A stretch of DNA of 64,000 bases from an uncultured Gammaproteobacteria bacterium. GTDB lineage: Bacteria > Pseudomonadota > Gammaproteobacteria > Steroidobacterales > UBA11654. Shown here in pieces: positions 1 through 64,000 of the stretch. The DNA lies in contig CACDKD010000003.1 of assembly GCA_902553145.1 (NCBI GenBank), positions 66,168 to 130,167 on the forward strand. Reading direction: 5' to 3'. The notes below the pieces were generated by a model. The model was not told where the DNA came from. It searched no databases and was given only the letters and a program-made list of their open reading frames with translations. Positions within the stretch are counted from its first letter, which is position 1. Every line of letters starts with the position of its first letter. The position numbers were made by a program, and so were the translations under genes.

Positions 1-2
1 AC

Positions 3-1112
3 GGCATTGACCGAACTATATCCACGACATTGGCTCTTGTTAGAATGATGTCAAAAATGCTGAGAGATGAAAATATTGGACCATATATAGTTCCGATCAT
101 TCCAGATGAGGCCAGGACCTTCGGTATGGATGGCTTATTTTCACAGGCTGGAATCTATTCGCCAGATGGACAGAATTATGAACCTGTTGATGCAGGAACT
201 ATCTCGCCTTACAAAGAAGCAAAAGACGGACAAATTCTTCAAGAAGGGATATGTGAGGCAGGAGCTTTGGCATCGTTCATGGCTGCAGGAACTGCATACT
301 CTCACTTTCAACTCCCAATGATTCCGATTTATATCTTTTATTCCATATTTGGGATGCAAAGAGTCGGCGATATGGTATGGGCATGCGGTGATGCCATGAC
401 CAAAGGTTTTTTAATTGGTGGAACAGCAGGTAGAACGACCTTAAATGGTGAGGGCGTTCAACACCAAGACGGACATTCCCATGTTTTGGCTTCGATCGTT
501 CCAAATATGATGACTTATGATCCTGCTTTTGCATATGAGTTAGCTGTAATCATGCAAGATGGAATAAAAAGAATGTATCAGGATAAAGAAGATATTTTTT
601 ATTACATCACTGTATACAATGAAAACCATACTCATCCTGCAATGCCTGACGATTCCCGAGAAGGAATTTTGAATGGAATGTATTGCTTCAAGGAAGCCTC
701 TGAGAGCCTAATAAAAAAATTCAAAGGCAAGCCTATACATCTGTTAGGGAGCGGGAGTCTCATGCAAGAGGTCATTGAAGCACAAGAGACTTTAGAGGGA
801 GAGGGTATCCCAACTTATATTTGGAGTGTAACCAGTTACAATCTTTTGCACAGAGATTATCGAGACTCGAAGAATTCTGAGAAAAAATCATACATTGAGT
901 CTATTTTAGAAGATCACGATGGACACTTTTTATCAGTCAGCGACTGGGTTACTTTACTCCCAGATAGCATTTCGCATCTTTTTCCAGGCGGTTTAACAAC
1001 ACTTGGAACAGATGGTTACGGCTTGAGTGAAACGCGAGAAGCTCTAAGAGACCATTTTGGAATAAGTGTGAAGTCAATTGTCAAAAAAGCAAAAGGTCTT
1101 TTGTCTAATTGA
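3..1112 (+). CDS. aceE: Pyruvate dehydrogenase E1 component, homodimeric type, C-terminal part (5' truncated by window edge)
   Basis: Reading frame is open to the window start (GIDRTISTTLALVRMMSKMLRDENIGPYIVPIIPDEARTFGMDGLF...); characteristic AceE motifs GEGVQHQDGHSHV and YNENHTHPAMP. Confidence 0.95.
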   Translation, partial: GIDRTISTTLALVRMMSKMLRDENIGPYIVPIIPDEARTFGMDGLFSQAGIYSPDGQNYEPVDAGTISPYKEAKDGQILQEGICEAGALASFMAAGTAYSHFQLPMIPIYIFYSIFGMQRVGDMVWACGDAMTKGFLIGGTAGRTTLNGEGVQHQDGHSHVLASIVPNMMTYDPAFAYELAVIMQDGIKRMYQDKEDIFYYITVYNENHTHPAMPDDSREGILNGMYCFKEASESLIKKFKGKPIHLLGSGSLMQEVIEAQETLEGEGIPTYIWSVTSYNLLHRDYRDSKNSEKKSYIESILEDHDGHFLSVSDWVTLLPDSISHLFPGGLTTLGTDGYGLSETREALRDHFGISVKSIVKKAKGLLSN

Positions 1113-1995
1113 TGATTTCAGCTAATGCCTTTATGTGAGCAGGGCTAGTATCGCAACATCCTCCAATTACATAAGCTCCCTCATCAGCCCATATTTTTGC
1201 CTGTTTGGCATACTCATTAGGTGTTATCTCTACAGTGTTATGATAGTGGAATATGTCTGGATCAATCTTCTTACCCAGGTCCTCTATAAGATTTGATTCT
1301 TTATATTCGCGAGAGTTTGCATAGACACCAAACTCATTGGCTTTCTTCATTGTTTCTAGGTGATCCGTGACCAAGTTTGTTGCTGTGCAATTCAAAAGTT
1401 GGCATTTTGCTCCAATCTTATTTCCAGCATCAATGGCATCTTCTAATAATTCTCCGCTGGGCAACTTAGAACCATCCGTGCTTCTTGTATTCCAGCTTAA
1501 CCAAACTTCATCGAATTTTTTTGATGCAATTTCACTTGCAATGATCCCCTCTCTGATTGAGCACATGGTCTCACATACAATTAAGTCCACCTGTCCATAC
1601 ATTATTTCTAATAAATCGTCATAAAATGAGACAAGTTTTTTATCATCAGGGGTTAGATCGGGTCTAAAGCTGGTCTCAATTGGAGGGAAGGAGCCAGCAA
1701 TCAATATATTTTTAAATCCTGATCTCGCTTCTTCAGCAATATCAATTGAGCACTGCACAAGTTTTTCAAAGTCTGCCTCTAAGTTTTCTCTTTTTAGAAT
1801 ATTTGGTGTGACGTAGTAATTGTTTGTGATGATGACATTGGAACCGGCTTCTATGTTTTCTATATGAATATCTTTGACTGTATCAGGGTTGAAAATAAGA
1901 GCATTGGCTGTCCATATTGATTTTTTCCAGTCTGGAATATTTATTTCTCTTGCTTCAAGCTCTGTACCCATTCCCGAATCTAAAATATATTTCAT
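1105..1995 (-). CDS. Homocysteine S-methyltransferase family protein
   Basis: LDSGMGTELEAREI start, NCTATN and C-terminal GGCCDTSPAHIKAL zinc-binding cysteine motif. Confidence 0.85.
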   Translation of the reverse strand: MKYILDSGMGTELEAREINIPDWKKSIWTANALIFNPDTVKDIHIENIEAGSNVIITNNYYVTPNILKRENLEADFEKLVQCSIDIAEEARSGFKNILIAGSFPPIETSFRPDLTPDDKKLVSFYDDLLEIMYGQVDLIVCETMCSIREGIIASEIASKKFDEVWLSWNTRSTDGSKLPSGELLEDAIDAGNKIGAKCQLLNCTATNLVTDHLETMKKANEFGVYANSREYKESNLIEDLGKKIDPDIFHYHNTVEITPNEYAKQAKIWADEGAYVIGGCCDTSPAHIKALAEIIN

Positions 1996-1997
1996 TT

Positions 1998-2195
1998 TTA
2001 TATTTGGGATTTATCTTTTTGGTAATAGTAGATGTAGAGAATTGGAAGAATGCCCGCAGTATTAGTAACAGCAAGGCATATGAACCATATCAATTGGCGA
2101 TTTCTAGCAGACGTCCATAAAGCAATTAGCTTCCAAACCGTTGACCAAATAATTAATGGAATTATCCAGTAATATAGCAATGGAGGTTCTAGCAT
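1998..2195 (-). CDS. Small membrane protein, DUF5652-like
   Basis: 65 aa, two hydrophobic segments, WSTVWKLIALWTSARNRQLIWFICLAVTNTAGILPILYIYYYQK. Confidence 0.6.
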   Translation of the reverse strand: MLEPPLLYYWIIPLIIWSTVWKLIALWTSARNRQLIWFICLAVTNTAGILPILYIYYYQKDKSQI

Positions 2196-2198
2196 GAT

Positions 2199-2849
2199 TT
2201 AAATCCGTTTAATAAATTTTCTGTAAAACTTTTCTATAAAAGTTGGTGAGTAGTAATCCTTGTCTTTTTCTGAGATTTTATCATAAGACCTCTTGTACTT
2301 ATGTTTAACCCAAGCATTCAAATCTGTTTTCTTTAAGAAATTGAAAATAATTTTTTTAAAAAGCCCGCTCCTATTTTCTTTGATTAAAGCGGTTCCAAAA
2401 TCAATCAGATATGGATTTAAGTCTCCACCAACTAAAAGATTATCCTTTCTTTTTAGATCCCCGTGAGCGACGCCCTTATCGTGCATAGATTTTATTAGCT
2501 CTAGGAGCGAGCTAAAGAATTGATCATTCCCATCGAGTTCAAATTGTTTGCTTCTGTAAGATTCTCCATCTATATATTCAAGGACTAAAGATCCATCTTT
2601 TGTTAGACCATAACACTTTGGTATGCCATCCAAATTTTCGAGTATTTCATAGATTTTAAATTCGTGTCTGATGCTCCATCTGTTGATTGCTTTAGACCAC
2701 CATTGATCCTGATTGGCTGATTTAATCAGATAAGCTTTTTCATCAGTTTCAATTTTGAAGAGTCTGCCTTGGTTGCCTTCAAATAAGGGGATGGAAGCTG
2801 ATGTACCAAGCTTTTCAGATATTTTTTTTAATAGGTCCTCGCGCTCCAC
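2199..2849 (-). CDS. Small RIO/Kdo-kinase-like (WaaP-type) protein kinase family protein
   Basis: Kinase-like HGDLKRKDNLLV catalytic loop and LIDFGTALI DFG motif. Confidence 0.75.
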   Translation of the reverse strand: MEREDLLKKISEKLGTSASIPLFEGNQGRLFKIETDEKAYLIKSANQDQWWSKAINRWSIRHEFKIYEILENLDGIPKCYGLTKDGSLVLEYIDGESYRSKQFELDGNDQFFSSLLELIKSMHDKGVAHGDLKRKDNLLVGGDLNPYLIDFGTALIKENRSGLFKKIIFNFLKKTDLNAWVKHKYKRSYDKISEKDKDYYSPTFIEKFYRKFIKRI

Positions 2850-2858
2850 TTTCTTAGT

Positions 2859-3476
2859 CTATCTTTGCACAACAATAAAAAGCCAGATCAAAACATAGAC
2901 AACAATCACCGGTTCGTAGTTTGTCATCAGACTTTTACTCAAAGACCAGCTTCTTAAATCTAATTTGGAAAAAATATTGCCATTCATGGTGCTTTTAAGA
3001 TCCATTTTAGGCATTAGTGCTGGCGTGATAGAAGCCCACTCTTCCCAAGCATCTGGAAAAAGTGATTTTAATTTTCTGTCTTCATATTCAATCGCAGTGG
3101 GATAATAAAACCAGAAGAAAACAAATGCACTTATAAAAGACCAAAGGAAACCATTAATCAGACATAAGCCTATTAAAATCATTATATTTCCAGTGTAGAG
3201 AGGGTGCCTCATAAAAGCATAAGGCCCTGTTGTGGAAAGTTCCTTATTTTTTAAGACAAATCCTGATGCAAACATTCGGGTAGATAGACCCAGAAGAATG
3301 AGGCCTATAGCAATATAAGATGCGTAAGGAAAAATTGAATCTGGAGATGTTTCAAAGCAAAAAATACTGACCAGGATGATCCCTATGCTTTGTCTAGAAA
3401 ATTCGTGGTATCGTAATTCTCTAATGAGGTGTTTAATTCCTGTTAGCTTTGGTAAAGCATCTGTTCGGTGTGACAT
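2859..3476 (-). CDS. Isoprenylcysteine carboxyl methyltransferase-like / PEMT-type membrane methyltransferase
   Basis: Multi-TM protein with GPYAFMRHPLYTGNIMILIGLCL and YEDRKLKSLFPDAWEEW motifs. Confidence 0.75.
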   Translation of the reverse strand: MSHRTDALPKLTGIKHLIRELRYHEFSRQSIGIILVSIFCFETSPDSIFPYASYIAIGLILLGLSTRMFASGFVLKNKELSTTGPYAFMRHPLYTGNIMILIGLCLINGFLWSFISAFVFFWFYYPTAIEYEDRKLKSLFPDAWEEWASITPALMPKMDLKSTMNGNIFSKLDLRSWSLSKSLMTNYEPVIVVYVLIWLFIVVQR

Positions 3477-3480
3477 AAGC

Positions 3481-4353
3481 CTATTGCCTTTTGCTATTTA
3501 CTTCCTCGATAAATGCCTTGTCAATGGTTGTGATGCCTTGACTTTTTGCTTCTTTAACAATGCCTTTCAACGCAGTTTTTACGAAGACTTTAGGTATTCC
3601 AGTTAATTGTTTGCAAGCATTTTCTGTGAAAGTAATTTCTTCATCAAGTCTATTTGCAATGTACATTACCGCATCATGTTTTGCCCCTTTATTCTCAGGA
3701 GTTGGTAGCCAAAATGCCTTTTTATGTTTTGCAAACCAGAATTGGTTTGCATTTCTAAAGCCAAAACTGATTGGCATATTGGGTATTTCCATGTCATCTC
3801 CTTTATCTAAATTATTCCTCCATCTTTCTCTGAGATGGACATGATTAATTTTTAAAAGCAAATATTCTGTAAATTCTGTTCCTGCATAATGAAAATCTTC
3901 TGGGTTATCATTGAGCTCACATTCAAAAACTTGAAAAGCTTCTTTGATAACTTTTGGTCTTTCGGGATCACTGACAAATGATTCTGTGGGAGTATCTTCC
4001 AATTCGAAAGTGCAGTCCTCCATTTTTTCTTCAGGTGCTTGACCTGGATACCCAAGATCAACAATATTTGGGATATGTTTCTTGTCGTATTCGACAAAAT
4101 TAAGAGCACATTTTTTATTTCTTAGTAAGTTTTTTGATGTATTTGAGCCACGTCGAGATATAACAATCCATTCTCTTCGCTCAATGACACCAAATGGGAA
4201 TGACAACTGATAAGGACCAATACTGGTTATACCGTCTTCGCTTACAGAGGTGATAAGAGCAAAAGAACTTAAAAAATATGAACTGGATTGATACCAGTTA
4301 TTATGCATTGGGCTTTCAACCCATTTCTCTTTTTTCTTGCCCCAAAATTTCAT
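3481..4353 (-). CDS. Flavin reductase-like / FMN-binding split-barrel domain protein
   Basis: SSSYFLSSFALITSVSEDGITSIGPYQLSFPFG and WIVISRRGSNTSKNLLRNKKCALNF resemble the flavin reductase-like fold. Confidence 0.6.
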   Translation of the reverse strand: MKFWGKKKEKWVESPMHNNWYQSSSYFLSSFALITSVSEDGITSIGPYQLSFPFGVIERREWIVISRRGSNTSKNLLRNKKCALNFVEYDKKHIPNIVDLGYPGQAPEEKMEDCTFELEDTPTESFVSDPERPKVIKEAFQVFECELNDNPEDFHYAGTEFTEYLLLKINHVHLRERWRNNLDKGDDMEIPNMPISFGFRNANQFWFAKHKKAFWLPTPENKGAKHDAVMYIANRLDEEITFTENACKQLTGIPKVFVKTALKGIVKEAKSQGITTIDKAFIEEVNSKRQ

Positions 4354-4423
4354 GTGAAAATTCTAACCGTTTTATCTTTAAAGTAATAATGCTAATTTAT
4401 ATTTATAATAAAAAAACTATTAA

Positions 4424-5227
4424 ATGAAGGTGGGTTTTCGATTAAAAATATTTTTCTTATGCTTTCTTAGCACAGCAACACTTGCATCACCAACAAATGA
4501 TGAGCTTGATAATGCCGACTATCTGAGTGGTAAAAATGCATTCCAGCAGCGATGCAGTGCTTGCCATACTTTGGCTGCAGACAGCGCAAATATTGTCGGT
4601 CCAAATCTTTGGCAGATATTTGGCAAAGGCGTGGGTGAAGATACTAGCTTTAATTACTCACCCTCAATGGCTTCGTCTGATTTAATTTGGGACAAGGAAT
4701 TAATTTATAAATTTCTCCAAGGACCTCAAAAGCTTTTTCCGGCTAGCACAATGGTGATCCCTGAACCTGTTCCTAAGGAATATCTGATCGATATGATTGC
4801 TTTTATGATGATAGAAACGGATGCTGCAAATAAGCCTAAGATAGAAAGAACATTTATCGCTGAAATCATTGATAAAAGTCTCCCTATTTCAGAGCGGTTC
4901 CCTAGTTTTTGGAATCATTTAATGACCAACACCACTCACTATCGTTTGGTTCACAGTGACAATCAGATTGAATTTGACGCATATTTCAATACTGATGGAT
5001 CAGTTTCTACAAACCTTAATGGAGTTACTGGGTTTTGGCATATCACAGAAAAAGACATGTTTTGCTACGCCATCCATCGTTTGCCTTTTTCAACATCAGA
5101 GTTTGTGGAATGTTTCCCCATAGCAGCTATGGCGATACCTCGATTTGCAAAAGAACTTTGGCGATCTAAACCAAAAGAAGATCTGATGCTATACGGCGGC
5201 ATCTTACCCGGAAGACCAATAGACTAA
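4424..5227 (+). CDS. Exported cytochrome c family protein with an extra C-terminal domain
   Basis: N-terminal signal peptide; heme c motif CSACH followed by GPNLWQIFGKGVG; distal Met candidates; ~120 aa C-terminal extension. Confidence 0.85.
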   Translation: MKVGFRLKIFFLCFLSTATLASPTNDELDNADYLSGKNAFQQRCSACHTLAADSANIVGPNLWQIFGKGVGEDTSFNYSPSMASSDLIWDKELIYKFLQGPQKLFPASTMVIPEPVPKEYLIDMIAFMMIETDAANKPKIERTFIAEIIDKSLPISERFPSFWNHLMTNTTHYRLVHSDNQIEFDAYFNTDGSVSTNLNGVTGFWHITEKDMFCYAIHRLPFSTSEFVECFPIAAMAIPRFAKELWRSKPKEDLMLYGGILPGRPID

Positions 5228-5243
5228 AACAGGCTATACTTTA

Positions 5244-6209
5244 ATGATGGTAGATTTCAAAGAACTCAGTGATTCTTTAGATGGGAAGGTGAGGGGTAAC
5301 CCCGTTGCAATCAGCTTATTCAAAGACGAAATACCACAACTCTATGAACAAAAGAAGGTGGTTCCTTGTTCTATTGTAAGGCATGCAATGGATAAAGGGG
5401 AGATAGTCTCCTTCGATAAACATCATCACGACTGCACCACAGGTGTTTATACAGCTGGCGTTCATGAGGGAACTGACGAGATTAGGAGCGGCCAATACCT
5501 CGCACAAAACATTCCTGCCTATACGGATGTGGGAGCTGAGAAAATTAAAACTGGAGAGTATGTTTTACCACAAAAAACTGTTGTTGGGATTGGTGCTGCT
5601 CCACTTTCAGAGGTCCCTGATGGAATATTCGTAGATTGGATAGTCGTTGTTTGCACACCCCATTGGGCAAACTTTATTGGAGGCGCAAGGACAGTGCTAG
5701 ATGGGACCCCTCCTAGAGGAGCTGCAGGCTCTTCTTTTTGCAGCGATCTTTTTGCAACTCCTTGGCATGATGGCAATGTCGTTATTACACCTGGTGATTT
5801 GGGTGGCAGGATGAATAATCGACTTAAACCTGAGGAAATGTTTGTGGTTGTCCCCAATGAATACTTGGAGAGTTTGTTGAATATTATGACTTCAACTCCT
5901 GATGCAAGAGCCGTATTGGAGGCGACAAAGCCAGAGGAATCGGATTATTGGAAAAAAAGAGATCGTGCAAAACGAGCCAAAGAAAATATAGACCAACGGA
6001 TAGAAGAAGATTCTTTTGATTCAAAAGTCAGCATGAGCTGGAGTGAAGGAGCGAAAGCTATGATTGCAAAGGCTCCCTCAGGCATTATTGAAATGGCAAT
6101 CAATAATGTTGAGGATTTTGCTAGAGATAATGGAATTGATGCGATTAATGAAGATGTTGTTATTGACCAGATGAATAGCGTAGGGATGGACCCCAACATG
6201 CTTTCATAA
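5244..6209 (+). CDS. DUF169-like protein fused to a C-terminal PCP_red-like domain
   Basis: DUF169-like region (PVAISLFKDEIPQL...CSIVRHAMDKGEIVSFDKHHHDCTTGVYTAG) plus C-terminal MSWSEGAKAMIAKAPSGIIEMAINNVEDFARDNGIDAINEDVVIDQMNS resembling the PCP_red domain of light-independent protochlorophyllide reductase. Confidence 0.65.
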   Translation: MMVDFKELSDSLDGKVRGNPVAISLFKDEIPQLYEQKKVVPCSIVRHAMDKGEIVSFDKHHHDCTTGVYTAGVHEGTDEIRSGQYLAQNIPAYTDVGAEKIKTGEYVLPQKTVVGIGAAPLSEVPDGIFVDWIVVVCTPHWANFIGGARTVLDGTPPRGAAGSSFCSDLFATPWHDGNVVITPGDLGGRMNNRLKPEEMFVVVPNEYLESLLNIMTSTPDARAVLEATKPEESDYWKKRDRAKRAKENIDQRIEEDSFDSKVSMSWSEGAKAMIAKAPSGIIEMAINNVEDFARDNGIDAINEDVVIDQMNSVGMDPNMLS

Positions 6210-6214
6210 AAATC

Positions 6215-6841
6215 TTAGAAGTTATTTAAGATTGTAAAAAAGTCACTCTCTAATTCTCCGACGGTATTTGCTGGACTCATCGTTGCAAATAGCGAGCCAT
6301 CTTTATCAAAGACAAAGATTGATGCGGTGTGATTAAAATCATAACCTTCCTCTTTATTGATCCTTTGATAGAAGACACTCAGACTTGAGGTGAAAGATTG
6401 TATATTTTCATATGTTCCTGTAACACCAAGCATGGTCCCGTCAAAATAACCGATATATTCATCCAGTCTCTCAGCAGAATCTCGATCTGGATCGAGCGTC
6501 ACGAGCACAGTATTAAAGTTAGCTGATGGAAGATCTTCTTTGATTCCATTTTTGATTTCAGCCAGTTTATATATAGTCGTTGGGCAAACATCAGGACAGT
6601 TTGTATAACCAAAGAAAAGAACCGTCCAACCTCCTTCAAGGCTTTTTTTATTGAAGGCCTCATTGTTTTGATCGATCAGTTCAAAATTATCTATTTCCAT
6701 TGGCCTTACAAGGATTTTGCCTGTGATCAAAGATGGTTTCTTTTCTAATAGTGATGGCAATGATTGAAAATAAGTAAAGAGCCCGGTGATACTAAAGAGA
6801 ATAAGTAGTATAAAAATGACGTTTCTTTTACTCATAACCAT
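6215..6841 (-). CDS. SCO1/SenC family copper chaperone
   Basis: FFGYTNCPDVCPTTIYKLAEI copper-binding CxxxC, later DFNHTASIFVFDKDG histidine. Confidence 0.93.
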   Translation of the reverse strand: MVMSKRNVIFILLILFSITGLFTYFQSLPSLLEKKPSLITGKILVRPMEIDNFELIDQNNEAFNKKSLEGGWTVLFFGYTNCPDVCPTTIYKLAEIKNGIKEDLPSANFNTVLVTLDPDRDSAERLDEYIGYFDGTMLGVTGTYENIQSFTSSLSVFYQRINKEEGYDFNHTASIFVFDKDGSLFATMSPANTVGELESDFFTILNNF

Positions 6842-7280
6842 CCCTTAAAACCGTTGCATCGCTTCTAAGAATCTTAATTCTATCTTCAGCTTCATAGTAG
6901 ATGATCATCTCAACCAAATTTCCTTCTTTGATTTCTTTTATAGGGCTCATCAACATTAAATGATAGCCGCCTGGGTCTAATTTAACTTCAGAGTTCTCAG
7001 GAATTTTTAGACTATCCATTTTCCTCATTGTGGATATCCCATCTTCAATGAATGAAGAATGTATTTCGATTTGATCAAAAGCATTTGATTTCATCTTTTT
7101 TATCGTGATTTCATTGGAGGAGAGGTTTCTGAATTTCAAATAACCCGAGAATATTTTTGAATTTGGAGGCGCTGACCTAATCCATGCATCATTGACTTCA
7201 AGTTCTGCAAATGCCTCTTGCCCAATAGAGATTAAAAAGAAGGCGAGCAGAATAAGAGGCTTTATACTCTTGGACCGCAA
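6828..7280 (-). CDS. PCuAC family periplasmic copper chaperone
   Basis: Signal peptide; VNDAWIRSAPPNSKIFSGYLKFRN and GYHLMLMSP motif. Confidence 0.9.
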   Translation of the reverse strand: MRSKSIKPLILLAFFLISIGQEAFAELEVNDAWIRSAPPNSKIFSGYLKFRNLSSNEITIKKMKSNAFDQIEIHSSFIEDGISTMRKMDSLKIPENSEVKLDPGGYHLMLMSPIKEIKEGNLVEMIIYYEAEDRIKILRSDATVLRDGYE

Positions 7281-7414
7281 ATGACTGCTACTGGATTGTA
7301 TTCAGGAAAGAAAAGCATAGATAGAAATGCCCAAGCATTGAATAAGACCAAGATTAAAAATGGAATGGAAGCCAATCCACCAAATATATATATGTATTTC
7401 TTATCTGCTTTCAT
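7262..7414 (-). CDS. Small membrane protein (50 aa), not in the supplied ORF track
   Basis: Manual translation MKADKKYIYIFGGLASIPFLILVLFNAWAFLSMLFFPEYNPVAVICGPRV*; one hydrophobic segment; 3' end overlaps the PCuAC start. Confidence 0.55.
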   Translation of the reverse strand: MKADKKYIYIFGGLASIPFLILVLFNAWAFLSMLFFPEYNPVAVICGPRV

Positions 7415-7447
7415 TTAGCCGCCATTTTACATTTGTATATTCGCATA

Positions 7448-8641
7448 TCAAGCAAATCTGGATGGCCTGAAATCATCAAGAATAGGAATAATTTTATTTT
7501 CTAAAAGCTCTTCAGAAACCAATTTTGAAACAATTGCAGCCAAACTGATTCCGCTGTGCATCATGCATGCATAAATACCATCGACTTTTTTCATTCTCCC
7601 AATGATAGGGATTCGATCTTTTGGCAAAGGCCTCCAACCTATTGAGACTTCTTCAATCTCAATACTTTCGAGACCAGTGGTGAAGTTCTTTGCTGTAGCC
7701 ATGATTCTTTCGGTATGCAATTCTTCAAATTCCTTGGACGGGAATTTGTTTGGTCGCTTCTTCAGGCGATCAAAGTGATTGAGAGGAGCACCATCTTGCT
7801 CTCCAAGTATGATTGCGCCATTTTTTTGTTGATGGATGTGCACACCCGGGCCAACAATTATCTTATTGAAACGACTCTCGACCGGTTTAGATCTCAAAAT
7901 GATTCCAGGAGTTGGAGTGGATTGAGTATTGAGACCCAGATTTTTATCTGTATCAATTCCGCACGCAAAGATTGCATAATCAGCTTCAATTGTTCCTTGA
8001 TTTGTATCAATGGATTTAAGTTTCCCATTTCGTTGATTCAGTTTCAAAAACTCACATGGAAAAATACTTTCTCCTCCAAGTCTTTCGAATTCTCCTTGAA
8101 TCAGTTGAATTGCATGAATTGTATCAATTGCGCCATCGGATAAAGAATGAACAATCCGTTTTTGATCTCCAAAGTATATATTGGGCTCCATTCGTTGGGC
8201 TTGAGAGAATGAGATAATCTCTACAGGGGTATATGTGGGATATTCTCTTATCGCATTGATCTCAGAAAATAATTCTTCTTGTTGGCTATCATTTTCAAAC
8301 CATTCGAGTGATCCATTCCATCTGATATCAAAGTTAAATTCTGTTTCCAGAGATTTATAGGCATCAATGCCCAGTTGCGATAAAAGATTATATTCATATG
8401 GTTTCTTTGGGTACGTTGCATTGATCCATGAGAAAGAGTGTCCGCTCGCGCCAGAAGCTGGAAATTCTTTGTCTATGATTTTTACATCTACGCCTTTTTT
8501 TACGAGTTCGTATGCAATCATTGTTCCTATGATTCCAGCACCTATAACCACGATCTTTGGACTTTTTAGTATTTGACCAAAGCTCCTACTGCATGGCAAA
8601 GCCAGTAAGCCCATTAATTTTGTGAATGTTCTTCTATCCAT
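7448..8641 (-). CDS. FAD-dependent oxidoreductase (DAO family) with Tat-like signal
   Basis: MDRRTFTKLMGLLALPCSRSFGQ twin-arginine leader; KIVVIGAGIIGTMIAYELVKKGVDVKIID Rossmann motif; start moved to internal ATG that overlaps the upstream gene stop. Confidence 0.85.
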   Translation of the reverse strand: MDRRTFTKLMGLLALPCSRSFGQILKSPKIVVIGAGIIGTMIAYELVKKGVDVKIIDKEFPASGASGHSFSWINATYPKKPYEYNLLSQLGIDAYKSLETEFNFDIRWNGSLEWFENDSQQEELFSEINAIREYPTYTPVEIISFSQAQRMEPNIYFGDQKRIVHSLSDGAIDTIHAIQLIQGEFERLGGESIFPCEFLKLNQRNGKLKSIDTNQGTIEADYAIFACGIDTDKNLGLNTQSTPTPGIILRSKPVESRFNKIIVGPGVHIHQQKNGAIILGEQDGAPLNHFDRLKKRPNKFPSKEFEELHTERIMATAKNFTTGLESIEIEEVSIGWRPLPKDRIPIIGRMKKVDGIYACMMHSGISLAAIVSKLVSEELLENKIIPILDDFRPSRFA

Positions 8642-9260
8642 TAGAAGAGAGCTCAATAGCAAGATACAAAAAAACAATTCCACTCGATGCAAATAAGGTC
8701 GTCAGACCATGATAGAACTGATTTTCAGTTTGTATAAGTTTATTGAAGAATACGACAGTTAGAGCAATGGAGAAAAATTGGAGAAAGATTATGATCTGTT
8801 CAAACAGAAAATATGCACTGATCGTGTTTGCCAAACCTATGATTGTGAGTGGCAAAAAGGGAAGTAACTTTTTGTAATACATAAACGGCATGATCAAGAT
8901 AAGAAAAAAACATAAGTATTTAACCAGAGATATATTTCCTATAAGACCATAGAGGATAAAGCATTGGCCCACCAAGATAGAAAAAGAGAAAAGACCATCA
9001 AGTAAGCTATATCCATTTCCACTTGCAGAATCATCAGTGACATACCATTCATCGAGATGATTTTGGCATATCTCAAAAAGACTTCCTGCCATCAAAAAGA
9101 AAACAGCATAAAAGAAAAAATGTTTCTGAAAAATTCGCTCATCTAGAAACGATTCGTTTTGAACGATCATGGGTATGAGAATCAGTGGAATCAATAAAGC
9201 ATAGATGTGAATGGGCAAGATCCAAGCACTCATTTTTGCATCTATTTTCATTACAACCAA
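8634..9260 (-). CDS. Hypothetical polytopic membrane protein
   Basis: 208 aa with multiple hydrophobic segments; overlaps the downstream oxidoreductase start by 8 nt. Confidence 0.65.
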   Translation of the reverse strand: MVVMKIDAKMSAWILPIHIYALLIPLILIPMIVQNESFLDERIFQKHFFFYAVFFLMAGSLFEICQNHLDEWYVTDDSASGNGYSLLDGLFSFSILVGQCFILYGLIGNISLVKYLCFFLILIMPFMYYKKLLPFLPLTIIGLANTISAYFLFEQIIIFLQFFSIALTVVFFNKLIQTENQFYHGLTTLFASSGIVFLYLAIELSSNG

Positions 9261-9269
9261 TCATACACT

Positions 9270-10217
9270 CTATTTGACAGGTTTGGATTGATTGCCATAT
9301 ATTTTGCCAATGTGTTTATCGCCCCTCTCTTTTGCAAGGTTTATTTGTTTTTGTCTTTCAGCAAATCGCTTCTTTTTTTCTTCACTGTGAGTTCCAAAAC
9401 AATTTGGACAACTAATGCCTTCAACATACTCATCAGATTCAATGTCATCCTCACTGATTGGCATTCTGCAGGCATGGCAAAGCGAGAAATCGCCTTCTAA
9501 CAACCCATGCTTGATTGAAACTCGATCATCAAAAACAAAACATTGACCATCCCAGAGACTTTCAGATTCACTGATTTCTTCCAGGTATTTTATAACACCG
9601 CCATCCAACTGATAGACATCTTCGCATCCATTTTTAATCATAAGCGAACTTGCTTTTTCACAACGAATACCTCCGGTACAAAACATGGCAACTCTTTTCT
9701 TATTGGTCATTAACTCCTCAAGGTTTTCTTCAATCCATTTTGGAAATTCTCTAAACGAATCGGTCATGGGGTTAATGGCATTTTTAAAAGTACCAATGGA
9801 GTATTCATACTGATTTCGAGTGTCGATAACGAGTGTATTGGGATCATTGATCAATTCATTCCACTCTTCGTTTTTAATATGTCGACCAGTGATTTGGGAA
9901 GGGTTGATGTCTCTTAATCCCATTGTCACGATTTCTTTTTTTATTTTTACCTTCATCCTCCCGAAGGTTTCTCCTAATGCATATGAGTATTTTGGCTCTA
10001 GATCTTTGAGATGAGGATCAGTTTTTAAAAATTCTACGACTTCTCTGATGTTTTCCTTTTTGCCCGATATGGTTCCATTGATGCCTTCGTTAGCAAGAAT
10101 GATGGTGCCTAGAATTTCCCTTTCTTTGCAAAAGCTTTCTAGTCTTTTCTTTCTTTTTGAAATTCCACCCCAGTTGATGAATTTGTAAAATGAGATGACT
10201 GTGTGTTTTTCTGTCAC
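9270..10217 (-). CDS. trhO: tRNA uridine hydroxylase / rhodanese-domain protein (TrhO/YceA family)
   Basis: Rhodanese active site MFCTGGIRCEKAS; N-terminal acylphosphatase-like region; C-terminal CxxC cysteines. Confidence 0.92.
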   Translation of the reverse strand: MTEKHTVISFYKFINWGGISKRKKRLESFCKEREILGTIILANEGINGTISGKKENIREVVEFLKTDPHLKDLEPKYSYALGETFGRMKVKIKKEIVTMGLRDINPSQITGRHIKNEEWNELINDPNTLVIDTRNQYEYSIGTFKNAINPMTDSFREFPKWIEENLEELMTNKKRVAMFCTGGIRCEKASSLMIKNGCEDVYQLDGGVIKYLEEISESESLWDGQCFVFDDRVSIKHGLLEGDFSLCHACRMPISEDDIESDEYVEGISCPNCFGTHSEEKKKRFAERQKQINLAKERGDKHIGKIYGNQSKPVK

Positions 10218-10224
10218 CTTATTG

Positions 10225-11268
10225 TCAATAAGAGCGATGCAAAATAATTTCTGCCAAGTTTGTCAGAGCAGTTTTATATTTGCTGTTATCGAGTGATTGA
10301 ATTGAGTGCAATGCAAATTCTGTCTTCTCTTTAGCATCATTGACTGAAGAAGCAATTGACCCGGTGGATTGAATGGATCCAATTATTTTGTCTGCATTTT
10401 TTGAATCTTTGTTCAATATGGCTTGACCGATCATCTCCTGCATATCCGGCATTGTTCGCTCAAGAGTATAAATCATAGGTAGTGTTACCTTTCCTTCAGC
10501 AAGGTCATCACCCACATCTTTACCCATGATTTCAAATGAGGAGCTGTAATCCAATACATCATCTACAATTTGATATGCCATACCCAATTCTTTTCCAAAT
10601 AGTTGCAGTGTAGTGAGTACTGTTTGAGACTGATTGCTCAAAAGTCCGCCTACAACCATAGCCGCTTCAAAAAGCTTTCCTGTTTTACGATAGATAACCT
10701 CAAGATATTGCTCTTTATTGATTTTTGGATTTCCACTATTGATGAGTTGCAATACTTCGCCTTCAGCAATGGTATTTGTTGCATCTGACATAACTTCCAT
10801 AATTCCCATGTGATTGATTTGCACCATAATTTGGAAGGCCCTCGAGTACAAGAAGTCACCAACCAAGATAGTCGATTCATTCCCGAAACTTTGATGCGCT
10901 GTTTTGATGCCTCTCCTTGAATCGGAATTATCGACCACATCATCATGGAGTAGGGTAGCCGTGTGAATGAACTCGATCATTGCTGCTGCTTTTACAATTC
11001 GATCCAGATCCGATGCTCCACAAGCTCTTGCTGATAGCAGAACTATAAGCGGTCTAATTCTTTTCCCACCGCTGTTAACAATGTATTGAGAGATATTATT
11101 TATCAGCTCTATGTCGCTCGACAGCTGTTTTTCTATTTCTTGATCAAGTAAAGACCATTCTTCGGAAACAAGTGATCTTATTTCTTCCAAAGACGCTTTC
11201 TGTTCTCTAATTTTTTCTATGCTTTTCATTATCTCCATCATTATCATTTTTGATGAAAGCTTGGACAA
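10225..11268 (-). CDS. ispB: Polyprenyl (octaprenyl) diphosphate synthase
   Basis: GGKRIRPLIVLL, first Asp-rich LLHDDVVDNSDSRRG, second YQIVDDVLDYSS; divergent from rplU. Confidence 0.93.
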   Translation of the reverse strand: MSKLSSKMIMMEIMKSIEKIREQKASLEEIRSLVSEEWSLLDQEIEKQLSSDIELINNISQYIVNSGGKRIRPLIVLLSARACGASDLDRIVKAAAMIEFIHTATLLHDDVVDNSDSRRGIKTAHQSFGNESTILVGDFLYSRAFQIMVQINHMGIMEVMSDATNTIAEGEVLQLINSGNPKINKEQYLEVIYRKTGKLFEAAMVVGGLLSNQSQTVLTTLQLFGKELGMAYQIVDDVLDYSSSFEIMGKDVGDDLAEGKVTLPMIYTLERTMPDMQEMIGQAILNKDSKNADKIIGSIQSTGSIASSVNDAKEKTEFALHSIQSLDNSKYKTALTNLAEIILHRSY

Positions 11269-11352
11269 TATATCAGACCATTAAAATTATTGAATAAAAA
11301 AGCTTTAATCTATAGAATTGCCATCACTTTAGGTTGGATTTACTGGAAAAAA

Positions 11353-11724
11353 ATGTACGCAATAATTAAATCAGGTGGCAAACAGTATCGAGTGAAAAAA
11401 GGCGAGAAGCTTAAGTTAGAAAAACTAGATACTGAAATTGGCAAGAAAATAGTCTTCGATGAAGTCCTATCAGTAGGAGAGGGTGCCGATCTCAAAATCG
11501 GAACTCCATACCTGAAAGACGCAAAGGTTGAGGCGAAAGTCATCGATGAAGGAAAATCCAAGAAAATTGAAGTAATTAAATTCAAAAGAAGAAAGAATTA
11601 CAAAAGAAACTTCGGGCATCGACAACACTTTTCACTGGTTGAAATAACAAACATCAGTGTTAAAAAGGCAGCAGTCAAAAAGGCAGCAGTCAAAAAGGCA
11701 CCAGCCAAGAAGGAAGAGAAATAA
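11353..11724 (+). CDS. rplU: 50S ribosomal protein L21 with Lys/Ala-rich C-terminal tail
   Basis: MYAIIKSGGKQYRVKKGEKLKLEKLD; KFKRRKNYKRNFGHRQHFSLVEI; start moved to internal ATG. Confidence 0.96.
   Translation: MYAIIKSGGKQYRVKKGEKLKLEKLDTEIGKKIVFDEVLSVGEGADLKIGTPYLKDAKVEAKVIDEGKSKKIEVIKFKRRKNYKRNFGHRQHFSLVEITNISVKKAAVKKAAVKKAPAKKEEK
11659..11712 (+). repeat. 15-bp in-frame tandem repeat (about 3.5 copies) encoding the VKKAA-type tail of L21
   Basis: GTTAAAAAGGCAGCA / GTCAAAAAGGCAGCA / GTCAAAAAGGCACCA / GCCAAGAAG. Confidence 0.85.
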
Positions 11725-11745
11725 TAAAAATTTAGAGGGCTTAAC

Positions 11746-12009
11746 ATGGCACATAAGAAAGCAGGCGGAAGTTCCAGGAATGGAAGAGATTCAGAGTCTA
11801 AGAGACTCGGGCTGAAGAAGTATGGTGGCCAGACAGTTCGGGCCGGCAATATCATTGTTAGGCAGAGAGGGACTAAGTTTCATCCAGGGAAAAATGTTGG
11901 CATCGGCAAAGATCATACATTGTTTGCAAAAATTGATGGCGAGCTTAAATTTGAGAAAAAAGGCTCAAGCTTGAAACAATACGCAACAGTCACACCTCTT
12001 ACAGACTAG
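11746..12009 (+). CDS. rpmA: 50S ribosomal protein L27
   Basis: [48 protein letters not shown]. Confidence 0.97.
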
Positions 12010-12031
12010 CAGTTTAATCCACTTAACCTAA

Positions 12032-13096
<1,065 letters not shown>

Positions 13097-13100
13097 AGAT

Positions 13101-13364
13101 TTAAGCGATCGACTTAATTTTTTTAACAAGTTTGCTCTTTTGGTTAGCTGCTTTATTGGGATGGATAACTCCTTTTCTAGCCAACGAATCAATCAATGGT
13201 TGAGCTTTCTTGTATTCAGCAGATGCTTCACCAGAGTTTCCTTCACTTGCAGCTTTTAGTACTTTTTTTACAGAAGTTCTCATTCTGTTTTTAAGCGCAA
13301 TATTATTGTCTCTGTTTGTTTTATTCTGTCTAGCTCTTTTCTTTGCTGATGGTGTATTAGCCAT
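13101..13364 (-). CDS. rpsT: 30S ribosomal protein S20
   Basis: MANTPSAKKRARQNKTNRDNNIALKNRMRTSVKKVLKA; ends QKSKLVKKIKSIA. Confidence 0.96.
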   Translation of the reverse strand: MANTPSAKKRARQNKTNRDNNIALKNRMRTSVKKVLKAASEGNSGEASAEYKKAQPLIDSLARKGVIHPNKAANQKSKLVKKIKSIA

Positions 13365-13504
13365 ATTTGTTACCTAGCATTAGCCTTAATGTTAAAAAGG
13401 GGTGTATTCTTTTATATTTGTAGGGTCATTGTCAATAAATATTATTAAGGAATCGTTACTTATCCAGAATCGATATCTTGTTATCATTCATATAAGTGAA
13501 AATA

Positions 13505-15103
13505 ATGCCGAAATCATACACAAAAGATAATCTGCTCAAATCAACGACTATTGTTGGTTTAATGACATTCTTATCTAGAATCTCCGGACTCATAAGAGAC
13601 ATAATCTATGCCAGGTTATTTGGCGCACTTCCCCTGATGGATGCTTTCTTAGTCGCGTTTAGAGTCCCAAATTCCTTCAGGCGATTTTTTGCTGAAGGCT
13701 CATTTTCAAGAGCATTCATTCCTGTCCTTTCAGATTTTGAAGAAAATCAGGATGAGGAAGGAATCAGAGAGTTGATTGACAGGACAGCTGGAACATTAGG
13801 ACTCATCTTATTTATGATTACTCTTTTAGGAGTTATTTTCTCTCCTTTCCTAATTCTTCTATTTGCGCCAGGATTTACAGAAACAAATCTGGAAAATGGT
13901 CGATATGAACTCTCTGTTGAAATGCTTAGGTTGACATTTCCATATCTCCTTTTTATCTCTCTGACTGCCCTTTGCGGCGCAGTATTGAACACCAAGAAAC
14001 ATTTTTGGGCCACTGCATTTAATCCCATTATCTTGAATGTCGTTTTAATTCTTTTTGCGGCGATATTGTCACCTCGATTTGAGAATCCTGGCATCGCTTT
14101 GGCTCTTGGAGTTTTTATAGCAGGCATACTCCAATTGCTTTTTTTACTCCCTTTTTTAAGGAATTATAATCGATTGCCTCGTCCAAAATGGGGTTGGAAT
14201 CACTCGGGGGTAAAACGAGTGATAAAGCTGATGATTCCATCGCTTATTGGCAGCTCAGCCTCCCAGATTAATCTCTTGGTCAATACACTGATTGCTTCAT
14301 TCCTTGCAACTGGAAGTGTGAGTTGGATTTATTATTCTGATCGCTTATTGGAATTTCCAGTAGGTGTTTTTGGTGTTGCATTATCCACAGTGGTTTTACC
14401 ATTCTTATCCAAAGAAAATGCTCTTGATAACCAAAAGCAGTTTAAACAAACTCTTCACTGGGGATTAAGTCTTTCGCTATTGGTTTCAATTCCATCAGCG
14501 GCAGGACTTTTTTTACTATCTGGTCCGCTTATCTCTACTATTTTCTTGGGAGGGAGTTTCAGTGATTACGATTTAATGATGACAGACATAAGTCTCAGAG
14601 GTTATTCAATTGGTATTATAGGTCTGTGTATGGTTTTGGTCTTATCACCAGCATTCTACGCAAGAGAAGACACAAAGACACCATTAAGATTTGGGCTAAT
14701 CACACTATTCGTCAATGTCATTTTATCAATTCTATTTGTCTCTTACTTTATGAATGAAAATTCTGATTACCCACACTTGGGACTTGCACTTGCTTTTTCA
14801 ATTGCTTCAATCACGAATGCAGGGCTATTGTTTTATAGGCTGATTATCGATGGACTAATCGAGATAAATCAAGATGGTCTAATACACATCCTCAGGATTG
14901 CATTGGCAACGGCTGCAATGATTGCCTTCTTAATGGCTTTTAATCCAGAAAATACATTATGGGCAAACAGCGCGCTTTCAGAAAGAATAAGATCACTATT
15001 TTTCCTAATTTCATCGTCTGTGGTTATTTATTTTTCAATTCTTTTTCTTCTTGGGTTTAGGTTTAGAGACTTACGTGTTGAATCCACAAGCGAGCAACTA
15101 TAA
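13505..15103 (+). CDS. murJ: Lipid II flippase MurJ
   Basis: Polytopic; LLKSTTIVGLMTFLSRISGLIRDIIYARLFG; FRVPNSFRRFFAEGSFSRAFIPVLSDF. Confidence 0.94.
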   Translation: MPKSYTKDNLLKSTTIVGLMTFLSRISGLIRDIIYARLFGALPLMDAFLVAFRVPNSFRRFFAEGSFSRAFIPVLSDFEENQDEEGIRELIDRTAGTLGLILFMITLLGVIFSPFLILLFAPGFTETNLENGRYELSVEMLRLTFPYLLFISLTALCGAVLNTKKHFWATAFNPIILNVVLILFAAILSPRFENPGIALALGVFIAGILQLLFLLPFLRNYNRLPRPKWGWNHSGVKRVIKLMIPSLIGSSASQINLLVNTLIASFLATGSVSWIYYSDRLLEFPVGVFGVALSTVVLPFLSKENALDNQKQFKQTLHWGLSLSLLVSIPSAAGLFLLSGPLISTIFLGGSFSDYDLMMTDISLRGYSIGIIGLCMVLVLSPAFYAREDTKTPLRFGLITLFVNVILSILFVSYFMNENSDYPHLGLALAFSIASITNAGLLFYRLIIDGLIEINQDGLIHILRIALATAAMIAFLMAFNPENTLWANSALSERIRSLFFLISSSVVIYFSILFLLGFRFRDLRVESTSEQL

Positions 15104-15126
15104 TATGCACACAAAATGAGCATCTA

Positions 15127-17916
15127 GTGAAAGATTATAAAGACACTTTGAATCTTCCGGGCACGTCTTTTCCAATGAAGGCGAATCTGCCCAATCGAGA
15201 GCCTGAAATTCTTAAATTTTGGGATGAAATTCATTTGTATGAGAAAATTAGAAAAAAAGGTCAGGGAAAGAAACCATTCCTTCTTCTTGATGGCCCTCCT
15301 TATGCTAATGGCAAAATTCACATTGGGCATGCTCTCAATAAAATATTGAAAGATTTCATCATTAAATCAAAGACTTTGTTTGGGTACGATGCGCCTTATC
15401 TTCCTGGTTGGGATTGTCATGGCTTGCCAATTGAACATCAAGTGGAGAAGAAAAAAGGCAAGGTTGGACCGAAACTGACTGCAAAAGAATTTAGAGATCA
15501 TTGCCGTGAATATGCTTTGAAGCAAGTTGAAGAACAGAAAGAGGATTTTATTCGTTTGGGAGTCCCTGGAGAGTGGGAAAATCCATATTTGACATTGGAT
15601 AAAAAATACGAAGCAGAGCAGATCAGGGCATTTGCTGAGATATATGCAAACAACCATGTCACGCATGGGCATAAACCAGTGCATTGGTGCTTAGACTGTG
15701 AATCTGCTTTGGCAGAGGCTGAAGTTGAGTATATGGATAAGGTTTCTACCTCGGTAGATGTTTTATTCAAGGTCGTTGATACTTATGAATTTATCAAAAG
15801 AACAGAATCAAAAAAGATTGTTGATGGTACGGATTTATATATTCCAATTTGGACAACAACACCATGGACACTTCCATCAAATGAAGCGGTCGCCATGGGA
15901 AAGGATATTTCCTATGGAATTTACAAGCTCACCTTAAATGGACGAGAAATTCTTGTAGTTATCGCTAATGATTTAAAAGAAACCATTAAAAATAGATGGA
16001 ATGTTGAAAATCTTAAGATGCTAGAGAAAATTTCTGCTGAAAATCTCTTTGGACTTCGGTTGCAGCATCCCTTTGATGAAAGAACCGTTCCAGTTCTTTT
16101 GGGAGAGCACGTTACGACAGAAAATGGAACTGGCTCGGTTCACACCGCTCCTGCTCATGGCCTAGAGGATTTTCAACTGGGAAAAGAAAATGATTTGGAT
16201 CTCAATTGTTATGTGAATACCTATGGTGTTTTTATCGAAACAAAGGAGAGCTTTGCTAAGCAACATATATTTAAATCCGAATCTAATATCATCGAAAAAC
16301 TAAGTGACTCAGGCTTATTAATCTCGAGCGAAAAATTTGAACACAGTTACCCACACTGCTGGAGACATAAAACACCTGTGATCTACAGGACTACAAAGCA
16401 ATGGTTCATTAGCATGGAAAATCAAGATTTTCGAACTGCTTGTTTGAGTTCCATTAAAGATGTTAATTGGAAACCGACTTGGGGAGAGGAGCGAATCCAT
16501 GGAATGATTGAAACCAGGCCAGACTGGTGTATTTCAAGACAAAGGTATTGGGGCGTGCCTATTCCCCTTTTTACGCACAAAGATGATCAAGGAATTCATC
16601 CCAACACTCCAGACTTGCTCAATCAGATTGCTGATAAAGTTGAGGATCAGGGAATTGATGCTTGGTTTGATACAGGCATCGAAGAATTTCTAGGCGACGA
16701 TGCAAACTCGTATGAAAAATCTACGGATACGATGGACGTTTGGATGGACTCAGGGATTGCGCATAAAACTGTCAGCCGTCTTTTTGATCACATAAAAGAC
16801 GAGGCTGATTTGTATCTTGAAGGGTCTGATCAGCACCGCGGTTGGTTCCAAAGTTCTTTACTTACTTCTGTGGCGATAAACAATCATGCACCTTATAAAG
16901 AAGTTCTTACTCATGGATTTGTCGTCGATGAGAAAGGGCATAAAATGTCCAAATCACTCGGAAATACCGTATCTCCTCAATCTGTAATTAATAATATGGG
17001 AGCTGATATCTTGAGGCTTTGGGTTGCATCAACTGATTACTCCAGTGAAATGAAAATTTCAGATCAGATACTTAAACGAAATGGTGATACTTACAGAAGG
17101 ATAAGAAATACGGCGAGATTTTTATTAAGCAACTTAAGTGACTTTGATCCAAGAAAGAATCAAAAGAAAGTCCATGATTTGGTGCTGCTTGATCAGTTAG
17201 CTATACAACGTGTTTCAGTCTTAAATGAGCAAATTAAAAATGAGTATAACAACTATTCATTCCATAAGATCATCCAGCTTCTGCATAACTTTTGTGTCAA
17301 TGATATGGGTGGTTTCTATTTAGACATCCTTAAGGATCGACTCTATACAATGCCAGCAGATTCATCTGGGCGAAGATCGGCACAAACGGCTTTGTATATC
17401 ATTGCTGAATCTTTGACTCGTTGGATTGCACCAATTCTGTCTTTTACCTCTGAAGAAATTTGGAAACATCTTCCAGAAAGAAAAGAGGAGTCCGTATTTC
17501 TTTCTGAGTGGTTGGATATAGACAATCCAGAATCGAATGTTGACTGGGATCAGTTGAATGAAATCAATACCATTGTTCTTAAAGCATTGGAGGTTGCGAG
17601 AGATGATGATGAAATTGGTTCTTCATTGGATGCTCATTTGGAAATTTCTGCAGATCAAAAAACACACGATTTTCTGACTCAGTTTTCTGAAGAGTTGAGA
17701 TTCTTATTTATTACTTCTTCAGTCGATCTTCAGATGGATGATAGTCTGGATTCCAATGAAAAAATGAGGGTGAATGTGAAAAAATCTAGAGCAGAAAAAT
17801 GCGGAAGATGTTGGCACAGGCAAGAAACAGTTGGTGATTCTGATGAACACCCTGATATTTGTGCTCGGTGCATCAGCAACATTGGTGATTCGCCAGAAGA
17901 GAGATCTTTTTTCTAA
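15127..17916 (+). CDS. ileS: Isoleucyl-tRNA synthetase
   Basis: GPPYANGKIHIGHALNK (HIGH), KMSKSLGN (KMSKS), C-terminal CGRCWH...CARC zinc site. Confidence 0.98.
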   Translation: MKDYKDTLNLPGTSFPMKANLPNREPEILKFWDEIHLYEKIRKKGQGKKPFLLLDGPPYANGKIHIGHALNKILKDFIIKSKTLFGYDAPYLPGWDCHGLPIEHQVEKKKGKVGPKLTAKEFRDHCREYALKQVEEQKEDFIRLGVPGEWENPYLTLDKKYEAEQIRAFAEIYANNHVTHGHKPVHWCLDCESALAEAEVEYMDKVSTSVDVLFKVVDTYEFIKRTESKKIVDGTDLYIPIWTTTPWTLPSNEAVAMGKDISYGIYKLTLNGREILVVIANDLKETIKNRWNVENLKMLEKISAENLFGLRLQHPFDERTVPVLLGEHVTTENGTGSVHTAPAHGLEDFQLGKENDLDLNCYVNTYGVFIETKESFAKQHIFKSESNIIEKLSDSGLLISSEKFEHSYPHCWRHKTPVIYRTTKQWFISMENQDFRTACLSSIKDVNWKPTWGEERIHGMIETRPDWCISRQRYWGVPIPLFTHKDDQGIHPNTPDLLNQIADKVEDQGIDAWFDTGIEEFLGDDANSYEKSTDTMDVWMDSGIAHKTVSRLFDHIKDEADLYLEGSDQHRGWFQSSLLTSVAINNHAPYKEVLTHGFVVDEKGHKMSKSLGNTVSPQSVINNMGADILRLWVASTDYSSEMKISDQILKRNGDTYRRIRNTARFLLSNLSDFDPRKNQKKVHDLVLLDQLAIQRVSVLNEQIKNEYNNYSFHKIIQLLHNFCVNDMGGFYLDILKDRLYTMPADSSGRRSAQTALYIIAESLTRWIAPILSFTSEEIWKHLPERKEESVFLSEWLDIDNPESNVDWDQLNEINTIVLKALEVARDDDEIGSSLDAHLEISADQKTHDFLTQFSEELRFLFITSSVDLQMDDSLDSNEKMRVNVKKSRAEKCGRCWHRQETVGDSDEHPDICARCISNIGDSPEERSFF

Positions 17917-18384
17917 ATGAGGCTTATCTTATTTAGGTTATCGCTCGTTCTATCAATCATCGTTCTTGATCAATGGTCTAAAAATCTAGCAATTGCTTTG
18001 CTTGGAGAATATGAAAGATTAAGTTTGTTAACCTTTCTTGATTTCACGTTGATTTACAATAAAGGGATTGCATTCAGTCTTTTTGACTTCCAATCTGGAA
18101 TGCAAACTCTGCCTTTGATAATCATTACGTTTATAGCAATTGCAGTCTTTATTTTTCTCCTCATTCGTAATAAATGGTCGAATATAGAGGAGATTGGGAT
18201 CCTTTTTATCATCGGTGGGGCCATTGGAAATCTAATTGATCGAATTACCCAAGGTGCCGTCACAGATTTTATTCTGTTTTATTACAATGATCTCTATTTT
18301 CCAGCATTTAATTTTGCGGACAGTTTTATTACAGTTGGAATCACTGTCTTGTTGATAACAGAGCTCTCAAGAAAAAAAGAATGA
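17917..18384 (+). CDS. lspA: Lipoprotein signal peptidase
   Basis: VLDQWSKNLAI, YNKGIAFSLF, GGAIGNLIDR, FNFADSFITVG. Confidence 0.96.
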   Translation: MRLILFRLSLVLSIIVLDQWSKNLAIALLGEYERLSLLTFLDFTLIYNKGIAFSLFDFQSGMQTLPLIIITFIAIAVFIFLLIRNKWSNIEEIGILFIIGGAIGNLIDRITQGAVTDFILFYYNDLYFPAFNFADSFITVGITVLLITELSRKKE

Positions 18385-18446
18385 GATCAATACAATAAGG
18401 CATTGAAAATATTGGAAAAATCAAGAATCCACTTTAGAATATCGCT

Positions 18447-18863
18447 ATGGAAGATGTAATCGAGTTAAAAACAAAGGTTCAAGAGAAGCTCAAGCTTTAT
18501 GGTTTGAGACCTACAAGAGCACGCACACGCATTGGAATGATGTTGCTGGATAAGCCAAAACATCTTTCAGCTGATCAAGTTCATGAAAAGCTGAAACAAA
18601 AGGGCTATACCATCTCAAAAGCTACAGTCTACAATACGCTGAATGCTTTTAGTGAATGCGGAATAGTCAGCGAAGTTACAATAGATCCAAGTCGCACCTA
18701 TTATGATTCAAGAACTACACCTCATCATCATTTCTTTAATATTGATACCGGCCAGCTAGTGGATATTGCCAGCGACGATATGAGTGTCGAGAATATCCCA
18801 AGGCTTCCGGATAATACCCAAATTCAGGATCTTGAAATTGTCGTCAAGATCTCAAATAAATAG
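18447..18863 (+). CDS. Fur-family transcriptional regulator, Irr-like
   Basis: LRPTRARTRIGMMLL, SKATVYNTLNAFSECGIV, SRTYYDSRTTPHHHFF. Confidence 0.88.
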   Translation: MEDVIELKTKVQEKLKLYGLRPTRARTRIGMMLLDKPKHLSADQVHEKLKQKGYTISKATVYNTLNAFSECGIVSEVTIDPSRTYYDSRTTPHHHFFNIDTGQLVDIASDDMSVENIPRLPDNTQIQDLEIVVKISNK

Positions 18864-18882
18864 TTTCAAATAGGAGAAGATA

Positions 18883-19659
18883 ATGGCACGTCACCGCGCA
18901 CTAGAAATGTTTGGCAGATCAGGTAACCCAGCTTTCAAAAGTAAGGCTTTTTCTCACCGTTCATCTGATTTCTCCACCAATGCAGTCATGACTCTATCAG
19001 GGGCTGTTAACAAGACAGGTTTATATCTATTGTTGTGTACATTATCCGCTGCTTGGACTTGGAATATATTCTTCAATTCTGGTGATCCGAGTTCAGTATC
19101 AGGGCTGATGATTTTCGGACTTATTGGAGGCTTGATAGCCGCAATGATTACTATCTTTAACCCTACCAAGGCAAATATTACCGCACCAATATATGCAATT
19201 CTTCAAGGATTAGCTGTAGGCGGGATTTCTGCAATATATGAGTCAAGTTTTGATGGCATTGTCATACAAGCGGTCGCACTTACCTTTGGCACACTTGCCG
19301 CGTTATTGCTTGCTTATAAGTCTGGTCTTATTAAGCCAACAGAGAATTTTCGTCTGATGTTATTTGCAGCAACAGGGGGTATTTTTGTTCTCTATCTTGT
19401 GAGTTTCATAATGAGCTTCTTCGGTGGGGGTATTGGATTTATTCATTCAAATAGCTTGATGGGAATTGGTTTTAGTCTTGTTGTAGTTGCCATTGCTGCA
19501 CTAAATCTTGTCCTTGACTTTGACTTCATCGAACAAGCCGCAGAACAGGGAGCGCCAAAATATCTTGAGGCCTATGGAGCTTTTTCATTGATGGTGACTC
19601 TAATCTGGCTTTACCTTGAGATCCTTCGTTTGCTTTCAAAAATATACTCGAGAGATTAG
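18883..19659 (+). CDS. Bax inhibitor-1/YccA-family-like membrane protein
   Basis: Seven hydrophobic segments; ALAVGG-like ILQGLAVGGIS, LDFDFIEQAAEQGAPKYLEAYGAFSLMVTLIWLYLEILRLLSKI. Confidence 0.85.
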   Translation: MARHRALEMFGRSGNPAFKSKAFSHRSSDFSTNAVMTLSGAVNKTGLYLLLCTLSAAWTWNIFFNSGDPSSVSGLMIFGLIGGLIAAMITIFNPTKANITAPIYAILQGLAVGGISAIYESSFDGIVIQAVALTFGTLAALLLAYKSGLIKPTENFRLMLFAATGGIFVLYLVSFIMSFFGGGIGFIHSNSLMGIGFSLVVVAIAALNLVLDFDFIEQAAEQGAPKYLEAYGAFSLMVTLIWLYLEILRLLSKIYSRD

Positions 19660-19817
19660 TGGGTTCTGAACTTTTTTATTCAGTTATAATTGTCATTTCG
19701 CTTGGGATTTTCTTTTATTTTGGAAATTTCAGAGCCTCCAATAAACAAACAGATAGGCCAGATCGAATCAACTGGGGCAAGTCAATCTTTGAAAAGCTTA
19801 AGAAGCTTGGTGATTAG
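19659..19817 (+). CDS. Small membrane-anchored protein (52 aa, GTG start), not in the supplied ORF track
   Basis: Manual translation VGSELFYSVIIVISLGIFFYFGNFRASNKQTDRPDRINWGKSIFEKLKKLGD*; start overlaps the upstream stop by one base (TAGTG). Confidence 0.45.
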   Translation: MGSELFYSVIIVISLGIFFYFGNFRASNKQTDRPDRINWGKSIFEKLKKLGD

Positions 19818-19828
19818 GGCGAACCTTT

Positions 19829-20638
19829 TTGAGCAATAAGAAAGAAACCCAGATAATCGCTGTTGCTTCTGGAAAAGGAGGAGTTGGTAAATCTACTGTG
19901 AGCAGTAATTTGGCAATTTCACTATCAAAGTCAGGATCAAGAGTTGGTTTATTGGATGCTGACATATATGGACCTAGCATTCCAAGAATTTTCGGAGTAT
20001 CAGGGCAGTCGGTCACATCAAATGACGGCAAGTCATTCGAGCCAATCGATTCAAACGGCATCCAATTGATGTCCATTGGATTCGTACAAACGAATAATGA
20101 TGCCATGATTTGGAGAGGCCCAATGCTCTCTCAAGCAATCAATCAATTACTTTTTCAGACCAATTGGAATGATCTTGAATATTTGATTATTGACCTACCA
20201 CCCGGTACAGGCGATGCTCAGCTTACGATTTCCCAAAAAGCGAATTTAACTGGAACCATACTGGTCACGACTCCTCAGAATATTTCATTGATCGATGTGG
20301 AGAAATCTTTAATAGCTTTTAGGAAGCTTGATATAGAAGTTCTTGGACTGTTAGAAAATATGAGTTATTTCACTGACGATACTGGGAAGGACCATTATAT
20401 TTTTGGAAAAGGAAATATAGATGATTTCTCTGAAAAGCACGGCGTGGAGTTGATTTCAAATTTGCCAATTTTACCTGACCTTGCGAAATACTCAGATGAA
20501 GGCAGTTTGTTTGATGAATTTGAAAATTTACCAGAACTAAGCAAAAAGTATCAGGAAATTACAAACTATTTGCAATCAAGGATCGATTCATTAGATCGAT
20601 CCGACTCATTGGATACAATTCCAGTTGTAACCGAATAA
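19829..20638 (+). CDS. Mrp/ApbC family Fe-S cluster carrier ATPase (TTG start)
   Basis: VASGKGGVGKSTVSSNLA deviant Walker A; DIYGPSIPRIFG; DLPPGTGDAQLT. Confidence 0.93.
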   Translation: MSNKKETQIIAVASGKGGVGKSTVSSNLAISLSKSGSRVGLLDADIYGPSIPRIFGVSGQSVTSNDGKSFEPIDSNGIQLMSIGFVQTNNDAMIWRGPMLSQAINQLLFQTNWNDLEYLIIDLPPGTGDAQLTISQKANLTGTILVTTPQNISLIDVEKSLIAFRKLDIEVLGLLENMSYFTDDTGKDHYIFGKGNIDDFSEKHGVELISNLPILPDLAKYSDEGSLFDEFENLPELSKKYQEITNYLQSRIDSLDRSDSLDTIPVVTE

Positions 20639-20640
20639 TC

Positions 20641-22194
20641 TTATAATAACTTCGCTTTTTCCAAGAGAAGAATATTTTCTTTAAGGCTATCTATTTCATC
20701 AAATCGATATGGATTCTTAATCGATTTGCATGGCATTTCTCTTTTGCAACTAGAACTTCTAGGACAGATGATTCTTGCTGGATGGTCAAGAGCATCCTTA
20801 ATCCAGCGAATCTTCAGGATATGACTAATTTGCTGAAGTGCAGTTATTACCTCATCATCGAGTAGAGATTCTCCATTGTTTTTCATACAACTTTCTTCTG
20901 CCATTTCAAGAATCGCTTTATGATCCAAGCCTTGATCTTTTAGAGCAGGAATTAAATCGAGACCGAGAGAATAGAGTTTTAAATTCTCAGCTGAATCTTT
21001 GATTCTAATTGAATAGCAAGCATAGAGATGTGAGGACTGATCTGTTTTGAGGACTGAAATCTGAGATTGTGGATTGTTTACAAAGTCTTCATTCAGCAAT
21101 CTAAAAACGGACCAATTTGGACAAGGATCATTTACTGCGTTTAAATTTCCCCAAGGCAGCGGTATTCCGTTTCCTCTATAAACCGCTGTTAAGAACCCTG
21201 GTTGATATGCCTCAAAATAATGCCAATATGGATACTGAGACACAGCAGTGACTCTCCTCATCAGCAGTGCAGGCGATAGATCAAGATTATTTTTTATGGA
21301 AATATGATGTTCATTCTTAATCAAATAATTTCTAAATGCTTTTCTAGGACAGAGCAATGCACTCGCATAAAAACTGGATTCAAAATCATGCCATGCCAGC
21401 AAGACGTCATGTGACTGCACTACTGAGTCCGAGCTTTGTGATGTAAAACTATTGCTACCGGATGTAATTGGGGATCTTAAGCCATCTCCGCCATGGAGGA
21501 TCTTATGCCCTAGATGAGTGGCCATATCGTATTTTAGTCTCTTGGCGTCATTCTTAAGCGCTTCATTGATATAAACTTTATTATTACTATCAAAGAATGA
21601 TCTCAATAGCATCTTATTCTTTCCTTGAGGATGATTTGTATTGATTTTATTTTGGCTAAACCATTTAACCTTTAGCCCATGTTTTTTGTATAAACGCCTA
21701 ATATCGCTTACTTTCATTGGCAGTATTTGCCCAGATTCCTGATCGGCAATTTTTTCAATGTCAGGAAATCGATTCTGATTTTTTTCTTGATAAGACCGAA
21801 TCAATAGATGTGCAAATTGTTTCCCTGTGATGCCTGTTTGTTCTAATAATTCAGGAATTGCATCTTGAAGCAGGTCTTTTGAGTAGAGGAAACCCGGCTC
21901 AAGAGGTATGTTTTTCTTAGGCTCATCATCATCAGATTGAATAGTGACTTCAAGATTCTCATCCAGAAACCAGGATTCTTCTTTTTGAAATACATTTGCA
22001 ATGATTGATAATACATCGTCTGATGGCAGTCTTTTTCCATTCTCAATCATGCTGATATAGGATACAGAAGGCGCTGATTTGGGATCAATTTGACTGCACC
22101 TCAGGGAGAGATCTTCCAGGGTAAGCCGGTTGGATTTCCTGATGTTTTTGAGCTTCACGCCCAGTAAGTGACTGTTTCTTATTGCATTGTTCAT
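20641..22194 (-). CDS. XRE-family regulator with IrrE/ImmA-like region (RamB-like), likely regulator of the glyoxylate shunt
   Basis: N-terminal HTH GVKLKNIRKSNRLTLEDLSLRCSQ...SVSYISMIENGKRLPSDDVLSIIANVF; C-terminal CPRSSSCKREMPCKSI; divergent from aceB. Confidence 0.75.
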   Translation of the reverse strand: MNNAIRNSHLLGVKLKNIRKSNRLTLEDLSLRCSQIDPKSAPSVSYISMIENGKRLPSDDVLSIIANVFQKEESWFLDENLEVTIQSDDDEPKKNIPLEPGFLYSKDLLQDAIPELLEQTGITGKQFAHLLIRSYQEKNQNRFPDIEKIADQESGQILPMKVSDIRRLYKKHGLKVKWFSQNKINTNHPQGKNKMLLRSFFDSNNKVYINEALKNDAKRLKYDMATHLGHKILHGGDGLRSPITSGSNSFTSQSSDSVVQSHDVLLAWHDFESSFYASALLCPRKAFRNYLIKNEHHISIKNNLDLSPALLMRRVTAVSQYPYWHYFEAYQPGFLTAVYRGNGIPLPWGNLNAVNDPCPNWSVFRLLNEDFVNNPQSQISVLKTDQSSHLYACYSIRIKDSAENLKLYSLGLDLIPALKDQGLDHKAILEMAEESCMKNNGESLLDDEVITALQQISHILKIRWIKDALDHPARIICPRSSSCKREMPCKSIKNPYRFDEIDSLKENILLLEKAKLL

Positions 22195-22235
22195 TGTAAA
22201 ATTTACATTGTGAAATTTTTACTGTGAAATTTCAA
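22194..22235. promoter_or_regulatory. Three 14-bp direct repeats between the regulator gene and aceB (candidate operator)
   Basis: TTGTAAAATTTACA / TTGTGAAATTTTTA / CTGTGAAATTTCAA starting at 22194, 22208 and 22222. Confidence 0.65.
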
Positions 22236-22283
22236 TAAAATATTTTTTAAAATTCGCGTTAGTCCCAATTAATTAGATATCAA

Positions 22284-23861
22284 ATGGCAGCTCAATTGAA
22301 AATTATGAACCCTTTATCAGAGGTTGAGGAACAGGTTCTGAATCCTAAGACCGTTGCGCTGATTGAATCCCTTCACGATAATTTTGAAAATCAAAGAAGG
22401 AAGTTGCTTGAGGATAGAGAAATCTTGCAAAAAGAATTAGACGATGGAAAATTCCCAAACTTCTTGACCCAAACCAATGACATCAGGGAAAGCAATTATG
22501 TGGTTTCGCCCATACCAGAAGATCTTCAGGATCGCAGGGTTGAGATCACAGGACCACCAGATCGAAAGATGGTCATCAATGCTTTGAACTCTCCCGTTAA
22601 GACTTTTATGTGTGATTTTGAGGATTCTTGCTCACCGACATGGAAGAACATTATTCAAGGTCATGTAAATGTTCGAGATGCAGTAGAGGAGAGCATTGAA
22701 TATATAAGGGAATCGGATGGCAAGGTTTACAGACTTAATGATGAGATTGCAACGCTGATCATTAGACCAAGAGGTTGGCATCTCAACGAAAAGCATGTAA
22801 CGATCAATGATCATCCCGTATCTGCATCGCTTTTTGATTTCGCCGTTTACCTTTCAAATAATCACCAAGCTCTTTCAAAAAAAGGCACAGGACCTTATTT
22901 TTATCTTCCGAAGCTTGAAAATCATCTTGAGGCGAGACTCTGGAACGATGTTTTCGTGCATGCACAGAATTTTTTAAATATTGATCGTGGCACAATCAAG
23001 GCCACAGTTTTGATTGAAACAATAACTGCTGCCTTTGAAATGGATGAAATTATCTTTGAGCTAAAAGAACATTCGGCCGGGCTTAATTGTGGTCGATGGG
23101 ATTATATATTTAGCTTTATAAAGAAATTCAGAAATCATCAAAATTTTCTATTACCAAACAGAACCGAGGTAACAATGGAGCGGCATTTTCTAAAAAGCTA
23201 TGTCGACTTACTTATTCGAACTTGCCATAAAAGAAATGTACATGCGATGGGTGGAATGGCAGCTCAGATTCCAATCAGAGGAGACGAAGAAAAAAATAAA
23301 ATTGCCATGAATAAAGTTTCTTTGGATAAGTTAAGAGAGGCAAATGCTGGTCACGACGGCACATGGATTGCTCATCCTGGTTTATCTCAGGTTGCAATGA
23401 ATGCGTTTAATCAAGCCATGGGATCATCTCCCAATCAGATTCCCAATAAGAGAAATGATGTTTTAGTGAATGCTCAAGATCTTATCAAGGTCCCGGATGG
23501 CAATATTACCGAAGATGGTTTGAGACAGAACATATCAATAGGAATTCAGTACATTGAGGCATGGCTTTCGGGCAATGGTTGTGTTCCAATTCATAATCTG
23601 ATGGAGGACGCTGCTACAGCAGAAATATCGCGTTCACAAATCTGGCAATGGATTCATCATCGCGCAAAAACCACAGATTCAAATAAGACTATAACCGAAG
23701 AGTATTTCATCAAGACGCTCGAGGATGAAATGGATCAACTGAAGACAACAAGGGGTTCTGAAGGCGATTACCTTCAACCGGCAATTAATTTATTCAAGGA
23801 GATGTCTACGGATTCAGAATTCGATGAATTCTTGACATTGCCAGCATATAAACACCTCTAA
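22284..23861 (+). CDS. aceB: Malate synthase A
   Basis: MCDFEDSCSPTWKNIIQGHVNVRDAV, LIRPRGWHLNEKHV, GLNCGRWDYIFSFIKKF, AHPGL. Confidence 0.96.
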   Translation: MAAQLKIMNPLSEVEEQVLNPKTVALIESLHDNFENQRRKLLEDREILQKELDDGKFPNFLTQTNDIRESNYVVSPIPEDLQDRRVEITGPPDRKMVINALNSPVKTFMCDFEDSCSPTWKNIIQGHVNVRDAVEESIEYIRESDGKVYRLNDEIATLIIRPRGWHLNEKHVTINDHPVSASLFDFAVYLSNNHQALSKKGTGPYFYLPKLENHLEARLWNDVFVHAQNFLNIDRGTIKATVLIETITAAFEMDEIIFELKEHSAGLNCGRWDYIFSFIKKFRNHQNFLLPNRTEVTMERHFLKSYVDLLIRTCHKRNVHAMGGMAAQIPIRGDEEKNKIAMNKVSLDKLREANAGHDGTWIAHPGLSQVAMNAFNQAMGSSPNQIPNKRNDVLVNAQDLIKVPDGNITEDGLRQNISIGIQYIEAWLSGNGCVPIHNLMEDAATAEISRSQIWQWIHHRAKTTDSNKTITEEYFIKTLEDEMDQLKTTRGSEGDYLQPAINLFKEMSTDSEFDEFLTLPAYKHL

Positions 23862-23876
23862 TTTAAGGAGAATAAG

Positions 23877-25088
23877 ATGGGTGACAAAAGAAACTATACT
23901 GATGAACATGTTAAGTCTTTGCAGGGCTCTGTAAAGATTGAGCATACATTGGCAAAAATGGGTTCAAAGCAATTGAGAAATCTTTTTGAGAGTGAGCCTT
24001 ATGTGAATACTTTTGGTGCATACAATGGACAACAAGCCGTTCAGCATGTTAAAGCAGGTCTGAAAGCAATCTATGTTTCAGGTTGGCAAGTTGCAGCATC
24101 TGCAAACAGCAATAATGAAGTTTATCCTGATCAAAGCTTGTATTCTGTTGATTCCGTTCCCAATGCTGTGAAGGGCATTAATAACGCATTTCGAAGACAA
24201 GATCAGATTCAAGTGCAAGAAGGAAAACAGGGCTTCTATTATGCTCCGATCATTGCAGATGCTGAGGCAGGTTTTGGAGGCGCATTGAATGCCTACGAAT
24301 TGTCTCGCAATTTAATCGAGGCAGGCGCAGCTGCTGTTCACTATGAGGATCAGTTGTCTGCAGAAAAGAAATGTGGCCATTTGGGCGGTAAGGTTTTGAT
24401 CTCAACAAGCCAAGCAATCAGGAACTTGAATGCAGCGAGGTTGGCTTCTGATGTTGCAGAAACGGATACTTTGATCATTGCAAGGACCGATGCAGAAGCA
24501 GCAAAACTTCTAATGACCGACGTGGATGATATTGACAGAAAGTTTATGACTGGAGAGAGGACTTCTGAAGGTTTTTATCAAATCACAGGCGGACTAGAAA
24601 TGGGTTGTGATCGGGGACAAGCTTTTGCTGAGTATGCTGATTTAGTATGGTGCGAGACTTCTAAACCATGCCTAAAGGATGCTAAGAAATTTGCAGATGC
24701 GGTTCGTGGAGCACATCCAGATCAGATGCTTGCATATAACTGTTCACCAAGTTTCAACTGGAAGCAGCATATTCCCTCAGAATCTGAATTAGCGGAGTTC
24801 CAAAAAGAACTGGGAAATATGGGTTTTAAATTTCAGTTCATTACACTTGCTGGGTTCCATTCAACAAACTTTGCAGTCTTTGATTTTGCAAGAGAATATA
24901 AGAGAGAAGGGATGTTGGCCTACAGCAAACTCCAAGAGAAGGAATTTGATTTTCAGAAACATGGATTCACAACAGTCAAGCATCAGGCAGAAGTCGGTGT
25001 TGGATATTTTGATGCAATCAGTCAGGCAGTTGGAGCAGACAGTGTAGCTGCATTGGCAGACTCTACCGAAAATGAGCAATTTGGATAA
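23877..25088 (+). CDS. aceA: Isocitrate lyase
   Basis: KCGHLGGKVLI signature, YVSGWQVAASANS, LAYNCSPSFNW. Confidence 0.97.
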   Translation: MGDKRNYTDEHVKSLQGSVKIEHTLAKMGSKQLRNLFESEPYVNTFGAYNGQQAVQHVKAGLKAIYVSGWQVAASANSNNEVYPDQSLYSVDSVPNAVKGINNAFRRQDQIQVQEGKQGFYYAPIIADAEAGFGGALNAYELSRNLIEAGAAAVHYEDQLSAEKKCGHLGGKVLISTSQAIRNLNAARLASDVAETDTLIIARTDAEAAKLLMTDVDDIDRKFMTGERTSEGFYQITGGLEMGCDRGQAFAEYADLVWCETSKPCLKDAKKFADAVRGAHPDQMLAYNCSPSFNWKQHIPSESELAEFQKELGNMGFKFQFITLAGFHSTNFAVFDFAREYKREGMLAYSKLQEKEFDFQKHGFTTVKHQAEVGVGYFDAISQAVGADSVAALADSTENEQFG

Positions 25089-25090
25089 CA

Positions 25091-25115
25091 AAAGAGCCCT
25101 AAAAAGGGCTCTTTT
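25091..25115 (+). terminator. Rho-independent terminator after aceA
   Basis: AAAGAGCCCTAAAAAGGGCTCTTTT perfect stem with T run. Confidence 0.9.
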
Positions 25116-25139
25116 ATTGCATTAAAGATAATGGATGAT

Positions 25140-25346
25140 TTAGTCGTATAAGCCGACTAGAATTGCAAGAATGAGTGCACCCACAGCGCCTGCATCACCC
25201 AGCATATTGACTGTGTCGGCAAAATTGGCTGCAATTCCACCAACGAATGGGACGTCACCAAATACGACTCCAGCAACTACTCCCAATGCAATCAAGCCAA
25301 CAACGATTCCTGTGAAATCACCTATCCATGATTTGATATTATTCAT
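25140..25346 (-). CDS. Small glycine-rich membrane protein (68 aa)
   Basis: MNNIKSWIGDFTGIVVGLIALGVVAGVVFGDVPFVGGIAANFADTVNMLGDAGAVGALILAILVGLYD; own promoter-like sequence upstream and RBS-like GGGGAG. Confidence 0.7.
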   Translation of the reverse strand: MNNIKSWIGDFTGIVVGLIALGVVAGVVFGDVPFVGGIAANFADTVNMLGDAGAVGALILAILVGLYD

Positions 25347-25390
25347 TTGTACTCCCCTAAAAAGTAATATTTAAAATCTATCCATCTATA

Positions 25391-25420
25391 GGTATAGCAA
25401 AAGTATCGTTTTTTTGTCAA
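25391..25420 (-). promoter_or_regulatory. Sigma70-like promoter for the 68-aa membrane protein gene
   Basis: On minus strand TTGACA, 18-nt spacer, TATACC. Confidence 0.6.
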
Positions 25421-25423
25421 AGA

Positions 25424-26263
25424 TTAGGAGGTACTTTTTAGAGGAATTAGTTTTTTCCAGTAATTAATTGAATCCATATTATTAAGATCCCAAGGATGAA
25501 AGTCTTTATTGAAAAATTTCATCCACGGAATAAAAATTCTTCTAAGGATACCAGGTTTGAGAAACAAGAAATTGATTCCATCAATCCAAGTTCTGATTTT
25601 CCATAATTGGCCATCTTTTTTCAACATGATGAACATGGATCTAAAAGTATCTTTCAGGATAAAGAAGGTTGCAAAAATTAAAGCTTTCCTCCTACCTTTT
25701 AGTGTTCCACCAACATGCATGTATACATCGAATGCTACCGCCTTGTGCTCAGATTCTTCTAATGCGTGCCAGTACCAAAGCTTTGCAATGCTTTTGCCCT
25801 GATCAGCAAAATGATCCTTATTTTTCATTAAATCATCCGCCAATATTGCAGTGAGATGCTCTGCTGCAACGGTTGCAGCAAGTCTTTGAAACGGACTGAG
25901 TTGACTGTATCTGTTCCTATGTCTTTCAACTTGCGGTTTGGTCAAAAGCTCTAAGTCATATCCTCTCAATTGGCACAAAGTCTCATTGTATTGCTGATGA
26001 ACTTTTCGGTGTGCTGCTTCTTGCCCATAAAATGCTTTTATTTCTTTTAATAGTTTTGGATCAGAAACATCATTCTCAAAATTTCTAACCGATTCAATAA
26101 ATGCTTTTTCTCCAATTGGAAACAAAAGTGAGAATCCATTTTCAAACGCTGTCTTAAACGCGCTTCCGTCAAACCAGTCTTCTTTCAGGTCAGAACTGAG
26201 ATCAAAATGAGGCCTTCTAACTTCGATATCAAGCTCTCTTGGTGTTTTAGTTAAATCACTCAT
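25424..26263 (-). CDS. Metal-dependent hydrolase family protein (PF10118-like)
   Basis: FYGQEAAHRKVHQQYN, AAEHLTAILAD, WYWHALEESEHKAVAFDVY histidine/glutamate motifs. Confidence 0.85.
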   Translation of the reverse strand: MSDLTKTPRELDIEVRRPHFDLSSDLKEDWFDGSAFKTAFENGFSLLFPIGEKAFIESVRNFENDVSDPKLLKEIKAFYGQEAAHRKVHQQYNETLCQLRGYDLELLTKPQVERHRNRYSQLSPFQRLAATVAAEHLTAILADDLMKNKDHFADQGKSIAKLWYWHALEESEHKAVAFDVYMHVGGTLKGRRKALIFATFFILKDTFRSMFIMLKKDGQLWKIRTWIDGINFLFLKPGILRRIFIPWMKFFNKDFHPWDLNNMDSINYWKKLIPLKSTS

Positions 26264-26348
26264 GGATCTATATTACTAGAGCGGCGAGTTAATATTAATG
26301 AGATTTGATGAATTGATACAATTTTTATAAGCTAGTAGATGAAGATGG

Positions 26349-26374
26349 GGGTCTCTAATGAGGTCCTCTTTTTT
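26349..26374 (+). promoter_or_regulatory. Hairpin plus T run in the presumed 5' leader of the PDZ-protein gene (candidate attenuator)
   Basis: GGGTCTC-TAAT-GAGGTCC (two G-U pairs) followed by TCTTTTTTG just before the RBS. Confidence 0.35.
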
Positions 26375-26390
26375 GTTTTAGGAGAAAAAA

Positions 26391-27137
26391 ATGAATAAAA
26401 GTTTATACGTTAAAACGTTAACAATAATCTGTTTGATGATCTCATTGCCGCTGGTTTCTGGTGGTCATAAAGCAGATGAGCATGAAAGCTCAAATAAAAA
26501 TGAGACAATCGCATCCGATTGGGTGACCGCCGGTTACACTGGAAAAGAAGTGTCAATCAATATGGTTCAGCAAAACATGGCGGATGATGGCGTATCCGTT
26601 CAAGGCCGATATGTTGGTTTTGGATTCAATTGGGATCCAAGAGAAAATGAAATGAGAATTGGTCGAGTAACGCCCAATAGCCCAGCAGATGGTGTATTGC
26701 AAGTAGGCGATTTATTCTTAGAAGTGGAAGGGATAAAAGTTTCGCCTGAGAATTTTGGTAAGCTTCCTTTTAGGGGATTGCCCGGTAAGACAATCAGTGC
26801 TGTCATCGACAGGAGCGGAAAACAGATGGAAATCAGCATAGCAAGAGGCACTGTCAGAGGTGAGGTTACAAAAACACAAGTTCTCGAGAACATGAATTCA
26901 GGCGATGCAGAGTCATGGCCTGCAAAAAAGTTTAGGATTATTGAGGTTCTGTCAAAGGACAATATTGTCTATGTTTTGTCACACGCAACGCAGACAGATG
27001 ATATGGTCGACCTTGATTTTATGGCCTACACAGTCACACGCTTTATGTTTAATGAAAACGGCAAAGTCATTGAGGTTGCTAATTTAACCGAAGACCGATT
27101 TGTACTTGAGCAAACAGGTTACACAATCACGCGTTAA
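26391..27137 (+). CDS. Exported PDZ-domain protein; predicted mature N-terminus near GGHKADEHE
   Basis: Signal peptide; PDZ-like GFGFNWDPRENEMRIGRVTPNSPADGVLQVGDLFLEVEGIKV. Confidence 0.75.
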   Translation: MNKSLYVKTLTIICLMISLPLVSGGHKADEHESSNKNETIASDWVTAGYTGKEVSINMVQQNMADDGVSVQGRYVGFGFNWDPRENEMRIGRVTPNSPADGVLQVGDLFLEVEGIKVSPENFGKLPFRGLPGKTISAVIDRSGKQMEISIARGTVRGEVTKTQVLENMNSGDAESWPAKKFRIIEVLSKDNIVYVLSHATQTDDMVDLDFMAYTVTRFMFNENGKVIEVANLTEDRFVLEQTGYTITR

Positions 27138-27148
27138 AAGACTGATAC

Positions 27149-27174
27149 CTTGCTGGCATTTTTGCCAGCAAGGT
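27149..27174. terminator. Hairpin between convergent genes (possible bidirectional terminator)
   Basis: CCTTGCTGGCATTTTTGCCAGCAAGG, perfect 10-bp stem. Confidence 0.6.
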
Positions 27175-27184
27175 TTGGTTCTTG

Positions 27185-27691
27185 TTAGAAATCATTTTCG
27201 GGTAATGACTCCCATTCATCCCAAGTGATTGTTCTGCCAGGATAAGCTGGATTTGCAAACGGCCAATCCCTTTCGAGCCAAATTTTGACTGCATGGAAAA
27301 GTTTATCATCCAAGCCATTTTGTAATTCACTCTGTCTGACCCACATAAAAACTTCTACATCATGATCAGATTTTATTGTTGGATGAAAATATACACAGCC
27401 CAAAACTTTTGATTCATCCAATGTCACCATCGTGTAAGCAAAAGAGGTTCTGTTTTGAAACTCTTTTTCGTGCCAACCAAGGTCAATTAAGTTTTGCTTG
27501 AGCGTAAGCCCATCAGGCCAACCACTGTCTGGCCAAACCTTGCTGACATGTTCTGCGCTGGAGATAACCGCTTCAAAGTCTTTTTCTACGTCGTCAATTG
27601 AGAGCATGCGCAATCTATACTCTTCGGTTTCCATTTTTTCTGGAATGATGAATTCAGAAGGTACGAAATTTAGCATTGAACGTGCTCCCAT
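27185..27691 (-). CDS. GNAT-like acetyltransferase family protein
   Basis: EEYRLRMLSIDDVEKDFEAVISS ... FAYTMVTLDESKVLGCVYFHPT ... EVFMWVRQSE. Confidence 0.6.
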   Translation of the reverse strand: MGARSMLNFVPSEFIIPEKMETEEYRLRMLSIDDVEKDFEAVISSAEHVSKVWPDSGWPDGLTLKQNLIDLGWHEKEFQNRTSFAYTMVTLDESKVLGCVYFHPTIKSDHDVEVFMWVRQSELQNGLDDKLFHAVKIWLERDWPFANPAYPGRTITWDEWESLPENDF

Positions 27692-27703
27692 TGATAAATC
27701 TGA

Positions 27704-28696
27704 TCAGATCTTGAGAATCTGTTTCCCGATGTTTTGACCTGTGAAGAGGCGATTGAGCGTGTTTGGACAATTTTCAATTCCTTCTTGAATGTCTTCTCGA
27801 TGTTTGATTTTTCCGTCCATCAACCATTTTGAAAGCTCTTTCCTTGCCTCATCTGCTCTGTCTAGATAATCAAGCACCAAAAACCCCTCCATCCTTGCAC
27901 GATTGACAATCAAGCTGCTCAGATTCCTCGGTCCAACTGGCATATCGGTAGATGCATAGTTTGAGATCGCACCGCAGATGATGATTCGTGCATTGAGATT
28001 AATTTTAAATAAAACGGCTTCTAACAAAGGGCCGCCTACATTGTCAAAATAGATGTCAATGCCTTCTTTGGCGATGCGACCAAGCTCTTTGCTTGCTTTG
28101 GTTGCCTTGTAGTCAATGACATGATCAAGACCGCAGTCCTCAAGCCATCCACATTTTTCTTCTCCGCCAGCAATACCGATCACATTGCAGCCTTTTATTT
28201 TTGCAATTTGTGCCACAACAGATCCAGTTGCGCCAGCGGCTCCGGAGACTACCACAGTATCCCCTTCCTTTGGTTGGCCGATATCCAGTAATCCAAAATA
28301 TGCAGTAATGCCAGTAAGACCCAATACGTTAAGCATTGTGGGGATGGGCAAGACCTCTGGGACTTTGGTAAATCCTTTGCCGTCTGAAATTAAGTGGGTT
28401 TGCCATCCCATGAAACCATTGACAAGGTCACCTTCATCAAATTTTTCATTTTTTGATTCAATGACTCTTCCCATTCCTCCGGATCTGATGACTTCATCAA
28501 TTTGAATTGGAGGCAAATAACCCGGCATATCTGTAAGCCACATTCTTTGTGTTGGATCAACAGACAAATATTCGGTCTGAATAATAATTTCCCCATTCTG
28601 AAGTTCAGAAAGCTCTTCTTCTATTAATTCAAAATTTGATTCTTCAACCAATCCTTTTGGTCTTTTTTTAAGAATCCATTTCTTATTTTTTTTCAT
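27704..28696 (-). CDS. NADP-dependent medium-chain oxidoreductase (CurA/prostaglandin reductase-like)
   Basis: VSGAAGATGSVVAQIAKIKGCNVIGIAGG; YFDNVGGPLLEAVL; YLSVDPTQRMWL. Confidence 0.92.
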   Translation of the reverse strand: MKKNKKWILKKRPKGLVEESNFELIEEELSELQNGEIIIQTEYLSVDPTQRMWLTDMPGYLPPIQIDEVIRSGGMGRVIESKNEKFDEGDLVNGFMGWQTHLISDGKGFTKVPEVLPIPTMLNVLGLTGITAYFGLLDIGQPKEGDTVVVSGAAGATGSVVAQIAKIKGCNVIGIAGGEEKCGWLEDCGLDHVIDYKATKASKELGRIAKEGIDIYFDNVGGPLLEAVLFKINLNARIIICGAISNYASTDMPVGPRNLSSLIVNRARMEGFLVLDYLDRADEARKELSKWLMDGKIKHREDIQEGIENCPNTLNRLFTGQNIGKQILKI

Positions 28697-28733
28697 TCTT
28701 CACTCCTTTCTTATGAGATCAATTATTATCTAC

Positions 28734-29483
28734 TTAATTCTTTTTCATTTCTCTATGATTCTTTAGGATCTCATCAGCAACATAACTAATTGACCAGTTA
28801 TGACCAAGCCGTCTATTTTTGTATTTTGATGGTAAAAAATAGGCTTTATTTCTATCAAGATTGATAATTTGGGGATCTAATTCAAGATCTTTGAATGCAT
28901 TATCGATGTCCTTCTGGGTGATCCATTGATACACGCTTACATCGTTCTTTATTTTCTTTGGAGGATTATACCCACAAATATTATTCACAATCTCCATGCC
29001 ACTTATTGGGGTTGCAATGGCGTGTATTTCCATTGGAATATTGTTGGACCAATTTTCATAGAACCAAGATGTCAATAATCCTCCATAACTATGAGATATC
29101 AAAATCACTCTTTGAATTTTCTCATTTCTGGAAAGATTTTCTTTGATTAAGCTATCTAGTTTTGAAGCAGAAGGATATGGGCAGTCCTGATCCTTCCAAC
29201 GATAAAAATAAACATCGTGATTTTTAGAATCCAGAGTTTTCAATGGATAAACCCATTCGTAACCCCTGCTTCTTGATCCGTGTACGGCAATGATTATAGA
29301 ATTTTCATTGTTCAGTTTTTCTTCCAATGCATGAAGCCCGTAATCTAGTTGCATAAGTCTTTCACCCGCTTCGAAGACTTCATTTTGATAGTCAAGCTCT
29401 GATAGCCAAGGATATTCCTCAGAGTAAAGATTGAAAGAGAGGCTTAATACCACTACTAAGACAAAGATTTTTTTTGATTTCAT
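28734..29483 (-). CDS. Exported alpha/beta-hydrolase-like protein
   Basis: Signal peptide; IIIAVHGSRSRGYEW; VILISHSYGGLLTSWF nucleophile elbow-like motif. Confidence 0.65.
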   Translation of the reverse strand: MKSKKIFVLVVVLSLSFNLYSEEYPWLSELDYQNEVFEAGERLMQLDYGLHALEEKLNNENSIIIAVHGSRSRGYEWVYPLKTLDSKNHDVYFYRWKDQDCPYPSASKLDSLIKENLSRNEKIQRVILISHSYGGLLTSWFYENWSNNIPMEIHAIATPISGMEIVNNICGYNPPKKIKNDVSVYQWITQKDIDNAFKDLELDPQIINLDRNKAYFLPSKYKNRRLGHNWSISYVADEILKNHREMKKN

Positions 29484-29499
29484 TTTAATCGGTCAATTT

Positions 29500-29907
29500 T
29501 TAATCTATGTCATAGATCCTGTATCGCTCTGGTTTGAGCACACCCAAGCTGGTTTGCTCTAGAGACAATTTCCTTTGAATCTGATTCAGTCTCTCTTCTC
29601 CAAATGCTTCAACGATCATTCTATTCCAGATTTCTTGAGCTTCGTCGTCATGCCTAATATCTACTTGGCCCCAGACAATCACATGACTCATAACGACTGG
29701 TTTGCAAATAGAGACGCAGGCTCTTGGATCTCTTTCTAGATTTCGTTTTTTTTGTTTTCCAGTAAAGCTAAATAATAAGCCTTCCTCATGCATCCCCATC
29801 ATCAGAGGGGTGACATGAGGACCTCCGTCAGGACCGATTGATGAAAAATGAACCCATTCATCTGGCTTATGAATTGTTTTTATCGCATCTATTAGTTTCT
29901 GATCCAT
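29500..29907 (-). CDS. Pyridoxamine 5'-phosphate oxidase-like (PPOX class) protein
   Basis: WVHFSSIGPDGGPHVTPLMMGMHEEGLLFSFTGKQKKRNLERDPRACVSI. Confidence 0.85.
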   Translation of the reverse strand: MDQKLIDAIKTIHKPDEWVHFSSIGPDGGPHVTPLMMGMHEEGLLFSFTGKQKKRNLERDPRACVSICKPVVMSHVIVWGQVDIRHDDEAQEIWNRMIVEAFGEERLNQIQRKLSLEQTSLGVLKPERYRIYDID

Positions 29908-29908
29908 T

Positions 29909-30028
29909 TCATTCCCCCGATAAGTAATTTGTGATTGCGTCAATCAAAGGAGGTGTCAGTAAGCTCAAAATATAGAATATAAGGAGTGTCACAACCATAG
30001 CTACTGCAATTATAAAAATGCTTCTCAT
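29909..30028 (-). CDS. Tiny membrane protein (39 aa), not in the supplied ORF track
   Basis: Manual translation MRSIFIIAVAMVVTLLIFYILSLLTPPLIDAITNYLSGE*; stop immediately precedes the PPOX start (TGAAATG). Confidence 0.45.
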   Translation of the reverse strand: MRSIFIIAVAMVVTLLIFYILSLLTPPLIDAITNYLSGE

Positions 30029-30034
30029 CTTTAT

Positions 30035-30886
30035 TTATGCCTTTAATTCTCTTGGTACCCAGTCTGGCGAACCAAAAATAGATTTTATCTTATCTTTACC
30101 GTCTATTGAATTTGCGAAGTCTGTAAAAATCTCTCTCCAAGTAAAAAGAGTAATTTTAAATGGATTAGACGTTTTAACATTTCTTTTTAAACCATAAATT
30201 ACTGACTCCTCCTCGGGTTGATATGTTCCAAAGATTCGGTCCCAAATGATTAATAAGTTCCCAAAGTTTTTGTCCATGTATTCATCGTTCACTCCGTGAT
30301 GAACTCGATGAGCAGACGGAGTGACAAAGATCCATTCCAGAGGCCCAAGTTTACCGATCATTTTTGTATGTTGTATAACAGCCCATAATGTGGAAGCCGC
30401 TCCAACAATTAGTGTGAGGAGCGGATTGAAGCCAATCAATGGAAGAACAAAGAAAAATGGCACTCTAAAGAACGGATTAAACCACGCTTGTCTGAGTGCA
30501 ACTAGGAAATTCATTTCTTCACTGGAGTGATGATTCATGTGAATTGCCCAAAAAAACCTCACATGATGTGAAGTTCGATGGAACCAGTAGTAAATAAAAT
30601 CAATCGCCAATAATGTCAGTAGGATTTCAATCCATATTGAGCCAAACACTGAAAAGTCAAACAGTCTAAATTGATAAAGATAGAGATAAAAAGCAATGAT
30701 CATGCCTTTCGACATTATATTCACCATCACATTTCCTGTGATTAAACCAATTGAGCCGAGAGAGTCTTTATAGTTGTAGTATTTAAGCCCTCTCTTAGAG
30801 GAAATGATTATTTCAGAGATGATTAAACATAAAATGATCGGCGCACCGATTGCATAAATCGTGTAGTCAGTGACAGCGCTGATCAT
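30035..30886 (-). CDS. Sterol desaturase / fatty acid hydroxylase family protein
   Basis: HRTSHHVRFFWAIHMNHHSSEEMN and SAHRVHHGVND histidine boxes. Confidence 0.92.
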   Translation of the reverse strand: MISAVTDYTIYAIGAPIILCLIISEIIISSKRGLKYYNYKDSLGSIGLITGNVMVNIMSKGMIIAFYLYLYQFRLFDFSVFGSIWIEILLTLLAIDFIYYWFHRTSHHVRFFWAIHMNHHSSEEMNFLVALRQAWFNPFFRVPFFFVLPLIGFNPLLTLIVGAASTLWAVIQHTKMIGKLGPLEWIFVTPSAHRVHHGVNDEYMDKNFGNLLIIWDRIFGTYQPEEESVIYGLKRNVKTSNPFKITLFTWREIFTDFANSIDGKDKIKSIFGSPDWVPRELKA

Positions 30887-30894
30887 TTAGGGCT

Positions 30895-31536
30895 TTATTG
30901 TTTAGCCAAAGTGACAGGTTTTAGAGCTTTAATGGTGACCATTCCATCTTGTCCAATATCAGATATCTCAAGTTCAACTCCGATGACTTCAGCAAAGGCA
31001 TTGAAACGTTTTCTTATCCAGATGTCATGCACCTCTTCTTCAGTTAGATCATGCTGACCGAGGCGAACAGTTTGCTCCAATATTAGACCGAATGGAGATG
31101 TCCAGCTTCTTTCTGCGTCATCTTTTTTTACATCAAGAAAAAGTTGATACGAGCAAGCTGTTCGATCGATCATGCCGACCATCACAGCTTCCATCTCGCC
31201 GGAGCGAAGATAATTGTCACGAACTCTTTCGAGCATAGGCAGAGTGGCTTGAACTTCATTTTGAATTAATTCATCAATCATGTCGTTGTTTTTTGCAAAC
31301 TGAATTGTTGTCAGTATCATTTTTATCAGAGCGTCGTTGATATCGTGTTGGTATGGCTTTGTTTCATTGAGTGATTTCAAAACAACAGACATTGCTCGTC
31401 CCAACATTTCTTCTCTTCCTTCAAATCCGCTTGAAGCAGCGGTTAGTTTTTTGGATTCGTTATGTCCGCCGGCATTTAGATTCTTAGCAGGCACCAATGT
31501 TAGAGCCAAAAATACTATCAAAATATAGTTTTTCAT
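30895..31536 (-). CDS. Exported protein of unknown function; predicted mature N-terminus GGHNESKK
   Basis: MKNYILIVFLALTLVPAKNLNA|GGHNESKK signal peptide with AxA-like cleavage. Confidence 0.65.
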   Translation of the reverse strand: MKNYILIVFLALTLVPAKNLNAGGHNESKKLTAASSGFEGREEMLGRAMSVVLKSLNETKPYQHDINDALIKMILTTIQFAKNNDMIDELIQNEVQATLPMLERVRDNYLRSGEMEAVMVGMIDRTACSYQLFLDVKKDDAERSWTSPFGLILEQTVRLGQHDLTEEEVHDIWIRKRFNAFAEVIGVELEISDIGQDGMVTIKALKPVTLAKQ

Positions 31537-31556
31537 TGATTTGTTCCCCATTTATA

Positions 31557-31587
31557 TATCTAAAATTACTTTATTAGATTTTAGATA
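31557..31587. repeat. Perfect 10-bp inverted repeat with 11-nt spacer in a divergent intergenic region
   Basis: TATCTAAAAT-tactttattag-ATTTTAGATA. Confidence 0.6.
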
Positions 31588-31660
31588 AGTGCTCAAGAAC
31601 TCAATGTTTTTACTTAAAGCCTTCTAAGTCTTCAACTATAATAATTTTAAAGGCACGAAT

Positions 31661-32806
31661 ATGAGTAAGCAGAAACATTCAATGCAGCCAAAACCGAACC
31701 ATGATGAATCGGTCAGGCAAGATTTTGTCACGGATCTGAGGGCATATTTAACCGATGAAATTTACACATTGATTACGCCACATTATGAAAAGAAAATTGA
31801 GCCTGAATTTCTTCAATCACATGACAGGAAGCCAAAAGATAAATCCGAAGTAAAATCACTAATGCTCAATGACAAGGGTTATCAGAGTTGGAGCCTTCTG
31901 CAAAGATTAAGTCAACAAATGATGTTTACTTCTGTCATTGATACCGTCGAACGTAATTTAGAAGCAATGATTGATAATTTAGACAAGCATCAAGAGATTG
32001 GAAGCCTTGAGATTGATGATTCCCTCGAAATCCCAAGATATTTGACCGCTTATGACATCCATCAACAGCCTGGCGGTTACCATAGCGAAACGATTGAAAA
32101 AGATATTTCAGCCGGCGCTGTTTATGACATCTCTCTTCCCATATACTCGAGAAATGCAATGGGCGAAGAAAATGACCTTTTGGCCCAAGCCATCATTCAC
32201 TATATTGATAAAAACATAGGAACATTTCAGCCAAAGGATATTTTGGATATGGGATGCGGAATAGGAAACTCAACCTTGCCTTTTTCAAAGAAATATCCGA
32301 ATTCGAAGGTCGTCGGTGCTGATGTGGCATTGCCTTGCTTGAGGTATGCTCATGCCAGAGCCAATGCTTTGGGAGTGGAAGCGGATTTCAGTCAACAGAA
32401 TGTCGAAAAAACCAACTATGATTCAGAGTCGTTTGATCTTGTGACATCGACGCTGCTTCTCCATGAAACATCTCATGATGCGGTGCCAAAGATTATCCAA
32501 GAATGCTTTAGACTGCTTAAGCCTGGTGGTTGGATGATACATTTGGATGTTTATCCATTTCATAAGAAAGAAGATGATCCCCTTTACGATTTTTTAAAGG
32601 ACTGGGAGGTTATCAATAACAATGAAAATTTCTCTGGAGCTCTGAGGAAGATGAATATGAAAAAAATCATTGAAGATGCCGGTTTTGCAACTGAGACAGT
32701 TGAATTCACTTCAGCCGAGGCAGCCGCAAAATACAGTAAAGGTTATACAGGCGACTTCTATCTGAAGTTACCAGTCTATGTTGCTCAAAAATCAATCGCG
32801 TCATGA
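31661..32806 (+). CDS. Class I SAM-dependent methyltransferase
   Basis: DILDMGCGIGNSTLPFSKKYP motif I; FDLVTSTLLLHETSHDAVPKIIQECFRLLKPGGWMI. Confidence 0.9.
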   Translation: MSKQKHSMQPKPNHDESVRQDFVTDLRAYLTDEIYTLITPHYEKKIEPEFLQSHDRKPKDKSEVKSLMLNDKGYQSWSLLQRLSQQMMFTSVIDTVERNLEAMIDNLDKHQEIGSLEIDDSLEIPRYLTAYDIHQQPGGYHSETIEKDISAGAVYDISLPIYSRNAMGEENDLLAQAIIHYIDKNIGTFQPKDILDMGCGIGNSTLPFSKKYPNSKVVGADVALPCLRYAHARANALGVEADFSQQNVEKTNYDSESFDLVTSTLLLHETSHDAVPKIIQECFRLLKPGGWMIHLDVYPFHKKEDDPLYDFLKDWEVINNNENFSGALRKMNMKKIIEDAGFATETVEFTSAEAAAKYSKGYTGDFYLKLPVYVAQKSIAS

Positions 32807-33093
32807 ATGATAAGACAAAACTTCCTCGTGTCGCTAAAGGCAAGAAACTAAATTATCTTAACGATGGTTCAATTGATAATTTGATGGCAATGATAATGAC
32901 TTTGACACAGGAAATATCTGTTCTTAGAGATCGAATCGATACACTCGAACGAATACTCGAGAGTAAAAAAATAATTCTTGATGAAGAATTCAATGAATTT
33001 ATACCCAGCGATGATCTTGAAACAAAAAGAAAGAATAGAAGGCACGCATTACTTGAAAGGGTTCTATTACCAATCAAAAAAGAGCTGGAGTAA
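32803..33093 (+). CDS. Small coiled-coil-like protein of unknown function
   Basis: Overlaps upstream gene by ATGA; IMTLTQEISVLRDRIDTLERILESKK heptad-like pattern. Confidence 0.7.
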   Translation: MNDKTKLPRVAKGKKLNYLNDGSIDNLMAMIMTLTQEISVLRDRIDTLERILESKKIILDEEFNEFIPSDDLETKRKNRRHALLERVLLPIKKELE

Positions 33094-33096
33094 GAG

Positions 33097-34215
33097 ATGG
33101 ATTTGAAGAGTATCCAGTCAATTCATACTGGACCATATAAATTAGTTTATGTATCCAGCGGTGGTGGGAGCACTGCTATATCAGATTTTTTAAAAGTACC
33201 CGGTGCAAGCAACACGATCCTGGAGTCATATATCCCTTACTCTAGAGAATCCATGGATGAATATTTGGGCATTAAACCAAGCCACTATTGCGGATTACAA
33301 ACCACAATAAATATGGCTATGATTGCATTCAAGAGGGCACAAAAACTTGCACCAGATGCAAAAAAACAGCACTTGTTGGGTGCTGCTGTTACAGCGACAT
33401 TATCAACAACATACGAAAAATTAGGATCCCATCGCTTTTTTGTTTGCATTCAAGGAAGCGACGCAACGCATGTAATCTCTTGCTATCTCACCAAGGGAAA
33501 AAGAACCAGAGACTCAGAAGAAAAGTTGGTCTCAGAATGTCTCGAGGCTCTGATTGGTATCGCATGTGGAGTCAGTTCTGAGCTTCCTAAGCTTTCGCAA
33601 AATATTGAATATGAAGTTGTAAAGTCTAAAAAGGAATGGACACAGTTGATTGATTCTGAGATTGAATTCATAAAATGCCAGGAAGAAATATCCCGCTTAA
33701 TATTTCCAGGAACTTTTAACCCTATTCATGAAGGGCACTTACAAATCAAAGAAATTGCTGAAAAAATGACAAAACAAAAACTCTTTTTTGAAATTTCAGT
33801 CAGCAATGTCGACAAAGCGCCTCTCAGTTACTACGAAATTCAGAAAACCATTGAGCAATTTTCTAAAGAGCATCGATGGGTATTAACGAATGCCCCTACA
33901 TTTCAAGAAAAAATTAAGTTATTTCCTAAATCAACTTTTGTTGTGGGCACGGACACCTTAATGAGAATTTTTGATCAAAAGTACTATCAAGATCAATTGA
34001 GCATGAATAAGGCTTTAGAGTGTTTTGATGAATATGACGCAAGATTCATAGTTTTTGGCAGAGAGATCGAAAAAACGTTTAGGTCTTTGGAGGATCTGAA
34101 AATCCCCACGTCCATGCTCCATAGATTTGAGGGCGTGAGTGAAAATGAATTTAGAATGGACATTCGGTCCAGAGATATTAAAAGAAGCAATGAAGAGAGC
34201 AGAAGACCAGCTTAA
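33097..34215 (+). CDS. CinA-like (PncC) domain fused to NMN adenylyltransferase-like nucleotidyltransferase domain
   Basis: N-terminal CinA-like YVSSGGGSTAISDFLKVPGAS..; C-terminal IFPGTFNPIHEGHLQIKEIA nucleotidyltransferase signature and VVGTDTLMRI. Confidence 0.75.
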   Translation: MDLKSIQSIHTGPYKLVYVSSGGGSTAISDFLKVPGASNTILESYIPYSRESMDEYLGIKPSHYCGLQTTINMAMIAFKRAQKLAPDAKKQHLLGAAVTATLSTTYEKLGSHRFFVCIQGSDATHVISCYLTKGKRTRDSEEKLVSECLEALIGIACGVSSELPKLSQNIEYEVVKSKKEWTQLIDSEIEFIKCQEEISRLIFPGTFNPIHEGHLQIKEIAEKMTKQKLFFEISVSNVDKAPLSYYEIQKTIEQFSKEHRWVLTNAPTFQEKIKLFPKSTFVVGTDTLMRIFDQKYYQDQLSMNKALECFDEYDARFIVFGREIEKTFRSLEDLKIPTSMLHRFEGVSENEFRMDIRSRDIKRSNEESRRPA

Positions 34216-34506
34216 TCAATCCAAGCCTTCGACGATCACAAAATCTCTGTCGGAACTATTTTCTATGAAGCCCAAAGCTTTTTCATAAGCTTCGCATTGA
34301 TAACAGGATAGAGCATCCTCATAAGTTTTGAATTTAACCACAACAGTTTTAGGAAGACTTCCCGATTCCATTTGATTCTGAACTCCCTTTCCTGTCACGA
34401 GAAATTCACCGTCAAATTCTTTTACCGCTTTTGCAGCATGCTTGGCATAATCCTTATATTCTGATTCATTAAAGTACTCGCATCTGACAATAAAATAACC
34501 GGGCAT
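34216..34506 (-). CDS. DUF1330 family protein
   Basis: MPGYFIVRCEYFNESEYKDYAKHAAKAVKEFDGEFLV...VVVKFKTYEDALSCYQCEAYEKA; start moved to internal ATG. Confidence 0.8.
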   Translation of the reverse strand: MPGYFIVRCEYFNESEYKDYAKHAAKAVKEFDGEFLVTGKGVQNQMESGSLPKTVVVKFKTYEDALSCYQCEAYEKALGFIENSSDRDFVIVEGLD

Positions 34507-34513
34507 GTTGATA

Positions 34514-34993
34514 TCAGAGAATTGATTCGATTTCTTTTTCAATTTCAGCCGGCGTTGTTTTTGGCGCAAATCGATGCAGGACCTTACCGTCTCTACTCAC
34601 CAAGAATTTTGTAAAATTCCATTTGATTCCTTTTGACCCCATTATTCCTGGTTGTTCGGATTTCAGGTGACCAAATAAAGGCTCCTCTTTTTCCCCATTG
34701 ACTTCAATTTTTGCTAAGACAGGAAAACTAATATCATAATTCATTGAACAAAACTCTTGGATCTCTGAATTGGAACCCGGTTCCTGTTTTCCAAATTGAT
34801 TGCATGGAAATGCTAGAACAGAAAACCCATTGCCGGCATATTTTTTTTGCAATTCATTCAGTCCATCATACTGAGGAGTGAATCCACATTTACTTGCCGT
34901 GTTTACAATCAGCAAAACTTTATCCCTGTAATCACTCATTTTGATTTCAGAGTTATCTTTGTCTTTCACTGTGTATTCATAAATCTGAGTCAT
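34514..34993 (-). CDS. Glutathione peroxidase (Cys type)
   Basis: LLIVNTASKCGFTPQYDGLNELQKKY; FPCNQFGKQEPG; WNFTKFLV. Confidence 0.96.
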   Translation of the reverse strand: MTQIYEYTVKDKDNSEIKMSDYRDKVLLIVNTASKCGFTPQYDGLNELQKKYAGNGFSVLAFPCNQFGKQEPGSNSEIQEFCSMNYDISFPVLAKIEVNGEKEEPLFGHLKSEQPGIMGSKGIKWNFTKFLVSRDGKVLHRFAPKTTPAEIEKEIESIL

Positions 34994-35083
34994 ACCTAAT
35001 CTCCATAAAATCCGTTTTTTTCTAACTATAATGTATACAATAAATGAAGTTCATCAAGTAACAATAAGTATCTAAAAATAGCT

Positions 35084-36121
35084 ATGAAAAGTTTTCCACT
35101 TTCTGTCCTAATTTTAAGCTTTTTAATTTTTTCTGGACATGCTGGAGTGCATAATACAACTCCCGATCCAATAACTGAACTTCCTTGGCAAGAAGCAGTC
35201 ATCAGTGTGACCGATCTTGAGAAAACTGCCGAATTCTTTAAAAAGATTGGTGGTTTTAAAGAGCTTTACAGGGGTCAATCGAGTAAGTCTTCCATTAAAC
35301 ACTATGGACTGACTGCTGATGCAAGCGCAGAGGAGTTATTGCTTTCAGCAAAGGGTTCTGATGTTGGCTTTATTCGTCTCATTCGCTTTGATAATACTGA
35401 TACCAAGAAGCCTATGAGACCTGGATCTAGAGCATGGGATACAGGATGTTACTTCAGCCTTATGGTGAGGATGAAAGGATTGAGAGAAATTTATGATGAA
35501 GCAATAGAAATGGGGTGGTGGACAGAGACACCCGTTGCAGAAATCAAATTTGGGGAATCGAGACTGGATGTGGTGATATTTAAGGGCCCAGATGGCCTTC
35601 AAATTCAAGGGTATGACAGGCTTCAACCGCCACTACCAAAGTCTTTCCCAGAATTTGAACGAATATCGCAGCCATTCAATATCATGCAGATGATCAAAAA
35701 CAGAGAACACAGCAGAAAATTTTTTGTCGATCTGCTAGGATTCAATACTTTTTTTTATGGTGCTCCGTTTACAGCGAAGGAGGAGGCCATATCCCCTTTA
35801 GGCATTCCCCTGAATCTCACAACAAAGACACAGTATAGAACTGCAATATACTATCCTGTCGCAGGAGAGTTGGGCAGGGTGGAGATGATCGAATTTATGG
35901 ATATAAAGGGCTTGGATCACAGTGAAAACTGCCATGCTCCAAATCTAGGATTACTTTCCATTAAGTATCCAGTTAAGAATATTCAACATTCATTAAAAAT
36001 ACTTAAAGCAAGAGGTCTACGATCCACCGATGTCAATCAAATTGAACTCCAGCCATATGGAGATATTTCAATTTTTTCTCTTTCATCCCCAGATGGTGCG
36101 ATTGTGGAATTTTATGAGTAA
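35084..36121 (+). CDS. Exported two-domain VOC (glyoxalase-like) protein; predicted mature N-terminus GVHNTTPD
   Basis: Signal peptide ...FSGHA|GVHN; VISVTDLEKTAEFFKKIGGF and NIMQMIKNREHSRKFFVDLLGFNTFFYG VOC repeats. Confidence 0.75.
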   Translation: MKSFPLSVLILSFLIFSGHAGVHNTTPDPITELPWQEAVISVTDLEKTAEFFKKIGGFKELYRGQSSKSSIKHYGLTADASAEELLLSAKGSDVGFIRLIRFDNTDTKKPMRPGSRAWDTGCYFSLMVRMKGLREIYDEAIEMGWWTETPVAEIKFGESRLDVVIFKGPDGLQIQGYDRLQPPLPKSFPEFERISQPFNIMQMIKNREHSRKFFVDLLGFNTFFYGAPFTAKEEAISPLGIPLNLTTKTQYRTAIYYPVAGELGRVEMIEFMDIKGLDHSENCHAPNLGLLSIKYPVKNIQHSLKILKARGLRSTDVNQIELQPYGDISIFSLSSPDGAIVEFYE

Positions 36122-36548
36122 AACCAATCATCAACTCCAGCCGTTCCACTTAGCAATTCCTGTCCATGATTTGGAAAGTGCAAAAAACTTTTATCATCAT
36201 TCACTTGGGTGTGAAATAGGGAGAAGCTCCAACGAATGGATTGATTTCAATTTTTTCGGCCATCAATTGGTTTGTCATCTGAGCGAGAGAGCTTCAAATG
36301 AGATCACGAATTCAGTCGATTCTAATGACATTCCAGTTCCCCATTTTGGACTTGTCTTGAGTTGGAATGATTTTAAAACTATCACTAGTGATCTCAAAGA
36401 AAAGAAGATAGAGTTTCTGATAGAGCCGACTATAAGATTTGAAAATGAGGTTGGTGAACAGGCCATAGCCTTCTTGAGAGATCCATCAGGCAATGCAATT
36501 GAATTAAAAGCATTCAAGAACATGGATAGCTTATTTAAGGCAAAATGA
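36114..36548 (+). CDS. VOC family protein
   Basis: LQPFHLAIPVHDLESAKNFYHHSLGCEIGR ... FLRDPSGNAIELKAF; start moved to ATG overlapping the upstream stop. Confidence 0.9.
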   Translation: MSKTNHQLQPFHLAIPVHDLESAKNFYHHSLGCEIGRSSNEWIDFNFFGHQLVCHLSERASNEITNSVDSNDIPVPHFGLVLSWNDFKTITSDLKEKKIEFLIEPTIRFENEVGEQAIAFLRDPSGNAIELKAFKNMDSLFKAK

Positions 36549-36573
36549 TTAAACAAACCAAGGAGTAAAGAGG

Positions 36574-36852
36574 ATGAACAATGTATTTTTTGATGGGGAT
36601 ATTTTCGGCATTGTCGACAACGGAGTATTAGCTATTCTTGCTCTCGCAGGCATTGATCTTGATAAGAAACTTGGCGGTTCTGGTGTGATGGGAGGATTAT
36701 TCGGGGCACTGATAGGCAATTCACTGAGTGATCTTCTTGCTGCTTTGTTGGATCCAAGTACACGTAATTTAGCCGGAGGTATTTTTGCTGGTTGCATGTA
36801 TGTTGTTGTCATTGTTTATGTCTACGTCAAAGTCACAAAAAAAGCGCTTTAA
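36574..36852 (+). CDS. Small glycine-rich membrane protein of unknown function
   Basis: 92 aa with two hydrophobic stretches, GGSGVMGGLFGALIGNSLSDLLAALLD. Confidence 0.6.
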   Translation: MNNVFFDGDIFGIVDNGVLAILALAGIDLDKKLGGSGVMGGLFGALIGNSLSDLLAALLDPSTRNLAGGIFAGCMYVVVIVYVYVKVTKKAL

Positions 36853-37232
36853 TGAGTCAATTCTTAAATCATTGGCATCGGAGTATCGAAGATAAAGTTG
36901 TTGATACTTCAATCATGATTAACAAGGTTGAATTTAATTCACCTCTTGTTTACAGGCCAATCGTTGGAATCGAAATGGTCACAAAGTACCTCACTGCTGC
37001 TAACGAAGTTCTGAATAACTCTCATTTTAGATATACATCAGAATTTGAAGACGAAAATAGAGCATGTCTTGTTTTTGAAACAAAGATAGACGATATGGAA
37101 GTCAGTGGAATAGATTTAATTGAGTGGAATGGTGAAGACAAGATGACTAAATTGAGCGTATTTATCAGACCCTTTTCTGCAATAACCAAGGTCGGCGAAC
37201 ATATGTCAAAAAAGTTATCTGAAATGGCATGA
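36852..37232 (+). CDS. NTF2/SnoaL-like small protein
   Basis: MSQFLNHWHRSIEDKVVDTSIMINKVEFNSPLVYRPIVG...; start overlaps upstream stop (TAATG). Confidence 0.55.
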   Translation: MSQFLNHWHRSIEDKVVDTSIMINKVEFNSPLVYRPIVGIEMVTKYLTAANEVLNNSHFRYTSEFEDENRACLVFETKIDDMEVSGIDLIEWNGEDKMTKLSVFIRPFSAITKVGEHMSKKLSEMA

Positions 37233-37495
37233 GTAATTCCAATAGGAATGTCGATCAATATTGGAAAAAAAATATCCAAATCGTCACAATTCTTCTCTCA
37301 ATATGGTTCCTGGCTTCCTTTGGTTTCGGCATCATCTTTGCAAACGAACTCGATCAGATAAATTTCTTTGGTTTTAAGCTTGGTTTTTGGTTTGCTCAAC
37401 AAGGCAGCATTCTAATCTTTGTAGCAATCATTTTTATATACATCAGATTGATGAAGAAATTAGATCAAGACTTTAAAGAAGAGATAGACGATTAG
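37229..37495 (+). CDS. DUF4212 small subunit of Na+/solute symporter
   Basis: YWKKNIQIVTILLSIWFLASFGFGIIFANELDQINFFGFKLGFWFAQQGSILIFVAIIFIYIRLMKKLD. Confidence 0.92.
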   Translation: MSNSNRNVDQYWKKNIQIVTILLSIWFLASFGFGIIFANELDQINFFGFKLGFWFAQQGSILIFVAIIFIYIRLMKKLDQDFKEEIDD

Positions 37496-37504
37496 TCAGT
37501 TATC

Positions 37505-39253
37505 GTGAGTATCCAATCCTTAACATATCTTTTTGTCGGCATCAGTTTTGGCCTGTATATTTTTATCGCGATTAAATCGAGAGCTGGATCGACTCATGAG
37601 TTTTACATCGCTGGAAAAGGCGTGCATCCAGTTGCAAATGGAATGGCCACAGCGGCAGATTGGATGTCTGCTGCTTCTTTTATTTCAATGGCCGGATTGA
37701 TTTCCTTCATGGGCAGAGATGGCGCGGTTTATCTCATGGGATGGACAGGAGGGTATGTCCTACTGGCTTTGCTTTTGGCACCATACTTAAGAAAGTTTGG
37801 TCAATACACCGTCCCTGACTTTATTGGCACCCGTTATTATTCCAACACAGCAAGAGTTGTTGCTGTGCTTTGCTTGATCATCGTTTCATTCACCTATGTT
37901 GCAGGCCAAATGAGAGGAGTTGGTATCGTTTTCTCTAGATTTCTTGAAGTTGAAATTGAAACTGGAGTCATCATTGGCATGGGAATTGTTTTCTTTTATG
38001 CGGTTCTAGGCGGCATGAAGGGAATCACTTATACACAGGTTGCACAGTATTGTGTTTTAATCTTTGCTTATTTGGTTCCAGCAATCTTTATTTCAATTTT
38101 AATCACAGGCAATCCAATCCCTCAATTTGGTTTTGGCGACAGACTGATTGATCAGGATATTTATCTTTTAGAAAAATTGGATCTGATCATGACCGATATT
38201 GGTTTTAAACCATACACAAGTGGATTAAAAGAGACCATTGATGTTTTTTGTATCACAGCAGCATTGATGCTGGGAACGGCAGGGTTGCCGCATGTAATCG
38301 TTCGTTTCTTTACAGTGCCTGATGTGGCATCTGCTAGAAGATCAGCTGGGTATGCTCTCATCTTCATTGCCATTTTATATACAACCGCACCTGCTGTCTC
38401 CACATTTGCAAGATACAATTTACTCGAATCAACGCATGAAGTTTCATATCAAGAAGCGCCTCAATGGTTTAAAAATTGGGAAGACATTGGACTGATTGCT
38501 TGGAGGGATAAAAACAATGATGGATTGATTCAGTATGCATCAGGAAATGCCTTTGACCCAGTCAAGCCAAAATATCTTGACTCAAAGGGTGAATTCGGCG
38601 AAAGGGTCATTGCAAATAATTCTCAAGCTTCATCCGGTAATGAAGTCTACATTGATCGAGACATCATGGTTCTGGCAAACCCCGAGATTGCAGAGTTGCC
38701 ACCTTGGATTATTGCCTTGGTTGCTGCAGGTGCACTTGCGGCTGCCTTATCAACTGCTGCAGGTCTCTTATTAGTCATTTCAGCTTCTGTTTCGCATGAC
38801 CTTATCAAGAAGACTTTTGCGACCAATATTACTGAAAAGAAAGAGCTTTTGTATGCTCGTTTTTCGGTTCTGATTGCTGTCATTATCGCTGGCTTATTCG
38901 GTATTTACCCGCCTGGTTTCGTTGCTCAAGTGGTTGCATTTGCATTCGGGCTTGCTGCAGCAACACTTTTTCCAGCACTTTTGTTGGGAATTTTCACCAA
39001 AAAAATAAACAAAGAAGGCGCCATTTCAGGAATGTTGGCAGGACTGCTTTTTACCTTGGCTTATATCGTGTATTTTAAATTCATGCATCCAGAGCTTAAT
39101 TCTTCATCGAACTGGTTATGGGGGATATCACCTGAAGGCATTGGTACTATCGGTATGCTGATCAATATTTCAGTGAGCTTAATTGTATCATTAGTGACAA
39201 GAAAAACGCCTGATGAGATCAGGGACTTGGTAGATCAAATTAGACAACCTTAG
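37505..39253 (+). CDS. Sodium:solute symporter family protein (ActP/VC_2705-like)
   Basis: YIAGKGVHPVANGMATAADWMSAASFISMAGLI; GTAGLPHVIVRFFTVPDVASARRSAGYAL. Confidence 0.93.
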   Translation: MSIQSLTYLFVGISFGLYIFIAIKSRAGSTHEFYIAGKGVHPVANGMATAADWMSAASFISMAGLISFMGRDGAVYLMGWTGGYVLLALLLAPYLRKFGQYTVPDFIGTRYYSNTARVVAVLCLIIVSFTYVAGQMRGVGIVFSRFLEVEIETGVIIGMGIVFFYAVLGGMKGITYTQVAQYCVLIFAYLVPAIFISILITGNPIPQFGFGDRLIDQDIYLLEKLDLIMTDIGFKPYTSGLKETIDVFCITAALMLGTAGLPHVIVRFFTVPDVASARRSAGYALIFIAILYTTAPAVSTFARYNLLESTHEVSYQEAPQWFKNWEDIGLIAWRDKNNDGLIQYASGNAFDPVKPKYLDSKGEFGERVIANNSQASSGNEVYIDRDIMVLANPEIAELPPWIIALVAAGALAAALSTAAGLLLVISASVSHDLIKKTFATNITEKKELLYARFSVLIAVIIAGLFGIYPPGFVAQVVAFAFGLAAATLFPALLLGIFTKKINKEGAISGMLAGLLFTLAYIVYFKFMHPELNSSSNWLWGISPEGIGTIGMLINISVSLIVSLVTRKTPDEIRDLVDQIRQP

Positions 39254-39262
39254 GAGAAGCGA

Positions 39263-40072
39263 GTGATTGAAACTATATTTTTTGAAGCGTCCATGCACCA
39301 ATTTGCATATTTTATTAATTGGTTAGCACTCACATTGCTTTGGATGATCAGTCTCAGGATAAAAGATTCAAGCATCATAGATATTTATTGGGGATTCGGG
39401 TTTGTCCTGATTGCTTGGGCCTGTTCTTTTCATAATTATATGAACGGATTAGGTTCGACTGATATACAAGAAATACTGCTAGTAATGGTCACCATTTGGG
39501 GGTTGAGACTGACTTATTATCTTGCAAGGCGGAATTTAGGACATGGCGAGGATTATAGGTATGTAAAAATGAGAAATGCCTCTAAAAGAGACTGGAGGCT
39601 CGTCAGTTACTTCAGAGTCTTTATGCTTCAAGGAGTTCTTCAAGCAATCATTTCATGGCCAATTTTTCTGATCTTTAGTCTTGATACAAACAAAGGTTCT
39701 TCCGCCTTAGTTGCTTTTGCAATCATATTTTTTATCATCGGATTTCTATTTGAATCCATTGCAGACCAACAAATGAAGAAATTTAAGTCGGATCCAAATA
39801 ACTCATCGAAAATTATGAACAAAGGCTTGTGGAAATACTCAAGGCACCCAAATTATTTTGGTGACTTTCTTCAGTGGTTTGCAATCTTTGTATTATCTTT
39901 ATCGACAGGTTCTTTCTTAGGTGCGGTTGCTCCTGCAATGATGTTATTCATCTTTTTCAAGTTGACGATTCGTTTGTTGGAAAAGCCTCAATCTAAAAAA
40001 AGACCCGGCTACAATCAATACATCGACGACACGAACATGTTTTTTCCAGGACCGAGAAGTAAAAAGGATTAG
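39263..40072 (+). CDS. DUF1295 / steroid 5-alpha-reductase-like membrane protein
   Basis: DIYWGFGFVLIAW; GEDYRYVKMR; GLWKYSRHPNYFGDFLQWF. Confidence 0.9.
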   Translation: MIETIFFEASMHQFAYFINWLALTLLWMISLRIKDSSIIDIYWGFGFVLIAWACSFHNYMNGLGSTDIQEILLVMVTIWGLRLTYYLARRNLGHGEDYRYVKMRNASKRDWRLVSYFRVFMLQGVLQAIISWPIFLIFSLDTNKGSSALVAFAIIFFIIGFLFESIADQQMKKFKSDPNNSSKIMNKGLWKYSRHPNYFGDFLQWFAIFVLSLSTGSFLGAVAPAMMLFIFFKLTIRLLEKPQSKKRPGYNQYIDDTNMFFPGPRSKKD

Positions 40073-40086
40073 ACAGGACTTATTAT

Positions 40087-40689
40087 TTAATCCTTAAGCC
40101 TTTGATACCAGGTTGATGTATCTTTGGGTATGAAATTTCTAATTTCTATAATTGCTTCGTCAACATTACTCACCAGAACCAATTCATCACTAGTTGATTG
40201 AGGCAAAAACCCTTCTTTCACTGAGTGTTCAATGAAGACCCTTAGTTTTGAATAATAATTTTCAATATTCAGCAAAATAATTGGTTTTGTTTGCAGTCCT
40301 AGTTGATTCCAGGTCAAAGATTCAAAAAATTCTTCCCATGTACCCACTCCACCCGGAAGGCAGACAACTGCTTGAGACTTGTCGGCCATCATCTTTTTTC
40401 TTTCGTGCATGTTTTTTACAATGATTAGTTCATTTAAACCTTGATGGCCAACCTCAATATCGTCCAACTGCTCAGTAATAATTCCTGTTATATGACCACC
40501 AGCATCTATGGCGCTGTTACCAAGAATTCCCATTAATCCGTTGCTGCCACCACCGTAAACAATTCCATAATTATTTTCTGTTAGTTTCCAAGCAAGCTCT
40601 TTTGCCGTTTCTGAGTATATGTTTCTATTCCCTGGGCTTGAACCAGCGAAAACACAAACGTTTTTAATTTCAAAAGAATCAGAAGGCAT
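40087..40689 (-). CDS. LOG family protein (Rossmann-fold nucleotide-binding)
   Basis: CVFAGSSPGNRNIY, YGGGSNGLMGILG, VCLPGGVGTWEEFFE. Confidence 0.93.
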   Translation of the reverse strand: MPSDSFEIKNVCVFAGSSPGNRNIYSETAKELAWKLTENNYGIVYGGGSNGLMGILGNSAIDAGGHITGIITEQLDDIEVGHQGLNELIIVKNMHERKKMMADKSQAVVCLPGGVGTWEEFFESLTWNQLGLQTKPIILLNIENYYSKLRVFIEHSVKEGFLPQSTSDELVLVSNVDEAIIEIRNFIPKDTSTWYQRLKD

Positions 40690-40691
40690 AT

Positions 40692-42137
40692 CTATATGAG
40701 AAACAAAGGAACAAGATATAGGCCTGCCAGAGTTACAACAACAATAGCAATCAAATTGATAACAATTCCTGCTCTCATCATTTGAGGAACCTTGATCAAT
40801 TCTGACCCAAAGACAATCGCATTGGGAGGAGTTGCAACGGGCAACATAAAGGCACAGCTCGCAGCAATCGCAATCGAAGCAGTAAGAAGAAGAGGGTCAA
40901 AACCAAACTGAGTGGCTATGATTGCAACTATGGGCAGAAAAGTTGCGGTGGTTGCTAAATTAGATGTTAGCTCAGTAAGAAATATAATCAAGGCCGTGAA
41001 CATTATGATCAAGAGCACCATGCTGAGACCCAGCGGCATCAAATTTCCAATCCAAGCAGCAAGACCCGTCGTTTGGGCAGCAGCTGCGAGCGATAATCCG
41101 CCTCCAAATAATAATAGAACACCCCATGGAACACCCTCTTGCGCATCTTTCCATTCAAGGAGATTTTGATCGGTGCTCTTGCTCGGCGTTAAGAACAAAG
41201 CCAATCCACAAAGCATTGCAATTCCTGGATCTGATAAACCCTCCAGTCCAGGGATATCATTGATGATGTCCCTAGTGATCCATAGCATTGCAGTCGATAG
41301 GAAAATGACCAAAACCCTCATCTCGGATACTTTCATTTCACCAAGTTCAGATTTCATATTTATTATGATGTCTTGTGTTTGTGTGGACGCTTCAAATGAA
41401 ACAGGAAAAGACATTCTAGTGAGAGTAAACCATGCAAGTGGAAGCAAAGTTGCACTGACGGGTACCCCAACTTTCATCCAATCAACAAATGATATTGAGA
41501 CGTTGTATTGCTCTTCCATAAAGCCATTCAGTGCCATATTGGGGGCTGTACCAATCAGAGTTGCTATGCCTCCAATATTGGCTGCGTAAGCAATTCCCAA
41601 AAGCAAGGCAACTTGAAAGTTCACTTTCTCCGAATCAGTCAAATTTGTCATCGATTCCTTCACAACCGAAATAATTGCAAGACCGATTGGAAGGAGCATT
41701 ACTGTCGTTGATGTATTCATGATCCACATACTCAGAACGCACGAACTGAGCATGAAACCTGCTATGATTGATCTCCCCGCAGTTCCTGTCAAATTGAGTA
41801 CATTTAGTGCGATTCTTTTATGAAGATTGCATTTCTGAATTGCAATAGAGAGAAAAAATCCACCCATGAAAAGATAAATATTTTTATTGGCATAAGGGGC
41901 GGAGGTTTCTTCAATGGATGCAACGCCAAGCAGAGGAAAGAAAATTAAGGGGATTAGGGCAGTTATGGCAATGTGAACGGCTTCCGTCGCCCACCAGATA
42001 CCCATCCATACGAAAATTGCTGCCGCTTTCTGTGCTTCGATTGGCAAACCTTCTGGATTTGGAAGGAATAAAATAAGGATTGCCGCGACCAATCCTAGGA
42101 AAAATCCAGTATTTGATTTTGAATTTTTTTGCATCAC
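40692..42137 (-). CDS. SLC13/DASS family sodium/dicarboxylate symporter
   Basis: ANIGGIATLIGTAPNMAL, LTELTSNLATTATFLPI, PVATPPNAIVFGS. Confidence 0.93.
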   Translation of the reverse strand: MMQKNSKSNTGFFLGLVAAILILFLPNPEGLPIEAQKAAAIFVWMGIWWATEAVHIAITALIPLIFFPLLGVASIEETSAPYANKNIYLFMGGFFLSIAIQKCNLHKRIALNVLNLTGTAGRSIIAGFMLSSCVLSMWIMNTSTTVMLLPIGLAIISVVKESMTNLTDSEKVNFQVALLLGIAYAANIGGIATLIGTAPNMALNGFMEEQYNVSISFVDWMKVGVPVSATLLPLAWFTLTRMSFPVSFEASTQTQDIIINMKSELGEMKVSEMRVLVIFLSTAMLWITRDIINDIPGLEGLSDPGIAMLCGLALFLTPSKSTDQNLLEWKDAQEGVPWGVLLLFGGGLSLAAAAQTTGLAAWIGNLMPLGLSMVLLIIMFTALIIFLTELTSNLATTATFLPIVAIIATQFGFDPLLLTASIAIAASCAFMLPVATPPNAIVFGSELIKVPQMMRAGIVINLIAIVVVTLAGLYLVPLFLI

Positions 42138-42223
42138 AAGCTTAATAAAATGAGAAGACCCATCATAAATTACACCAATAAATAATTGAACCTATTTTCT
42201 GTAATCTATGAACATATTATCTG

Positions 42224-42241
42224 TGTTGTATTAGAACAACA
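42224..42241. promoter_or_regulatory. Inverted repeat upstream of the TonB-dependent receptor gene (candidate operator)
   Basis: TGTTGT-ATTAGA-ACAACA. Confidence 0.3.
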
Positions 42242-42323
42242 TAAGGGGAACCGCATGATAATGGAAAATTTGAAATTTATGATACAGTTTTTTCTATAAA
42301 TATTTTTTATGAGGGAAAGGTAA

Positions 42324-45300
42324 ATGACTCAGAAAATTACTCGCTATTTCACATTAATAGCTCTTTTAACTATGCCATTGACAGCAATTTCGCAAGAAGA
42401 TTCAGTCGAATCAAATAACATTGAAGAGATCACTGTTACAGGCTCACAAATCAAAGGCGCCAAAATCACTGGCGCTTTACCAGTATCTGTTCTTGATTTC
42501 CAAGACGTAGAGGCACTAGGAGTAGATTCAGGTGATGAACTCCTTGAGAACGTTGTTGAGAATGGAATGAACTTCTTTAACGAAGCTGAAAATGCTTCGG
42601 GTGGAGTCAACTCATCTCGTGGTGATGTCGGGGCTTATAACCTTAGAAATATGGGTGTCGGTAATACACTTACTCTCCTAAACGGAAGAAGAATGGTTAA
42701 TTCACCAGGATATCAAACCGAATTGTTGGGCGGAGACTATGTACCCACAGTCAGTGTTAATACAAACCTGGTTCCTGTTTGGGGAATAGACAGACTCGAG
42801 ATTCTTCGAGATGGTGCTTCTGCAATTTATGGTGCCGATGCAGTTTCAGGGGTTGTTAACAATGTGCTTCAAACAGATTACGAAGGATTTCAATTTAGGA
42901 CAAAAATGGGATGGTACGAACATTTTGGTGCTAACGACAAAACCTTCACTGCCAAGTGGGGAACCAACTTCAATGATGATAAAGGCAATGTCAGTGTCTT
43001 TGTTGACTTTTATGATCGTGACAATATCAATTCATCCGAGGACCCTAGGTGGGGCAATGGAGATCATAGAATGTGGACCACTTGCGACCTTCCTGACGGA
43101 GTGGAAGCAGAAGGCAGATGTTTAGAAGACGGCAATCCTTGGTCAAATAACTCTTCATTTAGAAATAACAGTGCGAACAGCTTGTATGGACAGTTTGACA
43201 TGGTTACTTCTAAGGAGCATGGAAGCAGTAATCCATTGAATCATGTCTTCACAGACAGCAATGGTGAGTTTGAAGTTTTCCCATTGGGCGATCCGAGATG
43301 CAGTAATCGATCAAGCCAAGGCGGTCAAGTTTTTGATACGGGTTATGGAACATGTATTGCTCAAGATGGAAACGGAACAGAAAGATACAATCTTTGGGGC
43401 AACACGGATGTTCGATCCGATATGCGAAGAAGCAATATCTTTGTTTATATAAACAATGAACTTGCAAATGGCTTGGAATCTTTCACAGAGATTGGCTTTT
43501 ATAATTCCGATTCATTTTTGATCAGACATCCTTCATATGCTTTCAGTTCAGTTAAGCATAGAGTTGGAGCAGATAACTATTATTTGAATCAAATGTCTTT
43601 TACCGATGCTGATGGAAACACGCTTGATTTCAAAGGATATCAACTCTACATCGATAATTATCGTTATGCAGAAAGAATGAGACATGTAAATGTCGACAAA
43701 CAAACTTACAGGTTGCTTCAAGGCTTTAGAGGCGAAGTTGATGATTGGGATTGGGAAGCAGCTTTGCTTTACTCAAAAGCAACATCTGACGACGTAACAA
43801 GCAATCGGGTTTCTAATACGCTTCTAAAAGAAGCACTTAACGATCCGACTCCAGCAGCTTACAACCCATTCAGTGCAGGCGTAAATAGCAACGTCGAGAG
43901 AATACTCGTTGATGTTTACAGAAAAGGTTCTAGTTCGCTTTCGATGATGGATTTCAAAGTTTCCAATGGAAACTTTATGGACTTGTCAGCAGGACCTATG
44001 GGCGTTATGTTCGGTATCGAAGTTAGAAGAGAGCAGATCGTTGATGATCGTGATCCAAGATTGGATGGAACAATAACTTATGTCGATTATGAAAACGACA
44101 CCTATCCTGAGATTGGCGATGTAGTAAACTCATCTCCAACTGGAGACGTCAGTGGCGAAAGAAATACACTTTCACTATTTACAGAAGCTCAAATACCTCT
44201 TGCTGAAAATGTGAATGCACAGCTTGCACTCAGGTATGAGAATATGTCTGACGTGGAAGATTCGTTGGTCAGTAAGTTAGCAATTGGTTGGGAGATTTCG
44301 GATTCAGTGCTATTTAGAGCTTCTGCTTCAACCTCATTCAGAGCACCTAATATTGTGCAGATCAATGAGAAAATTGTTGTAAGAAGTGGCACACGTTATG
44401 ACTGGGCGATGTACAGACTAGAACAGCTCGCTGGTTTGGATAGCGATGACTTAGACTCTAGATCGTCGCAACAACGACAGGCAACGGGTGCTGACGGACT
44501 TCTTCCTGAAGAATCGGATAACTACTCAGTTGGTTTTGTGATCACACCGGCAAACATCGATGGTTTGACAATCACCGCTGATTACTGGTCGATCGACAAA
44601 GAAAACACAATTGGACTGTTTGGTAGAGAAAACCACACTGTGCAAGATATGCTTCTAAGAATTGCGAATGGCAATAACAATTGCGATACGTTTGGTGGGC
44701 ACGGAGTCATTGAGAGAAGTGCACCAGATGCTGATCAGATTGCTGCTGCAAATGCTGCGGGTATTTGTCCGTTTGGAAATGTGAACTACGTGGCAGACAA
44801 CTACCTCAATTTAGCGGATAGAAAGATTGAAGGATTTGATCTCGGTGTATATTACAATTTTGATACCGATGTTGGCGACTTCAGTATTCGTTATATTGGA
44901 AGCTTTATAGATACGTTCGAGCAGGAGCCAGGCGGAGTCTTTGCTGACATGGCGGCGAGAAAAGCTAACGGCGATATTCCTGCAGATATTCCACTAGGAG
45001 GGTTTGGTGATCTTCTATTGATGGATGGTAATTATGACAACAAACATACGTTTCGTGCTTCATATAGAAGTGGACCATTTGGAGCAAACTTAACTGCTCT
45101 AAAAAAAGGTGAATTCTATCAAAATAGTTTGACTAGACCTGATGGAACCAAATTTATGATTGATTCAATGATGACAATGGACTTGAGTTTTGATTATAGA
45201 TTTGATCTTGATACACCAGGAGTAACAGCAAGAGTCCGTTTCGCGATTAAAAACTTTACGGACGAACGTGCTCCATTGGCAGACCGATATTACGGTTATT

Positions 45301-45362
45301 TTGCTGATGCTCATCAAGACTATGGCCGAAACTATTACTTAGATCTAAATGTTAAGTTCTAA
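42324..45362 (+). CDS. TonB-dependent receptor
   Basis: Signal peptide; EEITVTGSQIKGAKITGALPVSVLD plug; ERLEILRDGASAIYGADAVSGVVN-type motif; C-terminal aromatic beta-strand YYLDLNVKF. Confidence 0.95.
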   Translation: MTQKITRYFTLIALLTMPLTAISQEDSVESNNIEEITVTGSQIKGAKITGALPVSVLDFQDVEALGVDSGDELLENVVENGMNFFNEAENASGGVNSSRGDVGAYNLRNMGVGNTLTLLNGRRMVNSPGYQTELLGGDYVPTVSVNTNLVPVWGIDRLEILRDGASAIYGADAVSGVVNNVLQTDYEGFQFRTKMGWYEHFGANDKTFTAKWGTNFNDDKGNVSVFVDFYDRDNINSSEDPRWGNGDHRMWTTCDLPDGVEAEGRCLEDGNPWSNNSSFRNNSANSLYGQFDMVTSKEHGSSNPLNHVFTDSNGEFEVFPLGDPRCSNRSSQGGQVFDTGYGTCIAQDGNGTERYNLWGNTDVRSDMRRSNIFVYINNELANGLESFTEIGFYNSDSFLIRHPSYAFSSVKHRVGADNYYLNQMSFTDADGNTLDFKGYQLYIDNYRYAERMRHVNVDKQTYRLLQGFRGEVDDWDWEAALLYSKATSDDVTSNRVSNTLLKEALNDPTPAAYNPFSAGVNSNVERILVDVYRKGSSSLSMMDFKVSNGNFMDLSAGPMGVMFGIEVRREQIVDDRDPRLDGTITYVDYENDTYPEIGDVVNSSPTGDVSGERNTLSLFTEAQIPLAENVNAQLALRYENMSDVEDSLVSKLAIGWEISDSVLFRASASTSFRAPNIVQINEKIVVRSGTRYDWAMYRLEQLAGLDSDDLDSRSSQQRQATGADGLLPEESDNYSVGFVITPANIDGLTITADYWSIDKENTIGLFGRENHTVQDMLLRIANGNNNCDTFGGHGVIERSAPDADQIAAANAAGICPFGNVNYVADNYLNLADRKIEGFDLGVYYNFDTDVGDFSIRYIGSFIDTFEQEPGGVFADMAARKANGDIPADIPLGGFGDLLLMDGNYDNKHTFRASYRSGPFGANLTALKKGEFYQNSLTRPDGTKFMIDSMMTMDLSFDYRFDLDTPGVTARVRFAIKNFTDERAPLADRYYGYFADAHQDYGRNYYLDLNVKF

Positions 45363-45383
45363 GTTTTCAGTACAATAAAAAAA

Positions 45384-45409
45384 GGGAGCCTCAGGCTCCC
45401 TTTTTTTTT
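45384..45409 (+). terminator. Rho-independent terminator after the TonB-dependent receptor gene
   Basis: GGGAGCCTCAGGCTCCC followed by a T run. Confidence 0.93.
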
Positions 45410-45433
45410 AGATCTTCTATAGACTGAACAAAT

Positions 45434-47185
45434 ATGCTAATTGAACCAATCAATATCAAAAAAATATCTTCATTACTCTTAGTTGCGTTTATTTCGTACT
45501 CGAATACTTTGCATACGCAAACCACTTCTTATATTGATTATCAATCACCATTTCACCCAACCCTATCTGATGGTCCAATGGTTGTTTCACAAAACAAATT
45601 AACTTCTGACGTTGGGATTGAAATTATAAAAAGAGGAGGCAATGCAGTAGATGCTGCAGTGGCTGTTGGATTTTCACTGGCAGTGACCCTTCCCAGAGCT
45701 GGCAATCTTGGCGGCGGCGGGTTTATGTTGATCTATTTTAAAGAACAGAATGAAATCCTTGCAATAGATTATCGTGGACAATCGCCCATGGAACTAGAAG
45801 GCAATCAAATATTTGGAGTAGAGCTTCCAGAGGATTACGAGAAAGTAAATCGGGACATAGTTAGATATGGATACAAAGCTTCGACTGTTCCAGGAACAGT
45901 TTCAGGGTTGTTGCTAGCGCATGCTCAATTTGGAAAGCTTCCACTCGACGAGGTCATGAAGCCAGCGATTGACCAAGCTGTCAACGGCATCAATGTTTCC
46001 TTTGATCTAGAGCAAGCTATTGCGAGCGCTCCTCAATTGTCATGGGATGATGAATCAAGAGGAATTTACTTTAACAATGGCAAGCCTTTACAAGAAGGAT
46101 CTATCATGCAAAGACCCGATCTTGCAAAAACAATGACTCTCATTTCTGAAAATGGCTCAAAGGGTTTCTATGAGGGTGAGGTGGCCAAGAAAATTGTTGA
46201 ATCAATGTCTAACAATGGTGGAAATATCACTATTGAAGATCTTCAAAACTACAAAGCTAGATTTTCACAACCAATAGGGGTCAACTATCGAGGAAATAAG
46301 GTCTATACCCATGGGCCACCTTCAGGAGGGGGTATAGTTTTACTTACTGCACTCAAAGTTTTGGAATATTATGATCTTGGTCAAATAGGAAATAATTCTG
46401 CTCTTACTTATCATTTATTGGCTGAAGCGTTGAGAAGAGGTCACAATAATCGTTCGCATCATGTGGGCGATCCTTCGTTTTATAATGTGCCTTATGATGA
46501 TTTAATGTCAGATGAGAGGATCAGGGAATTTGCAAAGAGCATCAGCTTAAAGAAGGCTTCCAGCGCAAGAGAAATAAAACCACTGGAAATTATTCAAGAA
46601 TCAAAAAATACCACCCATTATTCGATCGTTGATGAAGACGGCAATGCCGTTTCCAATACTTATACATTAGGTTATTCATTTGGATCGGGTGTAACCATAC
46701 CCGGCACCGGAATATTGATGAACAATCAAATGAATAACTTTGCCTACCAGCATGGCAATAAAAAAATTGAGGGCAGAGGAGCAAGCCCTGGCAATAAGTA
46801 TGAACCTGGAAAAAGACCTATGAGCACGATGGCTCCAACAATTGTGTTCGATGAGAATGATAAGCTTTTCTTGATTACAGGATCTCCAGGCGGCAAATTA
46901 ATACCAGCTGCAATACTTAGGCTTGTCACGGGAGTGATTGATTTCGACTTAAATATTGGTGAAGCAACTATGTTGCCTAGGATTCATAAAGACTGGCCAT
47001 ACAGAGGCATCGATTATGAGTCGAACGTTTCATCAGACACGCTGAATCTTTTAAAAAAAATTGGTCATAAAGTAGAACCATCAAAAACCATGGGAAGCAC
47101 ACAAAGCATTCTTATCATAGAAGATAAAAATCATGGTTATTCTGATTTAAGAAGACCAAATGCAGGTGTTTCATATATTGAATAA
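45434..47185 (+). CDS. ggt: Gamma-glutamyltransferase
   Basis: GGNAVDAAVAVGFSLAVTLPRAGNLGGGGFML; TTHYSIVDEDGNAVSNTYTL catalytic Thr region; SPGGKLIPAAILR. Confidence 0.95.
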   Translation: MLIEPINIKKISSLLLVAFISYSNTLHTQTTSYIDYQSPFHPTLSDGPMVVSQNKLTSDVGIEIIKRGGNAVDAAVAVGFSLAVTLPRAGNLGGGGFMLIYFKEQNEILAIDYRGQSPMELEGNQIFGVELPEDYEKVNRDIVRYGYKASTVPGTVSGLLLAHAQFGKLPLDEVMKPAIDQAVNGINVSFDLEQAIASAPQLSWDDESRGIYFNNGKPLQEGSIMQRPDLAKTMTLISENGSKGFYEGEVAKKIVESMSNNGGNITIEDLQNYKARFSQPIGVNYRGNKVYTHGPPSGGGIVLLTALKVLEYYDLGQIGNNSALTYHLLAEALRRGHNNRSHHVGDPSFYNVPYDDLMSDERIREFAKSISLKKASSAREIKPLEIIQESKNTTHYSIVDEDGNAVSNTYTLGYSFGSGVTIPGTGILMNNQMNNFAYQHGNKKIEGRGASPGNKYEPGKRPMSTMAPTIVFDENDKLFLITGSPGGKLIPAAILRLVTGVIDFDLNIGEATMLPRIHKDWPYRGIDYESNVSSDTLNLLKKIGHKVEPSKTMGSTQSILIIEDKNHGYSDLRRPNAGVSYIE

Positions 47186-47217
47186 TTACTTTATTTATTT
47201 GAGTTAGAATTAAGGGC

Positions 47218-48522
47218 ATGAGTATTGAAATTTTATATTGGATAGTTTTGATTGCAGTTTTTGCTGGCCTTGCTTATTTGGGCCGTAATACCAATTTGAA
47301 GTTGTGGGTCAGGGTTGTTGCAGCACTTGTGATTGGAGCGATTTTAGGCTTTATATTTGGAGAAGTGGCTGCTTCATCGAAATGGATTGGTGATCTTTTT
47401 GTCAGGTTTATAAAAATGTTGGTTGTTCCACTGATATTCACCTCATTGGTTGCAGGCGTGGTCTCCATGGGGGATCCGAAAAGGCTTGGATCCATTGGCA
47501 TTAAAACCATTGCCTTATATCTGTTGACCACTCTTTTTGCTATCACTATTGGCTTGATACTGGGGACATTATTCTCTCCCGGTGCTGGCATTGACATAAC
47601 AGGAGTGGATCCATACAGCGCTGTACAATCATCACAAAGCATCGGCGATCGTTTATTTGGAATTGTTCCTCTTAATCCAATTGGTTCACTCGCGGATGGC
47701 GATGTCCTTCCAATCATTTTCTTTTCAATATTGCTTGGTATTGGAATTATATTGGGTGGAAATAAAACCGAAAAGCTTGGCGAAGTTTTCTCATCGGCAG
47801 CTGAAGCCATTTTACAAATTGCTCACCTGGTGATGCAAATGGCACCATTTGGTGTTCTTGCTTTGGTCGCTTGGGTTTCAGGAACAATGGGATTGGCCGC
47901 GCTGCAGAACTTGTTTGTATTAACCATCATTCTCTATGTTGGCTGTATATTGCATATGATCTTGGTGTATGGTGGTTTGATTCGTTTTGGGGCCAGACTG
48001 CCTCTAAAAAACTTTTTCAAAGGAATCTTAGATGCACAAGCAGTTGCTTATTCAACCTCATCAAGTTCTGCAACACTTCCAGTCACGCTCCAATGTGTTG
48101 AGAATAACTTAGGCGTCAAGAAAACAGTCGCATCATCAGTTCTTCCGCTTGGCGCTACTATAAACATGGACGGAACGGCACTTTATCTTGGAGTCGTTGC
48201 ACTCTTTTCTGCACAAATATTTGGAGTACAGCTTGAACTTTCTGATTATCTTTTGATTGCAATGACTGCCACATTGACTTCAATAGGTACTGCAGGCATT
48301 CCATCCGCATCTTTATTTTTATTGGCAACAGTTCTATCTGTCATTGGTATCAGCGATGCTCAGACTGCACTGATTGTAGGATTTGTTTTACCATTTGATC
48401 GAATCCTTGACATGGCTAGAACGGTTGTCAATATAACAGGCGATGCAACCGTATCTATTCTTGTAGCAAAATCAGAGGACGATATTGATGAAGAAGTTTT
48501 TCGTAGTGAAAGCGTAATATAA
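47218..48522 (+). CDS. Dicarboxylate/amino acid:cation symporter (DAACS family)
   Basis: FIKMLVVPLIFTSLVAGV; STSSSSATLPVTL; GATINMDGTALY. Confidence 0.95.
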   Translation: MSIEILYWIVLIAVFAGLAYLGRNTNLKLWVRVVAALVIGAILGFIFGEVAASSKWIGDLFVRFIKMLVVPLIFTSLVAGVVSMGDPKRLGSIGIKTIALYLLTTLFAITIGLILGTLFSPGAGIDITGVDPYSAVQSSQSIGDRLFGIVPLNPIGSLADGDVLPIIFFSILLGIGIILGGNKTEKLGEVFSSAAEAILQIAHLVMQMAPFGVLALVAWVSGTMGLAALQNLFVLTIILYVGCILHMILVYGGLIRFGARLPLKNFFKGILDAQAVAYSTSSSSATLPVTLQCVENNLGVKKTVASSVLPLGATINMDGTALYLGVVALFSAQIFGVQLELSDYLLIAMTATLTSIGTAGIPSASLFLLATVLSVIGISDAQTALIVGFVLPFDRILDMARTVVNITGDATVSILVAKSEDDIDEEVFRSESVI

Positions 48523-48544
48523 ATCATAGACAATATTACAGCTT

Positions 48545-49981
48545 ATGAGACGTACAAAAATAATATCCACTTTTGGGCCATCCATTTCTAACCCTAAGAT
48601 CCTAAAGGAAGTTTGTAAATTCTCCGATGTGATTAGAATCAATTTAGCTCATGGCACATGGGATGAGAGTGAAGAATACAATCATAAAAAAAATATTCAT
48701 CTCATTCAGGAAATTTCAAAAGATTTGAATAAACCTGTTGGGATTCAAGTTGATCTTAGAGGCAACAAGATCAGAATCAGCGACTTTAAAAATCATTTTA
48801 TCGAGTTAGAAAATGCCTCCGAAATAGATGTCATCTTTACAGAAGAGCAAAAGACAGATAATCACGAAATCTTCATTGATGCCGATTATTGTTTTTCCAA
48901 GATTGAAGTGGGAGATAAGATCCTACTTGATGACGGTTTGATTCAGTTAATTGTTAACAAGATTGACTCTAAGAATAAGAAACTAAATTGCATCGTTGAA
49001 AACGGCGGTTTACTAAAGAGCAATAAAGGTTTTGAGGTTGAGAATAAGATAATACATCGGTCAGGACTAGGAGAAGAAGACAAAAGGGACATTAAAAAAT
49101 TGGCTGAATTAAACATCGATTGGATTGCTCTTTCTTTTGTGAATGAGGCAAGTGATGTAACACAGGCTAGAGAGGTTCTTGCTCAGATTGGTAGTCCAAT
49201 CAATCTGATTGCAAAAATAGAACGCCTTGAAGCGCTCAAACAACTATTTTGGATTATTAAAGCAAGCGATGGAGTTATGGTTGCAAGAGGTGATCTTGCA
49301 TTAGAATCTGGTCCAGGAGAGCTCACTGGTCTTCAAAAAGACATCATTAAGCAAACCGTCAAAGGAAAAAGAATTGCAATAACCGCTACCCAGATGATGG
49401 AGTCTATGATTTCAAATCCAACACCTACCAGAGCGGAAATGACAGATGTATCCAATGCCGTTTTAGACGGTACCGATGCAGTTATGCTTTCCGCGGAGAC
49501 TGCGATAGGAAAGTTTCCCATAGAGACAGTAGAAGCGATGCACGAAGTTTGTGAAGGCGCAGAGACTTATCAAGAATCCATTACAAAGAATGAAGAGTAT
49601 AAATTTTCCGAAATCAACAATATTGATGAATCCATTGCTATTAGCTCTATGAGCATTGCCAGAAATATGGAAATTAAGGCCATAGTTGCTTTGACAGAAT
49701 CTGGTTCAACAGCATTGATGCTTTCAAGATATCGAACAAATATTCCAATTTATGCCTTTACTAGAAATGAGGATACGCAAAGAAGAGTGAGTCTTTATAG
49801 AGGCGTTATTTCATATCAGTATCCATTTCTAGTCGATAGCATGGCTGAAGTAATTGAGGATGTCAGGAAAGAGCTTGTTGGTTCATCCATACTAAAAACA
49901 GGTGATCTTATAGTCATTACATCGGGTTCACCATTAAGAGTCAGCGGAGGAACAAATTCTCTTCGTTTAATTCATATTTAA
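48545..49981 (+). CDS. pyk: Pyruvate kinase (divergent)
   Basis: RTKIISTFGPSISNP; NLIAKIERLEAL signature; ATQMMESMISNPTPTRAEMTDVSNAVLDGTDAVMLSAETAIGKFP. Confidence 0.93.
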   Translation: MRRTKIISTFGPSISNPKILKEVCKFSDVIRINLAHGTWDESEEYNHKKNIHLIQEISKDLNKPVGIQVDLRGNKIRISDFKNHFIELENASEIDVIFTEEQKTDNHEIFIDADYCFSKIEVGDKILLDDGLIQLIVNKIDSKNKKLNCIVENGGLLKSNKGFEVENKIIHRSGLGEEDKRDIKKLAELNIDWIALSFVNEASDVTQAREVLAQIGSPINLIAKIERLEALKQLFWIIKASDGVMVARGDLALESGPGELTGLQKDIIKQTVKGKRIAITATQMMESMISNPTPTRAEMTDVSNAVLDGTDAVMLSAETAIGKFPIETVEAMHEVCEGAETYQESITKNEEYKFSEINNIDESIAISSMSIARNMEIKAIVALTESGSTALMLSRYRTNIPIYAFTRNEDTQRRVSLYRGVISYQYPFLVDSMAEVIEDVRKELVGSSILKTGDLIVITSGSPLRVSGGTNSLRLIHI

Positions 49982-50039
49982 AATAACATCGAAAGACCTT
50001 TTAGAAGGAAAGCATAAGTAATACAATCTCACTCTCATA

Positions 50040-51518
50040 TTGAGCAATATCGTGAAACAAAAAGTCGGAATCAGTGCAATTACAGCTTATGTCCCTTCAT
50101 ATAGAGTTGGACTGGAAGATTGGTGCAATTGGACTGATAATTCTTGGGATAAGATCAGTAGCATAATTGGTTCAGGCTTTAGAATGCTTGGACCTGATGA
50201 AAGCATTTATACTATGGCAGCAAATGCTGTCCTTGATTTAATCATTGAAAATAAAATTGAACCAAGCCAAATCGGTTTTTTAGCTCTTGGCACTGAATCC
50301 AGTACCGATAATTCTGCCGGGACAATCATCATTAAGGGAATGGTTAATGATGAGCTTAAAAATAGAGGCTTGAGCCCAATATCCAACCAATGTGAAGTTC
50401 CTGAATTTAAACAAGCTTGTTTGTCTGGAATTTATGCACTGAAAAATGCAGTTCGTTATGTCAATTCTGATGCACCTGAGAAAAAAGCAATTGTGGTTTG
50501 TTCAGATATTGCGCTCTATCAGATCGGCTCTTCAGGAGAGCCAACACAGGGGGCAGGAGCAGTTGCCACTCTGATTGAATCTAACCCCAAAATTGCCGAG
50601 GTTAATACTGCATTTTCTGGGAGTTCTTCAGAGTATCGCCAAATAGATTTTAGGAAGCCCATTCAATATCGTGCTGAAAATTTAAATGGACACTCAGCTT
50701 CAGACTTGGACTTGCCTGTATTCAATGGGAAATATTCTGCAAGTTGTTACATAGATGGAACAATCTCAGCCTTGTCTAACATGAGTCTGAATAGGGGGCA
50801 GAGTTTATCCAAATTATTAAATGAAGCAGCTGCTGTGTTTATGCATCGACCTTTTCATAAAATGCCGATGAATGCATTTTCTATTTCATACCTCTATGCA
50901 TTAGCTAATGGCGATGAAGATGACCATCAAGAATTTTATGATTTATTAGCTCAAGCAAATATTCAGCCAGAGGAGATAAAGAAAGAACTAAAAGAAAGGC
51001 CTGATCTAGTCACATTTTTGCAAACTGACATCAACAAGGAGTTGTTTCCAAAAACCAATAAGGCACTTAAATCGTTGAATAGAATAAAGCCATTTAAGGA
51101 CAAGGTATTGTCAAAAATAAAATTAGGGAATGAGCTCACAAAAGAGATGGGCAATATCTATTCCGGCTCTATATTTGCTTGGTTGGCGGCAGGCATTGAG
51201 GATTCAATGAAGAATGGTAAAGATTTGAATGGTAAGGATGGTTTATTGATTGGTTACGGAAGCGGAGATGCTGCCGAGGTTATCCCAATTTCTTTCACCC
51301 AAGACTGCTGTGATAAAGAAAGCAATATCAAATATTCTTCAGCTTTCAGTGAGCCAGTAAATCTGAATCATAAACAATACATCAAATTGAGAACAAATAA
51401 GATTCTTGAAGGTGTTGAGAGCATAAAATCAAAAGGCTTTGTTGTTAGTAAAGTTGGAAAAGAGGAATCCACTGATTTTCAAGATGCAGGAATTGAGTAT
51501 TACGAATATCTTAATTAG
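50040..51518 (+). CDS. Hydroxymethylglutaryl-CoA synthase
   Basis: GISAITAYVPSYRVGLEDW; LGTESSTDNSAG; catalytic Cys in FKQACLSGIYAL; FMHRPFHKMPMNAF. Confidence 0.88.
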   Translation: MSNIVKQKVGISAITAYVPSYRVGLEDWCNWTDNSWDKISSIIGSGFRMLGPDESIYTMAANAVLDLIIENKIEPSQIGFLALGTESSTDNSAGTIIIKGMVNDELKNRGLSPISNQCEVPEFKQACLSGIYALKNAVRYVNSDAPEKKAIVVCSDIALYQIGSSGEPTQGAGAVATLIESNPKIAEVNTAFSGSSSEYRQIDFRKPIQYRAENLNGHSASDLDLPVFNGKYSASCYIDGTISALSNMSLNRGQSLSKLLNEAAAVFMHRPFHKMPMNAFSISYLYALANGDEDDHQEFYDLLAQANIQPEEIKKELKERPDLVTFLQTDINKELFPKTNKALKSLNRIKPFKDKVLSKIKLGNELTKEMGNIYSGSIFAWLAAGIEDSMKNGKDLNGKDGLLIGYGSGDAAEVIPISFTQDCCDKESNIKYSSAFSEPVNLNHKQYIKLRTNKILEGVESIKSKGFVVSKVGKEESTDFQDAGIEYYEYLN

Positions 51519-51530
51519 TTCTTATTCTAT

Positions 51531-53543
51531 TTAATATTTCTCATACCAGTCTAAATATCGGTCTAGTCGATCCTTAATATAACTTGGCTTACTTAATCCA
51601 TGATGTTCATTTGGGTAAATAATAAGTTGTGTAGGTATTTCCAGATGTTTTAAAGCTTGATACATTTGCTCTGATCCGAGCAGAGGTACATTCCAGTCCT
51701 TTTCTCCCACTAAAAATAGAGTTGGTGTAACTATCTCATCAGCATTTAGAAATGGATGAGAAACATCTAACCAGGCATCCAAGTTGTCCCATGGGGTTCC
51801 AAGCTCAATAATATACTCCCTTATGTAGTGGTCATGCCCAAAGCCGCTTAAGATGTTTGATATTCCAGCTCCTGAAGTCGCCGCATGAAAACGATTATCT
51901 TTTGCTATAACATAATTAGTAAGCATACCTCCGTAGCTCCAACCACCGATTCCCAATTTATTTCCATCGATATAGCCAAGATCAAGTGCATAATCTAAAG
52001 CAGCACTGATATCTTTTGAATCTTCGATTCCCCATTTAGCAAAAATAGATTTTTGGAATTCAAAACCCCTTCCAGAGCTACCTCTAGGATTTGTTACTAT
52101 CACTACGTAACCTTTTGATGCAAAGAGCTGCCAATCAAAATCAAAATACCTCCCATACTGTGAAACTGGTCCGCCATGGATCCTTATTATTAGAGGATAT
52201 TTTTTCTTTGGATCAAAATTAGGCGGTTTAATCATCATCCCATTGATTGTAAGCCCATCAAAACTTTGAAAGGAAATAAGCTCTGTTGATCCAATTAACT
52301 TATTTTTAATAAATTGCTCGTTCACAGATGTAATGGCATTAATCTGATCTTCTTTTAAATGATAAATTTCGCTAGGTATGCTTGAAGTAGAAGACTGAAA
52401 GACGACCTCATTATTGATAGCAAAATAGCTTCTTGAGTAGCCAGTTAGATACATATTTTCTGGAGTTACTTTCTTAGATGAATTGTCTTGCAATGAGTAT
52501 TTCATTAGCTGACTCTTCATATCATCTTCAAGGATAAAGAAAACACTTTGCCCATCTTTTGACCATTGTGGCATGCGTGTGTTGCGGTCGAATTCTCGAG
52601 TAATAAAATCTATATCACCACTTTCCACATCGATAATAGATACTTCTTCAAGAGCATACCAAAGCATTGAATGATCGCCACCATGTAAGTATGCAATTTT
52701 CTTTCCATCAGGGCTCCACTCAGGTCTTGATGGATATTGTGTAGACAAATCTACACCATTCTTTGAAATAACTTTCCTGGGATTCTCATCCTCATTTAAG
52801 TCTTTGATAAAAATTTCCCAATTATTATGTCTGTCAAAGTCCCCTTCTTTTGTCATGTAAGCAATGCTTTGTCCATTTGGAGAGATTGAGGGATGAAGAT
52901 GATCTCTCTGCCCCGACGTTACCTGTTCCACTCTTCTAGATTTTGGATCAAATATAAACAAATGATCTCTATCGTTTCCAAGAAAACCTTCATAATCCCT
53001 TTTGAATTGATAACGATCGATAACTACTGGAGAGGGTGTTTTACTTTTATCTTTATCTTCGGATTTCATATTGCCAATAAAAGCAATCGAACTTCCATCT
53101 TCAGAAATATCGTAGTCACTGATGTTGCCATCGAAATTAGTCAGCCTTCTTTTTATCCTATTCGATAAATTTAGAGACCAAAGTTGAGTATTATTTTTTC
53201 CTGATGCCTTTTCACCAGATGAAAGGAAATAGATTGATTTTGAATCGCCTGAAAACTTGACTGATGAGAAACTAAAGCCTTTTCTCCCATTAGATCTCAG
53301 TAAAACCACTTTTTTTCCACTTTTTATGTCAAGAAGGTAAAGAGTATCCTTGAAATTATCATCTTTTTTGTTTGCCTGGCTGGTTATATATATCAGACTG
53401 TTTCCATCGTTTGAAACATCAGAGAGAGTGACGCTTTTGATGGCAAAAATATCATCAGTTTCAAATGAATCTAGAGCATACGTCGGTGAGAATAAAAATA
53501 CTAAAAGCAGGAAGACAGTTTTATTTAATCTCATAATTATCAC
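51531..53543 (-). CDS. Exported S9-family (prolyl oligopeptidase-type) peptidase
   Basis: WD40-like propeller repeats; IRIHGGPVSQYGRYFDF; GIGGWSYGGMLTNYV nucleophile elbow; NEHHGL. Confidence 0.94.
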   Translation of the reverse strand: MIIMRLNKTVFLLLVFLFSPTYALDSFETDDIFAIKSVTLSDVSNDGNSLIYITSQANKKDDNFKDTLYLLDIKSGKKVVLLRSNGRKGFSFSSVKFSGDSKSIYFLSSGEKASGKNNTQLWSLNLSNRIKRRLTNFDGNISDYDISEDGSSIAFIGNMKSEDKDKSKTPSPVVIDRYQFKRDYEGFLGNDRDHLFIFDPKSRRVEQVTSGQRDHLHPSISPNGQSIAYMTKEGDFDRHNNWEIFIKDLNEDENPRKVISKNGVDLSTQYPSRPEWSPDGKKIAYLHGGDHSMLWYALEEVSIIDVESGDIDFITREFDRNTRMPQWSKDGQSVFFILEDDMKSQLMKYSLQDNSSKKVTPENMYLTGYSRSYFAINNEVVFQSSTSSIPSEIYHLKEDQINAITSVNEQFIKNKLIGSTELISFQSFDGLTINGMMIKPPNFDPKKKYPLIIRIHGGPVSQYGRYFDFDWQLFASKGYVVIVTNPRGSSGRGFEFQKSIFAKWGIEDSKDISAALDYALDLGYIDGNKLGIGGWSYGGMLTNYVIAKDNRFHAATSGAGISNILSGFGHDHYIREYIIELGTPWDNLDAWLDVSHPFLNADEIVTPTLFLVGEKDWNVPLLGSEQMYQALKHLEIPTQLIIYPNEHHGLSKPSYIKDRLDRYLDWYEKY

Positions 53544-53568
53544 TCCAAAATAGATCCTAATATTCTTA

Positions 53569-55068
53569 CTAATCTTGTCTAAGTGTTTTTAACATGCAGA
53601 AGATGAATATTGGAAATAAGATCAGCAAAGGCGGTGACATAAGCAAGATCACATCCATAGCTATTCGATTACTGTTTATCAAGAACAAAGCCGCTGGAAG
53701 TATTGACAGCACAAATGCCCACATTAGACGATTTTTACGGGCTGGTTCAGTTTCCTCATTGGTCACTTCTTGAACATGAGACGCAAGAATATATGAGACT
53801 GAATCATAGGACGTGGCAACAAATATAATGACAATAATTGAGTATGCTAAAACGAACATTTCACCATAGGGAAGTGTCATTAGGATTTTGGTGGATGTTG
53901 CTTGGTGACCAATATCTGAAAGTATCTGCGTGACATTCATTTGACCGGTTAGCTCTAGGTTAATTGCATAATTTCCCAAGATAGAGAAAAACAAGAAGCA
54001 TCCAAGTGATCCGAAAACCAGCATTCCTAGAACCACTTCTTTTAATGTTCTGCCTTTTGAAACCCTTGCAACAAATAAACCAACTTGTGGACCTAGCGCT
54101 ATCCACCATGCCCAATAAAAAATAGTCCAAGCTTCGGCAAATTCTGAATCCTCAACAATCCCAAGGGTATTCATTGCAAAAAAGTTCTTTCCTAATTCAG
54201 ACATTGCTTGAGAAGTTAATGTGAATATTTCTCCAGCTGGACCAAGTGCCAGAACTCCCAGCAGAAATAAAAGCGAAATGATGATATTAATATTGCTAAT
54301 AACCCTGATTCCACTGTATATTCCTCGGTAAACACTGAAGGCAAATAGTCCTGTGCAGACTGCCAGCATAGATAAATCAAGATTCAGATCATGATTAATG
54401 TTTAAAAGCTCAGAGAAGCCTGCACCAATAATCGGAACATATAATCCGATTGATCCTCCAGATGCTCCAATCAAGACAAGCACAAAAATGAAATCAACGA
54501 TTCGTCCGAAAGTTGTTTTTTCTACAATATTGTTTTTCGATGTCCTTAATGCAGAACTCAATCGAAGTGATCCAATATTGTGTTTATAAAATGGGACAGC
54601 AACTGCGATTGCTGGAATGGTATACAATGCCCATCCCGTGAAACCCCAGTGAAAAACACCGTATGCAGATGCAAGATGATAGGCTCTGTCAGAGAAGGGC
54701 TCAATACCAAATAAACCCTCGCCTGCATAATACGCCCATTCAACGATCGACCAGTACAAGATACCGCCCCCAATTCCAGAGCAAAACAGCATGCATGCCC
54801 AGCTGAATAGTGAATAATCGGGTCCAATTTCATTCCCACCCAATCGATGATTGCCAAATTTTGAGAAAGCAATGTACAGCACAAAAAGCAGCATGCAGGC
54901 ACCAAATATCATGTAAGTTGCACCAAAGATATCTACAGTCAATAAGTAAGTGCTTCTGATAAAATCAGCGGATTCTTTTGGGTAAAGTGCAATAGGTGTT
55001 GCGATTAATGCAATGGCTCCCAGTACTGAGAGAGTTGTGATCTTATCGGTGCTGCTATTTTTCGTCAT
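53569..55068 (-). CDS. BCCT family transporter
   Basis: FGNHRLGGNEIGPDYSLFSWACMLFCSGIGGGILYWSIVEWAYY; HWGFTGWALYTIPAIA; WTIFYWAWWIALGPQVGLFVARVSKGRTLKEVVLG. Confidence 0.95.
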   Translation of the reverse strand: MTKNSSTDKITTLSVLGAIALIATPIALYPKESADFIRSTYLLTVDIFGATYMIFGACMLLFVLYIAFSKFGNHRLGGNEIGPDYSLFSWACMLFCSGIGGGILYWSIVEWAYYAGEGLFGIEPFSDRAYHLASAYGVFHWGFTGWALYTIPAIAVAVPFYKHNIGSLRLSSALRTSKNNIVEKTTFGRIVDFIFVLVLIGASGGSIGLYVPIIGAGFSELLNINHDLNLDLSMLAVCTGLFAFSVYRGIYSGIRVISNINIIISLLFLLGVLALGPAGEIFTLTSQAMSELGKNFFAMNTLGIVEDSEFAEAWTIFYWAWWIALGPQVGLFVARVSKGRTLKEVVLGMLVFGSLGCFLFFSILGNYAINLELTGQMNVTQILSDIGHQATSTKILMTLPYGEMFVLAYSIIVIIFVATSYDSVSYILASHVQEVTNEETEPARKNRLMWAFVLSILPAALFLINSNRIAMDVILLMSPPLLILFPIFIFCMLKTLRQD

Positions 55069-55189
55069 CTATAGCTAATTCGGACTCTGCGTAATTTTTC
55101 GCCATTTCACCAACCAAGAAAAATTCAAAGGTTGTCAGAACAACAAAAATTAAAAAAAATACACTCAAGGTAACGATAATTTCTCTCAC
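55055..55189 (-). CDS. Small membrane protein (44 aa, GTG start), not in the supplied ORF track
   Basis: Manual translation VREIIVTLSVFFLIFVVLTTFEFFLVGEMAKNYAESELAIDDEK*; 14-nt overlap with the BCCT start. Confidence 0.45.
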   Translation of the reverse strand: MREIIVTLSVFFLIFVVLTTFEFFLVGEMAKNYAESELAIDDEK

Positions 55190-55284
55190 TTTTTACTCGC
55201 GATAAATTGTTAAATACAGTGTCTTTGTGTCAAGACATAAGAAGTGTATCATATAGGATTCTGACCTCAATTTTAATTAGATAT

Positions 55285-56091
55285 ATGAGCACACCAAAGG
55301 ACATTGACAGAAGCAAGGGTAAGCTTCCACAAAAAGAAAAAGGATCTTTGACCCCAATCATGATTTCTACAATCGAGGAGGCAAGAAGGCATCAGCTTGA
55401 AAGATTGGCGGCCTCATTCAGACTGTTTGCATATTATGGGTTTGATGAAGGCTTGGCTGGGCATATTACACTCAGGGATCCAGAGTTTCAGGATCACTTT
55501 TGGGTTAATCCGCTTGGAATGAACTTTGCACATATCACAGTTTCAGATTTATTATTGGTCAAGGAAGATGGCGAGATCATTCAAGGCGAAAGACCAATTA
55601 ATCCAGCTGCTTTCTTCATTCATTCAGCGATCCATGCAGCCAGACCAGATGTAAATTCAGCAGCACATGCCCACTCTATATATGGGAGAACTTTCTCGAC
55701 ATTAGGAAAGGCATTGGATCCCATCACCCAAGATGCAGCGATGTTCTATGAAGAGCAATCCCTTTATTCCGATTATGGCGGAGTGGCATTTGATAAAGGG
55801 GAGGGCGAAGAAATAGCCAAAGCACTCGGTGAAAAAAGAACTGCAATATTGCAAAATCATGGATTATTAACCACTGGTCAAACCGTAGATGTGGCCACCT
55901 GGTTGTTTATTTCCATGGACAAATGCTGCCAAAGCCAGTTATTGGCAGAAGCGTCTGGAAAACCAATTATCATTCCGGATGAAATGGCAGAGCATGCTAA
56001 AAAACAGGCGGGAACGGACCTGATTCTTTGGGCAAGCTTTCAACCTCTTTACGATCTTATTTATGAATTATCACCAGATTTTTTGGATTAA
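55285..56091 (+). CDS. Class II aldolase/adducin family protein
   Basis: LAGHITLRDPE; HSAIHAARPDVNSAAHAHSIYGRTFS; ILQNHGLLTTGQTV; start moved to internal ATG. Confidence 0.93.
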   Translation: MSTPKDIDRSKGKLPQKEKGSLTPIMISTIEEARRHQLERLAASFRLFAYYGFDEGLAGHITLRDPEFQDHFWVNPLGMNFAHITVSDLLLVKEDGEIIQGERPINPAAFFIHSAIHAARPDVNSAAHAHSIYGRTFSTLGKALDPITQDAAMFYEEQSLYSDYGGVAFDKGEGEEIAKALGEKRTAILQNHGLLTTGQTVDVATWLFISMDKCCQSQLLAEASGKPIIIPDEMAEHAKKQAGTDLILWASFQPLYDLIYELSPDFLD

Positions 56092-56094
56092 AAG

Positions 56095-57495
56095 ATGCAG
56101 CAAACATTAGAGAAGCAAAAAATTCAGTCTAGACGACAAATCTATCCAAGCCTATCCATCAGAACAGATCGGCTTGATCGAATGCTCGATATGATGCTCG
56201 AATATCAAACAAGAATACCCGAAGCATTATCAGAAGATTTTGGTCACCGACCCGAAATGCTAACGAAATTTGCTGAACTAGCAGCTACATTCGATTCAAT
56301 ACACTTTATCAAGAAAAATCTAAAATCTTGGATGAAGCCAGAGAGAAGGAAGGCAACTCCTCCATTTAACTTATTTGGCGCTAAGGCTTACATCCAATAT
56401 CAGCCCGTAGGTGTTGTAGGGATCATAAGTCCATGGAATTATCCATTTAATTTAACTTTTGGCCCACTTGCAGTGGTTCTTGCTGCAGGCAATAGAGCAA
56501 TGATAAAACCATCCGAATATACACCAAGATCATCCAGCTTAATGAAATCCATGATTAATAAATATTTTGATGCTGATGAAGTTGAGGTATTTCCTGGAGA
56601 TGCTTCTGTTGGCCAAGAATTTAGTTCACTGCATTTTGATCACCTTTTATTTACTGGTTCTACCTCGGTTGCAAAAAAAGTCATGGAAGCTGCATCAAAA
56701 AATTTAGTGCCTGTAACACTAGAACTGGGCGGCAAATCACCAGCAATCATTGGTGAAAGCGCAGACTTAAAGAAAGCATCGGATAGAATCTGGAATGGAA
56801 AATTGATGAATGCAGGACAAACTTGTATTGCACCCGATTATGTCTATGTCAAAGAAGAGGTTCTTGGAGATTGGATGGAGGCAACTAACAATTCTATCTC
56901 ATTAATGTACCCCTCTATTTTTGATAATGACGATTACACGTCAGTGGTTAATGAAGGACATTATGCAAGACTTGATGGCTATATTGAGGATGCAAAAAAT
57001 AAGGGGGCTAATGTCATAGAGATCAATCCAGCAAACGAGTCAGAAAAATCCCACAATAAAATGATGCCCACAATTGTTCTTAATGCAACCGATGATATGT
57101 TGGTGATGCAGGAGGAAATATTTGGTCCGATTATGCCAGTGAAAACTTACAATCAAATTGATGAAGTTGTTGATTACATCAATTTGCATGAAAGACCGCT
57201 TGGGCTTTATTATTTTGGAAATAAAAAGAGCGAAGAAGAATTTGTTATGTCTAATACTGTTTCTGGCGGTGCTGCACTCAATGATGTTATTTTTCAATTT
57301 ATACAGGATGATCTTCCTTTTGGAGGCATTGGTCCAAGTGGAATGGGAAATTACCATGGGATTGAGGGTTTTAGAACCTTTTCTCATGCAAGAGGGGTTT
57401 ATAAACAAACATCGTTTGAGACTGTTTTGAAGCTGATGCGACCACCGTTTGGTAAATTAGTTGATCAAATTGTTTCAACCAAGATAAAAAAGTAA
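56095..57495 (+). CDS. Aldehyde dehydrogenase family protein (coniferyl aldehyde dehydrogenase-like)
   Basis: GIISPWNYPFNLTFGPL; LELGGKSPAI; NAGQTCIAPDYVYV; EEIFGPIMPV. Confidence 0.94.
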   Translation: MQQTLEKQKIQSRRQIYPSLSIRTDRLDRMLDMMLEYQTRIPEALSEDFGHRPEMLTKFAELAATFDSIHFIKKNLKSWMKPERRKATPPFNLFGAKAYIQYQPVGVVGIISPWNYPFNLTFGPLAVVLAAGNRAMIKPSEYTPRSSSLMKSMINKYFDADEVEVFPGDASVGQEFSSLHFDHLLFTGSTSVAKKVMEAASKNLVPVTLELGGKSPAIIGESADLKKASDRIWNGKLMNAGQTCIAPDYVYVKEEVLGDWMEATNNSISLMYPSIFDNDDYTSVVNEGHYARLDGYIEDAKNKGANVIEINPANESEKSHNKMMPTIVLNATDDMLVMQEEIFGPIMPVKTYNQIDEVVDYINLHERPLGLYYFGNKKSEEEFVMSNTVSGGAALNDVIFQFIQDDLPFGGIGPSGMGNYHGIEGFRTFSHARGVYKQTSFETVLKLMRPPFGKLVDQIVSTKIKK

Positions 57496-57861
57496 TTGAG
57501 CCTAACTATTAATTCACTCATAAAAGAAAAAATACATGATCTGGGCATCGATGTAATCGATAGGCATATCTTTCTTTGCGCAGATCAAACTGAACCAAAG
57601 TGTGCACCCAAGAGAAAAACGTTGGAATCCTGGGATTTTCTCAAGGCAAGACTTGCAGAGTTGGAGATTGATAATCGAGGCGGCATTTACCGATCAAAAG
57701 TTAATTGCCTAAGGGTTTGCTCGAATGGTCCAATCGCAGTTGTTTATCCAGATGCTGTCTGGTATCAAAACTGCACTCCTGATGTTTTAGAAATAATCAT
57801 CCAAGAGCATCTGATAGAGGGCAGAATTGTTGATGAGTATGTTATTTCAAAGCCGAGTTAA
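57496..57861 (+). CDS. Thioredoxin-like (2Fe-2S) ferredoxin family protein
   Basis: [55 protein letters not shown]. Confidence 0.9.
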
Positions 57862-59944
57862 TGGTTTCGAATAAGTAAGTCTCATTTGCTCTTTGGATGA
57901 GGTAGGCATGAATATCCTCGACATCCTGTTCGCTTAGTCGACTTGCAAATCCAACCATTCCTTTATCGACATAAAGTCCACCGAGTGTGATCGCGTTGAA
58001 TTTCTCATGAGTTTCTGCTGACATATACCTGAGATCAGCCAATACTCCGCCTCCAACGGCACCAGCTCCATGACACATATGGCATTCCCAATGATAAAGG
58101 TCTTCACCTCTGGCAATGCTTGCTTGATCTTCTATTGGTGCAGGAGGTTTTGGCATTTCTAAATTTCTTGGCCTTTCTGGAAGTTTTAAATCGCCGTCAA
58201 GTGCGAAAGTAACGATCCGCCCATTGATGGGTCCACCAGTATTTTTAGGCGGCAGACCGGCCTGAAGTGCAAATACTCCTCCATACCCAACAACAACAGT
58301 GACATATTGTCTTCCATCAATGCTATAGGTGATGGGGGCGGCGACAATTCCATTCTTTAAGTCTTCGCTCCATTTTTTTTCGCCAGATTTTGCATCATAT
58401 GCAACAAGTTCACCATCAGATGTGCCCTGAAAGACAAGATTGCCATCCGTCGATAAAATTCCTCCATTCCATGGTAGTGTTAGATATTGCTTCCACACCT
58501 CCTTTTGTTCCACCGGATCCCATGCACTCAGACGACCCCTTATGCTTCTTGCCAATAGCATTAGCTGAAGAAGATTCTTAGGCGGTGCCATGACTGTTAG
58601 ATCGCCCGCAGTATTCCATCCTTTGGCATCGTATTCATAATCATCATCTTTCTTCATTGGCATATAGAGCTCTTGAGCCGGAATGTAGACCAAGCCCGTT
58701 TTTGGGTTATATGACATGGGCATCCAATTGTGTCCACCAAGAGCACCAGGAAAGATTAGTTTTTCGGCTTCATCATAATCGGCTAAATCTGTTTTTACCG
58801 GTCTTCCGGTTTCAAGATCAATATGACTCGCCCATGTTGCTTGAACGTATTTTTCTGCTGATAGAAGTTCACCGTTCGTTCGGTCAATCACGTAAAAGAA
58901 ACCATTTTTAGGGGCTTGCATTAGTACTTTCCTTGCTTCGCCTTTAATGGTGATATCAGCAAGAATTATGTGTTGAGTCGCTGTGTAATCCCAATTATCT
59001 CCCGGGGTAGTTTGATAATGCCAAACGTATTCACCCGTCTCTGGTCTCAAAGCAACTATTGAAGACACAAATAAGTTATCCCCGCCACCTGGGCTTCTTA
59101 TCTTATAGTTCCATGGGGAAGCATTGCCAGTCCCAATGTAGAGAAGATCGAGGTCAGGATCATACGCCATTGAGTCCCATACGGTTCCACCGCCACCATA
59201 TTCCCACCATTTAGCTCCTTTCCAAGTTTTAGAAGCCATTTCCATCGCTGAATTCTCAAATCCTTCATCAGGGTTTCCTGGAACCGTGTAGAAACGCCAT
59301 GCCATTTCACCATCGTCGGTATTGTAAGCACTGACATATCCCCTGACCCCAAAATCAGCACCTCCATTGCCAATGATTACCTTATCTTTAATAATCCTTG
59401 GAGCACCCGTGATGCTATATGGCTTGCTATCATTGACTGTCATTTTCTCCCAAATGACTGCGCCTGTTTGGGCATTCAACGCGATGAGTCTCCCATCCAA
59501 TGTTCCGACAAATATTTTTCCTTCCCAAATTGCAACGCCTCGATTAACTACATCGCAACAAACAAAATAAGCTTTTTCTTTTGGCACCTTTGGATCAAAC
59601 TTCCAGAGTAATTCCCCATTAAGAGCATTGTGAGCATATACCACGCTCCATGCACCTGTAGAAAACATGACGCCATCAGAAACAATTGGAGTTGCTTCAT
59701 GACCCCTATTGCTGTCAAGATCCGCAAACCATTCTATTCCGAGCCGATCAATATTCTCTGTATTGACCTGATTCAATTCGCTGAATCTTTGTTCATCATA
59801 TGTTCTGCCATGAGATAACCACTCTTGGCTATTGTTTTTGGATTCTTTAATTGAATCTCCATTGACTTGAAAATCAGCACCGTGAACATCCGATAAAAAT
59901 AAGGAAAAAAGTCCGATGGATAGTATTTTAGTGAAAAATTTCAT
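57842..59944 (-). CDS. PQQ-dependent quinohemoprotein alcohol dehydrogenase
   Basis: Signal peptide; [24 protein letters not shown]; vicinal Cys [10 protein letters not shown]-terminal heme c motif CHMCHG. Confidence 0.95.
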
Positions 59945-60064
59945 GAAAATATTCTACAACAAAATTACCCTATTTATTTTTGCACTTAAAAACTTTTTCG
60001 TGGTTGTTTGACTTTTGGTTTAATTTATATTCATCTATGAAATCTATAGATTAAAGGGGGAAGC

Positions 60065-61480
60065 ATGATCCTTAAGTTCAAATATTCATTCTTAATTACA
60101 GGCGCCTTATTTATTTTTTGCGGAACATTAAATGTTCAATCTCAAATCAATGAAAAAGAGCTGATCAATTATGCTTATGAATCAACATACAAGCCGGTAG
60201 ATAGCGATAAGACAATCATCATCAATGCGAATATTCTGACGGGGCGAGGCGACTCAGTATTGGGGGGCGCTATTTTAATGGAAAACAATAAGATTATAGC
60301 GATTGGTAAGGACATAGACACTTCAGGTGCAAACGTCATAGATGCCCAAGGCAAATGGGTGACCCCTGGCATCATTGATATACACTCTCACATGGGTGTT
60401 TATCCTGCGCCAAGTTTAAGATCAAACTCTGATGGAAATGAGGCAACCAGTCCATCCACTCCCCATGTTTGGGCAGAGCATTCAGTTTGGACTCAAGACC
60501 CACAATATACTTTGGCCTTGAAAGGCGGAGTCACTTCTTTTCATGTACTGGTGGGATCTGCAAATTTGATAGGCGGCAGAGGCGTGACCCTAAAGAATGT
60601 TCGTAGCAGGACGGTCCAAGGCATGAAATTCCCAAATGCACCTTACTCTCTGAAAATGGCATGCGGCGAGAATCCCAAAAGGGTATATGGTGGAAGAAAC
60701 ACAGAGCCGCAAACACGTATGGGAAATGTTGCGGGTTATCGAAAGGAATGGATTAAAGCAAAAACATACCAAAAGCGTATCAATGAATATTCTGAAAAGT
60801 CAGATGAAGCGAAAGAAATGATTGATAGCCCAACTCGAAACATCGGGATGGAAACTCTGGTCGGTGTTTTAGAAGGAGATATTCTGGTTCATATGCATTG
60901 TTATCGAGGCGAAGAAATGGCAGTGATGCTGGATGTAGCAAAGGAATTTGATTATAAAATAAACACTTTTCATCACGCTGTAGAAGCCTATAAGATCGCT
61001 GACATATTGGCAAAAAATTCCGTCTGCGCTGCAGTATGGGCTGATTGGTGGGGATTTAAGCACGAAGCATTTGATATGGTCTGGGAGAATACAGCCATTA
61101 TTGATCAGGCAGAAAATAAAACTGGTTGTGCCATTGTGCACTCCGATTCAGCACTTGGGATACAACGTCTTAATCAAGAGGCTGCGAAAGCATTGGCGGC
61201 TGGTCAAAAAGCAGGATTAGACCTTGATAGGCAAAGAGCAATTCAATGGATTACTTTGAACCCTGCCATTGCATTGGGTATTGGCGATCAGGTAGGTTCA
61301 ATTGAGCCTGGAAAAATGGCGGATATTGTCATATGGTCTGATGATCCATTCAGTGTTTATGCGAAGGCAGAAAAAGTTTTCATCGATGGACATTTAAAAT
61401 TCGATATCAATGATCCCAACTCTTTTGAAAGAACAGACTTTGATCTTGGAATTATTGACCCTGAAGGAGATAGATTATGA
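60065..61480 (+). CDS. Exported amidohydrolase family protein (imidazolonepropionase-like)
   Basis: Signal peptide; VTPGIIDIHSHMGV; HMHCYRGEEMAV; HSDSALGIQRLNQEAAKALAAG; GSIEPGKMADIVIWSDDPFS. Confidence 0.9.
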   Translation: MILKFKYSFLITGALFIFCGTLNVQSQINEKELINYAYESTYKPVDSDKTIIINANILTGRGDSVLGGAILMENNKIIAIGKDIDTSGANVIDAQGKWVTPGIIDIHSHMGVYPAPSLRSNSDGNEATSPSTPHVWAEHSVWTQDPQYTLALKGGVTSFHVLVGSANLIGGRGVTLKNVRSRTVQGMKFPNAPYSLKMACGENPKRVYGGRNTEPQTRMGNVAGYRKEWIKAKTYQKRINEYSEKSDEAKEMIDSPTRNIGMETLVGVLEGDILVHMHCYRGEEMAVMLDVAKEFDYKINTFHHAVEAYKIADILAKNSVCAAVWADWWGFKHEAFDMVWENTAIIDQAENKTGCAIVHSDSALGIQRLNQEAAKALAAGQKAGLDLDRQRAIQWITLNPAIALGIGDQVGSIEPGKMADIVIWSDDPFSVYAKAEKVFIDGHLKFDINDPNSFERTDFDLGIIDPEGDRL

Positions 61481-62724
61481 ATTTGATTAAATTTAGATCT
61501 TTCATTTTTTTAGGGCTATTGTCACTCTCGATCTTTGCAAAAGCAGATGACATTTTAATCAAGAATGCAACAGTTGTGACTTCGAGCGATTCAGGCGTCA
61601 TTAATGAAACTGACATTTTGATTCGGGACGGCATAATTTCCTCAATAGGCCCTGATATTTCCAGTGAAGATGCCCTCATTATAGAGGCAAATGGCCGCAT
61701 TATTACGCCAGGTTTATTGGCTCCAGCAACTAACCTGGGATTGATTGAAATTGAGCTCGAGGCTGAAACAAGAGATGACCGGACCAAACACTTTTCCGCG
61801 GGATTCAGTATTTCTTCTGCATTTAATCCAAGCTCGACATTGATTCCATACAATAGAACTGCTGGGATCACCTCTGCAATTGTATTTCCATCCTCAGGAA
61901 AAGGCGATCTATTCCAAGGTCTTGGATCTGTCTTTAAGACTCACGGAAGGATTGATACTCAGCCGATTGTTACTGATATTGCTATGGTGATGCAAATGGG
62001 CGGTATCCAAGATTCTAGAGCATCAACTTTCCTGGAACTGGAAGATGCTGTTATGAAAGCAAAGCAGTTCAAAAGATCTCGAAATTTAATTTTGAGAGGC
62101 GGATTCTTTGATACTGGGGAATATACTGAAAGGGATCTCGAAGCTTTATCAGACCTCATTGATCAGAAAAAGCCTTTGATAGTAAAAACCAATAGAGCCA
62201 GCGATATGTTAAGAATGATTGAGTTCTCTAAAAAACATGAAATCAATATCATTTTCCATGGCGCCAAGGAGGCATGGAGAATCGCAGATCAATTGGCCGA
62301 ATCGAACATACCAGTCATTATTGATCCGATGGATAATATTCCAAGCTCATTTGATTCTATTGGTGCAAGGATTGATGCGGCATCTCTTCTAACCGACTCC
62401 GGGGTTAATGTATTGATCGGTATAGCTGATGCTCACAACTCCTTTCTTAGTCGACAAGGCGCTGGAAATGCAGTCGCTAACGGAATGGATCGGTATGAAG
62501 CAATCAAGGCATTGACCATAAATATTGCCGAAGCATTTGGATTAGCTGATTCGCTTGGAAGCATTCAGATTGGTAAAAATGCCGATTTAGTTCTTTGGGA
62601 TGGAGACCCTCTCGAAGTAAGCACTTTCTCTGACGTAGTTATCATCAATGGTGAAATAATGAGTGACATGACTCGCTCAAAAAGACTTCGTGATCGTTAC
62701 CTAGAGGTAATTGGACTAAAATAA
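61477..62724 (+). CDS. Exported amidohydrolase-like family protein
   Basis: Signal peptide ...IFAKA|DDILIKNATVVT; ITPGLLAPATNLGL; GSIQIGKNADLVLWDGDPLE; overlaps the upstream gene (ATGA). Confidence 0.85.
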   Translation: MNLIKFRSFIFLGLLSLSIFAKADDILIKNATVVTSSDSGVINETDILIRDGIISSIGPDISSEDALIIEANGRIITPGLLAPATNLGLIEIELEAETRDDRTKHFSAGFSISSAFNPSSTLIPYNRTAGITSAIVFPSSGKGDLFQGLGSVFKTHGRIDTQPIVTDIAMVMQMGGIQDSRASTFLELEDAVMKAKQFKRSRNLILRGGFFDTGEYTERDLEALSDLIDQKKPLIVKTNRASDMLRMIEFSKKHEINIIFHGAKEAWRIADQLAESNIPVIIDPMDNIPSSFDSIGARIDAASLLTDSGVNVLIGIADAHNSFLSRQGAGNAVANGMDRYEAIKALTINIAEAFGLADSLGSIQIGKNADLVLWDGDPLEVSTFSDVVIINGEIMSDMTRSKRLRDRYLEVIGLK

Positions 62725-62725
62725 G

Positions 62726-64000
62726 TTAATTTCTTTTTGAAATTGTTTCGTCCACTGATGCCAGGTAATCAGACAGGCTGGTATCGTTTGAAGACTTTGA
62801 GAGTTGATCAATGATTTCATTGGTTGATTTAAACTGAGGCGTGTAATTTGCAAATGCAGTATCTCCTCTATCAACCGCTGTTTGATCAATCAGCGATATT
62901 ATTGAAGCAAGCTCGCTTTCATTGAAAGAAACAAATTGAATAATTTCTAGGTTGCTTGAATCAATGTTTTCAATTTTTTCTTCCTGAACTTCAATGAGAT
63001 CAATGTATTCTGAGAAGTCTCTTGCTTTTTGTTCATATAGATCAATCGAATTATTCCAAACCACATATAGCCTCGGATCTTTTTCTGATGATCCAGACAC
63101 TTTATCTTTATAAATATCGAACCCTAATCCAACATCAAAACTTCCAAGTGGAATGTCATACCAATAAAGATCAAATTGATAACCCAAATTAAAGTTCAAA
63201 AAATCTGTGGCATTCTTTGTGAATGTATAACCCATATCAGAGCCTCGATTAATTCTTCCAATGGAAACTGAAGACTTATAAAGTTGAGTATCATCGAGGA
63301 TCAATATCGCACCCATCGATAAGGCTAGAGAGTCTCCATCCAGTGAGTGTCCAATATTGACTCCATCATTTTGATAAGCGGATGGATATTTTTCATTTTG
63401 GTAAGCGCAACCATACTTACTCCGACCACCGAAGATCCCACATGTTGTGGAAGAAAATTCACTAAAGAATCTATAAGATTCAATTTTTTCACTTTCCGCT
63501 AAACTTCCCCATGTCTCAATACCAAATATCCCAAGAGATTTATCAAGCGAGGTACCAGAAATTTGACCATAGGTTGCGTATGGAATATCAAATAAGAAGC
63601 CCGATACCCTATAGTCGATTGTATTCAAATCATAGACATTTCCAGACCCAGTTAATCCGTCAACAATACTACTGAACCCACATCCATCATCTTTGTCACA
63701 AATCACTGCTGATTTAGAGAAGCCAAGTTCAAGATTCTCTCTTGGTTTTATCCCTAGCCTGAGAGCACTAAATCGACGATCCGGCGTAAGATCATTATTC
63801 TTGATATCACCAAGAATGAAGGCCAAATCCCATCCTCCTAGGATGCTTAAAAAACGATTCTCAAAAGGATCTGAAAAGTTTCTCTCGACAGAAATCCCTC
63901 TGATCGGTTTTGAATTGGATGAAAGGACTGTACTACCCATCCAGCCTGGACCCCACCAATTTTTTTTGGAACCAATGGTCATCGAATAATTGCCTCTTGC
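62726..64000 (-). CDS. Capsule assembly Wzi-like outer-membrane protein (partial; N-terminus beyond the window)
   Basis: GSKKNWWGPGWMGSTVLSSNSKPIRGISVERNFSDPFENRFLSILGGWDLAFILG; frame stays open upstream of the listed ATG to the window edge. Confidence 0.75.
   Translation of the reverse strand, partial: ARGNYSMTIGSKKNWWGPGWMGSTVLSSNSKPIRGISVERNFSDPFENRFLSILGGWDLAFILGDIKNNDLTPDRRFSALRLGIKPRENLELGFSKSAVICDKDDGCGFSSIVDGLTGSGNVYDLNTIDYRVSGFLFDIPYATYGQISGTSLDKSLGIFGIETWGSLAESEKIESYRFFSEFSSTTCGIFGGRSKYGCAYQNEKYPSAYQNDGVNIGHSLDGDSLALSMGAILILDDTQLYKSSVSIGRINRGSDMGYTFTKNATDFLNFNLGYQFDLYWYDIPLGSFDVGLGFDIYKDKVSGSSEKDPRLYVVWNNSIDLYEQKARDFSEYIDLIEVQEEKIENIDSSNLEIIQFVSFNESELASIISLIDQTAVDRGDTAFANYTPQFKSTNEIIDQLSKSSNDTSLSDYLASVDETISKRN

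Follow-up and report, generated by a model that had tools for sequence, protein, structure and literature searches.

PCP_red (PF08369) is a domain named after chlorophyll synthesis, and in BchB/ChlB it follows a nitrogenase-like N-terminal domain with the cluster and substrate site. DUF169 (PF02596; COG2043) carries the label 'Uncharacterised ArCR'. Our search of the literature found no description of a role for PCP_red, and both DUF169 and PCP_red receive passing mentions. A fusion of PCP_red with a universal stress protein (USP) in archaea has been mentioned as an unusual automatic annotation (PMC12159084). Like the protein described here, USP-PCP_red fusions carry the domain on a protein with no known photosynthesis association, and they differ from it in the partner domain and in often having several PCP_red copies. 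The protein in question is encoded at 5244..6209 on the forward strand of a 64,000-nucleotide stretch of DNA from an uncultured gammaproteobacterium (the window in what follows) and joins DUF169 to PCP_red.

The 321-aa product begins at an ATG and is predicted to be cytosolic, with neither a signal peptide nor an N-terminal hydrophobic stretch of the export type. Its DUF169 domain (5286..5879, residues 15-212) scores 85.4 bits in Pfam against a curated cut-off of 27 (6e-24) and covers model positions 7-207 of 209. A charged helical linker with lower conservation (5880..6038, residues 213-265) leads to PCP_red (6039..6161), which Pfam places at residues 266-306 and whose fold reaches about residue 313. 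In this protein PCP_red scores below its curated Pfam cut-off (26.7 versus 32.5 bits, 6e-6), and NCBIfam matches the tail to the end of BchB models. PF08369 is matched by all 16 family members scanned (E ≤ 0.001, best 6.9e-10), and a profile of these 16 orthologues finds the BchB C-terminal structure 2KRU at 4e-4, with weaker matches to 2XDQ, 2L09 and 2YNM, which are BchB-type or stand-alone PCP_red structures. 2KRU is also the best PDB match of the C-terminal domain in the AlphaFold2 model of the fusion protein (mean pLDDT 82.9), the predicted tail superposing on it with an rmsd of 0.9 Å over 51 columns (Foldseek probability 1.00, E 6e-3); the tail also gives weaker structural hits to portions of RuvB-type AAA+ proteins. 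The preliminary description, made from the sequence alone, had likened the two ends of the protein to DUF169 and PCP_red, and both assignments are borne out by these profile and structure comparisons.

The fusion is real and conserved, and both of its parts are known families. Codon composition is native (GC3 of 0.357 against 0.345 ± 0.027) and dN lies far below dS wherever dS can be estimated, several dS values being saturated, so that the gene looks to be under purifying selection; the two observations together argue for a real, maintained gene. Of five pairs compared, four show a higher dN in the PCP_red tail than in the DUF169 part (0.20-0.27 versus 0.02-0.10), the order being reversed in the fifth. 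Among 296 genomes sampled from the order, 16 carry full-length fusions, and 21 fusion loci were found in the GTDB contig set via conserved peptides. The carriers are mainly gammaproteobacterial metagenome-assembled genomes (MAGs), together with Spongiibacteraceae, Thalassomonas, Halioglobus and one Thermodesulfobacteriota MAG. A mobile or viral origin was rejected given the native composition and the lack of any fusion in plasmid records or viral contigs. An Rfam scan of the first 20 kb of the window gave no match. In one MAG (L043 and L060, G087:C5), the PCP_red tail of the DUF169 gene and several adjoining genes contain frameshifts, more suggestive of assembly error than of decay.

The tail shares with PCP_red of BchB/ChlB, besides the fold, a Trp, Ala, Pro, Glu, Ala pattern. 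Across 124 PCP_red domains a single Trp and a single Pro never vary, strong conservation extends to two Ala, one Glu and one Gly, and no Cys or His is conserved. The tail of the fusion protein, in which Trp266 and Glu290 are conserved residues, itself has zero Cys and zero His, so that a metallocofactor could rest only on the DUF169 part. The difference from BchB/ChlB lies at the N-terminus, where DUF169 stands in place of the nitrogenase-like domain, for which no match was found in the fusion protein. None of the three PCP_red matches in the organism's own assembly (85% complete) is BchB or BchZ, in keeping with the absence of photosynthesis genes remarked on earlier. The idea of a photosynthetic relic was ruled out because BchB was not found in this 85%-complete assembly.

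The DUF169 part had no confident PDB match in a structure search with the predicted model. With PF02596 proteins at large it shares a full-length match, Cys42, Cys166 and GDxGGR (GDLGGR here), and an alignment shows both cysteines, the Gly-Asp and the Arg to be kept even in distant DUF169 proteins. The other two of its four cysteines are Cys64, which closes the HHHDC segment (residues 60-64) and is kept in all aligned sequences except the most distant one, and Cys137, which is typical of the fusion group. What distinguishes the fusion protein from DUF169 alone is the additional charged linker and PCP_red tail, before which DUF169 proteins of two other genomes in the order (G250 and G001) end. 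An accessory or regulatory protein that is not an enzyme, such as a thiol sensor or an assembly chaperone, might be expected to show conserved cysteines and a domain that matches no solved fold, and PCP_red does occur on USPs, which are not classical enzymes. However, the DUF169 part is compact and strongly conserved around the Cys and GGR motifs, as an active site would be, and the partners of PCP_red are mostly enzymes, which makes such a role unlikely in our assessment. We infer that the DUF169 front part most likely carries the activity, around Cys42, Cys166 and GDxGGR.

The preliminary description knew PCP_red otherwise from BchB/ChlB, a view that proved too narrow. A search with a profile of such tails found the domain on BchB and BchZ-sized proteins and also at the ends of flavin reductases, VanA-type Rieske oxygenases, NirJ/AhbD-like radical SAM proteins and USPs. 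Some of the Rieske oxygenase-PCP_red proteins continue into a short-chain dehydrogenase/reductase (SDR), and the radical SAM and USP proteins have one to several PCP_red copies. In several gammaproteobacteria (L104-L115, L119, L127-L131), USP-PCP_red and NirJ/AhbD-like radical SAM-PCP_red genes adjoin, frequently with repeats. The Thermodesulfobacteriota carrier has seven PCP_red genes; among their products an MFS transporter carries the domain at its C-terminus, and NIR_SIR/4Fe-4S reductases carry PCP_red, or a stretch resembling it, N-terminally. The transporter and reductase genes of this single genome are at L199:1483-3033, L202:736-1644 and L203:109-1044. Within the order, 15 of the 16 carriers encode a second tail of the PCP_red type. 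The UBA5047, Thalassomonas and Halioglobus carriers yielded no PCP_red protein besides the fusion; a degenerate type such as that described below might escape the search. These occurrences, as far as sequence can tell, newly point to PCP_red as an appendage in general use among redox enzymes. Because it is common to unlike enzymes and a transporter and offers no candidate ligands, its most fitting interpretation is an interaction module, a small helical docking or assembly appendage and probably not a catalytic or cofactor site.

Several of the tagged enzymes (BchB, BchZ-sized, NirJ/AhbD-like and NIR_SIR proteins) handle tetrapyrroles, which docking does not predict. This suggests another reading, in which PCP_red is tetrapyrrole-related and the fusion protein handles a haem-like or chlorophyll-breakdown compound; the presence of the domain on NirJ2/AhbD-like radical SAM proteins and NIR_SIR reductases as well as on BchB and BchZ-sized proteins speaks for it, as do the VanA-type Rieske oxygenases and SDRs that are tagged or adjacent. 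Yet flavin reductases, USPs and an MFS transporter carry PCP_red just as well, the domain lacks conserved Cys or His, and near the DUF169 genes no tetrapyrrole gene was recognised. The downstream SDR, examined as a candidate LPOR, falls far short of that model (77.6 versus a cut-off of 331). We regard a tetrapyrrole substrate as rather improbable and retain docking as the proposed function of the tail.

A candidate docking partner is encoded divergently from the fusion gene. The protein at 3481..4353 (reverse strand) is flavin-reductase-like, has a degenerate C-terminal PCP_red (about residues 240-285), and is present beside the fusion in 12 of 12 family genomes. Its likeness to split-barrel flavin proteins in Pfam is weak and the PCP_red score at its C-terminus is 13.4 bits; its Thermodesulfobacteriota homologue (L201, 38% identical) matches PF08369 at 3e-4 and Flavin_Reduct at 3e-3, and a profile-profile comparison of the C-terminus with PCP_red tails gives an E of 9e-6 and a probability of 83%. 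The model of the protein is poor overall (pLDDT 48), its usable C-terminal part matching 2KRU at 1.4 Å. The third PCP_red match of the genome, located elsewhere (L002), is a clear PF01613 flavin reductase with PCP_red above the cut-off; neither it nor the divergent protein had figured in the preliminary description as a PCP_red protein. Compared with such flavin reductase-PCP_red proteins (PF01613 and PF08369), the fusion has the same tail on a different catalytic domain. The conserved pairing of DUF169-PCP_red with a second PCP_red flavoprotein is new here.

The surrounding locus has a common layout in the home family. One strand carries genes for a homocysteine methyltransferase-like protein, a small protein, a small protein-kinase-like protein (2199..2849, reverse strand), a PEMT/ICMT-type membrane methyltransferase (2859..3476, reverse strand) and, in the same run, the flavin-reductase-like protein; the divergent side carries an optional cytochrome c gene, the DUF169 gene and an optional SDR gene, beyond which lie SCO1, PCu(A)C and an oxidoreductase. 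The region between the divergent genes (4354..4423), presumably a promoter region, is kept both in relatives that have the cytochrome and in those that lack it, with a shorter version in three relatives, which makes the divergent pair the stable unit.

The preliminary description had drawn attention to the cytochrome c gene next to the fusion gene. This cytochrome (4424..5227, forward strand) belongs to class I, has an uncharacterised C-terminal domain and begins with a hydrophobic stretch resembling an export signal, and the fusion gene starts 16 nt downstream on the same strand. The copper genes noted nearby are confirmed by Pfam as SCO1 (6215-6841, reverse strand) and PCu(A)C (6828-7280, reverse strand), and they lie downstream in the family loci with enough sequence. 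The closeness of the cytochrome in half of the family and the recurrence of the copper genes could be taken to mean that the fusion protein partners the cytochrome, or copper delivery, in redox or metal chemistry. The survey of neighbourhoods largely refutes this: the cytochrome gene is present at the locus in six of 12 family genomes and absent from the other six, in none of which was a full-length homologue found anywhere in the genome, and it lies near the fusion in 0 of 9 more distant carriers. Moreover, the cytochrome is predicted to be exported and the fusion protein is not, and the copper genes run convergently on the opposite strand. The cytochrome link is incidental, partnership with it was rejected, and we hold a role in cytochrome or copper chemistry to be very improbable. 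The C-terminal domain of the cytochrome (residues about 145-266) also occurs as separate ORFs of ~150 aa in four related genomes, with ~30% identity.

Genes of coenzyme F420 metabolism recur in the vicinity. In the organism's own genome cofD, cofE and npdG (C3:60289-62705; L034:290-2706) lie ~3.5-6 kb before the start of the window and ~9-11 kb upstream of the fusion gene, and this proximity recurs in the genus. Across the order cofD is present in 83 of 296 genomes, including 16 of 16 carriers in the order sample versus 67 of 280 other genomes (p 5e-10); excluding the home family, the counts are 5 of 5 versus 67 of 280 (p 9e-4), both p values ignoring shared ancestry. Together with luciferase-like monooxygenase (LLM) neighbours in other genomes that score best with F420-dependent Mer models, below the cut-off, this would fit an F420-dependent or F420-handling enzyme acting within F420 metabolism. 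Against it, many members of the order have cofD and no DUF169-PCP_red, and real cofD is absent from the Thalassomonas and Thermodesulfobacteriota carriers. F420 as an obligate cofactor was rejected on account of these two distant carriers, which make F420 at most a frequent companion, and a place for the fusion protein within F420 metabolism seems quite unlikely to us.

The neighbours of PCP_red genes in other genomes bear on the setting in which the fusion protein acts. Luciferase-like monooxygenases adjoin DUF169-PCP_red (L045), flavin reductase-PCP_red (L166, L168, L172) and Rieske-PCP_red (L169), the one in L045 being 51% identical to that in L169 and 36-39% identical to those beside flavin reductase-PCP_red. 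The f15 genomes counted have 13-25 luciferase-like genes each, and adjacency in three of 11 independent loci has a chance probability of ~2e-4 to 6e-4, with the gene frequency assumed and the loci counted after inspection. DUF1838 genes lie near the fusion in L067 and near several flavin reductase-PCP_red or Rieske-PCP_red loci, the gene beside L067 being 49% identical to one near flavin reductase-PCP_red in L160. An aldehyde dehydrogenase gene adjoins L069, and others lie near flavin reductase-PCP_red. Since the neighbours differ between lineages, they show no single pathway; the shared ones point to oxidative catabolism of organic compounds and not to one defined pathway. In three distant genera, a hydrophobic, apparently membrane-bound protein without a Pfam match (L067:3478-4293, L068:7077-7976, L069:5446-6255; 44-49% identical) is encoded near DUF169-PCP_red.

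Taken together, we propose, with a probability of roughly 40%, that DUF169-PCP_red and its tagged flavoprotein neighbour belong to a cytosolic flavin-dependent, perhaps F420-linked, redox system in which PCP_red serves for docking. The DUF169 protein would work with the PCP_red-tagged, divergent flavin-reductase-like protein, and the system would act on organic substrates and be of the type to which, in relatives, luciferase-type monooxygenases, VanA-type Rieske oxygenases, DUF1838 proteins, SDRs and aldehyde dehydrogenases belong. Of the redox or metallocofactor role first thought plausible, the general redox setting stands, whereas the link to cytochrome c and a metallocofactor held by PCP_red do not.

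A broader and more doubtful reading sees in PCP_red a general docking tag by which unrelated redox enzymes, and once a transporter, would be brought together in shared cytosolic assemblies, with DUF169 as a new enzyme class inside them. If so, chlorophyll synthesis would be one special case of PCP_red docking. Three PCP_red proteins in a small marine genome in which BchB was not detected, and the several redox and stress proteins that carry the domain elsewhere, make the function of PCP_red testable outside photosynthesis, and DUF169, a family without a fold match, gains a concrete candidate partner in the divergently encoded flavin-reductase-like protein.
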